Below are positions 1 to 64,000 of a stretch of DNA of 64,000 nucleotides, one piece after another. Position numbers and translations under genes: made by a program. Position 1 is the first letter of the stretch; each line of letters opens with the position of its first letter. The DNA comes from Costus lasius (Eukaryota; Streptophyta; Magnoliopsida; Zingiberales; Costaceae): contig CM050449.1 in NCBI GenBank assembly GCA_027563935.2, forward strand, positions 13,530,501 through 13,594,500. Direction: 5' to 3'. The notes beneath the pieces were generated by a model. That model did not search any database. It was not told where the DNA came from and was given only the letters and a program-made list of their open reading frames with translations.

Positions 1-176
1 TTGTTTTAAGAACTTACATAATTCTGTCAGAAACATGGGCAATTCTTATTAACGTCAATGAGTATTGCAAAGAAAAAAAAAACCTTCAGGCAACCAACAA
101 ATGAAGCATCACCAACAAGAAAGAGTTAAGAAACGGACACAGAAAAAACACCTCAATTTGTTTAAAGTTTCCATAC

Positions 177-3100
177 TTGTATAACTTGGAATTGTCAGAC
201 GGCAATATGTCAAGGCTTCTTTCCAATCTTTTAGTTCCATGAAAATCTGTAAAGAAACAGAAAGAAAAATACTTGCATACATTCAACATACAACCGATCA
301 AAATATAAAAAAAAAGGAGATTGATATTTACATCCCTAAAAGTAGAGAAAATAAAAGGTACTGTGATTATTTGAATCCTATATCATCCCAAATTCAAGCC
401 ATAAATTGTGCTAGAATAATTTTTGATCAAACTTAAAACATTTTAAAGTGCTAGTAAGAAATATACTTTTATTTCATAAACTCTAATATTCAACCCAAAA
501 TGAAAAGAAAAAGAAAAGGGCTCTAAAGTTATTAACCACCAAAAACAATGAGGTGATATGAATAGTCAAATATTAAAAGAATATTATATCATAAAATTTA
601 TAATAAAATGACAATTCCAAGATCTCTCTGCAACTTTTGAATTATTTATGTGTGTGTTTGCGTACGTGGGTGGGGTGGTTGGGGACACCTTCAATTCATG
701 ATACTTCAAAAGCTGACAAAGTTGTAAGAATAATGCAGATTGTTATTCTACAGCCCATGGGAACCTGGAAATAAACAACGTTGTATCAAGTATCACCAGG
801 AAAATACTTCACCTTCAGTAGTGTTTCATAGGTTCGCAACAAGCTGAGAGAATATTGATGGCAGAGTTTACGTTGTAGCTGCTCAACAGTCTTGTACATA
901 TTGCTTGCTTCAGAAAAATCTAGGTCTTGTCAAGGTTCAAGACGTTAATAATACCCCAAAGGTCTAAACATCCCATTACAACTTGCTGTCCTCGTAATTA
1001 TTGCCCAGAATATATAGGATACATATCGATTTTAAAAAAAATAATAAAGCAGATCAATAAAGAAATCACTTGCGAGACAACCAGAGGGCAAAAAGTTGAT
1101 GACACCTCTCCGGTGACGTGTCTATATCATTGGCAATCTTTTGTACAGTACATATATTAAAAATATTGAATTCAGGATTAAAAAAAGCAGATCAACAAAC
1201 ATCCAAGTTGTGGATACAACCAGAGGACAAAAACGTTGATGCCTTTCCAGTGATCAATGTGATTTCACTAGCTATACTTTGTATCTCTTGCTGGTCCCTG
1301 GAAAGACCACAGCGTTGGCATGTGAAAGACTGTTTTCCTGTATATAACCAAGACAATGAGACAGATATCCAAACAATTGAATGTATATAAAATTGGCATC
1401 AATTGTCATAATTGCTTTAGCAAGCAGCAGTTGCTTGGCTTACCTGAATCAAGAATTAGGAAACCATCACATGTATAATTCTTACAACTGTAACCCTCCA
1501 TAGTAGCAGTGTCCTCTAGCTCCTCATATGAGTTCTTAACAAAATAGCATCAAAGTTATGTAAACACCAAGTAAGCTTCATGGAGAGTTGATTCATCAAA
1601 TCCAAAACTTAAGCAAAGGCCAGTATGAAATTTTGATAAATACAAGCAAAGTACCTTGCTGCAACGAGCGCATGTGCAAGTAAAGAAATATTGCTTGAGA
1701 TATTTTTGCCTTGTCTCAGTAGTTGCAGCAGTTTCTATGTAACTTATCAAGACCTGTAAAGACACTTACTGGATTTGACAACCAAAAAAGGAAAATAGAT
1801 ATATATGTCATGCTTCATGGACTACAGTCTGGCAGTGTATATGGATATTTGAAAGTGCATTTTTTTTTAAAAAAAATGTTTTTCAAAGCTCAAAACGAGT
1901 GGATAGGTACCTCAGTTCCTTTAGCTATTGGCTCAATAGCACGCACAAAAGCTGTGCGATTTTCAAACACCAAAACCGAATTGGGAACACAACTGGAATC
2001 TCAGAGGGTCTCATGACAGAAGATTAGTCGATTCAAACTCAGAAACAAATCATTCAAAAGCCTTGTAGAAAGAATAGAATACTTTGTGTTAAATACTAAC
2101 CTGTGGTTAATGAGGGAAATTACAGGATATAATCCTGTTCCCAGGGGTCTAAGTTCAGCATCACATATTGTATGAGCATTGCATGAGAGCTGTGTCATGC
2201 CCATTAGATCACTAACAAAATATTTTGAAAGAAAAGTACCTCATACAGCTAATATGAATGGTGAATGCTATATGTGATACATAACACACAGATAATAGAT
2301 AAGAAAGAAAGCACTGAGTAGCGAGAATTGAGAAAGGACAGAAGCTAGAACATGCGTGCACATGCAACAAGAGCTGGCAATGCTCTCTTTAATCAGTCAC
2401 TAGATTTCTACCATTTAACAAATAATAAGCAAATAGTCTAGCACTATAATTTTGACGGTAGTATGCAAACAAAAAGTTGTTAGATGAGTACAAAGCGCAT
2501 ATGCAATATGCAAGTATGCAGGTTATATGCGAATGCATGTGCAAGCCTTATTGAATTTATTTAAATTAAATATACTCATTAAAATATACTTTAGAGAGAT
2601 ACTAAAAATTTAATCAATATAACCATTCAAAAGAAAAAAAAAACATTTACAAATGCCACGCAATATACACCAAAATGCAAAAAAGATATAAATGCCAAGA
2701 AATTGAGAAAAATGTCATTCTCATTAAACCTATTTTTAGATTATTATTATTTCTAATGTATCCTTATTATAAATACCATTGAAATCCTTGTAATCATCAC
2801 ACAAAAACTTCTAGAACCTAAAATCTCATCACAAAAAGAGGAAGTGGTTGTTCATCTATATCATGGGCATGCATAGCAAGTGATTTGAACTATTGGATAA
2901 TCAGCATTACATGCCGTATGCGGTCCACATTTTTCCTTAATTGGACTACACTAGTGGATCTACCACATATCTGCACCACATATTAAATATGCAAACCCTG
3001 AAGATCACTGCATATGTATGCGGCAACATGAACTGCTTTATAAAATACTGAAGATAATGTACCAACACCAGAGACTTTGTAAAAGCTTTATCAGGAAAGA

Positions 3101-6100
3101 AGATGAAAAGAACTTTGGTGAAGACATGATAGTTTATCTTATTGAAGTAGATTGAGAAAGAGGAACATGGTATTTGATCCATGGAATTGCAAATTTTTGA
3201 TTATTAACAATGATAGTATAGAAAATATTCATAAATGGAAAAGCATTGTTGAAAGTTAACACAAGACATTCCAAAAATTTTGAAATCATGACTAGCCCGT
3301 GTATTTCAGAATGCACCGTAAAGGGGTTTCAACCTCAAAACACCTCATGGGAAAAGGACTAATGTGGTCTTGTAAATTAATTATGTTCTGGGGTGGCTTT
3401 GTGGTAGTTAACTTAGTAGGCAAGTAGTTTGGTAGTGGGTGGTTAAATTAGTGTTAGTAGCAAGGTTTAAATCAGTTCAGGCCTAGACGTATTGATCCAT
3501 TACCGGATCGGTAAGTATTGATCCATTGTCGGACCGGTACATATTGGCCCATTGTCGGACCGGTACATACTGATGATCCATTGTCAGATAAGCATATAAG
3601 CATATGGCACCAATGGTACTAGTTAGTTTTAATTATAACATATTTATATTATATACATATATAATCATTACCGACCATGGTTGGTGTTAGTATTTATGCC
3701 CTAGGACCTCAAGATGGTCCATTGGGATGTGTATCACATCTAGTTGATAGATGAGTTATCCTGGCATTGTCGTTGTTAGAGGTGGTCATGGGCCGGGCCC
3801 TGGCCCGCCTCGGCCCTACTCCTGGCGGGCCGTGCCTGGCACAGCCCAATTGTAACCGTGCCGTACCCGGCACGGCACGACAGAAAAATACTTGGGTCCG
3901 GCACGGCCCGCGGCACGTTTAGGCGTGCCGGCCCAGGCACGGTTCAACTTCTGGCCGGGCCCGGATCCAGCACACGGGCCAGAATCGGCACGCAGGCTGA
4001 AACTGGCCGGCAGGCTATGGTCGGCCCAGCGGGCCGTGTGCGGCCCGAATGTGGCCCACATGCCGAATTTGACCCATGGGCCGACTTTGGCCCGCTTCAT
4101 TAAAATAAATTTTAAAAATAAATAAAATATTAATAAAATAAGAAATTGAGAATTATGTATTTTGCATAATTTTTTTAAAAAAATATTTAATTATTATTTT
4201 ATTAATTATTTTATTTTAAAAATATATAATTTTAATTTTAATATATTTTATTAAATTAATATTTATTTATTTATTAACAATACTAACAACATATGACTAA
4301 AGTTAAAACCAACTCGATTAAATTTCATATTAATAAATTATACATTTAAGCTTAAATCAATTGCCGACATAATGGGCATACACAATTGACCCATAGCCAA
4401 CTACACAAGCAGCTACTATGGAAGATATGCGAGCATTGTGTTAAGCATACTTGCGCTCCGTGCTCCATCTTCTCTATGCATATTGCACACTTCATGTTTT
4501 CAGCTCTACCTCCTTCTTCAATAATAAAAAACTCAAGTGACTCTTGTGCTTGGTTTGTTTCGATATATTGCTCCGGCTCATCGTTGATATTATCACTATC
4601 CTCCTCACTATCACTTATTTCAAAGTCCTCAACCTCTATCTCAATCTCAACCCCAGAAGGGGAAGGAGAAGCCAAAAATTCTTGTCTTGCATGATCAGAT
4701 AAGTGGATAAAGTGTTCTTCAAACCTGAATACATCAATTCGTATAATTTGACTAACACGTTCGATAATACTTAAAATAGTGATTCTCCATTGATCAGCAT
4801 TGAAGAAATTTAAGGTAGATGTAAGGAAGATTGAACGTTGAGAATTTGGCATAATGATAATTATCTTCACTCTTCTATTATATGTCATTTTTCTCTATGT
4901 CTTGTGCTCGTGCTCACCACGTGATAATTATATTATAAAAGTAAATTAATTTAATACTTACTTGATCTTCTCCACGTCTAGTCACGTGGTGAGCACGAGG
5001 CATAGAGAAAAATGACTAGTCTAGACCGAGAGAGCATTGAATTCTTGATGGCTAGAAAGAAGCTTAAGTTTGAGTTCAATTAAGAAACTAATTGTAACTC
5101 AAGACTTAGAAAAGAGATTAAGAGAGTATTAAGAGAGAATGAGAAATTATTCCAAAGCTAGTTGGAAACTTGTGTGAAGAAATGAGAGCGTTGGGGGGTC
5201 AATTTATAGTGATGAATTGGGTGTATAATTACATATTTATACCCTATTTTTAATTATTAAAATGGGCTAAAATGGTAATTTTATACCATAAAGACAATTA
5301 TATCCCTAACTTTTAAAATTTTTATAACTGTTATGAGGGCATTTAGGTAAAAATGAACGTTCATTCACGTGTCGTGCCGTGCCTGGCCCGGCCCCGCGTC
5401 CGTGCTGTGCCTGGCTCGGCCCGCGTGTCGTGCCGTGCCTGGCCCGGCACGCCTGCGGGCCATGCCCGGCCCGGCCCACGGGCCACGAACCCTCAGCCCA
5501 GCCTGACCCGAGCTGGGCCACGGGCCGCCCGCGGCCCGTTGACCAAGTCAACGGGTAGTGCTGTGCCCGGCACGGCACGTTGGCCACCTCTAGCCGTTGT
5601 TATGCAAGTTTGTACATCTGCACGTATGTACATTTGCATATATAATGTCCCTAAGAGATAGATTTTATCTAGTCTTTGTGTTTATCCTGGTCGAGAATCA
5701 TAGTGGATATGGGATAGCTATGATTCACTTGAGACTGACATATGCGCTGGTTGAGCACGGGTTGCTAACGCAGACATATGGGTATATCAAGGGAGATATA
5801 CTGGATCGACCCGCCGTGAGGATTCATCTCGGTGTCACGAGATGAATATCACAGTGACAGAGTTGCGCTTGTCCTAAACTTGAGGGCATTGGTATCTCTA
5901 TATAGTGATTGATGTACTTTGATGCAACCTAACGCTTCGTCGTAAAAGGAGAGTCATAACGGTTGTCCTTGGGTATGTCGCAAGCCGTATGAGGGATTCA
6001 ATGTGCCAATAGCGGCTTTGCCCCTTCCTTGCAGGGAAGCTTGATTGCCCATGACGCCCCTATATAGATGACTGAAAGTGTATGGCCATACCCAGGTGAG

Positions 6101-9100
6101 AACCTGATTTAGTCATGCCATATTATTGGGATTAACAAGTGTGACACCCTTGCCCAATCTGGACATCAGTTGGCAAAAGGACAAAGCTGCACTTGTACTT
6201 TGTCGCAGTTTAGGGGATGTCGATGATGACACCATTCTGATGACTTGGGTAGCAATGATGTACTGTTATGTGTCACTCATTGCTTGTGATGATTTAGTCA
6301 TCACTGCCAACGTCTGAAGAACCTATAGGGTTGCACACCTAGACGTCATAGATTCTGTATTGATCGTTTAGCCTCTGATCGAATCATTGTGTGATTCGGA
6401 TCATTTTGGGGAACTGATGCATTGAGACTTTTTCAGAGGAGATGATATTTTATTTTAGTTCATGTTTGACCATTAGTTGACTCTAGTGGACCACGTTTGA
6501 CCTCTATTGACCTGTGTTGTCAAAATGAGTCAAACAAGGGTCTTGGTGCAAGTTTGAACTTGGCACTTTAGTCACATGAATAAAATAAAATCATTAATTG
6601 ACAAAAGAATTTTTCTCTTGGCTAATTAATAGGCTTGGGCGCAATTTACAATTAATAGCGTCTACGGGGATTCGAACCCGTGATGTTGATCTGGTTAATT
6701 GTGAATAGGCGCCTATATGCATTATCACACATGGGAAAAATCTCCAAGGCTGATCTGGCTCTGCTATTATAAATAGAGAGGCCTGCCTGGGAGATTTTTG
6801 CACCAGACTCTTCTCTTGTCTCTTATTGTCGCCTCCCTTCTACTGCTTGGCGTGAGGGTTTTCGAGGTGATAACAATAAAAGGATTTTGCATCAAGGGTT
6901 GGGACAAGTGGTAGTGCTACCCACTCCTTGTCGCCAACGCTCCCTCTTCTCCTTGGCATTGGCGCAAGTTGAGAAGATCAAGAGGCGTGGATCTCCTCTC
7001 CTGAAGCTAACACGTGCGTGGAGCGGATGAATCTCGAGACAGTCTGTGTGTGCACGATTGTAGAGGACGGACTCCTGTGCGTCTTCATCATCGGTTGCTC
7101 CTGGAATTGCTCGATAAGGTATTATTCTTCACATCCTTCAGTTTTCTCTCGTAATGGATTCTGGTGTTTCTAGAATTCTGTTTCGGACCTCCGCTTCCGC
7201 TGTGTTTAAAGTTGTTCTGAGGTCCGGGGATTCCCAATAGTTGGTTGGTACTAAGGATGGCAATTTAACCCAACTTAGTCTGGTACTCGATTAGCTAAAT
7301 GGAATGAGTTTAGCTTTCACAAGTCAAGTTTTAATTAAGTTCGGATTTATACATGCACTATTCAATACTCAATATCGGACTTTAAAATAAATAAAAAAAT
7401 ATAGTTTTATTATTAAAAATATAAAATAATCACTAAGTATATTTATTATTTTTATTTATAAAATTATAATTTATAGAATAATTAAAAATAAAAAATAAAA
7501 AACTAAAATTTTTTATTTAATCAGGTACCCATTTAAATATCCCAAGTTGGGTTCAAGTTATGTATGAGGGTCCCTGACTTGATTTCGAATATCGAGTAAA
7601 AAATCGGATATATAACCCTATCACCATCTCTAATTGGTACTACTGGAGTGACCAATTTTGTAAACCTTGATTAGTACTTAGTAGTACTATACAGAGATGC
7701 AAATTAAGGCATATTAAAAGAATCCAATAATAGGGTCCTTCTCTCTCTCTCTCTCCTCTTCTTTATAATTGGTACATCTCTCTCATACTCCTTTACTCTC
7801 CCAAGTCTTGTTGTCAATAACCACATTTCAAGATCAATAACCACACACCCTTCTTAAATTTTTGTTGTCACCTCATTATTGCCCCTTTTCTGAACCATCT
7901 AATCACTTTGCTTCCCCACATTGTGTGGAACTCATAGCATTATGCATTTGTGCTTGTCTCTGTACCATCCTGCACCCTTTCCATCTTTTTTTTCCCAATA
8001 TGAGTCATCTGTCACCAGCTGACAACCTAGATATTCACTCATGTTTACAGACTTGAGAGTTTGTCATTCTCAAGACGTCCAATTTAATAACTTTAATGGT
8101 TCCACAATTGCTGGCCAGTCTGCAGAACACTAGCAAAGCTGGTTATTGCAGGAAGTTGATTCTACACTTGTGAATCGTTCAATTTATGAGGCTTCAGCGA
8201 TTGAAATGTTATACACATCTTGCCCTACCACCACACCCGCAGCTGCTTGCATGTTCCTCAACAAATGGATTCCTCCTAGTTCCACAGTCCACAGTTTTGC
8301 AGAAGGAAAGTCCCACCGCCTTTCACTACAACTCCTTCACATGATCTTTGCAGCTCTTAAATATGGGGGTCTCACAAGTTGCTAATCGTACGCTCATTGT
8401 TAGTCACCTCGAGCACATCCCACATTGATGCTCCACTCAAGAGAGTCAGGAAGTTGTGTGTAGACACCCACAAATAGGGTTATCCGTAGTCACACGTACG
8501 TGTGATTGAATGAGAAGGTAAAAAACAAAAACAAAAAAAAAGAAAAAAAAAACAACAAAGAAGATATATAAATTGAGAAGTACGAAAAATTTAATAGCGT
8601 ACAATTTATTCAATTAGGCATCAAATTTCATAGTTTTGGAACTCATCATAATCAAGTTTTTTTTTGACAGAAGAGAATGATATGGTTCAATTAATTAGTT
8701 ATATTTGGGGAGGTTAGATGATAGCTAACTTGATAGGCAAATATAAGCATCTCAAAGTCCCCTAACTAGTGGAAAAGATTAATATCTAGATAGATTTCCG
8801 TGCACAATTTTCACATATCAACAAACTATGTTCAACCATATTCAAGAATTAATTACGTGGGTCATACACTCACATGCCAATGAACTTACAAACATAATAA
8901 AACTTGAGTATTTGTGTGGAAGAGAGGGAGAGGAAAATGAGAGATCTATGTACAAACTTTCCTCATTGTCTCCATCTTTACTCATTGGTACCTCACTTCA
9001 AGCCCATCACCAACAATCTCTTGGCCCATGATACCATTGGGTCAACATCAGCGTCATTCATATTCTTTTTCCAAGATGAACTCACGTTTTCAAATCCCAT

Positions 9101-12100
9101 TCAATCTTGCTGCCTAAGAATTTTTTTTTTCACCAACTCCTCCAACTCTAGTACTCCCACCTGGCAACGCTTGATTACTTGTGTACTACCTCCTCACTCT
9201 TACATACACAAACAAATAAGATTTCTTCTATATACAACAAGCACATTCTTTCAGCTTGAACTTACATAATAAACTCAAGGTTGCATCAAGTTTGTAACTT
9301 CAAATTTACTAGATTGTGCTGAGAAATATAGGAGGTGGAAAACACAACAAGATCTAATATAGCATCATACTACTATACTAACATCATCAAGTCTTTAATT
9401 ATGATTTCATATTTACCACCATAATATCCTACTTTGTTATGTATATATACCACCAAAAATGTCGTTATCATATTATGCATTTCCACTTCCATTATCATTA
9501 TGATCTAGTCATTTAGCCTCTACATTAGAGGTCTCATATATTAGTTATGTATAAAATGCAATATTCTATTTCTTTCAATTTAACTAAAACATATTACATT
9601 ATAATCCAGCCTCTATGTAAAAGGCAGCATATAACAATTTTATATGTAATATAATTCTACTTTTAAGCTCAACTAAAATTATTGCATATTGCATATGTAT
9701 CCCCTAATGTCTAATTTTCTAGCTTTACCTTGGAAAAATTATGTGTAGCCTCCTTTACATCAATATCCAGTGAAGGGGAATACCAGCTTGACAAGGTTAG
9801 CCATCTGTGCATAAAGGACAAGTTGTTCTTCATTGATCTCAGAGATATCTTGGTTCAATACACTTCATTAATCAAACAGTTATTGAAAAGGATCTGATAT
9901 GACAAAAAGGCTTGATCATTGGATGGTGAATAAAAAGCAGGATACGGGACTCCAATGTCGCCATCAAATTATAATTATCCATTGCAGTAGTTGGAATCAC
10001 CTAATCCAAAGAAAAGATAACTAAATAAGCGTATCTAACCATGGCATTAATCTGATCCATACATCGTCAATTACAATACATACCCATCTTCACTTATAAG
10101 GATAATAAAGACGATAAAAACTATGAAAAAGTAAGAAAGAAATAAATAACTTTCCAGAAAATATGATACAGAAAAGTACAATGTTTCATAATATCAAAAA
10201 GTGGTTGTGAACTACTATCATGGCTAGGTCTTGCACAAATGAATGCTTGGGTTGAAAATTCAAGAAGTCAAATACAAGTTGTTAAACAATACCAGGAGCA
10301 TCGATGTACAAGTTAATAACGTTCAACATAGGAAGAGAAAAACGTTGGCAATAATAAGATAGCATTCATTTTCTGTCATAATAATTCTTCATTCTGCAAA
10401 GTAAAAGGTGGCTATTTATTGTAAGAGCATCACCGTTGGCGAAAGATTCTCTGTTTAGACATGGAAAAGAATGCCTATATTGAGAGTTACCATTATTCAA
10501 AAGAGTGTATCAGATAATGATTACAGAACCCTCAAAGATATTAGTAGTTCCCTAGCAAATATTACAAATAAAATACTATGCAAGATAGGTTGGAGAAGAT
10601 TATGAAGGGGGAGGGGGGTGGGGGGGGGGGGGGGGGGGGGGGGGGGGGTGGAGATGGAGAAGATATGCTGAAAGGGAGAAGAGTGGGGAAAGAGAACATA
10701 CTAAAATTGAAACAATTCAATAATCAATCATAATTACTCAATTATCATATAGAAGCCCTATACATACCCCAAATAAATATAAACCACATAAATAAAATAT
10801 ATCTCCAACACATAACCTAATTAACTTATTCACTAATATTTTCATCAAGTAAACTCCACTAACAAACTAATATAACTGAAATTACAACGCATCATTTTCT
10901 TCCACCAAAAAAACTCAATTCTAATGAGTTAAGAGATCCCCACATCGTTGATCTTTTATGCATATTTTCTAATTTTTCTCAAAATTTTCATTTTTAAAAA
11001 AAAATTGGCTATTGTCTCCTTTTTTACATTTTTCCCATTTTTATATTTGTTGTTTGATGTGTATTGCTGCTCTATTTTTGATTCGTCCTTGTCATTTCTT
11101 GTTTGTAACATTGTTGCTTCTCTTTTTCATTAACGAGATCACATGGTCATGTGAGGCCATGCTTCCTCTATTTATGCACCCATAATCTATGTGATTAGTG
11201 ATGGGAGATGATATAGCGACAAATATTGGTCAAGGACAAACAACAAACATCAACTAGTCAATTGTCCTTAGTTGTTGAAAACAAAGTCCTGGGTTCAAAG
11301 CCTTGTCTTCGTTACTTATGTCACAAAAAAACTTCAGGTTCCGTTGCTCTTGTGTTGACAACAGTGACATTGGCGGATCACTGGAGGTAGATGTAGATGC
11401 CAATACTTGAGGCAAAGTGTTCTAGAGGAGATGGTTGATGAAGATGATAACGCATGCCTTCGGTGGATTTAGCAAGTGAAATGGTGTTATGAGCTTTGAG
11501 ATGGTTGTATCGAGGATCGCTTCAAGTAGATTGGTTATATTCTTTGCTTTCTTACAGGAATGTGTAGTTGTTAGACAATAAACATATAAATCAGCTCTGT
11601 GAAACAGTTTGCCTTACACAAATAATAGTAGGGCCCATGCTAGGTGGTATGGTAGTTATTGCTTTCTGAAATGTAACATATTGTACAGGAATCAAGCAAC
11701 AAAAGTGATTCATTTTATCATGTCAAAAGACACATAGAAGTAAGAAACAAAACGGAAAATGTCAGAAAAAAAATAGTTGATGCAACTTACCTGCTCGCCT
11801 TGCAGTTGTCTACGCACTATTAATCTAGTCATTAAACGTAGAGTAGGTGTAAGCATCTTCTTTCTGCCCTCACTTAGGTTAGCGAGAAATTTACATTCCA
11901 GTTGATGTAACTTCCACTCTGACTTCTGATAATGCAATCACAGACCAAACACAAGATTAGAACAACCACAGCATGATTATGGTAAAAGGCATCAAATTTA
12001 ATGTTTGGCATAATCATTATTGACGTTTCAGATTAATATAAAGAATCACTTCCTATTGTATGATTACCATTTTAACGTCCAAGCAGCAGATGAAGGTTGT

Positions 12101-13186
12101 CAATGGTGTTGATAATCAAATCACTCGGGACTTCTTTTATTCATCGTTTACAGAAGTAAACCATTTTGATGTTAACAAATAGCTAATGTTCTTCAGATAC
12201 AATTTAGGATACACAGGATGAACTAGCTTAATACAAACATTTGATAGCTGACAAATACTCCTTAGTATGGATGGTCCTACACATGTTTAAAATAATAAAT
12301 ATTTTGAGGAGTCCTAGAATAATTGGAACAGACAGGCCGGTAAAAGAATGGTAATGAGATCAAATGCTAGCTTTGCCACTTATCTCACTAGACAATGGTG
12401 TGAAATAAAAAGATCAGGAAAAACTAAGAATCTATAGGCAACAGCATTTCATGTTGATAAAGTAAAACAAAGCACGAAAACACATATTCTCATAGAAAAC
12501 TGGTGCATGGTTCTTAGGAGAAGGGAGTTGGGTATATACCACACGTGATGGCAAGCCTTATAGCAGCGTGGCAAACAAAAAATTGGTTAGTAGTTAGTAT
12601 GATACCTGACAGGCATTTCCACAGTACCATGCAACCTTACAAGCAGAGCATTTCCTTAAGTTGCTTGAGGCGAAGCATCCATCACAATTTGAACCAACAG
12701 AATTTTTGTTTGGCGCGGACGCATAGGGTTCTTGGAAAATAATCACATCACCTGGAATACTGTCAAATTTATCAGCGTCGTGAACACAACTCAAACATTC
12801 TAGGAAGTCATCATGTTTCACATTAATCGTGTCATATCCCAAATGCTAACCGTACAACTGCGCACTCAACTCTACATAAGGATCTTTATATTGCATTGTC
12901 AAGTATCACTAATAACAATGAACCATGAACGCAAAGTTCATCAAACTGGATAGAGGCTTTTCGTCGAACAATTGGTGATCAAAAGGACAGTGCTGATCGA
13001 TGATCAAATCGAATTCTGAAAGAAAAGGATTTGGATGGAAAGGGAGAAGGAAGGAAAGGAATGGACAGAGGGACATGAAGACCCACCACGAGAGAAGTCT
13101 CGAGTGGTGACCACGCCGCGGCCTTTGCCTGGGATGGAGGCGACCGCTAAGCCACGGGCTGCAAGGGCGCCCTGCAATTCTTCCAT
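177..13186 (-). CDS. ASHR1: SET/MYND (SMYD-type) protein methyltransferase, ASHR1-like, 3' end outside window
   Basis: Twelve exons on the minus strand in transcript order: 13087-13186, 12606-12751, 11791-11925, 9951-10000, 9729-9862, 2101-2189, 1911-1992, 1655-1753, 1444-1534, 1221-1337, 813-925, 177-246. All junctions are GT-AG and the phases agree. The order follows Arabidopsis ASHR1: start METs with ELQGALAARG, split SET start (KGRGVVTTRDF), MYND zinc finger (CDGC, CSACKVAWYCGNACQ), SET core NH-SCVPNSV with the H/S junction split by intron 6, ISYIE, then the post-SET cysteines CTCARC. The helical C-terminal region follows (YKTVEQLQRKL; WKEALTYCRL). About 408 codons are visible; the family is about 480 residues, so roughly 70 lie beyond base 1. 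Family members methylate lysines of histone or non-histone proteins; the substrate here is unknown. Exon 5 has one extra base in a G4 run (9775-9778, plus strand), which shifts the frame, so the allele is either broken or mis-sequenced. Confidence 0.9.
3489..3587. repeat. Short minisatellite, about 26 bp unit, four copies
   Basis: Four imperfect tandem copies of a unit containing ATTGATCCATTGTCGGACC. The last copy is truncated. It lies inside intron 5, just upstream of the hAT element. Confidence 0.6.
4352..4888 (-). CDS. RING-H2 zinc finger protein (putative E3 ubiquitin ligase) inside the hAT element
   Basis: An intact 178-residue frame. The N-terminal two thirds is unrecognised; an acidic stretch lies at about residues 78-108 (many E, D and S). 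The C-terminus is a RING-H2 finger at about residues 133-175, with CAIC, then CSHIFHSSC, then CPLC, giving the C3H2C3 ligand order. RING-H2 proteins of this type bind an E2 and transfer ubiquitin. The upstream region forms a long hairpin whose inner side abuts the ATG. It is the only gene in the hAT element and on the same strand as the host gene. It could be a captured host gene or a gene kept by this transposon family. The finger looks intact; whether it is expressed cannot be told. Confidence 0.72.
   Translation of the reverse strand: MTYNRRVKIIIIMPNSQRSIFLTSTLNFFNADQWRITILSIIERVSQIIRIDVFRFEEHFIHLSDHARQEFLASPSPSGVEIEIEVEDFEISDSEEDSDNINDEPEQYIETNQAQESLEFFIIEEGGRAENMKCAICIEKMEHGAQVCLTQCSHIFHSSCLCSWLWVNCVCPLCRQLI
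4884..5016. repeat. Inverted repeat (hairpin) immediately upstream of the RING-H2 start codon
   Basis: The left arm (about 4885-4924) reads CATTTTTCTCTATGTCTTGT onward to CACCACGTGAT. The right arm (about 4981-5016) is its reverse complement with a six-base length difference and two or three mismatches. The arms are about 36-40 bp around a loop of about 56 bp. In the minus-strand transcript it would fold in the 5' leader of the RING gene. Each arm contains CACGTG, a G-box core. Confidence 0.7.
5601..7251 (+). repeat. LTR-like remnant of a retrotransposon
   Basis: No conserved coding sequence is seen. The stretch has a TATA-like box (TATAAATAG, about 6770-6778), a leader-like segment, and ends in GGGGATTCCCAATAG followed by TTGGT, which resembles an LTR end joined to a degraded tRNA-Met primer site. 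The left boundary is not defined. A hAT MITE inserted exactly after this end separates it from its former flank. Confidence 0.35.
7252..7632. mobile_element. hAT-type MITE, 381 bp
   Basis: The termini are TAAGGATGGCAA on the left and, read inward, TAGAGATGGTGA on the right. The 8-bp target duplication is GTTGGTAC at 7244-7251 and ATTGGTAC at 7633-7640, with one mismatch. The interior is AT-rich and has no gene. Its termini resemble those of the larger hAT element about 1.7 kb away, so the same transposase family may move both. Confidence 0.78.
10606..10650 (+). repeat. Poly-G tract
   Basis: A run of 28 consecutive G (10621-10648) preceded by further G-rich sequence, within intron 3 of the ASHR1-like gene. 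It could form G-quadruplexes. Homopolymers of this length are also prone to polymerase slippage and assembly error, so the exact length is uncertain. Confidence 0.9.
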
Positions 13187-15088
13187 CCAACCGCTCTTGG
13201 AACGTCGTCGTTCGTGCCTCCGCTTCTCGCACTGCTCTATATCTCTGCAGTGCTGCAGCCTCTACTGAGCCTCTCCCAGTGGCTTTGGCTTGGAACCTTC
13301 GTCACGCCCAAGCTAGGAACGCCGATTTACGGTATGACAAGGCACTCCGCACACCGGCTTGTTTGCAGGTGTCCGCATAGAGATTAGTGGGTGGGTGCCA
13401 ACGATGACAAATCCAGACCAAAATTGTGAGGAAAAAATATATTTTAAAATAAGTTTTTATATTAATAAAAATATATCTTCAAAATTAATTAAATAATTTA
13501 TATTTTATAGATCAAACTAATGATATTAAGTATTAATTTTTAACAAGACAATATTAGTTTTAATTAGGTTATATTTAGAAACCGATTTTTCAAGAGATTA
13601 TATTGATTTATTTTTAAAAAATTAATTAATTTATAAAAATATATTAGAAGGTATATTTCATACTATAAATAGCAAATTCTTTATTTCATACACAACAAAA
13701 ATGGTAATAGTAAATTATCTCTCTTCTTTTCTATTCTCACAAGTATTCCATAATATTCATTTTTTTCTGCTCAATATTAAAAGAAATTATATACAAGCTC
13801 TTCCATCTTTATTGCAAATAAAAATAATAAGTTATAATGTATTTTAGGCGAAAGACTAAATTGAACTACGCTTTTTTTTTTATCTCTTGCTCCATATGTA
13901 GCATTATCAATTTGGTCGCCTTACAAGATCAATTGTATTGTGATTAGATAATTTGACATTAGCATTTCGAGAAAAAAAATTCCATCCGATCACATTTGTT
14001 GAATTTATTTTAGTAATACGAATTGATTAGTTATGTCAAAATTTATATATTTTGAACTTCAATAATTTGTATTTCCTATTTTGAATTCGATATTGTTCAC
14101 TGAGTCCATAATTTTTTTTATTCATTCTAAATTTATAACTTAATAATTTGAATTTTTAATATACATTTTTTTAGACATTTATGCCACTCTTTACAATATT
14201 TATTAGAAAATAAATAACATGCATATGAAAAAAAAAAGATATTAGACACATAATTTTATGTAACGTGAAATAGTTTTTTTTAAAAAAAAAAATCTACATG
14301 GCTAATTGATGTGGCTAGAATTTGATAGAATATATCCTTATTAAAGTTTATCGGATCTATTTTTCTATTTATATGATTCATATAAGAATGCTAAATATTT
14401 TAGTTTGATCCTACAATGTAGAAGGATCGAACATTTTGAGAAAATTTTACAGAAAATGAAAAATCAAACAATTCTATAATATATCATATTCAAGAATTGG
14501 TCGAGCCATTCAAATAAACAAAGTTTAGTAGTTTAGACATCCAACTCAATCAAGAGGATTGAATCAATCGACTAGCCCAACTCAAGCCAGGAGGCGCAAC
14601 CTCTGGCCTCTTTGGGCAATTCAAATCGACACGATTACGTGACTTGAGTCATCGTGGTATAGCAGTATGATCAATCAGGCGACTGATATATTGAGAGGCT
14701 TAGATCGATGGAAAGGTTTGAACAGGTTAGGTGGTGTAAACTATTTGTTGTTATTGAATAAAAATAGATGATACACTTTGATTTTGCAGATGGCATACAC
14801 AATTCTACCCTTCTTTTGCTTTCCTTTTCACATGTTTTTTGTCCACTTCTTTCCTTTTCTTGCAGAATTTCATCTTTTGAATAAAAAAATATTTTTTTTC
14901 CATGATGCTAGCTCCTCATTACACTCTGTCGAGATTAATATTTACAATTCATGTACTTAATTTCTTAGCAGAATTTTTTTCCTAGAAAGCTCTGCCATCA
15001 GTTTCTTGAGAAAAAGAAAGAAAGAAAGAAAAAAAAAACAAATAATACAGAAGGCCAAATGTTCAAAACAGTGCACAGGCATTTCACT
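13187..15088. other. Intergenic region between the ASHR1-like and fibrillin genes
   Basis: The first 140 bases are GC-richer and probably hold the ASHR1-like 5' leader and promoter. The remainder is strongly AT-rich with homopolymer runs. No further gene is recognised. The right end should contain the fibrillin 3' UTR. Confidence 0.6.
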
Positions 15089-18000
15089 TTAAATTGGAAC
15101 TCTATATGATGGGTCAACCATCTTCAATATAAATAAGTTCCCCTTATCGCCCCTGGAAACCCTGCAAGGGAAAGAAAAAGGTGTATCACAGATGATCCGA
15201 AGTGAGAAGATAAACACCACACTCATCATGCAGAATTATTAAGCCACAAATATATAAACTGAATTTCCTACTAGTTAGGTGTCGGTAAATGATCGCCAAG
15301 CAAAGCTTGAGGCTGCGGTTGACACTAACATTTTTGTTTACCATAGAAGATAAATTGATTAAGATTTTTTCAAATAGTTTGGGAAGTACTTAAATCAAGA
15401 TGCAGAATAGCTACGAAACAGCTGAAACATAGAAATAACTTCTACCTTCGAATTTATTATCAATTTAACATACATGGTTCATTATTTTTTTTCAAAAAAA
15501 AAAAAATCATGTATTCTATAATTTAATATATTTGATAACCACCCATCCTATACATTAGTCACATATTATTTTTATTCTTGCATATTTTCATCCAATACAT
15601 TTATCTTATTAGTTATTATAAATAAATTTCTTAACTTTTTATCTTACTTTTATTAATAAAATAACAAATAATCATTATTTGTTCAAACAATGTTATTCCT
15701 TATTTATATTAAAAATGCCTTTTAAGTTATCTTATTGACTTTTAATAAAATTGAATACTAAAAGTTTATCTATAGCATAAAATTATTGATATTTTTAATA
15801 CTACAACTGTAACTAACATATTAATAAATAGTAAAATAAATATATATGATTAAGTCATTTTGTTCTCCTAACATACTTTATCACAGCTTTACCAAATATT
15901 TCAACAATGGAAAATACTTGTTTATAGATTTATCACATATTATTAGCTTCATAACTATTGCTATTCTGCATCTGCTTTTTCACGATCTCAATAACACATG
16001 CTCTAATTGTATCTACTCAATCAAAACTTGAGAATTACCAAGACAGAAGGAACTCTGCGCATATGATTAATTTCATTGCATATCAGCATAATGCTCTGGA
16101 ACTAGATCTAAATTTCTAATGCATGTTGCATTCGAGAAATTTCGGTGGAATGAGTTGCATGAACAATTGTAATATAAATTTCTAGTTGCATACCATTGTT
16201 CATCTAATTAACCATATCTATATCTATTAGTCATAAAGTTCTAATATAAACCATTCACGTGGTATCCCTTGTCACATCCATCTCATTCATGAACAATTCT
16301 AGTTACATAAATCTAATACATACCATTGTTCATCTAATTAAGCATGTCTATGTCTATTAGTCATAAATTTCTAATATAAAGCATTCACGTGGTATGTCTT
16401 ATCACAAACATCTCATTCACACTCACTTCTAGTAAATCTTGTACATATCGTTGTTCATCTAATTAAGCATGTCTATGTCTATTAGTCATAAATTTCTAAT
16501 ATAAACCATTCACGTGGTATCTCTTATCACAAGCATCTCATTCATGCTCCCTTCTAGTTACATAAATCTAATACATACCATTGTTCATCTAATTAAGCAT
16601 GCCTATGGCATTTCAAGCAGTAGAATGTTTTAAGGATGGACCTAATCAGATGATAACAAGAGGAGTATGAAGCATATATTTATGTTGATCCCTCAATACA
16701 CTTATTTGACAAGAATTCAATGTTTCCAATCCTAAAGCAAGTTAGTGAAAATGAGATTATACTACAAGAATTCGCCATGCAAGATGTACCTACCGAATCT
16801 CTTCATCTAAGTAAGTAATTTCCAATTCACCACGACCTCTTCCAGGTGCTTTTATTGTTATCTGTGCACAAATGAAAAAGAAAATACTTTCAGTACTCTG
16901 TCTAACAAAGCAAAGGCACACTACACAAATAAAATATATTAAAAATATTAGTAAAACACAGGAAGATTATGGTTATTTGTTGAGGAAACAATTACCGTGT
17001 TAAAATTAGCATAAGCAAAAAAAAGTTGAAATGATCCAGCATTGTTAGCATGTTTTCCACTCACTCATCCACCAAATCTCTCCAACAGAATTAGTGTGGT
17101 GTTGTGCAAGCACAGGAAATTAATAATGCATCTACCACATAGAATATAGGAATTCTGATTTAGAAGTACAATGAATACATCACAACTGAAAGTACCAGTA
17201 AGAGAGTGAGTTTAAAGAGCAGAATTTTGGATCTTTTATCTAAAGAAAATCAAGATTTTCTGACTGAAGATCGATCATTTCATTGGTGGCTTAGGTAAGT
17301 TGGGTTTTAACCAAATAACATAGACAGGGAAATAAAAGTTGAGAAACTTATAAAATAGTAATCATATGTGTCAAAAATTATATAGTGTTGATAATGATTA
17401 GTTCCTATATTATTTGACAACCAAACAATGCAAAGGATAAGAATTGTACTTATCACATTAATTAATCCAAGCCAATTCTAGTGCAGATCAAACACGTTCA
17501 TTGACCCAAAGTTAGACATCACTTCAAGAAATCGCACTCAAATTGACCAATTGATCAAACAGAGATTAGTCGATATTTCACTTAATGTCACAATCCTAAT
17601 CTTTTCAAAAAGAGATAAAATAAGATGAAAAGTTTTACTCACTAAGCCAAATATTTTGAAAGTATCAAACTGAACTTTAACCCTTCTAGTATTTATAGGA
17701 ACCAAATTTGCTGTTACCTGCAAAACTGAATTCTGGTTAAAGATCATATGCAAAGAAAATAGATGCTTGGATATCAAGAAGGAAACTGTAAGTAAACAAT
17801 AATAGGAATTTACTTGTCCTATCAGCAAAAATCAAAGCAAATATGAACCCTTAGTTCCATCCAAACAAGATGTTCATAAGAAGTACCTAGTAGGTTAGCT
17901 AATCTGGCCAATTATACCCCTCTTGAATTTACCAAGATTATAATAATTAATATACATACATTATAAGGCAAGTTTTATAGTTCTGAAAGAAAGGTGATAA

Positions 18001-20723
18001 TATCCATACATATTGCACCAAGTCAACTAAGACAAGGGTTTAGTTGCAATCAAAATTTGCTTTTTGTAGAATATTGGACCGATATCTAAAAGTGTACTAA
18101 ATGGTATACTGAGCCACGTTGCTTGGTCTGAACCTGAAAACAATGATACTAAATATATGGGACTTGTGTCGAACCACTAAGTAGCACTGGGATCACAATT
18201 CAAATCCCTGTTTACAAATGCACTCTACTTTCTCATAGAATAACAATACACCATTTGAAACTATCCTTGTCTTCCAATGTAGTAGCGGCAATCAATTCCT
18301 TTCAGGTACAACTTACAATGAAAACTAGATGCAAGTATTTACCTTTCCAAGTATAGCTGAATTTCAGTGAATTGAGTAAGCCATCTAAGTTTACAACATT
18401 GAATAGTTTGATTTTTGTATGCTTATGAAGAAATGCAATATGCAAGAAATTCAACATACAAGTATAATCTACTTTTTTCCTCCATGCAAAACTCATATTA
18501 AAAGAAAAGTATATTTGTCAAGTTACTTGAGCCTTATGCAATTGCAATTACTAGCATGTGGTACACTTACATTGACAAAATAAGAATAGTATATATCATA
18601 ACCTCAAATGTACAACTAAGAACAAATATCCAATGCTATAGATATAAGATAGAATAATGTAGACTCTAACACCATGTTTCCTTAAGAGAAAACAGAAAGG
18701 AAATGCAAGAAAAGTACCTTTTCCTTCATTTCCTTGGAGGTATAGAGAGGAAAGGAAGGAAAAAAGGGATGAAAATAAGGAGAAAACACATGTAAAGACA
18801 AAATACCCTAACATATTATATAATATCCTGAATACCCTAATTTGTCCAAGCATCCACTGCTTGCCTAGTAATAAAGCATATAGAGAGGGACTTCAATTCT
18901 TTCTATTTTCTTTCCCTCAAAGAAACTACAACTAAGAAAAGGTCTAATACTTTTACACCATCTTACTTTTTATTTTCAATAACCTGTAAACATGTTTAAA
19001 CCCTTCCCAAATTATTGTTATTAGGTACTATTGGAACTTACTACAGCTTATGCCAAAGGCTACACATCCTATAGGTAATGGATAATTCTGTTTTCAATCA
19101 TATTACATGCTTCAAATTTCAAAAAAAAAATCAAAAGAATGGCAACCAAAAAAGAGCATTTGTTGCGCTTCATACTTGGCTGTAAATAAGTGTTCATATA
19201 GATAATGACCATCTTACAGGAACGCATGAGAACAAAGAATTACCTGGTTAAAATAGGGCCATGTTTCCATGTTTTGAGCACGCAAGGTGTCAACATTAAT
19301 CGCCTGGTAGATCTTTCCATTGGGGCGTAGGAATTTTGGTCTCTGGGACAGAATTCATTATTGTTGCTCTCATGCCTTGAAGTACTAACACAACTTACAG
19401 ATAACTAACAATTGAAAAGCATGGGAAAAACACCTACTGTAATAAACTCTGTTCATATGCTATGGAGGAAATGATTCCTTACTACAAGCTTGTACCACAA
19501 GTTCATGCACATATATTTGGATTGCGGGAAACAAAGCAACTTCTCTTAAATAATTTCTACATGTGTTTGAAATGTGATAAATGATATACAAAATAGAGCC
19601 AACAAATTTTAGAAAGCTGCACAAGTGACTAAAGGCAAATTCTAATTGCATAATCCATCTTAAGCGACTAAGAGTTAGGGAAACCTGGACTTGCAAAATT
19701 GATCTTGAAGTTGTGTATATAAGCTCCCATTTTCCATTTAATAAATCTGACTTGAGAGGCTCCTTAATCTCATTTACTGCTTCTAGTTCTCGTGCTAGCT
19801 GACCATGAAAAACAGTTGGAGAAAGTTATGTTATAGGTAGTACACATTAAATCTTTCTGGCACCTTAGCATAGCAAAAGTGGCAAGAAAACATGATAATC
19901 CAAAATGTGCAAAATTCCAGTTTACACATTGTGCAAAATTTACAAAAAGGATATCAATTATTAGCTCTTATTCGAGTATTCAAACATCCATCCATTCTAT
20001 AATTCACATAGAGATCCATTCTTACTTTCATACAGAATTAAGGCAGAGAGTTCTAGAAGAAGCACAAGTCAATCTTTCAGAGGAACCTACAACTCAACGC
20101 TAAAATGGCGAAAAATAGTGAGTACACGTAAATATACGAGCATGATCACAAAAATAACTTATTCAAGTAACAAGCAATCATCAAAGATATAACCAAAAAG
20201 ACCAAGTAAGTTTGAGCTCGAGAATATAGCATCAAAGTACACAAAATTTTACGACTGTTTTGTACGGAGATAAAATTTTGTTTAGTGTTGTAACCCACTC
20301 AATGACCTCAAAATTAATTAAATTAACTTTGAAAACGGTAGAAACGGACCCAGAAAGGGCCTTTGATGGATTATTTGAAAAGGGGTATCAAGGAGACAGA
20401 GGAACAACCTGATCGATCCTTTCTTGGTCTTCCGGAGTAGCGTCGGCGCCTCGATCGAGGGATGCGATCTCCGACACCAGCTCCTCCTTGATCTCCTCCG
20501 GCGACCTGACCTTCTTTCTGAGGAAGGGAGGGAAGAAGGAAACGCCCGCTCTCCACCGCAACGAGGCCGCGCTGGAGGAGAGCTCGAGCGGAGCGGTGGC
20601 TCCCGTCTCCTTGGGCTTCCTTAAGGTGGAAGGAAATGGTTGCTGCGAGCAGAGCTGGTAGAGGCTTCTCGTGGTCGGAAAGGAGGCGGAGGAAGGAGCG
20701 ATGGGATACACAGCGATCGACAT
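15089..20723 (-). CDS. Plastid fibrillin / plastid-lipid-associated protein (FBN3/PAP4-like)
   Basis: Six exons: 20409-20723, 19685-19798, 19244-19342, 17643-17717, 16794-16861, 15089-15161. The total is 744 nt, 247 residues plus stop, with every junction GT-AG and in phase. The first about 65 residues are Ser/Pro/Arg-rich and acid-poor, as in a chloroplast transit peptide. The PAP_fibrillin domain follows: [102 protein letters not shown]. Fibrillins coat plastoglobules or thylakoid margins and take part in lipid and prenylquinone storage and stress protection. The motifs fit the FBN3 (At3g26070-type) group best. An upstream in-frame ATG at 20796-20798 would add 25 residues; I prefer 20723 because it begins the transit-like segment and gives the usual length of about 240 residues. 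Confidence 0.93.
16192..16610. repeat. Intronic tandem repeat, about 125-130 bp unit, three and a bit copies
   Basis: Units start at about 16192, 16322, 16447 and 16577, each opening with (C/G)TTGTTCATCTAATTAA and containing CATTCACGTGGTAT. The copies are about 90 percent alike by eye and the last is truncated. They lie in intron 5 of the fibrillin gene. No coding potential is seen. Confidence 0.85.
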
Positions 20724-21206
20724 GGCTGATCTTCGAGAGTGGGGAGCTTGCGACGCCAACGTACGGCCCGCGCCGGAGGTGGATCCGTGGATAAACAAAC
20801 TTCTTGAGCCACTAGATTGAAAATAAAATAAAATAAAAATGTAACGAAATTAAAGTCAAATTTAATCTGATTATAATTAAAAGTTTAATATTTCATTTAA
20901 AGTAAAAAAGTTGTAATTACTTAAATCATGTAGTAATAAAATTTATATATTAAGATATACTAATGATTAATGAAGAACACTAATAAATGGAAAAAAATTC
21001 AGCAACTCTCCACTAAGTATAATTTGGAGAATAATAAATTATAAATATTTATTAAAAATGGTTGAGTTTCTTGTTTTGTCTTTTTGATTAATCACTTCTT
21101 AACTATTGTCCTTAATTTTTTTTGGCTTTTCTACGCAGGCCTTTTTTTTTAAAGCTAAGAAGGATCCTCAAAATTAGATTCTAATATTTTTTAAAAAAAA
21201 AATATT
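20724..21206. other. Fibrillin upstream region and AT-rich spacer
   Basis: Up to about 20815 it is GC-rich and includes the alternative upstream ATG of the fibrillin, so it probably holds the 5' leader. Beyond that it is AT-rich with no gene. The promoter should lie here, but I see no decisive element. Confidence 0.5.
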
Positions 21207-21422
21207 ATGATAATCTACGTATTCTAAGTTATCTAACGGTACTAATATTGTCGTGAATGAGATTTACTACAATAAGAAAAAATATTTTAAGGTAGTAGAA
21301 TATGTGACACATTACTGTAGCACAGATTCTACTATCTTAAAATATTTTTTTACTCATCGTAGCAAATCTTATTTACTACAATATTCGTACTGTTGGATAG
21401 CTTAGAGTGCGTAGATTATCAT
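21207..21422. mobile_element. Fold-back MITE, 216 bp
   Basis: Almost the whole unit is one inverted repeat. It begins ATGATAATCTACGTATTCTA and ends with the near-exact reverse complement (GTGCGTAGATTATCAT). The arms continue through TTATCTAACGGTAC and ATATTTTAAGGTAGTAGAAT to a centre near 21313. There is no gene. The target duplication is unclear because the flanks are simple AT sequence. Confidence 0.75.
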
Positions 21423-21524
21423 TATATAAAGCTTAGTAGGCTTGCTATTATTAATTTGGGCTTAAGTATTTTAATACATTGAGCTATGTGCAAATCGGTT
21501 CATTAAGTTAATGAATAGTTTGCG

Positions 21525-22391
21525 TGTCAGGCCCATGGAACTTGGGCCTAGTCTAAACCTAAGCCCAAGCCATAAAAAGGGGACCCGGAGCCCAAATAGG
21601 GGAAAACCTCGATCAACCCTCAATGTTGACCTGAGGCTCGCGCACACCACAGCAACACCACCCCCTTCCGCGCGCGTCATCACCAGCTGCAAGGCGAGCA
21701 GCATTCTCGGACGACGCGCAGCAATCGGCAACTCCGGCGGAGGAGTCGGGCACAGAGAGGAAAGCAGTTGCATGGCAACACGCGAGAAGCGCAGGGCGAA
21801 GCCCTAAATTGGGAGAAGGGAGAGGCGGTGCACTTCTTTAAAAAGCCGCGGATGAGAGTGATCGGGGGGACCAGCGATCAACACTGACACTATCTCAATG
21901 AAGCTTAGAGGAGCGTTCAGGAGCTTCTTCCAACGTCTGGGGAGACGGCCGGTGTGTGTGAGTTGGGCAAGCGTAGAGCGACTTGTGACCGGCGATAGGG
22001 GTCGCCGGTGAGGGAGGGAACATGGGCAACAGCGGCCAGGGGATCGACGACAAGTGAGGGAGAGATCTGTAGCTTTACTACATGGTGAATAAAGCTTCTT
22101 TTTCCCTCTTGAATCTCTCCCCTATTTTACGTGTTCTATAGCGACGAATCCAACCTCAACAGTGACGACTCCGGCAGCGGGCGGCTACTGGACGGTGATG
22201 AGAGGGTGAGAGAGGTGGCGACCTCTCCCTACTGGCACAGCTTCCATCTCCGACGACCACGCCGACGAGCACACGAACGAGCGCGGTGCTCGCTCGCGTG
22301 GGGACGAAGACGGACGCAGTGAACGCACTGGGCGTTCGTTTCGAGGGAGCGATTGGATTTTGACAGAGAACCTTTAGGCCGGGGCGTGACA
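21525..22391 (+). repeat. 5' LTR of gag-only element A, internally deleted
   Basis: Starts TGTCAGG and ends GCGTGACA. It is 867 bp against 1210 bp for the 3' partner. The difference is one block of about 343 bp just before the end, missing between GATTTTGAC and GAACCTTTA. The rest aligns closely with 23711-24920. Confidence 0.88.
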
Positions 22392-22421
22392 ACTGGTATC
22401 AGAGGCAAAGATCCAATCAAT

Positions 22422-23709
22422 ATGGTGAATCAATGAGATCGCATCGCACGATTGGAGCAAGTGATGGGTCTGACAGGGAACAATGACAACGCGGTTGTTC
22501 CTCAGGTGGAAGATTTGCAACACACAGTGGAACAACAAAGGTTGCAGATCATTGCCCTTCAACAAACTTTGGCTAGAGTAGTTGAGGCTCAGCAACGATT
22601 TGAAGGGACGACAGCGCTACAAGAGCAAGTAGCGGTCTTGCAAGAACAAGTAGCAACCTTGACGGCACAAGTAACCAACTCCGCTGTAGCACAACAGCAA
22701 GTACTGGCAGATCTGGCGGTGATGCGCATGGCCTTAGCGCAACCACCAGGTGGTGTGCCTGCAGCAGCCATGATAGAGTATGGAGCTGCTAGAGGGAAAG
22801 TTCGCATCCTAGAGCCTGCGATATTCGGAGGAGCCCAATCATGCAAAGAGTCGAGTAACTTTCTTTGGGATATGGAATAATATTTTACTGCTAACCATGT
22901 TTCAGACCAGGAGAAGGTGAAGGTGTGTACAATATATCTCTCCGGTGATGCGAAACTTTAGTGGAGGACCAAAGTTGAGTCGACATCCGGAGTAGCTGGC
23001 TGAACATGGGATATGTTCCGAGAAGAACTGCGATAGCAGTTCCTTCCTGGGAACTCGGAGGAACAAACACGAGACGTATTAAATCGGCTGAAGCATACGG
23101 GCCCAATCCAGGAGTATGTCCGGACTTATTCTACCCTCATGTTGGAGATAACGGACATGTCAGAGACAGATCGATGCTATACCTTTCTCTAGAATCTTAA
23201 AACATGGGCGGAGGCTGAAGTCTGAAGACATGCACCGTAGGACTGGAGGATGGCCGTAGCGATAGCCGAATCTCTTGTGGATTTGAGAGCTTCAGGTATG
23301 ACTTTTTCGAGGGCATCAAAGTTGCCATCGAAGCGTCGCTCTCCGCCAAAAGCGAGAGCACTAGAGAGGGATAGACACTCTCCCCAGTGAAACGGAGGTT
23401 AGCCGGCACGGCAAGAGCAGAACCAACCTGCAGAGAGAGTACAGGATCCACCGAGACCGATCAAGTGCTTCTTGTGCGGCGGTCCTCACTGGATGAGGGA
23501 GTGTCCCACAAGACAGAAGATTATGGCCATCGTGACATAGGAGTCAGCTGAGGAAGTTGAAATCAACACCGAGGAGGTGAGGGTTGGTGCGCTACAGGTA
23601 ATTCCAAACACTACCCTGGGAGCGCAGCAGTGTCGGATCGGAGCGATAGTTGCGAGAGATTCGCCTGTGAGAGACATCGAGGGCAATGTCCAAGTTGGGC
23701 GGGGGAGAA
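22422..23709 (+). pseudogene. Gag of element A, interrupted by several stops
   Basis: Starts MVNQ then a stop. The same position in element B reads MVNQGDPIARIEQ, so GGA became TGA. The readable part has a Gln-rich coiled coil (22452-22790), the retrotransposon gag core (FLWDMEQYFTANHV spanning a stop; WDMFREELR; DVLNRLKHTGPIQEYVRTYS) and a zinc knuckle at about 23466-23504, CFLCGGPHWMREC, one residue shorter than CX2CX4HX4C. In-frame stops lie at 22878-22880, 22959-22961, 23001-23003 and 23034-23036. These are explained by CAA to TAA, TGG to TAG, TGG to TGA and CAG to TAG. This is a Ty3/gypsy-type capsid gene, non-functional here. Confidence 0.85.
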
Positions 23710-23710
23710 T

Positions 23711-24920
23711 TGTCAGGCCCATGGAACTTGGGCCTGGTCTAAACCCAAGCCCAAGCCATAAAAACGGGACCCGGAGCCCAAAATAAGGGAAAACCTCGGT
23801 CAACCCTCAATGTTGACTCGAGGCTCACTCACACCATAGCAACACCGCCTCCTCCCGTGGCGTCATCACCGGCCGCAAGGTGAGTGGCATTCTCAGACGA
23901 CACGCAGTGATTGGCAACTCCGGCGAAGGAGTCGGGCGCAGAGAGGAAGGAGGCTGCGTGGCAACACGCGTGAAGTGCGCTGGGAAGCCCTAAATTGGGA
24001 GAAGGGAGCGGCGGCGCTCTTCTTAAAAAGCCGCAGACGAGAGTGATCGGGGGGGTCAGCGATCAACACCGACACTACCTCAACGAAGCTTAGAGGAGTG
24101 TTCAGGAGCTTCTTCCGGCGTCTAGGGAGACAGCCGACATGTGTGAGTTGGGCAAGCATAGAGCGACTTGTAACCGGCGATAGGGGTCGCCCGTGAGGGA
24201 GGGAACGTGGGCAACGGTGGCCAGGGGGTCGACGGCAAGTGAGGGAGAGATCTATAGCTTTACTACAGGGTGAATAAAGCTTCTTTTTCCCTCCTGAATC
24301 TCTCCCCTATTTTGCGTGTTCTATGGCCACGAATCCAACCTCAACAGCGACGACTCCGGCGGCGGGCGGCTGCCGGACGGTGACAAAAGGCTGAGAGAGG
24401 TGGCGACCTCTCCCTGCTAGCACAGCTTCCATCTTCGACGAGCACACGGACGAGCGCGCTCGCGTGGGGACGAAGACAGATGCAGCGAACGCGCTGGGCA
24501 TTCGTTTCGAGGGAGCGATTGGATTTTGACTTAGTCAAAATCCAAAAATCACAACGGTGATTTGACTGTTCAAAATTGAGGCGTTGACTGGGAAAGATTG
24601 GAATTTAGTCAAAATTACACAGCGGGCCGAAATCGAGCGCGGCGGAGATTTTCGGCGAGTGCCATTGGCGTGACGTTGGCGTTGGGAATTATTCGGCGAG
24701 CGGCGTAATTTTGACTGTTGTCAAAATTAGAGGTATTTTGATTTAGGGTTTGATTTTCTGAAATTAGGGTTAAGGTTTTCTGTTCGTTTTTTTTGGATTT
24801 GGGGAGAAATTTTGAACGGCAGTTAGGGTTTCCTATTTGGGGTAAAATTATACCCAGAAATCCTAGGGTTTCATGCCGCTCTAGAGTTCCGTCGAAGAAC
24901 CTTTAAGCCAGAGCGTGACA
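23711..24920 (+). repeat. 3' LTR of gag-only element A, full length
   Basis: 1210 bp from TGTCAGGCCC to GAGCGTGACA, preceded by the polypurine tract. The 3' part keeps the segment lost from the 5' LTR, rich in TTGACT and TCAAAAT. Only five bases (24921-24925) separate it from the LTR of element B. Confidence 0.9.
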
Positions 24921-24925
24921 CTTAG

Positions 24926-26286
24926 TGTCAGGTTTAGCACGGTTCGGCCCAAAGCCCAATGGGCCAAACACGAGCCCAAGCCCAGGCGGCAAATATCAAT
25001 CCGGAGCCCGGATTTCCTAGTCAACGCGTGATGTTGACCCCAAACCAAATGGCGCAGCGGCTTTGTCCACGAGCTCTGCGGGCGCGACGATGGCGTCGTC
25101 GCTGAGCAATCCAGATGCGAAAGGATCGGAGGAAGCAGGCGCTGGCGACGACGTCTTTGGCAAATCCAGATGCGCGGAAGAAACAGGCTTCAGCGAGAAA
25201 GGTTTAGACACGGACAACGCCAGAAGCAAAGACGCGAAGGCGTCAACGTCTCCGCGCGCGTCAGACGTGGGCACTGACCACGACACCCGCGGGAGAAGCG
25301 GGCGACGTGGCGACAAGCATTGGCAGTGGCTGAAAGAGGAGTGGACGCGGCTGAAAGACCGGGATGCGAACGCGGCTAGGGTAAAAGACGCGATCCAAGC
25401 GGAGGTGGAAGCAGGGGAGCAGCAGCGCCCTCCTTCCCTATAAAACCATCGACGGGCGACGATCAGCAAGGGAAGAGACGATGCAACTAAGCTTGGGGAA
25501 GCTTGAGGGAGCAATTGAAGATGAGTAAGGTTTTGTGAGCGAGAGATTGTAGCCCACGTCTGGGGAGACGACCGGCGAGGGAGGGACGGGGGTGTCGGCG
25601 ACTAGGGGGTTACCGGCGATAGTGAGTTGAGGGGTTTTGTAGCTTTTCCGATGAATGGATCTAAAGCTTTTCCCCTCATCCCCTGTTTCCCTGTTTTTGC
25701 ACTTCTCATTACTATCTCCGGCAATGGCGGCGTGCTCGGTGGTGACTGACGGTGGAGGATGGAAGGCGGCGCTTTTTCCTGCCAGAACGCCTGTTCTTCG
25801 ATGAGTAGTAACGTCTACTGACGAACGAACGCAGGCGGCGTTCGTTCGAAGGCGAGACGAAGACGAAGGCAACTCGAGTCAACGGGACTCTTGGGTCAAC
25901 GAGTGAAATCGAATTCGATTTCGGTTTTGAATTTGGGGCTGACGTCAGCATGACGTCAACATCCGAATTAATTTGGGCGGCGCGCAGCGGGCGAAATCGG
26001 CGCGCTGAAGAATTGAAGGGCTGACATCGGCGTGATGTCAGCAACCGGATTTTTGGATTCGGGCGGCAATTTTTGGTGTTGACTGGTCAAAATCAGAGTT
26101 GACCAAGAGAGGTAATTTATTTAGGGTTCCGATTGGATTTTTTGGTTTAGGGTTACGGTTTCCGGTCGGTGTTTTTTAATTTGCGGGTGATTTTCCACCC
26201 GGAGATTAGGGAGTTCACGCCTGTCTGGTGTTCCATCGGACAACCCTAAGACACCAGTTTAGGGTTGATCCGACTAGGGCGTGACA
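24926..26286 (+). repeat. 5' LTR of gag-only element B
   Basis: Begins TGTCAGGTTTAGCACGG and ends GGGCGTGACA, 1361 bp. It has the same architecture as the element A LTR (GCCCAAGCCC leader, GC-rich middle, TTGACTGGTCAAAATC segment, ACCCGG before the end) but is clearly diverged. A primer site AGGTATCAGAGGC follows at 26288-26300, one base from the copy A site. Reading frames inside the GC-rich middle are not regarded as genes. Confidence 0.87.
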
Positions 26287-26315
26287 AAGGTATCAGAGGC
26301 AAAGATCCAGGCAAC

Positions 26316-26438
26316 ATGGTGAATCAAGGAGATCCCATAGCACGAATTGAGCAGTTGCTCGGTTTGACGGGGAACAGTGATAATGCGGTAGTTCCTCAGG
26401 TGGAGGATCTGCAGCGCATAGTAGAGCAACAGAGGTTA
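26316..26438 (+). pseudogene. 5' fragment of the gag of element B
   Basis: Opens MVNQGDPIARIEQLLGLTGN and closely matches the start of the element A gag (VVPQVEDLQ, IVEQQR). After about 41 codons it stops matching at a junction with an Athila-type LTR fragment. The rest of the element B interior is missing. Confidence 0.85.
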
Positions 26439-29400
26439 GAGCAAAACAATCGGGGTTTTAAGTCTATGAGAGAGATTCGGGGTATCGGGTTTCACCGCAC
26501 TAAAACATGAAAAAATATTAAGGCTTGATATTTTCAATTAAGTTTTACCTATGTTCTTAAGGTAATCCTTCCTAAGGTACAGACGTGCTCCCTCTTAGGA
26601 TATGGTCCGGTGTCTGACTTAACCCAAGTCTCCTACTCTCGTGGCTTACCGGGTTAAGTGGACCCAATGGGTTCTATGAAGAATTAGGGTTCCTCGGGTA
26701 ATTTCGAGTGTTATCGCTAAATGAAATCACCAGTCCAGTCTAAGGGATTCCGATGACTGTGGTTCACCTCTCAGTCCTTCCCACAGCATCTAAGACATGC
26801 ATATATATATGGCGAGTACATAAACATGAGTGAAAACATCCTCGACATGAATAAGAATAAAGATAAATAGAGAAATATATAGATCAAGTCATAATATTCA
26901 ACATTCATACAGTGGGCTACGCCTAAACCCTGAAAAGTGAGTTTACGCTATCATATACATCGTGAAATACATCAAATCTCTCATACAAGTGAATTCAAAC
27001 CAAAGGGAAGGGTAGATCCTTGATGGAAGAAGGTCCAGCATGAAGATCCACGTCGAAACGGAGGAAGAATCACGCCAGAACAGTGTTGTCGCCCAGAAAA
27101 TCGCCCTAAAACCCTAGGTTGTCGCCGTTTCGCTTTGTTCTCCTCAACTGCTTGATCAAATCTGATGATTTCGGTCCCAAAACGTGCGTCTCTAAGTTAG
27201 GAAGGTCTCCTCCTGGACCAATCGAGTTGTCTGGTCTATCTCCAAAGTGTTCAGGAAAAGTTTCTGGAAAGAGTTCCATCTTGCTTTTTGATTGCGCAGT
27301 ACTTTCCTTCGCCACCGCTCTACTCTCCTTGGAACCTGAAAAATAGAATTCGTTGTTAATAGTAGGAAGATTGAATGATATAGAATTTCCATGAATGCAA
27401 AACTTCATCGTCCTGTGTGGGACATCAATTATGGCGCTGATGGCGGCAAGAAATGGCCTGCCCGATATAAGAGGGAAAGTGGAGTTTTCGTCCATATCCA
27501 GAATCACAAAGTCTACCAGGATAGAGAATTCTTTAAATTGCAATGGTACATTCTCAGCGACCCCGAGCGGGTGAAGTCTCGAGTTGTCTGCGAACTGGAG
27601 AACCTAAGATGTTGATTTGAGATCTCCCAAGTCCAGCTTCTTGAAGGTGACGGATGACATGATGCTGACCCCAAAACCCAAATCCAAGAGTGCTCGATCA
27701 AATAAAATGTTGCCGATCGTGCATGGTATATCAAAACTATCAGGATCCTCGATTTTGAGAGGTGGTTGATTACATGCGGAATATGCTGAGTCTTTAACAA
27801 CCACCATTATCGTTTCAGCGTCGAGTGCGTCAGGAGTCTCATGATGAGGCTCCTCTTCCTGGCTTTCAGATTTCTCCTCTTCATCCCCCACGTGTTTGGT
27901 TTCAGATTCCTCTGATCGCTCACTACCACTCGTCATGATGGCGTTGCACTGATCTCTCGGATTTGCTTCAGGTTGAGCTGGAAGCATTCTTCGGTGTCTT
28001 AACAATGAATTGGTTCGCTGGTCCAGCTCTGTGATCCGGCTTTCCATCATTTTCGAGTGAGTGGAAACAGAGTCCACCTTCATGTTCAGTTGGCGAATCT
28101 GCTCACTCACAGAGTCATTGTGCTTCACTTGAGTTGCCATGAAATTTTCCAACATTGACTCTAACCTAGACCTTTGAGGAGGATCTTGTTGCCTTTGATT
28201 GACAGATGGATGTTGTATTCTAGGAGGGGGCCTGAAATTAGAAGATAAATTCTGATTAGAAAAGTTTGCAGGAGAAACTTGCCCTTGATTTAACCTGTAG
28301 GAGAAATTGGGATGATTTCTCCATCCTGGGTTGTATGTGTCCGAGTAAGGATCGTTCTGGTTCCTGAAATTCCCAATAGCGTTGACTTGTTCAGAGGGAG
28401 TGCTCAAGGTGTGGCAATCATCAGGGGAATGTCCTGTCACTCCACAAACATCACAAGTCACATAGTTAGAAGTAGAAACATTGATAGATTTAAACTTAGA
28501 AGAAAGTGAATCTACTTTTGCTACTAGGGAGTTAATCACGTTCATATCAAACTTCCCTGAACTTCAAACTGGTTAGCTCCTCTCCTAACCACTGATAATG
28601 GTTGAGGGCCATGTCCTCAATCAACTCCATCGCTTCATCATAGTTCTTGTTCATTAGAGCCTCACTAGCAGCAGCATCTACAGAAAGTCTGGTCTGGTAT
28701 AGCAATCCACTGTAGAATGTGTGAATGATCATCACCCATTTCTGTAGACCATGGTGCGGACACATCCTCAATAAGTCCTTGAACTGATCCCATGCTTCAT
28801 ACAAAGATTCTCCTTCTCGTTGGGCAAAGTTGGTAATCTGATTTCTGAGCTGGGCTATTTTGCTCGGTGGGAAGTATTTCGATAGAAAAGCTTGAGACAA
28901 CTGCTCCCACGCTGTGATAGAGGCCTGCGGTAAAGACTGCAGCCACGCCCTAGCTCGATCCCTGAGAGAGAAAGGGAAGAGTCTTAATTTGATAGCATCA
29001 GGATAAACACCATTGATCTTTAAAGTGTTACAACATTCTAAAAAAATAGATAGGTGAAGGTTAGGATCGTCAGTGGCTGCTCCACTGAATTGGTTCTGTT
29101 GCACCATTTGTACAAGTGACGGCTTTATCTTGAAGTTATTAGCTTCAATAGCTAGTCGCGATATGCTTGAGTGCACACCAGAGATGGTGGGTGCTGCAAA
29201 ATCCTTCAGAGAATGGTTGGTTTTCATTGTTTGACTATCAGAAAATTGTCCTTCAAGCTTCAGCCTTTTTAAATTTCTTCTAACCAAACGGAAAGTACGC
29301 TCTATCTCCGGGTCTCCAGGTACAAGTTTCCTTGTTCGAACAGTATTCTTGGGCATAAACAAGTACCTTGAACAAAAGAGATTAGTAGCACCGCACCAGA

Positions 29401-30418
29401 TAAAAACTACAACTAAAACAAAGAGCAAATAAACAGAAAATAGAAAGAATAAAAAGTAAATAAAATCTAACTAAACCAAGTCTATCAATCTTCTGATCGT
29501 GTTAATATTGACAACCTAGTCCCCGGCAACGGCGCTAAAAACTTGATAAGGCCCGAACGGCTGCTACCGCAAGTGCACGGTCTATCGCCTAATACAATAA
29601 GTATCGATCCCACAAAGACTAGGGGTCAAGTACTAACTAATCAGTTGACTAGTAGCTAGGTTAATGATTAATGGGAGAGTGGCTAAAATTCTAGTGCAAG
29701 TAATTAAACTAAAGCAAATGAAATCAAACAGAGCAGAGAACAAAACAATCGGGGTTTTAAGTCTATGAGAGATAATCGGGGTATTGGGTTTGACCACACT
29801 GAAGCATGAAGAAATATTAAGGCTTGATGTTTTAATCGAGTTTTATCTAAGTTCTCAAGGTAATCCTTCCTAGGGTACAGACGCGCTCCCTCTCAGGACA
29901 CAGTTTGGTATCCGACTTAACCCAAGTCTCCTACTCTCATGGCTTACCGGGTTAAGCGGATCCAATAGGTTCTGTGAAGGATTAGGGTTCCTCGGGTGAT
30001 TTCGAGTGCTCTCGCCAAACGAAATCACCAGTCCAGTCTAAGGGATTCCGATTATTGTAGTTCACCTCTCAGTCCATCCCACAACATCTAAAACATGCAC
30101 ATATATGGCCAATACATAAACATGAGTGAAAACATCCTAGACATGAATGAGAAAAAGATAAATAGAGAAATATATAGATCAAATCATAATATTCAACATT
30201 CATACAGTGGGCTACGTCCAAACCCTGAAAAAATAGTTTACGCTATCATATACATCGTGAAATACATCAAATCTCTCATGCAAGTGAATTCAAACCAAAG
30301 GGAAGGGTATATCCTTGATGGAATAAGGTCCAGCACGAAGATCCACGTCGGAACGGAGGAAGAATCACGCCGGAACAGTGTTGCCGCCCAGAAAATCGCC
30401 CCAAAACCCTAGGTTGTC
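26439..30418 (-). mobile_element. Athila-like Ty3/gypsy element, gag-protease only, inside element B
   Basis: Direct repeats of about 680 bp at 26439-27118 and 29744-30417 flank a minus-strand interior of about 2.6 kb encoding gag and protease. The 5' (right) repeat extends left to 29544, ending TTATCA on the minus strand. It is followed by a primer site GCGCCGTTGCCGGGGAC (minus strand, about 29519-29536), the well-known tRNA-Asp-type site of Athila elements. RT, RNase H and integrase are absent. The left LTR copy is cut short where it meets the element B gag, and the right copy meets an internal point of an element B LTR. Confidence 0.8.
27106..29353 (-). pseudogene. Athila-type gag and aspartic protease, frameshifted and with a stop
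   Basis: Starts MPKNTVRTRKLVPGDPE. The gag core follows (LRDRARAWLQSLPQASITAW, YFPPSKIAQLRNQITNF, GESLYEAWDQFKDLLR, CPHHGLQKW), typical of Athila. A one-base frameshift near 28550-28560 breaks the link to the next segment (FDMNVINSLVAKVDSL). A canonical zinc knuckle CDVCGVTGHSPDDC follows. The protease region reads FDIPCTIGNILFDRALLDLG, where the usual active-site DLGAS is DLGFGVS. A TAG at 27604-27606 interrupts it before FADNSRLHPLGV and LISGRPFL. The last codons run into the LTR. No RT follows. Confidence 0.85.
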
Positions 30419-30994
30419 GCCGGAATAGATCTAAAGTTTTTCCTCTCATCCCCCGTTTCCCAGTTTCTACACTTCTCGTTACTATCTCCAGCAACGGCGG
30501 CGTGCTCGACGGCGACTGACGGCGAAGGACGGAAGGCGGCGCTTTTCCTTGCCGGAACGCCTGTTCTTCGGTGAGTAGTAACATCTGCTGACTAATGAAC
30601 GCAGGCGGCCTGCGTTCGAAGGCGAGACGAAGACGAAGGCAACTCGAGTCAACGGGACTCTTGGGTCAACGAGCGAAATCGAATTCGATTTCGGTTTCGA
30701 ATTTGGGACTGACCTCAGCGTGACGTTAGCATCCGAATTAATTTGGGCAGCACGGGGCGGGCGAAATCAGCGCGGTGAAGAATTGAAGGGCTGATGTCGG
30801 CGTGACGTCAGCAACCTGATTTTTGGATTTGGGCGGCGATTTTTGGCGTTGACTATATTGATTGGTCAAAATCAGAGTTGACCAAGAGAGGTATTTTATT
30901 TAGGGTTCCAATTGGATTTTCTGGTTTAGGGTTAGGGTTTCCGGTCGGTGTTTTTTAATTTGGGGTGATTTTACACCCGGAGATTAGGGAGTTC
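30419..30994 (+). repeat. 3' LTR fragment of gag-only element B (or close relative)
   Basis: Aligns with about 25655-26215 of the element B LTR (GATCTAAAG, GGCGGCGTGCTCG, GCAACTCGAGTCAACGGGAC) through to AGATTAGGGAGTTC. The LTR start and the last about 70 bases are missing. Its right end is cut by the chromovirus LTR that begins at 30995. Confidence 0.85.
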
Positions 30995-33802
30995 TGTAAC
31001 ATCCCGTTATCTTAACCCCATACAAGCAACACAAATCACAAAAGAAACAGGATGTGTCATACAAGATCGATTCACATGCTAGGTAAAACCGAGTTCAAGA
31101 AACACAATCTGAAAATTTTCAAAATTCATACATACACTCTCCAAGAAACACAAATTTCATAAATGTACCTGCCACCACGCAATCCTTGCACTAGACATAT
31201 GCAAGGCAACAGTTATATCAAATCCGATGGCATAAATACAATTCGATTCGAAATTCAAAGCAAAGCCACAAAAATCGATTTTTATAAACTCATACCAAAC
31301 ACCGAAACCAGGCCAAAGCCCGCGGTGACACAAAAATCAAACTCTTAAAACTACCACAACCGGCAACATAATATCACATAGTTTAGCCACACTGGCAACA
31401 CAAGTTCTCATAATTCACATAGTTCACATAGTTCATATAGTTCATATAATTCATATAATTCATATGGTTCGGCCACAACCGGCCCCAGATAATTAAGCAC
31501 AAAAATTCTTAAACAGCAAACTAGCATAATATCCACGCCAATGCTAACTCAAGAATTGCGCCCCTGCTCTATGCCTGAAAATAGTGAGGGGTGAGCTACA
31601 CAGCCCAGTGAGTGGATAGTCTAAATCGACCATCCATAACATACACTCAAAAATATATGCAGGTTATTTTAAAAACATGTAACAGCATATCATGTCAACA
31701 TATAACAATAATTAAAGCACTGAACTCCTATAAAACAGTCAGATGTACATTGCTAAGACATCACACCAGTGTCACCACAGAGTAACCAAGGTTCTAGAGC
31801 TATACTCTAAACCAACTAAACATACTAACCGCTTAGTTAACCTAGTTGTCCAGCATATTCAGTAGTGACCATTATGGTCTAACCCGGCTTTGGCCTAAGC
31901 ACTAGGAGAAGCCTGCAAATCACATGCAACATATAGATGGACGGTGTGTAGATTCAAGAGGTGGCCCCCGCCAGGTCACGACGTGGCACTTTGCTCTACG
32001 ATCACCCCATAACACAAAAATCTAAGCGTCTAAGAGTGATGACATCAAGAGGTGGCCCCTGTCTGACCAAGACATGGCACTTTGCGTCTTATATCACCCG
32101 TTCTCCCAAAGGGTTCCTACTGGACAACACAAACACATCTTATATCTTATTTCACAACGGTGGACTCCTAAGTGTCAACTAGACTCTAGGATAGTCATCA
32201 CAATAATCACAACAGGCAGGCTGAACAACAACCCCCTCACATATCACAATAATCACATTAGGCAGGCTGAACAACAACCCCCTCACATATCACAATACAG
32301 GGCTGAAATTCAAACCCTTAACATATCACATATAGACTATCCCCTTGAGTTTAAGGTAACACTTAGCCTTAGCCCTATCCATTCCATGACCATAATACAT
32401 AATATTCGAAAATCCCATAACCACATGATATTCATAAATCACATAATATTCAAAATCACATAATATTCAAAAATCACAGAATATTCAAAAATCACATAAT
32501 ATTCAAAAATCACAGAGAAGTGTAGTCCTTAGGTTTCATGCTGATTAGTTCAGTCTAACCTTGCTATGTTATCACCCAAATTTCTCAAACAAAATACATG
32601 ACCATAAAATTATTAGCATTACTGGCAATTATCAGGGCATTCAAAAATTTAACATAGGATTAAAATACAACATATATATAAATTTAAACCCTAGTTAACC
32701 ATTTAAGAATACATTACATAGGATTAAAATTACAACACATATAGCCCACGATTTCAAGCATATTATCTATTTCAAAAGTGAAACCCTAGTTAGCAAGAAT
32801 TTCCTTTCGGTTTTTTTTTTTCATGATATATACATCCTTGCAATTTTCGGTTTTTCACATGAAGAAACATCTAATACCTTAAATTCGGTTTTCATCATAT
32901 AATCCCCTTTACAAAATTCGGTTTTCATGATATAATCACCTTTACAAAATTCGGTTTTCATCATATAATCCCCTTTACAAAATTCGGTTTTCATGATATA
33001 ATCACCTTTACAAAATTCGGTTTTCATCATGGTGAAGTCTTGAATTTCGGTTTTAGCATGGTAAGGTTTCCAACAAGCAAATGTATCATCTAACACATCT
33101 TTTAACACAAACAAATAGATAGAAATCAATTAGACACCCCACTCACCTCTTAACCGTGAATACCAAGGTGAAAACTTCCACAAGAATTCGTCTAAGGCTT
33201 TGAAATACTCCTAGGAAGACGCCAACAATGGACAAGGAACGCCTCCAAACACCAAGACGCCGGCCAAAGGGAGAAAAGGAAGAGGAAGAAGAATTTTCGC
33301 CTCCAAGCCTCCAAGCCGTCGCCAATCTCTTCAAGCCGCCACCTTAATTTTTCTCCAAGCCAAAAAACGCCAAAACGCCTAATTTCTTACCCTAAACACT
33401 AATACAATTTTCGGTTAATTAATTATTAAAACCCGTTAACTAGTTGATTCCAATAAGGTTTATAATCCACTAATTCAAATTTTAAACCCAATATCATTTA
33501 ATTTCATTGCAAACCCAATAACCCATAATTTTAGCCATTAACTAACCATTCACTTAACCGAAATCCAATAAGAATTTAAGTCTAATTAATTAACCAATAA
33601 GCTCTAATTAATTTGACAACCAATAAACTCTAATTAATTAACAATTAACTAACTCAAATTAACAAGCAATAAACTCTAATTAATTAACTGAAAATTAACA
33701 TCCAATAAGCTAGTTAATTAGTTAACATTAACATCCACAGTCAATGATTTTATTTAAATCAAAAATAATACTTACCAGGACTTAAGATCCTTGGATCTTA
33801 CA
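30995..33802 (-). repeat. Long 3' LTR of the chromovirus
   Basis: About 2808 bp with TG and CA termini. It contains several internal short repeats: TTCATATA(A/G)TTCATA near 31430-31470, two copies of GGCAGGCTGAACAACAACCC near 32215-32285, ATAATATTCAAAAATCACA near 32400-32515, and a 33-bp minisatellite at 32881-33028. No conserved gene is seen in it. Confidence 0.82.
32881..33028. repeat. 33-bp minisatellite inside the chromovirus LTR
   Basis: About four and a half copies of AAATTCGGTTTTCAT(C/G)AT followed by ATAATC(C/A)CCTTTAC. Because 33 is a multiple of three, the minus strand reads MKTEFCKGDY(I/M) repeatedly inside a 102-codon frame (32821-33129). I treat this as a repeat, not a gene. Confidence 0.85.
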
Positions 33803-33831
33803 TCCCTCCCTCCTTATAAAGCTTTAGTCCT

Positions 33832-36060
33832 CTAAAGCTCAGCATTCACATCATCAAAAAGATAAGCATAAAACTTCTTCATATCAGCTTCAGTCTCCCA
33901 TGTCGCCTCCTCAACCGACTGATTTCCCCAAATAACCTTTACCAAAGGTATAGTCTTGTTCCTCAGAACTTTATCCTTTCTATCTACAATCCGGAGAGGT
34001 CTTTCCTCAAAGGTCAAATCACTCTGAATCTGAAGAGGTTCCAACTCCAATACATGAGATGGATCAGGATGATATTTCCTCAAAACAGAAACATGGAACA
34101 CATTATGCACATGATCCATAGCAGGAGGTAAAGCTAACCGGTAAGCCACTGGACCAATTCTCTCAATAATGTCAAAAGGGCCTACAAACCTAGGGCTCAA
34201 CTTGCCCTTTTTGCCAAACCTCATAACACCCTTAGTAGGTGACACTTTTAAGAAAGCATGATCCCCTACCGTAAACTCCAGGGAACGACGACGGTCATCA
34301 GCATAACTCTTCTGTCTGTCCCGAGCAATCTTCAATTTATCCTGAATCTCTCTGACCTTATCAGTAGTCTCCTGAACTGCATCAGATCTCAAAATCATTC
34401 TGTCACCAGTTTCCTCCCAACACAAGGGAGTCCTACACCTTCTTCCATACAAAGCCTCATAAGGAGCCATCTGAATACTGGAGTGGAAGCTATTATTATA
34501 AGTGAACTCTATCAAAGATAGATCCCGGTTCCACTCAGAACTCCAATCAACTACATAAGCTCTCAACAGGTCTTCTAGAGTCTGTATAGTACGCTCCGTC
34601 TGGCCATCAGACTGAGGATGGTATGCTGTACTAAAACTCAACTTAGTACCCAAACCCTCCTGTAAGCTCTTCCAAAATCTGGACAAAAATCGAGAGTCCC
34701 TATCAGACACAATATCAACAGGCACTCCATGCAGTCTGACTATCTCATCAATATACAATCTAGCCAGTCTCTCTAAAGGATAAGTCATCTTAATCGGAAG
34801 AAAATGGGCTGATTTAGTGAGTCTATCCACAATCACCCAAATAGCATCATGACCCAATCTGGTTCTGGGCAAACCACACACAAAATCCATACTGATGCAT
34901 TCCCACTTCCACTCAGGAATAGGAAGAGGCTGCAACAAACCACCAGGTTTCTGATGTTCAGCCTTTACAGTTTGACAGGTTAAACACCTAGAGACAAAAT
35001 CAAACACTTCTTTCTTCATACCCGGCCACCAAAAGCTCTTCTTGAGATCCTGATACATCTTAGTCACGCCAGGATGTAGAGAATATTTGGAGTTATGGCT
35101 GTCCTCCAATATTTCTTTCCTCAAGCTCGGTTCCTTAGGGACACACACCCTTCCACGAAACCGAAGAATACCATCATCAGACAAGCTAAAATCCTGAACT
35201 GTACCCGCAACCAAACTATCCCTGATCTGAACTAATCTCGGATCCACAGACTGCTGATCTCTGATCTTCTGCAACAAAGCAGACTGTACTCTGAGGAAAG
35301 CCACATATCCAGACTGAACTCTAGGAGTAACACTGATCCTGAGATCTCTGAACTCCTGCAGTAACTGCCACTCACTGACCCGTAAAGCAGCTACTGAAGT
35401 AACTGGATGTCTGCTCAGTGCATCCGCCACTACATTGGCCTTTCCAGCCTGATACTGAATAGAGAAGTCATAATCTTTGATCAACTCCATCCATCTTCTC
35501 TGTCTCATGTTCAACTCCTTCTGAGTGAAGATGTACTTGAGACTCTGGTGGTCAGTGAACAGATCAAACTCTTGACCCAACAAATAGTGACGCCATATCT
35601 TCAGAGCAAAGACTACGGCCGCCAACTCTAAGTCATGAGTAGGGTAGTTCAACTCATACTCCTTCAGTTGTCTCGAAGCATAGGCTACCACAGAACCCTT
35701 CTGCATCAAGACACAACCCAACCCTTTGCCTGAAGCATCCGTATAAACAGTAAACCTTTCCCCATCACTAGGAATAATGAGGATCGGTGTACTAGTCAAC
35801 CTTCTCTTCAGCTCTTGAAAGCTTTCTTCACACTTGTCATCCCAAATAAATTTGGCCTCCTTTCTGGTCAATTTAGTTAAAGGACCCGCCAGCTTGGAGA
35901 ATCCCTCAACAAATCTCCGGTAGTAACCTGCTAATCCCAGGAAACTCCTGATCTCAGTAGCACTAGTCGGTCTTCCCCAATTGAGGATGGCTTGCACTTT
36001 AACCGGATCCACAGACACCCGCTGACCAGAAATCACGTGTCCAAGGAAACTGATCTTTTC
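33832..36060 (-). CDS. Chromovirus pol: RT end, RNase H, integrase, chromodomain (5'-truncated)
   Basis: Open for about 742 codons, 734 from the first Met at 36036. In order from that Met: RT connection ([20 protein letters not shown], about 31-50), RNase H (YTDAS with D100, E137, D162, ADALSR with D205), integrase zinc finger (H314, H321, C351, C354), integrase core with D384 (SMDF), D445 (VSDRDSRF) and E481 (GQTER), then [16 protein letters not shown] and a C-terminal chromodomain (about 675-725, [16 protein letters not shown]). The chromodomain and sequence style place it in the Tekay/Del chromoviruses, which target heterochromatin. Coding is uninterrupted, which suggests a young copy, but the RT catalytic core is cut off at 36060 next to unrelated sequence. 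Confidence 0.93.
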
Positions 36061-37925
36061 TAGCCGGCGTCGACGAAGCTTGAAGACCCTGCAAAACGGG
36101 TTCAGCGCCGCTTCCTTTGCTCGCGGGATTGTGCAATGCAGTCAAGTCGAACACGAATGTCGACGATCCTCCTCCTTCTCTTCTGGTGTCGTCTGGCTGC
36201 TCTCCTTGTGCCGGCGACGATTCTCCTTCCCTTCGGCGTCGACCCCCTGCTCCAGCCCTATTCTACTGCCCTCCCTCGTCTTGCTATCCGGCGAGCTAGG
36301 GTTTCGGACGAGCTTCACGCCTGACGCGACTTCGACGGCGTTGCTCCTCCTCCGGCGACGTGTTGTGTACGTCTTTGATCCCCGGTGAAAGGCGAAGCTT
36401 TCCCCTCTATTTTCGGCAGGATCCGAGCTCCGGCGACACTGTTCCGGCGGTACTGTAGCGGCAGCACTACTGTTCCGGTGAACTCCGTAATCTGTGCCAA
36501 CACGTATTTGGCTGGTTCTCGTGTATTTCGACGTCGTGTGGCGATTTACGTTCGCACGTGGCTGCGAACTAGGTTAGTACCTGAACCCTCTCCGTACGTA
36601 TACAAACGCCTATGATCAAACCTGGACTTGTACATCTATCGAACTTGGTTAAGAACATAATCTGATCTGTTTAACCTAATGAACCCGGTATAGCATGATT
36701 AATGATAATTATGATTAAAATGGATTAAGTGGAACACTGTAGCTTATACGATGCTTTAACTTGTTAGGACCTGTTACCTGATCTCGTGCTTATTGGGTTG
36801 GATCTGTACTGTTCATCTACTGTTTGAGGTAGGGATTCTACCTCCTTCCGTTGTTACGGTGCCAACCGCATGTTAGTTACGGCACCTTCTTCTTGCTGAT
36901 TAACCCTGTTGATTACGTTTCTATTCCTGTTCTGCTCTAGTCTTTATCCGTTGACATAAACTGCCTGTATGACACATGGTATGAGTATCGGTATTGCATG
37001 CTAGTCTGTAGAGATAGCTGGTATGAGTATGTTATACGTATGTATGAGGGCTGAATGTCTAGCGATAGATACTTCAGTGTACCTCGATGTACTGCCTGTG
37101 AGATTTCTGTTGAGACGCTGTGTGATCGTCTCTGTGATAGTTTGACCGAGAAAGTCCGATGTTATGGGCTTGAGGTCTGTTATCAGCCCAGTGAGGGGTT
37201 GTACTGAGTGTAGGACGCTACACTAGCGGGTTGTCGACGGACAGTCGTCTCTACTGTTCGGGGAGCCATCAGTAGGGACCACTCTATTTTATAGAGTTGC
37301 GGGTCATGGACCACTACTGTACTAGCTCCCTGTTTTATCTGTCTGAGGACACGTATATTGATACGTATTTGAGTTTGACTATACGATATATGGGACATGT
37401 AGAGTTACTGTGGCAATCTGGTAAACTCTTACACTCTGATCATGCACCATGTGATTTGTTGTATCCCTACTTAGCCTCCGGCTAACCCCCTTTGTTTTGC
37501 CTTCAGGTTCAGGCGCGGCTCCTTCGGGGGCAGATTAGATAGATAGTTTGGTGACTACCAGTCTGGTTTGGTTTTGTATCTGTCGGTCTGTGGTTTATTT
37601 ATGTTTATGATATGTTGGACTCTGTTGACCGCTGCGCCGGTCGTGTATCTGTTGGTTCTGTTGACCGCTGCGCCGGTCATGTTATCTGTTGGTTTGTCAA
37701 CCGCTGCGCCGGTCCTGTTGTTGTTATTTCTGTTGACTGTTGCGCTGGTCTTGTGTCAGTATTATTGCTTTTAGATATTTATGGTCGGGCTGGCCTCTGG
37801 TTATGTTATTTTATTCAGTCTGTACCTTTCAGTTGTCAGGATTGACTTGGTAGGTACAGTGTTGTGCGTCCCGAGGTCCGGGATTCCCGGCGCAGGTTCC
37901 GGATGGATTTTGGGGCGTAACTTGT
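36061..37925 (+). other. Unclassified, LTR-like sequence without a convincing gene
   Basis: It starts abruptly where the chromovirus pol ends. It has a GC-rich first 550 bp, then sequence resembling plant Ty3/gypsy LTR leaders (CAGCCCAGTGAGGGGTTGT; CTTCAGGTTCAGGCGCGG), and ends GAGGTCCGGGATTCCC...GGGGCGTAA. The reading frames present overlap on both strands and lack known domains. It is probably part of an LTR in plus orientation; no partner copy is in the window. Confidence 0.4.
37614..37755. repeat. Four tandem copies of a unit with GACCGCTGCGCCGGTC
   Basis: Copies occur at about 37625, 37662, 37700 and 37736. The first two carry GTTGACCGCTGCGCCGGTC and the last two have small changes. The spacing is about 37 bp. 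The core is close to palindromic. Confidence 0.75.
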
Positions 37926-39194
37926 TGTCACGCCTTGGTCGGATCGGCCTAAAAACAGCGCTTAACCGCTGTCTCAGGGTAGTCCGGCGGAACACCGGAA
38001 CGTGAACACGCTAGGATTTCCGGACAAAACCTCGTCCCTAAATCGAAACCCTAGCCTTCCCGCTTAACTTTTAACCCCAAATTACAATTCATATAGAAAG
38101 AATCGAAAAACCCTAACCCTCATTAGAAAAAACCGAATCGAACCCTTGAATTAATTACCTCCAATTTTGACCAGTCAACGCCGCCGTCCGAATTCAAAAT
38201 CGCAGCGCTGATGTCGTCCCGTGAATTTCTTTCACGCCGCGCCAAATTGCTCTGCTGACGTGAGCCCTGCGTCAGCCGCGAATTCGATTTCCTCAGTTGA
38301 CCGCTTCTCGCATTGACTATCGCCTCGAGACGAACGCGCGCCGCGCTCGTCTTCCTCTTCACTTCGCAACGCCTCCGTCTGCCGGACGCCGCCTGAGCTC
38401 GGAAGGACGCCGGAGAAATTACACTGACAGAGGGGGACCCCCTCGCCCCGCCTTCGGCCTCATTGCCGACCTCCCGGCAGCCGCCCACCGCCGGAATCAC
38501 AGAGGAGCGTCGCTGCTGCAGAAGAGAAGAAACGAGAATAGAGTACGCCGGAGAAGATAGGGAAAACGCCTCTTTATTCGCGTACAAAAACCCTACACTC
38601 CTTTCCTCTCGTTCTCTCACCGGCGGCGTCGCTCGCCGCCGTTTACAGACGCTCAGCTCTCAGTCGCCGCTTCCGTCGCTCGCTGGTAGAGATTGCTCCA
38701 GAACTCGATCACGCCTCGCCGATCACTCGATGATCTCTCCGCCATCCCCTCGCTGCTGCTCGCCTCTTCGATTTATAGAGGAGGCGACGCCGCCTCTCGA
38801 TTCTACCTCCGCTCGGACCGCGTCCGCGTGCTTCGCGCCGCTCGTCCGAGGAAACCGCGCTGCCGCCAGTCTTTGCCCGCGTCCGAGTCTTGTGTACGCG
38901 CCGAAGCCTCCGCATCCGAAGTTCTCGCGCCTCACTCCGAAGCTTCCGTCGAAGACCTTGCTAACGCCGTCGCCCGCTCCGTGTCCGCCGATCTCGGGGA
39001 GAAGCTCGCGTCCAAACTTCGGATGACGCCGCACGCGATCGTCGCGGAGAAAGAATGCGTATGTGTCCGAATTTCAGGTCAAAATCCCCAATTGGATTCG
39101 GCGTTGACCGGCTGAATCCCTCTCTTTGTTTATCTTCGGGCTTGGGTAAGGCCCAATCTTATCTGGGCTGAACCGATGATTCCAGAGCCTAACA
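37926..39194 (-). mobile_element. Solo LTR of the gag-only family
   Basis: Read on the minus strand it starts TGTTAGGCTCTGG and ends GGCGTGACA. It is colinear with the element B LTR: GGGCCTTACCCAAGCCC leader, GC-rich middle, TTGACTGGTCAAAATTGG, then GATCCGACCAAGGCGTGACA, where element B has GATCCGACTAGGGCGTGACA. It is 1269 bp and has no interior on either side. The 5-bp flanks (CTTGT, TATGC) do not match, so it is not a simple single-insertion solo LTR. Reading frames on both strands in the GC-rich middle are not taken as genes. Confidence 0.8.
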
Positions 39195-41785
39195 TATGCC
39201 CTATAGATTTCGGTAGCTTATAAACATATACTTTGTCTATGGACTTCAATGAACCACAGGTAAACATGATTCTATATTTGTGGTTGTCGATCAATTTTCT
39301 ATAATTCACCGGTACCATTAAACTGTACCATATGTTGGTACCAACATTGGTGCCCTGTGTCGGTACCAACATCTGGTAGATTAACCTCACGAGTGACTCG
39401 AGAGATCAAACAGTGAGAGAAGTTTCTAAATTTGCTTTCTCATCATTAGCTTTATAATTCTTTCAACATATTTGATTAGAAAGTCTAGCCATTGATTTAT
39501 GTTCTTTGTGATTTATATGTTCTTCAATGCACTTAATTTTATGGCTGAATGATCAGTGTGATATCTTATGATTGTACAGGTGGCCGCAAAGTTATCAGAA
39601 GTTAAATTCCATGGCATGTAGTTTCGTTTTCCCTTCGGAGGGAATTGAAACTGGGCATTTGACGTGGCGTGGCTCCTCACTCGCTTTGTGTTCACTAACT
39701 TGGAGCATCGATCAAAATCAATATTCGTTCGTGTTAAATCGAAACTGGAGACAAAGTTAAAGAGGAAAAAAGAAAGCTAGCTTAGTGCTGGTGGATGTTC
39801 TAAGTTAATGGAGTTTGATTTAACAAATTCAAATATTCAACTTCTAGAGGAGGCACATCAGAGATGACAAATGTCTCTCTTTTAACTCAATCATGCAAGT
39901 TGGAGTGTTCTGTAATTGTGGTTGAAGAATATTAGTTTCCAAAGTTGCTCTGATTCTGACTTGTGCATATTGTAATTCTTACTTTGCACGATTTCTTGAT
40001 TCTTTCATGTCCCCAACCTGTTAATATATTCACTGATGCATCTCTTATATGGTACCTATTTGAGTTGATGCACTTTTCTAGCCTTAATTAGTAGCCTTGA
40101 TGATAACTAGAGAAGGCATTTCAATCATATATTTTTCTTCAACCGAGACTTCTTTGCTTGATGCTAATTGTCTTCTTGTGGTGAGACCAAATCCAGCAGC
40201 TCAAGATGCTGATGGCTGAGATACATGTGATATTCTCTCTTTTCTTTATATGCCTACTCAGCTTTAGCATGCTTGCTCATTTCCATTTTTATCAGCGCTG
40301 CACAATGTTTTGATTTCAACTCATCTGATACTTTCATGGAATTTGTCTACGGTAAAGAACTGTTTTCTTAATTGAATGCAAATGTATGATGATTGTTGCT
40401 TATGTGTGTACTGTTGTGTATGTTCACCATGCTGGAAATTTCATTAGATGAATGTGTTATAGTTCTCTTACAAAATATTTTTGAAAATTTTGAGAAATGG
40501 CCACTTGAGGCCATGTAGTCTGTGTCTATAACTTTAATGATGTATTCTTTATCTACTATTAATAAATCTTCTTAAAAAACTGTCTGGATTAGGTTGGTGG
40601 TGATTGTTCTATTTGTCACTTCTGCAGTAAAGTATGCATCATTGCCCTAATTTGAACTCAAGTTACTAAGTTAAAAGTCTGAAGGATAACTCTTTATAGA
40701 TTCTCATTTTCATCTCAAGCTTAATCCGCAGTAAAGGTTTACGAGATATCAAACACCTTTTCTTCCGGTTTCCAATTGCCCTACAAATTTCCAAGAATGA
40801 TTATGCTTATTATAGGGTCAAAGCATGTTATTTGCCAAGCAAATCTCTCTACACAGTGATCACCATGGCACAAAACAACTGATTTGAAAACTATCCAGGA
40901 CATAATCAAATGGTCTCTGAAAAAAAATCTATGATATGCCCATCACGCTTTAGTGGAGAAATGTGCAAATGGTTTCTTTGTATGTTGCATGGCTGTGCCC
41001 CATTTAGCTCGCACATTTTCATAAGCACTTACCATGTCACCTACCCTCGCCTCAACTAAGAGACCAGGATGGACCTATGCTCTATTATTGATTTGAGTCA
41101 TCTAATTCCATTCTTCACTTTGTTTACATACAAAGAAAGTAGAATTGCAAAAAAGAAGAGTAGCCTTCATCTGCCACATCTTTATTTTGAATTCAGCACT
41201 CAAGAATCTTTCTTTTCTGAACTTTTCTAAATTTACAACTATTGCAAAACTTTTTATTGTTTTTCATCCATCAGCATCCATTCACTAGATATCAATCACC
41301 TCCAATCAATCAAGCTATAGCATCCAATAGAAGGGGTAGTGAAATTCTCATACCGCTTACAAGCTCCATAGCTCCCAATCCTGAGATGAGCACAATAACC
41401 CTGCCCAACTTGTCATCATCTAGATGAGCCCAAGACACCTGATCAGATTGCACTAACTCTTGCTTCCACTGGACGTTCCTTTGAGTTGTCATCCCGCAAC
41501 ACGTATAATTTTAAACGCCTAAAGAAATGGTGAAAGCATCGTCTCTTTTCAAATCCTCTCTTATGGAGCTGTCTCTCTAAAGTCCCTTTGGCAATCATAG
41601 ATCCCTGAGACGCAACTGGTTGTGCGTTCTAAATGGGCACTTTTAATTTGAGGCCCGCTATGGATGACATATTGATAGTAGAGGCATCCCCCCCACCGTC
41701 TCTCTAATTATTTCACCCTTTAGATCACCACTCTAGCACGTGTGGTCAATAGGCTATGTGCTGAGGCATGCTTCCTTTTTTGTGC
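39195..41785. other. Gene-poor spacer upstream of the WAT1-related gene
   Basis: AT-rich, with only short frames that show no domain. A possible orphan exon after an acceptor near 39580 (VAAKLSEVKFHG then stop) was not recognised. The distal part should contain WAT1-related upstream regulatory sequence. Confidence 0.5.
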
Positions 41786-41794
41786 TATATAAAT
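41786..41794 (+). promoter_or_regulatory. TATA box candidate for the WAT1-related gene
   Basis: TATATAAAT lies about 110 bases before the ATG at 41901, a normal spacing for a plant gene with a short leader. No other TATA-like motif is as close. Confidence 0.6.
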
Positions 41795-41900
41795 CTGCAT
41801 TAAGCTTTCAAGATCTGCATGCACTACAAACTTATTGGAGTGAGAAGTGTGTGTGTGTGTTCTCTAGCCAGATCATATCACATAGGAAAAAAGAAATACC

Positions 41901-44338
41901 ATGGCCTTTAGTGAGTCTTGGAGGAGTTCAAAGCCATACCTGGCTATGATCTTCTTGCAGTTTGGCTATGCTGGTATGTTCATAGTTTCAGTGGCCTCTC
42001 TCAAGCGAGGGATGAGCCACTATGTTCTGGTTGTCTACCGAAATGCTGTTGCTGTTGCTGTCATCAGTCCATTTGCACTGTGGTTTGAAAGGTCATGCTC
42101 TCTCTAACATGAACTCTGAACAAAGTAATTTATGTACTTAATTTGTTTTTACACTGTAGTGCAGCGTAAGCACAAATTAAGCCTCCATGAAAGAAAAGAA
42201 AAGAAGTAAAACTAGTTTTCATGCATGGCTTTTAACCTGTGTCATTATTCAGATTAATCTTCTCACTCGTGAATTCAGCCAGTCATCCAACTGTCTACAT
42301 GCATATTTAAGAATTCCAATAAAGCATGGAAAAAAAAGTGAATCTAAAAGCCAAGTGCCTATACCAAAAAGTAGAGCTGATCTTGCTAGGTCATTTGTTT
42401 CAGATTATATAGACAGTGTATCCGACATGACCTGAACCAAGGAAAGAAGGCTCTCCTTCTTTTTTCACCTCTGCTCTTTGTCCCCCATTAGCATATATAC
42501 TGAATATCTGTTTTGTGTGCTAGAGTAGTTGCTCTGAATTTGATTGCCTTTCTGTCAATTGAAAGGCAATATTACGAATAACCCCATGGGCCCAACAAAC
42601 ACTAGGTGAGTGCATGTAGTTCATCTTTCACTCGTTATAATGGTTATAGATATATCCAACTGAGAATTCTTTTACTTACTCCGAGCTAGTGTTTAATACT
42701 GCAAATTCAGAAAAGTCACATATTTATTGCATTTTTGTGCTCCTTTTTCATTAATATGACTACTGGATATCTGAAATTTGTAGATTATTTGTCAAGCTTT
42801 TGTCTAAGATAAAGCACTTATTTTTTGTGTTAAAGTGTCCTTTTTTTTCATTTTTATCATGGGAATCACTTGTTATAAAGATTAAGATAGTGCCCTTTCT
42901 TTTTCAATTACTAGTAATAATTTTTGGTTTCTATTTCACTGCAGGAAACTGAGGCCCAAGATGACACTTCGAATTTTTCTGAAAATTATGGCTCTTGCCC
43001 TTCTGGAGTATATTTCAATCTATTTCCCACTCACAATTTCATTTGTTTTTCTGATCAGTTGAACTATATTCTGATGAGTGATTGATAAATATTTTGCAGG
43101 CCTGTTCTTGACCAAAACTTCTACTACTTGGGAACCAAGTACACATCGGCTAGTTTTTCTTCTGCTCTTTACAATGTACTGCCAGCAATGACATTTGTAA
43201 ATGCTCTTGTTCTAAGGTGAAGTTAAAGCTCCATCTCTTTTTCTTTACATGCTATATCGGAGATGCTATCAAACATCTGAACTTACAGAAAACGCATAAA
43301 CTTGTGTCATTAGAATGGAAAAGGTAGACATCAAGAAACGACACAGTCAAGCCAAGATTATAGGAACTCTGGTCACAGTGATCGGTGCACTGATCATGAT
43401 ATTGTACAAAGGCCCAATCATCGAGTTCATATGGAACAAAGGTCGACACAACCATGCTGAAGCTGCCACCCAGAATGACAGCCACTGGCTCATAGGCACA
43501 TTCATGCTGTTGTTCAGTTGCTTCTGCTGGTCTGCGTTTTTCATTCTACAAGTAATCAAAAAATGCTCTTGTTTCCATCACTACACACTACTTATTCCAC
43601 AGTTTCTGGAACTGATAATCACTCACGCATGGCTACTGTTTAATTGCATGGCGCAGTCAAATACCTTGAAGTCATACCCTGCAGAGCTTTCCCTGAGTGC
43701 CCTAATATGCGTCATGGGTACTATTATAGGCGGCTCACTTGGACTTGTCATGGAACGCGGCGCAGAGCCTTGGATCATAGGATTTGACACGAGGCTCCTC
43801 GCTGCAGTTTACTCTGTAAGATTATTCAGATCATAACCGAGCTGTATCTTGTAAACCAAACGAATTGAATCATGCAGATACTGATTTCTTTGCTCTTGCA
43901 GGGCATAATGTGCACAGGAATAGCATTTTATTTTCAGGCAGTGGTGACGAAGGAGAGAGGACCTGTCTTTGTGACAGCTTTCAACCCTCTTTGCATGATC
44001 ATAGTGGCTGTCATGGGTTCCATCATTTTAGCAGAGGAGATCACTTTAGGGAGGTAATTAGGCCAGCTACTACTCTTTCAGCCATTTTAGATTACTTTTT
44101 AATTATGCTAACTCAGCTTGTGTATGTTAGGTTGATTGGTGCAGCAGTTATAGTGATTGGCCTCTACTCTCTTATATGGGGGAAGAGCAGTGACCACGCA
44201 AACCTCTCCATGGAAAACAGTGAGAAGCAAGGAAAACTCGAGCTTCCAAGGACTTCAAACGGTGCCATGATGCTGAACTCCGACGACGATGCCACCATTT
44301 TGGACATCCCAGCGTTGAAGAAACCTGGACTGAAATAA
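41901..44338 (+). CDS. WAT1-related (nodulin MtN21/EamA family) transporter
   Basis: Seven exons: 41901-42091, 42945-43007, 43100-43216, 43314-43551, 43657-43815, 43902-44053, 44131-44338. Together they make 1128 nt, 375 residues plus stop, with all junctions GT-AG. Two EamA (drug/metabolite transporter) repeats give about ten membrane helices. Family motifs are visible: YLAMIFLQFGYAGMFIVSV, HYVLVVYRNAVA, LLEPVLDQNFYYLGTKYTSA, YNVLPAMTFV, RGPVFVTAFNPLCMIIVAV and ILAEEITLGRLIGAAVIVIG. The C-terminal tail of about 55 residues is hydrophilic and Ser/Asp-rich. Members of this family export auxin, amino acids or other metabolites at the tonoplast or plasma membrane; the substrate here cannot be assigned. 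Intron 4 (43552-43656, 105 nt) has no stop and keeps the frame, so its retention would insert 35 residues. Confidence 0.94.
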
Positions 44339-46213
44339 CCAAGCAATTGTGCTGCCATTAACTAGCAAGTAGAGCAGCAGTATTATTGTGTTGTACTTGT
44401 ACTAGTGTTATTAATGGAGTAGCTAGCTATAGCTCTTCTGTTTCAGTGCTAATTCTGATCAGCAAATTATTTGTAAGGATCTGAATGAGGCTTGCTGTCA
44501 TATTTTCATCAGCTGTTGCTATCAATAAATTAAGGCTAATCTTCATGTATCATCTGAATCGTTGTCATTATTGGACCTACCTTTTCCACTTTTAGAAGGT
44601 TATCCAGCTCAATAATTGTTGCCCTTCTTTATCAACTATGACCACTACAGTGCTCGTACCTGAGATGCTGGAGAATCGTAGGGTGGTTCAAATGAATGTC
44701 TGAGACTGGCTTTACTCTGCTTTTCCATGATAGGAGCTCAATTGATTGTCTATATTGTCCTAACTCTAGGATTAGCTGCTAGACATTGATATTATTGGGA
44801 AGATACAGTAGGAGAATCAATCAATGTATCCTCACTGATTCGAGTGCACAATCTCATGCTTTAGAGAGAGAGTGAAAGGGGCAGAGATTTCTTTAGTTGC
44901 AGATACAGGCAGTCTTGTTCCATTGCAGGTCGATTAGGTCAGAGATAAAATATTCTAAGACCCAGATCGTATCTTTTGGAATGATCGGAAATAAAATATG
45001 CAAAAAGGCCACCATATCTTTCTTATTCCAGGTGGATTCAATAAATGTTTTCCTTCTTCATCTCCAAATAAATATTTTTTTAATCAATTAGGAGAGTAGA
45101 GCGGACAAAATTTGACCCGACCTACTGATCCAACCCAACTCAACACAAAGTTATGCGAGTTCGGATCAGTTATAATCGTGTTCGATCATAAATAGATCAA
45201 CCCATTTATGACTCGAAAATAATCGAATCATGATGGGTTATAAACGGGTTGACTCACTTAACCCGATTACACTATATATTTTTATATATAAATTTTAAAT
45301 ATAGTTCCGTTCTAACTCCCAATGCTAGCTTATAAACTCAAATCTTTTAACCCAAATTTTAGCTCATACCAAGCCTAAATTTTAGTAGAATTTTTATCAA
45401 TTTATTATTTATATATAAAATATAAATAATAAATTTATAATCAAGTTATATCAAGTTAAGCAGATCGAGTTAATAAATAACTTATTTAATAAATAAATTA
45501 TTCAGATTATGTCATATTAACCCAATTAAATTTGAGTCATATTCAAATTAGATAATTTAATTAATTAAATGAATCATATTCAAGTTCACTTAATTGGGTC
45601 ACAAGTACCGCTAATATAAATTCGTTTATGATCTGATCTAAATTACCAGATCTATAGAGTTATAAATCGTAACAAGTGCCCTAAAGGGGCATACTGCATA
45701 CCTCATTTGGCGGATCCAGCTCAAAAGTATATTTTTAATTTTTTGTCTTATATTAGTGAAAGTAACAATAAATATTTTTATTTAAATTTTATGATATACA
45801 TACTATTAATACTTTATAAGAAAATTAATGAGCTAATTGTACTTTGTCCTCATAATTTAAATCATACCACTGTACCCGCATAATTTGCTAACTAATTCAC
45901 TCTGTACATATTTTGATTAATTATTTATCAAAATTTATCATTATAAATTTAGGGAATATCGGAAAATGGATTACGATAATAAATTATAGGGGAAAATCGA
46001 TGTTTAAATGAGTAAATAAACGCAATTATAAACTCCACCTCTCGAATAAATGAAGCTAATTGAACCGTACCGACTTCTAATTGGATGCGCTCATCGAATT
46101 CTTCCTTTCGGCTTTCGATCGTTCCTCGAATTTTGATCGCATTCTCCGCAACTGGAACGGTGTGTGACGAGACAAAGGGCGGCGAGAGAAGATAGAACAG
46201 AGAGGACAAAACA
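44339..46213. other. Intergenic region between the WAT1-related and p24 genes
   Basis: The first several hundred bases are probably the WAT1-related 3' UTR. From 45090 to 45660 it is AT-rich and repetitive, with TTGACCCGACC-like and AACCCATTTATGACTCG segments that look like an old MITE; the ends are not firm. The p24 leader and promoter lie at about 46080-46213, where GC content rises. Confidence 0.5.
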
Positions 46214-49200
46214 ATGGGGACGACAGGTGGCGCCGTGATCCAACCGTCCGCCGCAGTGATGCTGTTCGCCGCCTGGCTTCTCGCCCACACTCCCGCCGCT
46301 TCGGGGCTGTGGCTGGCTCTGCCGCCGTCCGGGACCAAGTGCGTGTCGGAGGAGATCCATGTCGGCGTCGTCGCCTTGGCCGATTACTCCGTTGGACACG
46401 AGGACGATGGCCACATCACGCCCACCATCTCTGCCAAGGTGCTCTTTCTCTCTGCTTCCGAGTTTGATTTCTTCACCCTTGCTGGACATTAATTTGCTCG
46501 CTTATCATGTTTAAATGTGCCTTCTTGCGCTGAAGTCTCTGGGTAAAAGACGTGTCCTTTAGTTGTCATCTTGCTTAAACATGAAACCCGAGGATGAGGT
46601 TTATGTATTGGATGATGAACTTTCGTATTTCGGAGATGACAAGTTTGGAATCTTGAATGATCTTTAATCTAGGGTTCTCCTCCATTAGTTTAGTTACACA
46701 TTGACCAAGATTTGGGTTATCGAATCCGTATAAATTTAAAGATGTCAATAAATTAAGGGATATGGCTGTTGGTAAAATTCCCTAATAATAGAAGAGAATA
46801 AATGGTAAGAGGAAAGCAAAAAACACAATATTAAAGAGAAGCTGTTTTGATTCATTCGTACATAAAAATGATACATTTCATCCTTATATTACCCACCTAC
46901 AAGTGATCGACATATAAAACAAAATTCACTTTGTTGTTTTATTTTCTTACTTTTTTTTTTGATAAATTTAAAATTAATTAAGTGGCCATGAAAAAATTGG
47001 CCCAGCAAAACATATTACATTACACTTTTGAGTAAAGTCTCAGAAATTAGAATATCTTAACTTCAGTGTGAAAAAGAGCAAGCTCTAACTCTACTCAAGT
47101 TATTAAGATTAATCAATGACAAATTGAACAAGAGGTCCCCGTCCATCTTATCTTGAAAAACTTTTTTATTTCTTGCTTTACCTTGTTTATTTATCAATAT
47201 GAAGGTGACCAAACAAGAAACTTTGGAAGTGATGTGTACTTTGCTTTACTACTAACTGCAAGTATGACGGCTTTGTCGTAATAGTACTAAAGTGTCGATC
47301 CCACAGGGACAGTGATGAAGTACCAAAAGATTATAAATTAATAGCTAGACAATTAGATTAGATGTTTTGAGATTACGAAACATAAAGCTAATGTAACTTA
47401 AGGTAAACCGAATCCAACAAGAGAAAGCTACGAGGAGAAAATAAGGGTTAGAGATATCGGAACTTCGGGTTCGTTTCGTTGATGAATCTCAGATTCAAAT
47501 AAGTTAAAATTATAGCAAAACAATTTTAAAAGTGCTCAAAGAAATATCAAAAGGTACATATTATCCTCTTTTGACGGTGTAATTTGGTATCAATCTAGAT
47601 CGACGTCCTACTTTCGTGGCTAACCGGACCTAGATCGATCCATTGGGTTCAGAGATACTATAAAATTCCTCATACAAATCTTGCCTCATTTCTTGACAGC
47701 TCGGTGTATGTTCGATCTAGCAGATCTAGCATCGTAATTCACCTTTCGGTCCTTCTTGCGGAGCCTAAGAAAAGTAATTGCGTGGCCAACGCAACACTAG
47801 CAGTAAAATAACATAGAACGAATAAACATAAGATAAAATTGACATATACTACGAAATAACAAGTTCGAAAACAAGATACATTCAACGAGACTACATCCTT
47901 AGTTCTGATAAAGAGATTACGCTATTATAGTGTCGTTTGAGTACAAATCTCTCGAAAAAGAAAGAAATAAAGTAAAGATTCGAAGATAGAAAAGGGTAAA
48001 CTCTTCAAAGAAGGCAGCAATCTTCTCTTCTTCAAGCCTTTTGGAATGTACGCACAAGGGATCTTCTTCTCTCAAACTTTCACCAAGAACTCTACCTCCA
48101 GCCAAGACTCATCCCCAATACAAGAGGCTTTTCACCCATTTTATAGAACCAAAACCAACTTCTGAACGTATGACTTGATAGCTCTCTTAATTAACAACGT
48201 TTTGACACCAAAAACGTCCAAAACGGAGCTATAATGAGAGAGTTTTTGCTCTTTTAAGTTTAGGCTGCGCAAGAGTGATTATGGGTGTAATAAAGATTAC
48301 GGGCATGGTTGTAATGTCGACATCGATACTCTTCAGCTCCTGAAACATTCATACGCTTAAGGGCCATTAAAAGCTTATCGTAATGACACAAAAAACTCTC
48401 AAATCGGAGTTGTAATGGAAAAGTTATAACCAATTTAATGCAGTCCTTCAATGCACTTAATGCTCTTAATACCATTACGGGTGTAATGAGATTATGGGCA
48501 TTCCCGTAATTTCTGTAGCAAACTCTGTTTCGTCTAAAATTTTACGGGTGAGTTGACCTTTGACTTGACTTGAATTCCGGCCATAGTATGATATCAAAGG
48601 TCGCCGATGTGAAGATTACGGACAAGGTGAAATTACGGCTATACTCGTAATGTCTTATGTAGAAGTTTTTGTCTTACGAAAGGCTTCTTTTAAGAAAGTT
48701 GAGGGCACGCCTTCAGAATATGATTATGCTTGAATGAAAATAGGCTTCTTGAGAATTCAAACTGGAAATTACGGTCATAATGCAGATTATGACCTTATGA
48801 CCTTGGCCGTAATTCTAAAAATTAGCTTCATTTGAAGTGAAACTTCTCGTCAAGGTTCTTGATTCACTCGGGGATATGAATATACCTCCAAATAGTTTTA
48901 GAAATGAGTGAATTATCTTGTATTCATTAAACACGACAAGAAGTGAAGCTTCTGAAGAAAATCAATGAAATAAGCTGAAAAGAGATATAAAATCATGAAA
49001 ATATATCTTGATTCACATGTAAATATTAGTCTCAATGACTATAAAAATATGAGACATCAGGAAGCAAGTTTTATTTGGCCTCCTAAAACAGATACTAAAG
49101 TTAAATTATCAAACATCCTGCCTTAATTTAACTTTAGATTTGGCTGTTAATTAATCTTCCTACGTGGACAAAACTTTGAGTCTTCAGTAGTCATAAAAAT

Positions 49201-50080
49201 ATTAACTACTTGATCTTCACGTCTGCAATATGCCTTCTTTGTTAGATTACCTTTTGATGCCTTAAGAAGTGCTACCTAATATGAATATAATTAACTTCTT
49301 CCACGGTTGACTAGATCCTTGGACAACTTTAATATATGTATACTATTTGTATTTTGAGCTTAGCATGATGAACCAATTATCTATTAACTAAAGTGAACAA
49401 TATGATCCTTGCGCTTCTTACATGTTGTGATACTTCCATAAAAAAATGATGTCAACAGATCATGCTGTTCGTTTTCAGGTGACATCACCAAATGGGAATA
49501 TCCTTCACGAGAACAAAAATGCTACAGATGGTCAATTTGGATTCACAACTAGCGAACCCGGGTCCTTCCTGGCATGCTTCTGGCTAGATGATGAGAACAA
49601 AACCACTGGAGCAAGCGTTAGTATCAACTGGAAAATGGGTTTCGCTGCGCAGGACTGGGCATCCGTTGCTAAAAAGGAAAAAATTGAGGTATGGGTTGAA
49701 CAGAAACCGTCCAGATATTTGAAGTCATAATTATACTCTAACTAGCTTTTTTTTCATTGAATATAAAGGGTGTAGAGCTTGTGCTAAGGAAATTGGAGTC
49801 GTCTGTGGATGTAATCCATGAAAATTTGCTGTATCTCAGAAGCAGGTAAATGTTCTGGTTCACATGCTTTTCTTGCGCCAGCTTTTCTGGTTGCATTTAC
49901 TACTCAGAAAGGTTCATTTTGGTTTGTGGAATCAGGGAAGCAAACATGAGGGACGTTAGTGAAAGGACAAACTCTAGAGTTGCAATGTTCAGTATGATGT
50001 CTATTGGCGTGTGCATTTTAGCTTCTGCTTTGCAGCTGTGGCACCTGAAGGGGTATTTTGAGAAGAAGAAACTAATCTAG
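46214..50080 (+). CDS. p24-delta (emp24/gp25L/p24) cargo receptor
   Basis: Four exons: 46214-46438, 49479-49688, 49769-49845, 49936-50080. They make 657 nt, 218 residues plus stop, with all junctions in phase. A signal peptide (about residues 1-31, [16 protein letters not shown]) is followed by a GOLD domain with the paired cysteines (TKCVSEEI and SFLACFW). A coiled-coil segment ([20 protein letters not shown]) follows, then one membrane helix near the end ([17 protein letters not shown]) and a cytosolic tail YFEKKKLI. The tail carries the aromatic signal for COPII and the KKXX-type dilysine for COPI, the hallmark of p24-delta. Such proteins form complexes with p24-beta and cycle between ER and Golgi, carrying GPI-anchored proteins and the K/HDEL receptor. 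Intron 1 (about 3 kb) contains a solo LTR. Confidence 0.95.
47230..49059 (-). mobile_element. Solo LTR (Athila/Tat-like) in p24 intron 1, with target duplication
   Basis: The 1830 bp stretch begins TGATGTGTAC and ends GAGACATCA, so the ends are TGATGT...ACATCA. A perfect 5-bp duplication GGAAG flanks it at 47225-47229 and 49060-49064. Near its left end the plus strand has GTGTCGATCCCACAGGGAC, the signature found near the 3' end of Athila and Tat LTRs on the opposite strand; the Athila-like LTR at 29590 has the matching AGTATCGATCCCACAAAGAC. The element therefore lies in minus orientation. There is no interior. Confidence 0.85.
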
Positions 50081-50876
50081 ACCTACAGTTAATCTTGGAC
50101 AACTCTTTTCTATGCTATAGGATTTTGCCATCCTGAGTTCTTTTATTTATTTCTTCGTGTGTTGTAACTGTTAGATGGCCTCGGAAAGAAACAAATATTG
50201 AGTTATTGTAAGGCTACCCAGTTTCACCTATATTTCCTATTCTGAAAATTTCGCCCTTTTTTTTTAACTTGGTTTCTGAATGTTTTGAGATTATAGTAGC
50301 TCTATTTGTAGGAATCTATCCAAATAAAGATGTTCAATTCCGTGTGCAATTAAGACTGTATTTGCATCGAGTACACAACTTTAGTGGCTTTACAAAGAGT
50401 GGATTAAAGAATAACAGCTTCAACAAGCAATCAATAAAAGGTGAATGAGATTATGAGAAGACACAGGGGAAGAAGATAAAGGAAAAGAAAAGCATAGGGA
50501 GAAAAACGGTGAAGAGAATACCGGGAAGGCTCTACGAATTGTGTGGTAAGATTGTACTCCTGTCTTTTTCCCAGATACGTACAGCAACAGAAGTAGGCAA
50601 CCATGCTACAATATGTTGACCCTGGCATATCCAACCATTTATTTTCGTTCACTTTTCTCTGGTTAGTACTTAGAATTGAACTAAATGTATAGTCGATAAT
50701 TATCATCAGATAAATTCCAGTTTTAGCTAACAAAACTAAATAATTAACTAAAACTTTATATGAAGCAAATAATACTTTGGAGTCAATTTAATTTTTTTAC
50801 TAGAATAAATTTTTTTTAAAAAGGAAAACAATTGCATTCTCACTATGATTATCTTTAGAATTTAGAGTTTTTAGTA
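50081..50876. other. p24 3' UTR and spacer
   Basis: The first about 250 bases downstream of the p24 stop are probably its 3' UTR. The remainder is AT-rich with no recognisable gene, ending at the poly(T) that marks the tail of a LINE remnant. Confidence 0.5.
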
Positions 50877-52960
50877 TTTTTTTTTTAGACAAAACAGAAT
50901 TATATTAGATAAGAGCCTCGGTCAGAGGTGTTACAAGAGGAAGATCTAACAGCAAAAGTGGCTACCCAGCCGGCAGCTAAGATAACTTCCTGACTAACAA
51001 AAATTACATATTGGAAATTTTAATTTGATAGCGAGGGATTGATTGCAATGGGGAGCAAGATGCGAGCATGGACACTTGAAGAATCCATCGGCAAGGCATT
51101 GACACCCCTACAGTTCCAAGAAAATAGAGTCATATAGATGGAAGGGAGCTAAGCATGGCCTTCTTGCTAAGGCTAGCTTTGGAACTATGGCGGGCTCGCT
51201 TGCATTTAACCCTTTTAAGAGCAAGACGGGTAGAGGCCTTTGCCGAGACAACCGCTAACTGGAGGTGAAAACTATCGGTTTTAAAATCCAGAGAAGTAGA
51301 ATCATCGATGTTTGCATCGAGGTCTGAAGAGAGTCCAGTGAAAGCAGCTGCCAACTTGAGCCAGCAACACGAACGAGGGACAAGAGCAAGGACGAAGGAG
51401 CAGAGGGGTCAGAAGCAGTTGGAAGACCGTTAGGTAGGGGGGCAGCCCGTCGGGAGACTACATCATCGTCAAAATGGAAAATGGAAGTCTCTGCGAGGTG
51501 CCAGCTGTCCAGCGAGAGATGACAGCTCCTGTCCAGGCACAGGAACGGGTATGTGAGCAAGGTGAGATGTGGACTGGTCTGCATCATTGGAGATCACGTG
51601 GTATGCTTTGGTAACGGGCAAAAAATCTGACTCAGAGGAACATTCGAGGTGACCCTCCGTCTGGTAGGCAAGCATGGCGCAGCATCCGGACCATGTGGTC
51701 CTAGCCTAGTGGACTTGACCGGTGGACGTGGAGCCAACGAGGTTGGACCATCGGGCTGATGTCGGGATCGCCCCCCCGGGGGGAGATGGCTGGAACCAGG
51801 GAAGCCCCCCGTCGGAGCCTGGCAGAGCCAGACGATGATCTGCGGGCCGGTCTCCTGCGTTGGACGCGAAGCCAAGGTCCAACGTCAGGGAGCGAAGAAG
51901 ATATAGGAGCAGGGTCTGGGATAGAGCCACCTTGCTGAGCAACACCAGGCGCCTCAGGTGAGGCAGCAGATGGGGTCGATGGGCAAAGAGCTGCCGCATG
52001 GCCCAAGCATCCACAAACAGAGCAGAGGACCGGGAGGTTCTCGTAAGAACAGATCTGGAAGAAGGCGCAATCTTCCGGGCCGACCCAGACTCCTTCCCTC
52101 AGAGGCTTATGCAGATCGATTTCTATGCATAACCGAACAAACCGCCCCCTCTCAAGGTTTGCCGATCTCTCGTCGAGTTTGAGAGGCTTGCCGATCTTCG
52201 AAGCAATCGCTGCTAGGGGCTCTGTAGCCTAGTATTCAAAAGGCAGGCCAGGAAGACGAACCCAGACCGGAGCCGACTGAATATGTTGATGCAAAGCCTG
52301 GAAGTTGGATTGCCACGGTATCAAGTTGAGAACGCGCCCTTGATAGTCCAAGGTCCTGCCGTGAGCACCGCAAGAGCATCTTCTTCCGAAGCAAATCGGA
52401 AGAGAAAAAACCCATTAACCATATCTATGATCTCCGGAGAGAAAGGCCATAGCGTAGGAATGAGAGTGCGTAGAGTGAGGAGGGAAGGAGGCCTGGAAAT
52501 AAACTTGCCGATCAAGCAGCTTTTCCAGGGCTGCCGTAACTCTTCAAGCTGAACGTCATCAAAAACTACCCGGTCAGGATATTTGCCGGCTATCTTGTCC
52601 AAAACCGTGGAGGAGAATTGGGCACTGAGCGGTGGAACACCGACCTTAGAGCGGAAGAGTCCAGCCCAGGAGGCATTTGAGGAGGTAGTGGGGCCAGGAG
52701 GGGATGAGGTTGCCGGCGGGTGACGGAAAGGCGGACTGGCCGAGGGGGAGGTTTTGACCGGGACATCCACTAGATTAGGGTCACGCATTTTGGAGGAAGA
52801 GGAAGCGGAACCTGGAATGCCAGGGTCTGGAGGATCCGGGGAAGGGAGAGCAAGCACCGGATGTGCAGGCGGATGAGGGCGGAGAATGTTCGCAGGGGAG
52901 GAGGCGGTCGCAGAAGTCAGCTTGGGAAGCAAGAAACCACTCTTCATGAGAATGTCGCAG
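50877..52960 (-). mobile_element. LINE (plant L1) remnant with ORF1 only
   Basis: The minus strand reads an L1 ORF1 near 52947, then a short non-conserved stretch, and ends in a poly(A) seen as T10 at 50877-50886. No ORF2 (endonuclease and RT) is present in the 2.1 kb, so the copy is internally deleted or a non-autonomous derivative. Target duplications were not found. Confidence 0.72.
51701..52947 (-). pseudogene. L1 ORF1 (DUF4283 plus CCHC zinc knuckle), frameshifted
   Basis: The first 208 codons contain a Pro/Ser-rich start and a DUF4283 core (WKSCLIGKFISRPPSLLTLR, IIDMVNGFFLFRFASEEDAL, LTAGPWTIKG). After GAFST the frame shifts by one base; the shifted frame continues RVLNLIPWQSNF, APVWVRLPGLPFEY then TAG, then KIGKPLKLD and GRFVRLCIEIDL, and the zinc knuckle CSVCGCLGHAAALC. 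The end has DVGPWLRVQRRR, typical of L1 ORF1 C-termini. DUF4283 proteins are the RNA-binding ORF1 products of plant LINEs. Confidence 0.85.
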
Positions 52961-52980
52961 TTTTTTTTTTTTTTTTTTTT
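52961..52980 (+). repeat. T20 tract at the 5' side of the LINE remnant
   Basis: Twenty consecutive T on the plus strand, directly upstream of the LINE ORF1 start on the minus strand. It may be the poly(A) tail of an earlier retroposon joined to the LINE. Confidence 0.8.
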
Positions 52981-53544
52981 ACCAGTTAGTTCTGGCTACC
53001 GCGTTAGACTTCTTAGACGTACAATTAAACATTCTATTTTTCGTGTCAGACTCCTTAAATGTACTTAAAGCTGTGTTTCTTTATATAAAAAATTAGAAGA
53101 AAAAAATAAAAAATATATTAAATCTAATAATATATTTTAATCTATAGCAAAATATGCTACTAAATTTAATATATTTTTATTTTTTTATTAAATTTAATGT
53201 ATTTTTTATTTTCTCTTCCTATTTTTTTTTAAAAAAAACATAGCATAAGTTTTATGCTGTTATGCTTATGGATATAGAAAGGGCTGATTTGATAGCCCAC
53301 AGCTCTGCTTGAACGTTTGACATTAGGAGCGAATCGCAAATCGAAGCTTATTTAAGTTTGGTCCGGTTCGGGCTGTCGGTCTGTCGGTTCTACAAGAAAT
53401 TTGGACAGCCCTAAACGGGTCGGACCTGTTCGGCGCCATTAGTGGATTTCATCCGTGCAAAATTTATGTAAGCCAAAACCCTAGCCGCATTTAATTTGCC
53501 CTCCCGCACCACTTCTTCCCCACATCTCGCATTGGACAGTTACA
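52981..53544. other. AT-rich spacer and upstream region of the DUF1764 gene
   Basis: The first 250 bases are low-complexity A/T sequence. From about 53270 composition is more balanced and should hold the promoter and a leader of about 100 bases. No clear TATA box was seen. Confidence 0.5.
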
Positions 53545-53994
53545 ATGGCAACAGCGCCGACTCGGACGAAAAAGAGGAAGCAGCTGCCGCCGCCCACCCT
53601 GCCCGAATCGAAGAAACCCGTAGAACACATCTCCGCGGCGGATGAGGTGGAGGAGAAGAATAAGAGCAAGAAAAAAAAGGTCGGCAACGAAATCGACGAG
53701 ATTTTCCACCTAAAGAAGGCCAAGAAGAGCAAGACTCCTGACAATAACCAAGACGTGTTGGGTAGTGAAAAGAAGCTGGCTAATGGAACAAAGGAGGGCG
53801 GTAGCTCGAAGAAGACAAAAAATAAGCACAAGAGGAACAAGGAAGTGGCTGTGGACGAAAGCGCCGAGGCTCGAGGTCCTCGGAGGAGGACGGCTGACGG
53901 TCTCGCTATCTACTCCGCGGACGAAATCGGCTGGGCGAAGGCGAATGCTGGGGGCACGCCTCTTTGCCCCTTCGACTGTTCATGCTGCTTCTGA
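53545..53994 (+). CDS. DUF1764 family protein (small, Lys-rich)
   Basis: A single-exon frame of 149 residues. The N-terminal half is very rich in Lys, Glu and Ser with several basic clusters (RTKKRK; NKSKKKK; KTKNKHKRNK), suggesting nuclear or nucleolar localisation. The conserved part of DUF1764 is present: GNEIDEIFHLKKAKKSK in the middle and, at the end, RRRTADGLAIYSADEIGWAK followed by AGGTPLCPFDCSCCF. The family occurs across eukaryotes, generally as one short protein per genome, and its function is not established. The length and C-terminal end match the family, so the gene is complete; a downstream intron in the UTR is possible. Confidence 0.88.
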   Translation: MATAPTRTKKRKQLPPPTLPESKKPVEHISAADEVEEKNKSKKKKVGNEIDEIFHLKKAKKSKTPDNNQDVLGSEKKLANGTKEGGSSKKTKNKHKRNKEVAVDESAEARGPRRRTADGLAIYSADEIGWAKANAGGTPLCPFDCSCCF

Positions 53995-54836
53995 TCACTT
54001 GTAGGACTTAAAAAGGTGGTTCCTTTCTTATTTTCTTCTCGTGGTGTTTTTTATTTATAATTATACGCCAAAGATAGTGATAGATTTGAGCATTTGGGTT
54101 ATCATGTACGGCGGTTTATTGTTGCTCATAATATTGGAGCATTGTACAAACCATGTTTTAGGTTTGTACCGATTGTATTAATTAACTTAATATGGCCGTT
54201 TGATTATTGAAATTTTGGAAATTTCGGGCTAAAAATAATTGATAAATTCAGAAGAAGATTGCATAGTTTTTTTATATATTGCGACTTGAAAAGTTTTGTT
54301 CTACTCCAGTGAGTTTATTATTAGACATATGCTGCATTATCTTTTAATCCCTTTATTCCTAGTGAGTGATGTTGGGTAGGGTTAGCATTTTGATTTCCAT
54401 TGTTTTGTGTAAGCGAGAATCTTTTCTAAAACATTAGAAAATTTCCGAACAACAATTTCAATCTTGTTTTGCATAACTCCATTGACACAGGAAGGGAATA
54501 CGATAAGCATCTCATGTTTTGAGGGATCTCTCTTTCTGCTTAACAATACATGCATCTTTATGTTGGAATTTATATATGCTTATTTACAAATTCATATAAG
54601 TTGAAAAAAGATGGTGGTATCAGTGTTCAAACTTGAAGCATATCTAAAAATATCTTGTAAGATATTCATCAATGAAAACCTTAGATGAATGTGACTTGAA
54701 GGAGATAGATGTCACACGTTGTCAAATTTCTCTTTGAAGAAAAGATGCCAAGTGTCTTCATTTGTCACCCTTAACTAATGTTACTTCGCGGAACGGTTAT
54801 CCAAGGTTGTTAGGTTCCTATGGGATTAGATTGTAG

Positions 54837-55160
54837 GATCAAAGTGTATGATCAAAAGATCCTGCCAAATAGTTAAATGGTATATTTTAATAAATATGTG
54901 TTCATATACTAGGCCCAAATTGGATACAAACAAACTAACATAATAGTATAGTACTGGTTAAATTGTATTGGATCCATGGATATGTATGTGGCTACTAAGA
55001 TCAAAGTGTATGATCAAAAGATCCTAACAAATATTTAACTGGTATATTTTAATAAATATGTATTCATATACTAGGAGCTAATTGGATACAAGCAAACTAA
55101 CATAATAGTATAGTACTGGTTAAATTGTATTGGATCCATGGATATGTATATGGCTACTAT
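54837..55160. repeat. Tandem duplication, 162-bp unit, two copies
   Basis: Copies at 54837-54998 and 54999-55160 both start GATCAAAGTGTATGATCAAA and end GATATGTAT(G/A)TGGCTACTA. They differ at fewer than about ten positions. There is no coding content. Confidence 0.9.
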
Positions 55161-56599
55161 TAATCTTTAAAGAGTAAAATACATTAAATGCTAATCTAAT
55201 GAAGAATTGAGCATAACTGCATAAGCATAATAATTGTAATATCAAGGAAGATTAAATTAACTTGCTCAAACAATAACATATCTGACAACATATTAAGTGG
55301 CAAAGAGACGAGATAGAATGACATGAATGTACTTGTAGCAGGGCAAGCCCATAAAGATGTACGATCAAGGTTGATAGTATAGGTGCTAGCAAAGTTGATA
55401 GTCTTTTGATAATTATGAACTTTGAAGTATTAGTGGCCAATAAAGGTCATGAGAATAAGATGAGCTGATGAAAGAAAAATCTTTCATTGTCCTAATTATG
55501 TGAACAGCTTAGGAGCTATTGTTAGCTTTTAGCAACCAATGTGTACAAGGAAAGCGGGTTTAACACTTGCTTGCCTATTTTGATGGACTCAAATAAGTTG
55601 TAGATCCTACAAGTAGGATTGGATATCCTACCGTACCTATACTTTTTAAGTTCTTATGCATATTCTGTATTGTTTATTCTGTTGGGTCGTACAATCCTAA
55701 GATCTAGAATGAAATCCTGACAGTAGTAACTTTAGCTACTGTGTTTAGTTGTATAATACTGCACTATCTTCACAACCATAAATCAAACATCTTGGTAACC
55801 ACAAGAACACCAATTGAGTACCTCAACTATATAAAGAATTATAAAGCCAATGCGATAAAGTAAATATACAAACTTGCTTTGCTATAGGAATCACTCATCC
55901 ATAATTTTACAGTTACTCACCCCCCTCCTCACTTGGATAATGTATTTACATATTCTCTTCAAGTCTAGTGTATCCTTGTCACTTCGGTGTTTCTTAAATT
56001 ACTTCTTCAATCAACATTCTCCAACTAATCACATTACTCTTCTAGTTATGAATCATGAACACCTTCATTTGATCTTGTATCTGATCATTAGTAAGGCAAC
56101 AAACATTTTGTCATAACCAATCCCATCTTGACAGTGATGTTGGCCTATTTAGATGATCAGCTAACCCTCTTTGGACTTAGTCCCCTTTGGATACCCTTCA
56201 TTGTTGGTTGGTAGTCCTTTATATAGTTTAGAGGACACTCTTTTTGATTGCCATTATGTTCGAATGTGTCAACCACCACCAGTTGTGAACTTTCCATTTT
56301 TAACTACTATGCACAATCACTCTCGCCTATGCACATTTGGGTTATGTGTTCTCCATATGAGTGCACCACTTAGGTCAACATGTTCGACTACTCAATGCTT
56401 TATTGCTTCACTTAATATGCATATCACTTGTCTAGTAAGTTGAATTCTTGTTTGATCACTTGGCTTGGATCACAATTGTCTATCATGTGGGTTTGGATAA
56501 CTCCAAGAGCAAAGTATCACCCTTATCCATGCCATTTGCTAGATTCATTAATGGATTCATTAAGTTGCTCCTGACATGCCTTGCACTTAGGCAAGTGCA

Positions 56600-57100
56600 C
56601 CATTTGGCATAGCTAAAATTTTTAGCTTTTGTTAGTTGAAAAAATGTTATACGGAAAAGTAGTTGGTTGGAAAAGTTAGAATGGTATTTGGCTAAATTGT
56701 ATTGTTAGTCAATTTTTTTAAAAGTAAAATTAAAATAATAGTAATAAATAATTTTAAATTAAAAAAAGTAAATTTAATAATAATAATTTTAATAATTTTT
56801 ATTAAAATAATATTAATTTTTGCAAAAGAGAAAATTTTAAATAATAATATAAAATAATTTTAAATTTAATAATTTTTATTAAAATAATAATTTTAAAAAT
56901 AATTTTGCCATCGAAAGTACACACGAATGTAGGTGCGGATATGAGATATAAAATAAATATGTAACTATAGCTAGAAAGCAATAAAAAATATCTCTTCTAT
57001 TTCAAACTATTCTAGGTTTAGAATCAAAAAGTAGCTTGCCAAATGTCTCAGTTTTTTAAAAATTTATTATTTTAATCAGCAATCAGTTATGCCAAACAGG
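56600..57100. mobile_element. Probable MITE, about 500 bp
   Basis: The left end has TTTGGCATAGCT and the right end, read inward, TTTGGCATAACT, with an AT-rich interior full of ATAATAATTTT runs. The exact ends and target duplication are not clear. Confidence 0.4.
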
Positions 57101-58677
57101 GTTTTAGTTTTTTTTGTACCACTTGCCTGTAAAATTCGTCATCCAGCTGTTCGTCAGATTGGCTTGTCACTGCATAGTGCAAACCCATCTCGTGAGTCTA
57201 TTCTCAGCAGGAATTACTGTATGAATTCTTCGTCTTCCTAGTAATTGGTCAAACAAGTTGGCGATTATTTTGTAATCTTTATTTGTTTTGTTATCTCTTT
57301 TCTTTTTTTTTCTCTTTTGATGGATTCATCATCACTTTATTCTAACTTATTATGGTGGGGAATTCGTTCTTTTATATGGAGTTTTGACATCTGAAACCAC
57401 TTGTTCCGCAATCCTCAAGCATATGAAGTACGATATTTTCTTTCTTGGTCGTATCTCTTGTTGTCGTTTATCCAACTCATTTCATGCTCCAGTTGCTTCC
57501 CATTTATTTGGAGAAAGATCATATGAAGTATGAACATTTATATAAGGTTCTTTCCCCTACATTTGACCTCTAAATGTCTTGGTTAGACTTGTATATGGAG
57601 CAGCAACCCTGTGATATCGTTTTGAGTATCACCAAGACCCTGTCTGCCAACACTGGTTAAACCAGCTTGTCTTGGATATAATTTTTAAATGTTCGTAACC
57701 CTGCATATGGATCTCTTACAAGGTTGAGGACTACAGTGAAAGAAAAGAGATTTTTCGTTTTTCTAATATTTTCTTCCAGAATGTCTTGATTGCTCGCATG
57801 ATCATTATATCACTAGATTTATGGATAATATCACTTTATGTTGGTGTTTTACAATATCAATATAATAGCTTGCAAATATAAATTTTAATGTGGATCAAAT
57901 TTGGTTGTTCATGTCACTAGTACTCAGCGCTGAGTTAGTTCTTTGATCAGGATATATTCTAGGCATGGATTGATGGAATGTTTGGGAGCTTATGATGCCC
58001 TAGTGTTATCTTTTGATGCCTAAGTTTGCATGACAGATCATCAGACAAGTACAACGAAAGTTGTCGTGAAGAAGACTATAGCACTATGTATCATGTCAGC
58101 GTTAATGACATTCAGAGAAATTATCTACCCTTTGAAGAAGGGGTTATTTAAAATGTCTTTTAGTAAGGTCATGTCCACATGTGCCGAGGAGTTTATGGCT
58201 GTATTCAATGGTGTAGTGTAGCAGTAGCTCCTTGTAGCCGACCTTCAATGAGCAATGAATTCTATCTTTGACTTAGCTAAAGCAACTTGTGGATTTATTA
58301 TAATTTTTAGTTGTGTCCTTCCATTTGACCCATGAGGAAGAGGTGTGAGGTATCAGAGCCATGCGTGTTTGATCACTTGGTAACTCGTGAATAATTCAAG
58401 TGTGGGGAGTTGGTAGGTGTCACATCCTAATTAGAAAATGAGTGATGGCATGAAAATACTCTCTCTATTATCCGAAAAAATGGCATATCCTGGGTACCCA
58501 GGTGAGAATTTTTCATCCGGGTGCCTTAATCTGCCGCCCATGAATCTCTAAAGATAGCTGGCTAGTGTGCATATCTCGAGGCCCGTCTGCCGTTTTGGCA
58601 TTGTACACAAAGCTGTTACTGTCGCTATCCACCTCCTGTTATCCCTCTCCGCTTAACCTTGGTTAACCCGTTAGGGT

Positions 58678-59080
58678 TTTACCACTACATTCGAAGCTGT
58701 GAAGAAAACAAAAAAGCTCCCGTGCCCTTTCGCTGTCCAAAACATCCCAAGCTCGCGGAACACGCACCTTTTGTCTTCGTGCCCTAGCTCTGACGATTCT
58801 TTGTCTATGTACAGCCAAATCTCCCCCGATCGTGCCCCATTCTCTTCAGCGAGCCCTCCTAGAACCTCCCAACTCTTGTCCGACCTGCAAGGCTTTCGAC
58901 TTCTGATTGTAAGGTAAAATTTATTCATTATTTCTTTTTCTCTCCTGATTCTAAGTACCATCGTGTATAGCTCAGTCGTGTATCCGAAGCTCGCCTCGTT
59001 TTGTCCTCGTCTCCTACCTCCGGCGATTCTTTGTTCTGATTATTTCTATAGCATAAGGTATTAAGGTATACTTTATTCAT
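58678..59080 (+). other. Probable non-coding leader of the plant-mobile-domain/Ulp1 element, partly duplicated
   Basis: A more GC-rich stretch after an AT-rich region, ending near a possible donor (TTGTAAG/GTAAAATT, 58917). The second half repeats its features: CGATTCTTTGT, CTGATTATT and TTTATTCAT(C/T)(G/A)TTTCTTTTTCTCT occur in both 58780-58945 and 59025-59095. I infer a 5' leader exon and a diverged tandem copy. Confidence 0.35.
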
Positions 59081-59106
59081 CGTTTCTTTTTCTCTGACAG
59101 TTTATA

Positions 59107-60250
59107 TGTTGATATCAACATAATATGGTTGATATCAACTGTAAAAAACCCTATATCGACTGTGAAAGGTCCCCGGGTAACTATAATATGTTTTATGATT
59201 GTTTGTTGATATCAACATAATACGGTTGATATCAACTGTAAAAACCTTATATCGACTGTCAGAGGTCGTCGGGTAATTATGATATGGCCGATATCAACCA
59301 TAATATGGTTGATATCAACTGGAAAAAAAAAAATCCTATATCGACTGTGAAAGGTCGCCGGGTAACTATGATATGCTTTTTTATTGTTTGTTGATATCAA
59401 CATAATATGGTTGATATCAACCTTAAAAAGACTAAGGTCGTCGGGTAACTTTGATAGGGTTGATATCAACCATATTATGTTGATATCAACTGTACAAAGC
59501 CTATGTCGACTGACAGAGGTCATCGGGTAACTATGATATGGTTGATATCAACCTGCTATCAACTGCAAAAACCTTATATCGACTGTAAAAGGTCGTCGGT
59601 ATACTATGATATGATTGATATCAACTGAAAAAAAACCCTATATCGACTGTGAAAGGTCGCCGGGTAACTATGATATGCTTTATTAATGTTTGTTGATATC
59701 AATATAATATGGTTGATATCAACTGTAAAAAGTTTAAGATCGCCGGGTAACTTTGATATGGTTGATATCAACTATAAAAAGATTAAAATCGCCGGGTAAC
59801 TTTGATATTATGTTGATATCAACTATAAAAAGCCTATGTCGACTGACAGAAGCCATCAGGTAACTATGATATGGCTGATATCAACATAATATCAACCTGT
59901 TATCAACTGCAAAAACCCTATATCGAATGTAAAAGGTCGTCGGTATACTATGATATGGTTGATATCAACATAATATAGTTGATATCAATTAGAAAAAACC
60001 CTATATCAACTGTGAAAGGTCGCTGGGTAACTATGATATGCTTTATTAATGTTTGTTGATATCAACTGTAAAAAGGCCAAGGTCGCTGGGTAACTATTAT
60101 GTTGATATCAACTGTAAAGAGCCTATGTCGACTGATAGAGGTTGTCGGGTAACTATGATATGGTTGATATCAATCATATTTCAACCATAATATGGTTGAT
60201 ATCAATTATAAAAACCCTATAGTATGGTTGATATCAACCATAATATGGTT
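59107..60250. repeat. Palindrome array: TTGATATCAA alternating with a TCGCCGGGTAACT box
   Basis: About 22 exact TTGATATCAA palindromes occur in 1.15 kb, usually extended to GTTGATATCAAC, often in pairs about 21 bp apart joined by CATAATATGG. Between them lie about 14 copies of (G/A)TCG(C/T)CGGGTAACT(A/T)TGATATG, spaced 50-96 bp, and several copies of CCTATATCGACTGTGAAAGG. The array ends about 70 bases before the first Met of the Ulp1 element gene. Two further palindromes lie beyond that gene at 63291 and 63370. Confidence 0.92.
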
Positions 60251-60319
60251 CACTTCTTACCGTATCATAGTTTGTTGTTATATTCTCCTATGTTTTGACA
60301 GACCTGTCATCATTAAAGG

Positions 60320-63126
60320 ATGCAAAAAATGAGGTACTCTATTTCAGCCTCTTGTTCAGACTCTAGTCCAGTCAATAATGATAAATTTATGTTGGTACCG
60401 CACATCCCGAGAAAAGGGAAGAAGAAGGCAAAGGAAAGCAAGCGACCAAACTTTAATATGTGCTCCATGTTAAGACTCCAAAAATATATGAAAGAAATAT
60501 CAGAGGGCAATAATTTGATTGAGATGTTGGCCCGGACCCCCTTTGGTCTTTTCTTCCAAGGCCGAGCATAGTTCTGGATATGTTAGGCATCGAGTATTTT
60601 AGAAATAATTGGGATAAGCAAAGAAAAAGATTCCTCATTAATGGAATATTTCTAGAATTCTCCGTTAAGAATGTGGCAGTCATCCTAGGACTATCCAATT
60701 CTGGAGAGCTTGTTAAATTTGATGCTGATATGCCCGGTACAACATTCTACAACGAGGAATTCAAGGGCTTATTAATAACAATGAAAGCACTTGAATTGAA
60801 GCTCAAAGGCTTGAGAGGGGAGAACGGTGAAATTTTGGATGAAGAAAAGATGCTGAAACATAGTATTTTATATATATTTTGCACATTCTTATTTTGTGGT
60901 GTTACGTACACTCTGAATTCTTTATTTGTTAATTATGTGGAAGACTTGACAAAGCTCCACACATACAACTAGGCTGAGGCTGTACATAGATATCTTATAG
61001 AAGATTTGTCAAGAAGCCTGAAGAAGAAAAATTTTGTGTAATTTTCAGGTTGTGGCATCCTGCTTAATGTAAGTATCTCTTTGATCCTACTATGTGTAAT
61101 GAATGTCATAATATCTGTCTAGCTGATAACTTATTTTTTTATAGGCGTGGTTATATGAGCATTGCCAATTATTTACCAATATAAAGGTTGAAGGTGCTCA
61201 TCCTCACCTATTTTGGTGGGCCAATGTGAAGTTTAGAAGAAGAAACACATTTTTTAATTTATTGAAAGATGTGAATAAGCAAATGGTATGCAATCTAGCT
61301 TGTGTCCTTCTCACTAAGATCCTTATTGAGAAGTCTAATTAAGGTTCAATATCATGTGTGCAGATTATTTTTGTGCAAAAGCTGATGTGTAAGAATCATC
61401 AGACAAGTTGTTGTTATACTGTGAAGAAGATATACCAAATGTTGATAAACTCTCAGTTGGACTAATTGTAGCTACACAGCTAATTGAAGCAAATGTAGAT
61501 ACATAGCTAGTTGAACGAAATGTAGATACACCACCTGTAGATAGTCTGGATACTTAGTACATGTATAAAAAATGATAGGCTGAAACATGATTTAGCCATG
61601 GTTATTGCAGAGAGAGATGAGGTTCTCCGCAGATGCTTTAATTTTGATTTGTCTTAGGAGATAGAGCAGCTTTAAACTGCTCTGAATGATTCCGTTAGCA
61701 AAATAAATAGGTTTGTTGAAGAGAACAAGGATGTGCAACTAGCCTTCGAAGCTGCATCTTCTGAATTTGAGTCTACAATAAAGGGCCTGAATGATGAGAA
61801 GCAAGAGCTCCTTCTAGCCACAAAAGCCCAATGTGAAGAGTATGAAAACAAAATTAAGGGACTAAGGGATGAATATGAAAAAAAGTTGCAGAATCTTACA
61901 GCTTTATATGATAGGCTGAAAAAAGAACACGAGAAAGCTTCAGCCGATAATCCAGAAGAAGGAGAAGATGATACTAATGATGATGCTGCTGCCGAAGGAG
62001 CAGAACCCCAAAAGTTGAGTCCAAGGGGAAAGGAAAGAGGCGACGATTCAAGTCAAAGGCACTGGCCTCACCTTATTCCCAAGTCCCGAAAAGGTAGAAG
62101 CTTGTATAGCCCACAGAGACAATTGTAATTGATGAAAAAACCTCGGAAATATCATATGTAGATAAGGTATTACTCGATAAGCTTAACTATTATTCTTAGT
62201 ATGCCATTTATTTTATTAACAATGATTTATTTTTTTTGTAGTTTATTGGTAGAATTGATTATTGTGGATATGATAAAATAAGTGATGACAAATGCAACCA
62301 AATAAAGAGCTATATGGAGATCCCGTTAGCAGAATTCCATAAGGGCGAGCCCTGTAGAATATTGAAATCACAGATATATCAAGTATTGTTTAGGGAACGA
62401 CTAGGAGAGATGTAAGTTTTATCCAGGTATAAATTCTTAATACTTTATACACTATAGTATACTCATTAATGTATTTTTGTCTTTTGTATGCAGGCTATTG
62501 ATTCTTATGTCGTCCTTCTCGCAGATAGAAGTAAAAATAACCAAAGGAAAGAAAAGTATGTAGATGTTATTTACATTTTCTCCTTGTTTTTTTCTATGTA
62601 TGAACGCGAGGCATTTGGAGCCGCCTATACGTTTGTGGAACATGTAACTAAGGATGCTCTAAAGCAAATGTACATAATTATGATCCCAGTGTACAACAAC
62701 GACCATTGGTGGCTCATGTATATACAAAGGGATAAGAAAACAATAACTCTTTATAATTCTTTACTGACTCTAAGGAGAATAGACAAATCTGCCCATAAGC
62801 ATGTGGTAAGTTGTTTCATGGTATGAGTGTATTCCGTTAGACCTTTATTTCTTATTGCCTAATTATTTGTTGATGCAAGTTGATTTATTGAATTCACATA
62901 TACTATTCCAGACTAGAGGTATTCCTACATTATCTCGAGCATGGGATTTATCAAAATACGAAACAACATGGGCTCCAGACTGTCATGCACAATATTCTGG
63001 TGTTGATTGTGGCGTTTTGTAATTAAATGTATGGATTGTCTAATTTGTAACAAACTAATGGATTTTAGTCAAGATGATATGCCATATTTTCAGGCTATCA
63101 TTAGTCTTACCTTGTTTAGTGGGTAG
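60320..63126 (+). pseudogene. Transposon gene: plant-mobile-domain-like region, coiled coil, Ulp1-type cysteine protease; decayed
   Basis: Likely exons: 60320-61068, 61145-61285, from 61364, a coiled-coil exon to about 62165, 62242-62411, 62494-62805, 62912-63126. The N-terminal part (LARTPFGLFFQG, YFRNNWDKQRKRFLINGIFL, VAVILGLSNSGELVKF) resembles proteins found in plant Ulp1-carrying transposons. A Lys/Glu coiled coil (61733-61960) and an acidic stretch follow. The C-terminus is a C48 (Ulp1) fold: VYNNDHWWLMYI (catalytic His), LYNSL where Asp is usual, and CHAQYSGVDCG (Gln and catalytic Cys). Lesions: one missing base near 60560, TAG at 60970-60972, TAA at 61039-61041, two stops near 61655-61680, and one missing T at 63015-63018 right after the Cys; adding a T restores FVIKCMDCLICN. 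Confidence 0.75.
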
Positions 63127-63290
63127 ATAGGCAACGATTGATTTTATACGTTCAATATCATACGTTCAATATCGTGTATTCATTAATGTATTTATTTCTG
63201 TAATGTTACTCACGTGGTATCTGTAGTTAACAGACGAGATCTTAGTGCATTCACATTTGTATGCTTGTATGTAATTTTTTTATTTTATAG

Positions 63291-63379
63291 TTGATATCAA
63301 CTATAACATACCAGAGTTTGATTTGTCTATCTAGTCTCGGACCTTCACCAGAGTGTAGGGTGCGAATAGTTGATATCAA
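63291..63379. repeat. Two outlying TTGATATCAA palindromes
   Basis: Exact copies at 63291-63300 and 63370-63379, each within AGTTGATATCAAC. They repeat the motif of the main array on the other side of the Ulp1 gene, suggesting that both belong to one element. Confidence 0.8.
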
Positions 63380-63401
63380 CCATAGTATCGCTGATATTTA
63401 A

Positions 63402-63960
63402 CTATATGATTGGCAAACAACTTTTTCTAGTTTGATATTTCACAAAATTTGGATAAGACTTCAGAGGTTCACAAAATACAATAACTAATTTTTGAGCTTG
63501 CCATAACTCATCCCTTTTAGCAAGAACTTTGCGTGTCAACTCGACACCTTGGCTGAACTCCTTCCAGGTAAGTTGCGTGTAGCCACATGTCCACAATCTT
63601 TCGATAATTAGCTTACCATGCCCTGTCCATTTTTTGTCAACCCGTGTGGCTTGGCCGAACTCCTTCCAAGTACGTTGCGTGTAGCCATAAGCACAATATT
63701 ATAAACCAAAGAGAGGTCTCCTGTTTAGTTTTATGAGAAAATGGACGCACTATGACAAGTTTATAATTAAAATATTATCATGTCCCGGTGCAGTCATGCA
63801 ATATTTAAATCATAAATTTACTATAGTCCGTCCATTTCCTCAAAAAATTAAACTGTGAGATTGCACTCCAGGAAGCGAAGCAGAACGCATCCCAGTTATG
63901 TTGCACGTAGCCCTTGAACACAATTTATAAGCTTGCCATAGCACGTCCCTTTTCGCCCAT
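63402..63960 (-). repeat. Diverged repeats encoding GYTQ-TWKEF on the minus strand
   Basis: Three related segments. At about 63657-63690 and 63553-63590 the minus strand reads GYTQRTWKEFGQ and GYTQLTWKEFSQ in one open frame about 104 bases apart. A third, near 63890-63950, is decayed and includes AKRDVLWQAYKL, matching AKRDELWQAQKL of the second. I do not recognise the protein. It may be a partial gene entering from the right edge or non-coding repeats. Confidence 0.45.
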
Positions 63961-64000
63961 GAATCTGCTTGTAAGCCCAATCATATGCATGATGTGTAGA

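What the first reader, a model, noticed from the sequence alone, without database searches (positions are those of the whole stretch)
59107..63379. Palindrome array of TTGATATCAA flanking a plant-mobile-domain/Ulp1 transposon gene
About 22 exact copies of a 10-bp perfect palindrome and about 14 copies of a separate TCG(C/T)CGGGTAACT box are packed in 1.15 kb that ends about 70 bases before the gene. Two more palindromes sit just beyond its 3' end. The two-box alternation with variable 50-96 bp spacing is unlike a simple satellite. It looks like an array of protein-binding sites, as in subterminal transposase-binding repeats. I infer that the array is a cis part of this element family, perhaps read by a dimeric DNA-binding protein.
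Basis: partly seen in the sequence, partly recalled or inferred. Interest (0 to 1): 0.78.

Follow-up and report, generated by a model that had tools for sequence, protein, structure and literature searches.

The report
Transposon carrying phased palindrome binding-site arrays
The palindrome array belongs to a large plant jumping gene that keeps dozens of copies of one short symmetric DNA word, tending to be spaced by whole turns of the double helix, most likely as landing sites for a protein of its own that counters silencing by the plant.

Summary
The array is real: 22 exact TTGATATCAA in 1.13 kb, plus two 3' of the gene (0.22 expected per window). It belongs to a 15.7-kb Mutator-like transposon, window 58474 to window-equivalent 74215, with 729-bp inverted repeats (89% identical), a near-perfect 10-bp target duplication and a MULE transposase facing a decayed DUF1985–coiled-coil–Ulp1 gene. 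It holds 50 palindromes, none inside these two genes. In 30 gene copies, flanks hold 392 sites (90 kb), bodies 1 (78 kb). The extended site is a 20-bp dyad; neighbour spacings favour multiples of about 10.3 bp. One sister element lacks the palindrome but has another motif at 21/42 bp beside a diverged Ulp1 gene. Best reading: target sites of an element-encoded anti-silencing protein working like Arabidopsis VANC/KIU, specificity lying outside the Ulp1 half, since 14 copies have a diverged Ulp1 half and 12 of them keep the motif. Binding and demethylation are inferred. It is not a VANDAL: TIRs are long, and relatives' transposase is FAR1-type. New variant of a known kind. The second box is patchy (15 of 30 copies). 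Sixteen of 20 listed palindrome clusters remain unassigned.

The parts
58464..58473 (.). left copy of target-site duplication TCTATTATCC (right copy TCTATTACCC, outside the window)
   Evidence: 9 of 10 bases match at the ends set by the TIR alignment
58474..59200 (+). left terminal inverted repeat (729-bp alignment, 89% identical to window-equivalent 74215-73487 in L005/L006); its inner end holds the first palindromes
   Evidence: matches at other genomic places, several in opposed pairs
59109..60237 (.). left array: 22 exact TTGATATCAA (extended consensus over copies TATRGTTGATATCAACYATA)
59170..60154 (+). second box TCGYCGGGTAACT, 14 sites with up to 3 mismatches, part of the repeat unit of the left array; its core recurs in 15 of 30 gene loci
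60322..63123 (+). decayed DUF1985 - coiled coil - Ulp1 gene, several exons (set by eye), frameshifts and stops
60523..60969 (+). DUF1985 region (PF09331, E 0.006 here; 8e-7 to 9e-5 in 4 of 5 other copies tested; all below the curated cut-off)
61434..61531 (+). 27-bp tandem repeat, 3.6 copies, between the DUF1985 and coiled-coil parts
61676..62125 (+). coiled-coil-like region (weak matches to assorted families, several of them coiled-coil)
62470..62823 (+). Ulp1 protease domain (PF02902, E 3.7e-8, above cut-off; also in 3 of 3 other copies tested)
63291..63379 (.). two palindromes 3' of the gene; the series continues outside the window (11 more to window-equivalent 68064, then 15 in a right-hand array to 73580)

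Best explanation
The palindromes are target sites, placed in the non-coding parts of a TIR-type Mutator-like transposon, for the DUF1985-Ulp1 protein that the same element family encodes. The protein, probably as a dimer through its coiled coil, binds the 20-bp dyad; many sites set at whole helical turns let many molecules sit on one face of the DNA between each terminal repeat and the gene it faces and in the central spacer. There it removes or keeps off host silencing marks, as VANC proteins do at VANDAL transposons, so that transposase and reader can be made. Shown here: anatomy, near-absence from gene bodies, helical bias of spacings, link to the family at the tested loci, another motif in one sister element.
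For: Element with TIRs, TSD and MULE transposase. 50 sites in this element, at both ends and in the centre, none inside the two recognised genes; 392 in 90 kb of flanks against 1 in 78.2 kb of bodies in 30 gene loci, a few of which overlap. Adjacent spacings peak at 20-21, 42, 62-63, 72, 82-84, 93-94 and 102 bp: mean cosine 0.546 at 10.3 bp (n=349), 0 of 2000 jitters reach it (maximum 0.128); with look-alike spacers merged still 0.298 at 10.2 bp (n=122, jitter maximum 0.279). 396 pairs at 20-21 bp in the genome, reversed control 0, chance 0.08. Sister element L046: 0 palindromes, 66 same-strand GTATAACA, 45 of 62 neighbour spacings 21 bp and 13 of 62 42 bp, with its own Ulp1 gene. Fourteen 'type B' copies are as close to ours as type A over the DUF1985 half and intron 1 (0.88-0.95 per 60 bp) but drop at about 61260 (0.62-0.90, 27 of 31 bins under 0.85) in the coiled-coil and Ulp1 half; 14 of 14 type A and 12 of 14 type B carry the palindrome, so the Ulp1 half does not set the motif. 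[quoted passage not shown] VANC6 has another motif (PMC5735166, parts 1-3 of 6 read); VANCs with Ulp1 (KIU) act likewise according to a review (PMC13317346, passages).
Against: No binding, expression or methylation data. DUF1985 matches stay below the curated cut-off, and 1 of 5 other copies gave none. No DUF287 was found. Off-phase spacings such as 77, 79 and 89 bp also recur 6-7 times each, and the mean cosine falls to 0.443 at 10.5 bp. The gene in the window is broken. A structure prediction of the DUF1985 part failed (mean pLDDT 34.5).
Confidence: 0.66

Rival explanations
1. The palindromes are binding sites of the transposase itself (subterminal repeats as for TNPA of En/Spm, recalled), needed for pairing of the ends and cutting.
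For: Both terminal arrays touch the TIRs; a 1.1-kb deletion derivative (L042) keeps TIRs and 2 sites; of the transposases listed, those of 77-81% identity have no 20-21-bp palindrome pair within 25 kb (17 of 17 on C1, 8 of 8 on C2 below 44.07 Mb), so the motif also tracks the transposase clade.
Against: 13 of 50 sites lie in the central spacer, 4.8-7.4 kb from the nearer end; the sister's second array lies between transposase and Ulp1 gene.
Confidence: 0.18
2. The sites are promoter or enhancer elements bound by a host transcription factor that the element exploits.
For: Arrays lie between each terminal repeat and the gene that it faces; that the repeats are promoters is inferred.
Against: Central sites; another motif stands in a sister element of the same host, which is odd for a fixed host factor.
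Confidence: 0.1
3. A self-expanding minisatellite with no function; the palindrome is simply what happened to amplify.
For: The left array is made of related 49-96-bp units with a 302-bp higher order.
Against: Helical bias that survives merging of similar spacers, though weakened; core 92-100% against 83-91% outside in the alignable parts of five copies (two further alignments held no palindrome, and one of the five only two); 1 site in 78 kb of gene bodies.
Confidence: 0.06

Closest known systems
VANC anti-silencing system of Arabidopsis VANDAL transposons (VANC21/YAGTATTAY, VANC6/AGTTGTCC)
   Same: DUF1985-like protein gene in the same element as a transposase; short motif at high density in non-coding DNA; spread by tandem repeats; different motif in a related family; short repeats within the gene
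   Different: Here long TIRs (729 bp) where VANDAL TIRs are degenerate (PMC10398659, passage); relatives' transposase has a FAR1 DNA-binding domain; the motif is a 20-bp dyad; Ulp1 found and no DUF287
KIU (Kaonashi) genes: Ulp1-carrying VANC genes of Arabidopsis KI-MULEs
   Same: Ulp1 domain, DUF1985-like part, gene opposite in direction to the transposase; the review PMC13317346 (passages) says KIU elements recognise motifs in their own kind
   Different: KI-MULEs are non-TIR MULEs (PMC2528002, passage)
Ulp1-carrying TIR-MULEs and Jittery-like MULEs of grapevine and melon
   Same: Same element type: TIRs, ULP gene downstream of transposase, either orientation (PMC2528002, passages)
   Different: No motif arrays or anti-silencing are mentioned in the passages read
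TNPA-binding subterminal repeats of En/Spm (recalled)
   Same: Many short sites near element ends
   Different: There, as recalled, limited to the ends; here also central, and with helical bias

Membership tests
Mutator-like element (MULE) | MULE transposase domain | tested here: met
   PF10551, E 6.1e-23 at L005:7713-8162 minus strand
Mutator-like element (MULE) | terminal inverted repeats and 9-11-bp target duplication | tested here: met
   729-bp TIR alignment, 89%; TCTATTATCC/TCTATTACCC
VANDAL | degenerate or absent TIRs | tested here: not met
   VANDAL feature from PMC10398659 passage
VANDAL | MuDR-type transposase (recalled for VANA) | tested here: not met
   FAR1 DNA-binding domain + MULE + SWIM in family member L045 and sister L046; in the window's own element only the MULE domain was hit in the three pieces scanned
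VANC/KIU-type anti-silencing system | DUF1985 in the second gene | tested here: inconclusive
   E 0.006 here, 8e-7 to 9e-5 in 4 of 5 other copies; curated cut-off 35.1 bits not reached
VANC/KIU-type anti-silencing system | Ulp1 domain (KIU only) | tested here: met
   PF02902, 33.9 bits against cut-off 20.7; 3 of 3 other copies tested
VANC/KIU-type anti-silencing system | DUF287 (VANC) | tested here: not met
   no hit in the Pfam scans of gene pieces
VANC/KIU-type anti-silencing system | short motif dense in non-coding DNA of the own family only | tested here: inconclusive
   dense in flanks and nearly absent from bodies: met; own family only: 4 of 20 listed clusters assigned, 16 not tested
VANC/KIU-type anti-silencing system | motif differs between related families | tested here: met
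   one sister element, L046
VANC/KIU-type anti-silencing system | protein binds the motif and causes hypomethylation | not testable with these tools
   needs experiment

The most novel reading that the evidence does not exclude
A VANC-like, self-targeted anti-silencing module (DUF1985 reader plus helically phased motif arrays) works in long-TIR MULEs with a FAR1-type transposase, outside the VANDAL lineage and without TIR degeneration. It is modular: the DUF1985 half and its motif stay together while the Ulp1 half is exchanged near an intron, and sister elements in one genome hold separate motif codes (a 20-bp dyad for one, a 21-bp-phased asymmetric word for another).
Probability: 0.5. Interest if true: 0.72.

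Novelty: new variant of a known kind. Interest (0 to 1): 0.55.

Why it matters
[quoted passage not shown] Here 729-bp TIRs and dense motif arrays sit in one element, so the two can be studied apart. The divergent Ulp1 halves behind one kind of DUF1985 half point to the part of the protein that may read DNA, and two motif codes in one host give a ready specificity test and possible tools for aimed demethylation.

Tried and rejected
Plant-mobile-domain label: PMD is only a weaker second hit. Independent satellite: not supported by the tested loci, but 16 of 20 listed clusters were not looked at. Second box as private to this copy: I held this, which counted one strand only; one search shows its core in 15 of 30 gene loci, so I withdraw it and call the box patchy. 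CpG retention in the array (0.99 against 0.49 in the gene) as a fossil of low methylation: dropped, since 1-kb bins across the window range from 0.16 to 1.52. Protein database search: 7995 candidates scored, none at E<=0.001. Structure prediction: useless model, no fold search made. My note called L046 decisive; one search showed that it is not. L029 and L033 lack palindromes: in both, homology to the element stops at the gene piece, and the L029 upstream flank reads as a Copia integrase by eye, so I take them as detached pieces. A paper search for the motif word listed 20 of 41 papers, none on this subject by title. Sasaki et al. 2022, EMBO J (PMC9016345) is not held; that it reports motif density and helical periodicity is recalled, not read. 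In one search the upstream and downstream counts of 13 minus-strand loci were swapped; one search corrects this. One search had a strand error and is replaced.
Full report
Observation. The window holds 24 exact TTGATATCAA, 22 in 59109-60237 and two at 63291 and 63370, against 0.22 expected. The second box is looser than stated: 5 exact copies, 14 with up to 3 mismatches in the array. Palindrome gaps run from 20 to 146 bp; 6 of 21 are exactly 20.

What it sits in. With the next 20 kb fetched, window 58474-59200 aligns inverted to window-equivalent 74215-73487: 729 bp, 89.3%. The ten bases outside are TCTATTATCC and TCTATTACCC, nine alike. The unit is therefore a 15.7-kb TIR-type Mutator-like element. 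Its transposase (PF10551, E 6.1e-23) is on the minus strand near the right end and faces the gene of the finding. Family member L045 and sister L046 show FAR1 DNA-binding, MULE and SWIM domains; that this is the Jittery-like type is recalled. The gene of the finding is broken by frameshifts and stops and has a DUF1985 part (E 0.006; 8e-7 to 9e-5 in 4 of 5 other copies tested, always below the curated cut-off), a coiled-coil-like part and a Ulp1 domain (E 3.7e-8). From the sequence alone I infer that the left array may lie in an intron of the 5' leader (a GTAAGG in the TIR, an acceptor-like CAG at about 60300); this is not tested.

Where the palindromes are. The element has 50: 22 left, 2 just 3' of the gene, 11 in the middle spacer, 15 right. 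A DNA search with the gene gave 46 matches, 30 of them as loci including this one (40 of 286 candidates scored). Their 1.5-kb flanks hold 252 sites upstream and 140 downstream, in 45 kb each; their bodies, introns included, hold 1 in 78.2 kb. 28 of 30 have at least one. The two without, L029 and L033, show no homology to this element outside the gene piece. A few of these loci overlap (L010/L011, L031/L032), and all copies descend from one family, so the counts are not independent. Genome density is 5.7 per Mb (7347 sites), flank density about 760 times higher.

The site. Flanks of 472 exact sites (35 stretches, some overlapping) give TATRGTTGATATCAACYATA, a 20-bp dyad; 284 further 10-mers differ by one base. 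In alignable parts of the upstream array, the core is 92-100% identical and the rest 83-91% in 5 of 7 copies compared; the other two alignments held no palindrome, and in one of the five only 20 core bases were compared.

Second box. Its core GGGTAACT is in 15 of 30 gene loci, with 4 or more copies in 6 (L007, L008, L009, L010, L014, L035), most in the window's own copy (10); L005, the middle and most of the right side of this element, has none and L006 one. It is a patchy companion of the palindrome, not a constant partner. Whether it does anything is open.

Helical phasing. From 446 distinct genomic sites, 349 neighbour spacings of 10-130 bp peak at 20-21 (94 pairs), 42, 62-63 (47 pairs), 72, 82-84, 93-94 and 102. 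Mean cosine is 0.546 at 10.3 bp and 0.443 at 10.5; 2000 jittered sets reach at most 0.128. As arrays copy themselves, I merged pairs of equal spacing with look-alike spacers: 0.450 (n=223), 0.356 (n=175), 0.298 (n=122, jitter maximum 0.279), none of 2000 jitters reaching the observed value in any of these. The effect is much weaker when strictly merged; off-phase spacings such as 77, 79 and 89 bp occur 6-7 times each; and the jitter scan used a slightly narrower period range than the search for the best period. In the whole genome 396 pairs lie at 20-21 bp, the reversed control 0, chance 0.08.

Independent clusters. Two clusters picked from the pair listing for their many pairs were fetched; both are members of the family (L044 with pieces of the Ulp1-carrying gene, L045 with transposase and TIR). 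Rows come in contig order, so I take the listing as complete for C1 and for C2 up to 44.07 Mb; there it holds 20 clusters. By comparing with it, 4 of 20 have a known family match; the other 16 are unassigned, because only 40 candidates were scored per DNA search and later searches did not complete.

Two kinds of Ulp1 half. Against the window's gene, 14 copies of type A fall off evenly (0.80-0.94 per 60 bp). Fourteen of type B stay at 0.86-0.95 through the DUF1985 half including intron 1 and drop at about 61260 to 0.62-0.90, 27 of 31 bins under 0.85, in the coiled-coil and Ulp1 half. One copy, L023, was left out of both groups. Against L018, 13 type B copies give 0.93-0.96 and 0.86-0.94 for the two halves, and the 9 of 14 type A copies that I compared give 0.86-0.93 and 0.77-0.80. 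As intron 1 is conserved too (mean 0.91), recombination explains this better than selection on coding sequence alone. 14 of 14 type A and 12 of 14 type B copies have the palindrome. So the Ulp1 half does not set the motif; the DUF1985 half or another conserved part may.

A sister element. L046, chosen for its long transposase frame, is 83% identical in the MULE domain and 62-64% over the compared transposase. It has no TTGATATCAA but 66 GTATAACA on one strand (2 on the other), spaced 21 bp in 45 and 42 bp in 13 of 62 neighbour gaps of up to 130 bp, mainly in two blocks, one of them between transposase and a convergent Ulp1 gene of about 30% identity. Among the 150 scored transposases (of 1221 candidates), 17 of 17 on C1 with 77-81% identity have no 20-21-bp palindrome pair within 25 kb, nor have 8 of 8 on C2 below 44.07 Mb with 78-81%, while the one of 88% there has. 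This shows that motifs change between sister families; since transposase and Ulp1 protein both differ, it does not by itself say which one reads the motif.

Mechanism. [quoted passage not shown] related VANCs have other motifs, and their variable regions often hold tandem peptide motifs (PMC5735166, parts 1-3 of 6 and passages). The gene here has a 27-bp repeat of 3.6 units between its DUF1985 and coiled-coil parts. VANC genes with Ulp1 (KIU) act on KIU elements, according to a review (PMC13317346, passages). I therefore hold that the palindromes are sites for the DUF1985-Ulp1 protein and serve anti-silencing; the dyad and the coiled coil suggest a dimer. Binding and demethylation are not shown.

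Known or new. Ulp1 genes in TIR-MULEs and Jittery-like MULEs are known from grapevine and melon (PMC2528002, passages). VANDALs have degenerate TIRs, and the authors leave the link to VANC open (PMC10398659, outline, Introduction and passages). The combination of long TIRs, FAR1-type transposase in relatives, dyad motif and helical phasing was not met in what I read; searches made. The key paper, Sasaki et al. 2022, was not held and may cover part of it. As a VANDAL feature fails, I do not file it as a VANDAL; I say that it works like the VANC/KIU system.

Noticed in passing
L046:511-1354 and 4602-5463: A second, asymmetric motif (ACATGGTATAACA) repeated mostly at 21 or 42 bp on one strand in a sister element; its genome-wide spread could not be searched.
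   Followed up: partly
C2:90212699-90219554 (L010, L011), C4:102225180-102230789 (L031, L032), C2:142885769-142893517: Gene copies in convergent pairs a few kb apart, as if some elements had replaced the transposase by a second inverted copy of the DUF1985-Ulp1 end; the first pair is bounded by opposed TIR matches.
   Followed up: no
L029:1-1520: Copia integrase-like sequence (read by eye) runs directly into the start of the DUF1985 gene copy, near the gene's first ATG.
   Followed up: no
L042 (C5:121607400-121609000): A 1.1-kb deletion derivative with both TIRs and two palindromes.
   Followed up: partly
window 33832-36036: A 734-aa reverse-transcriptase/integrase frame that looks like a Gypsy retrotransposon by eye, minus strand.
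   Followed up: no
C7:65227151-65287191: Opposed TIR matches about 60 kb apart around gene copy L023, perhaps an element swollen by nested insertions.
   Followed up: no
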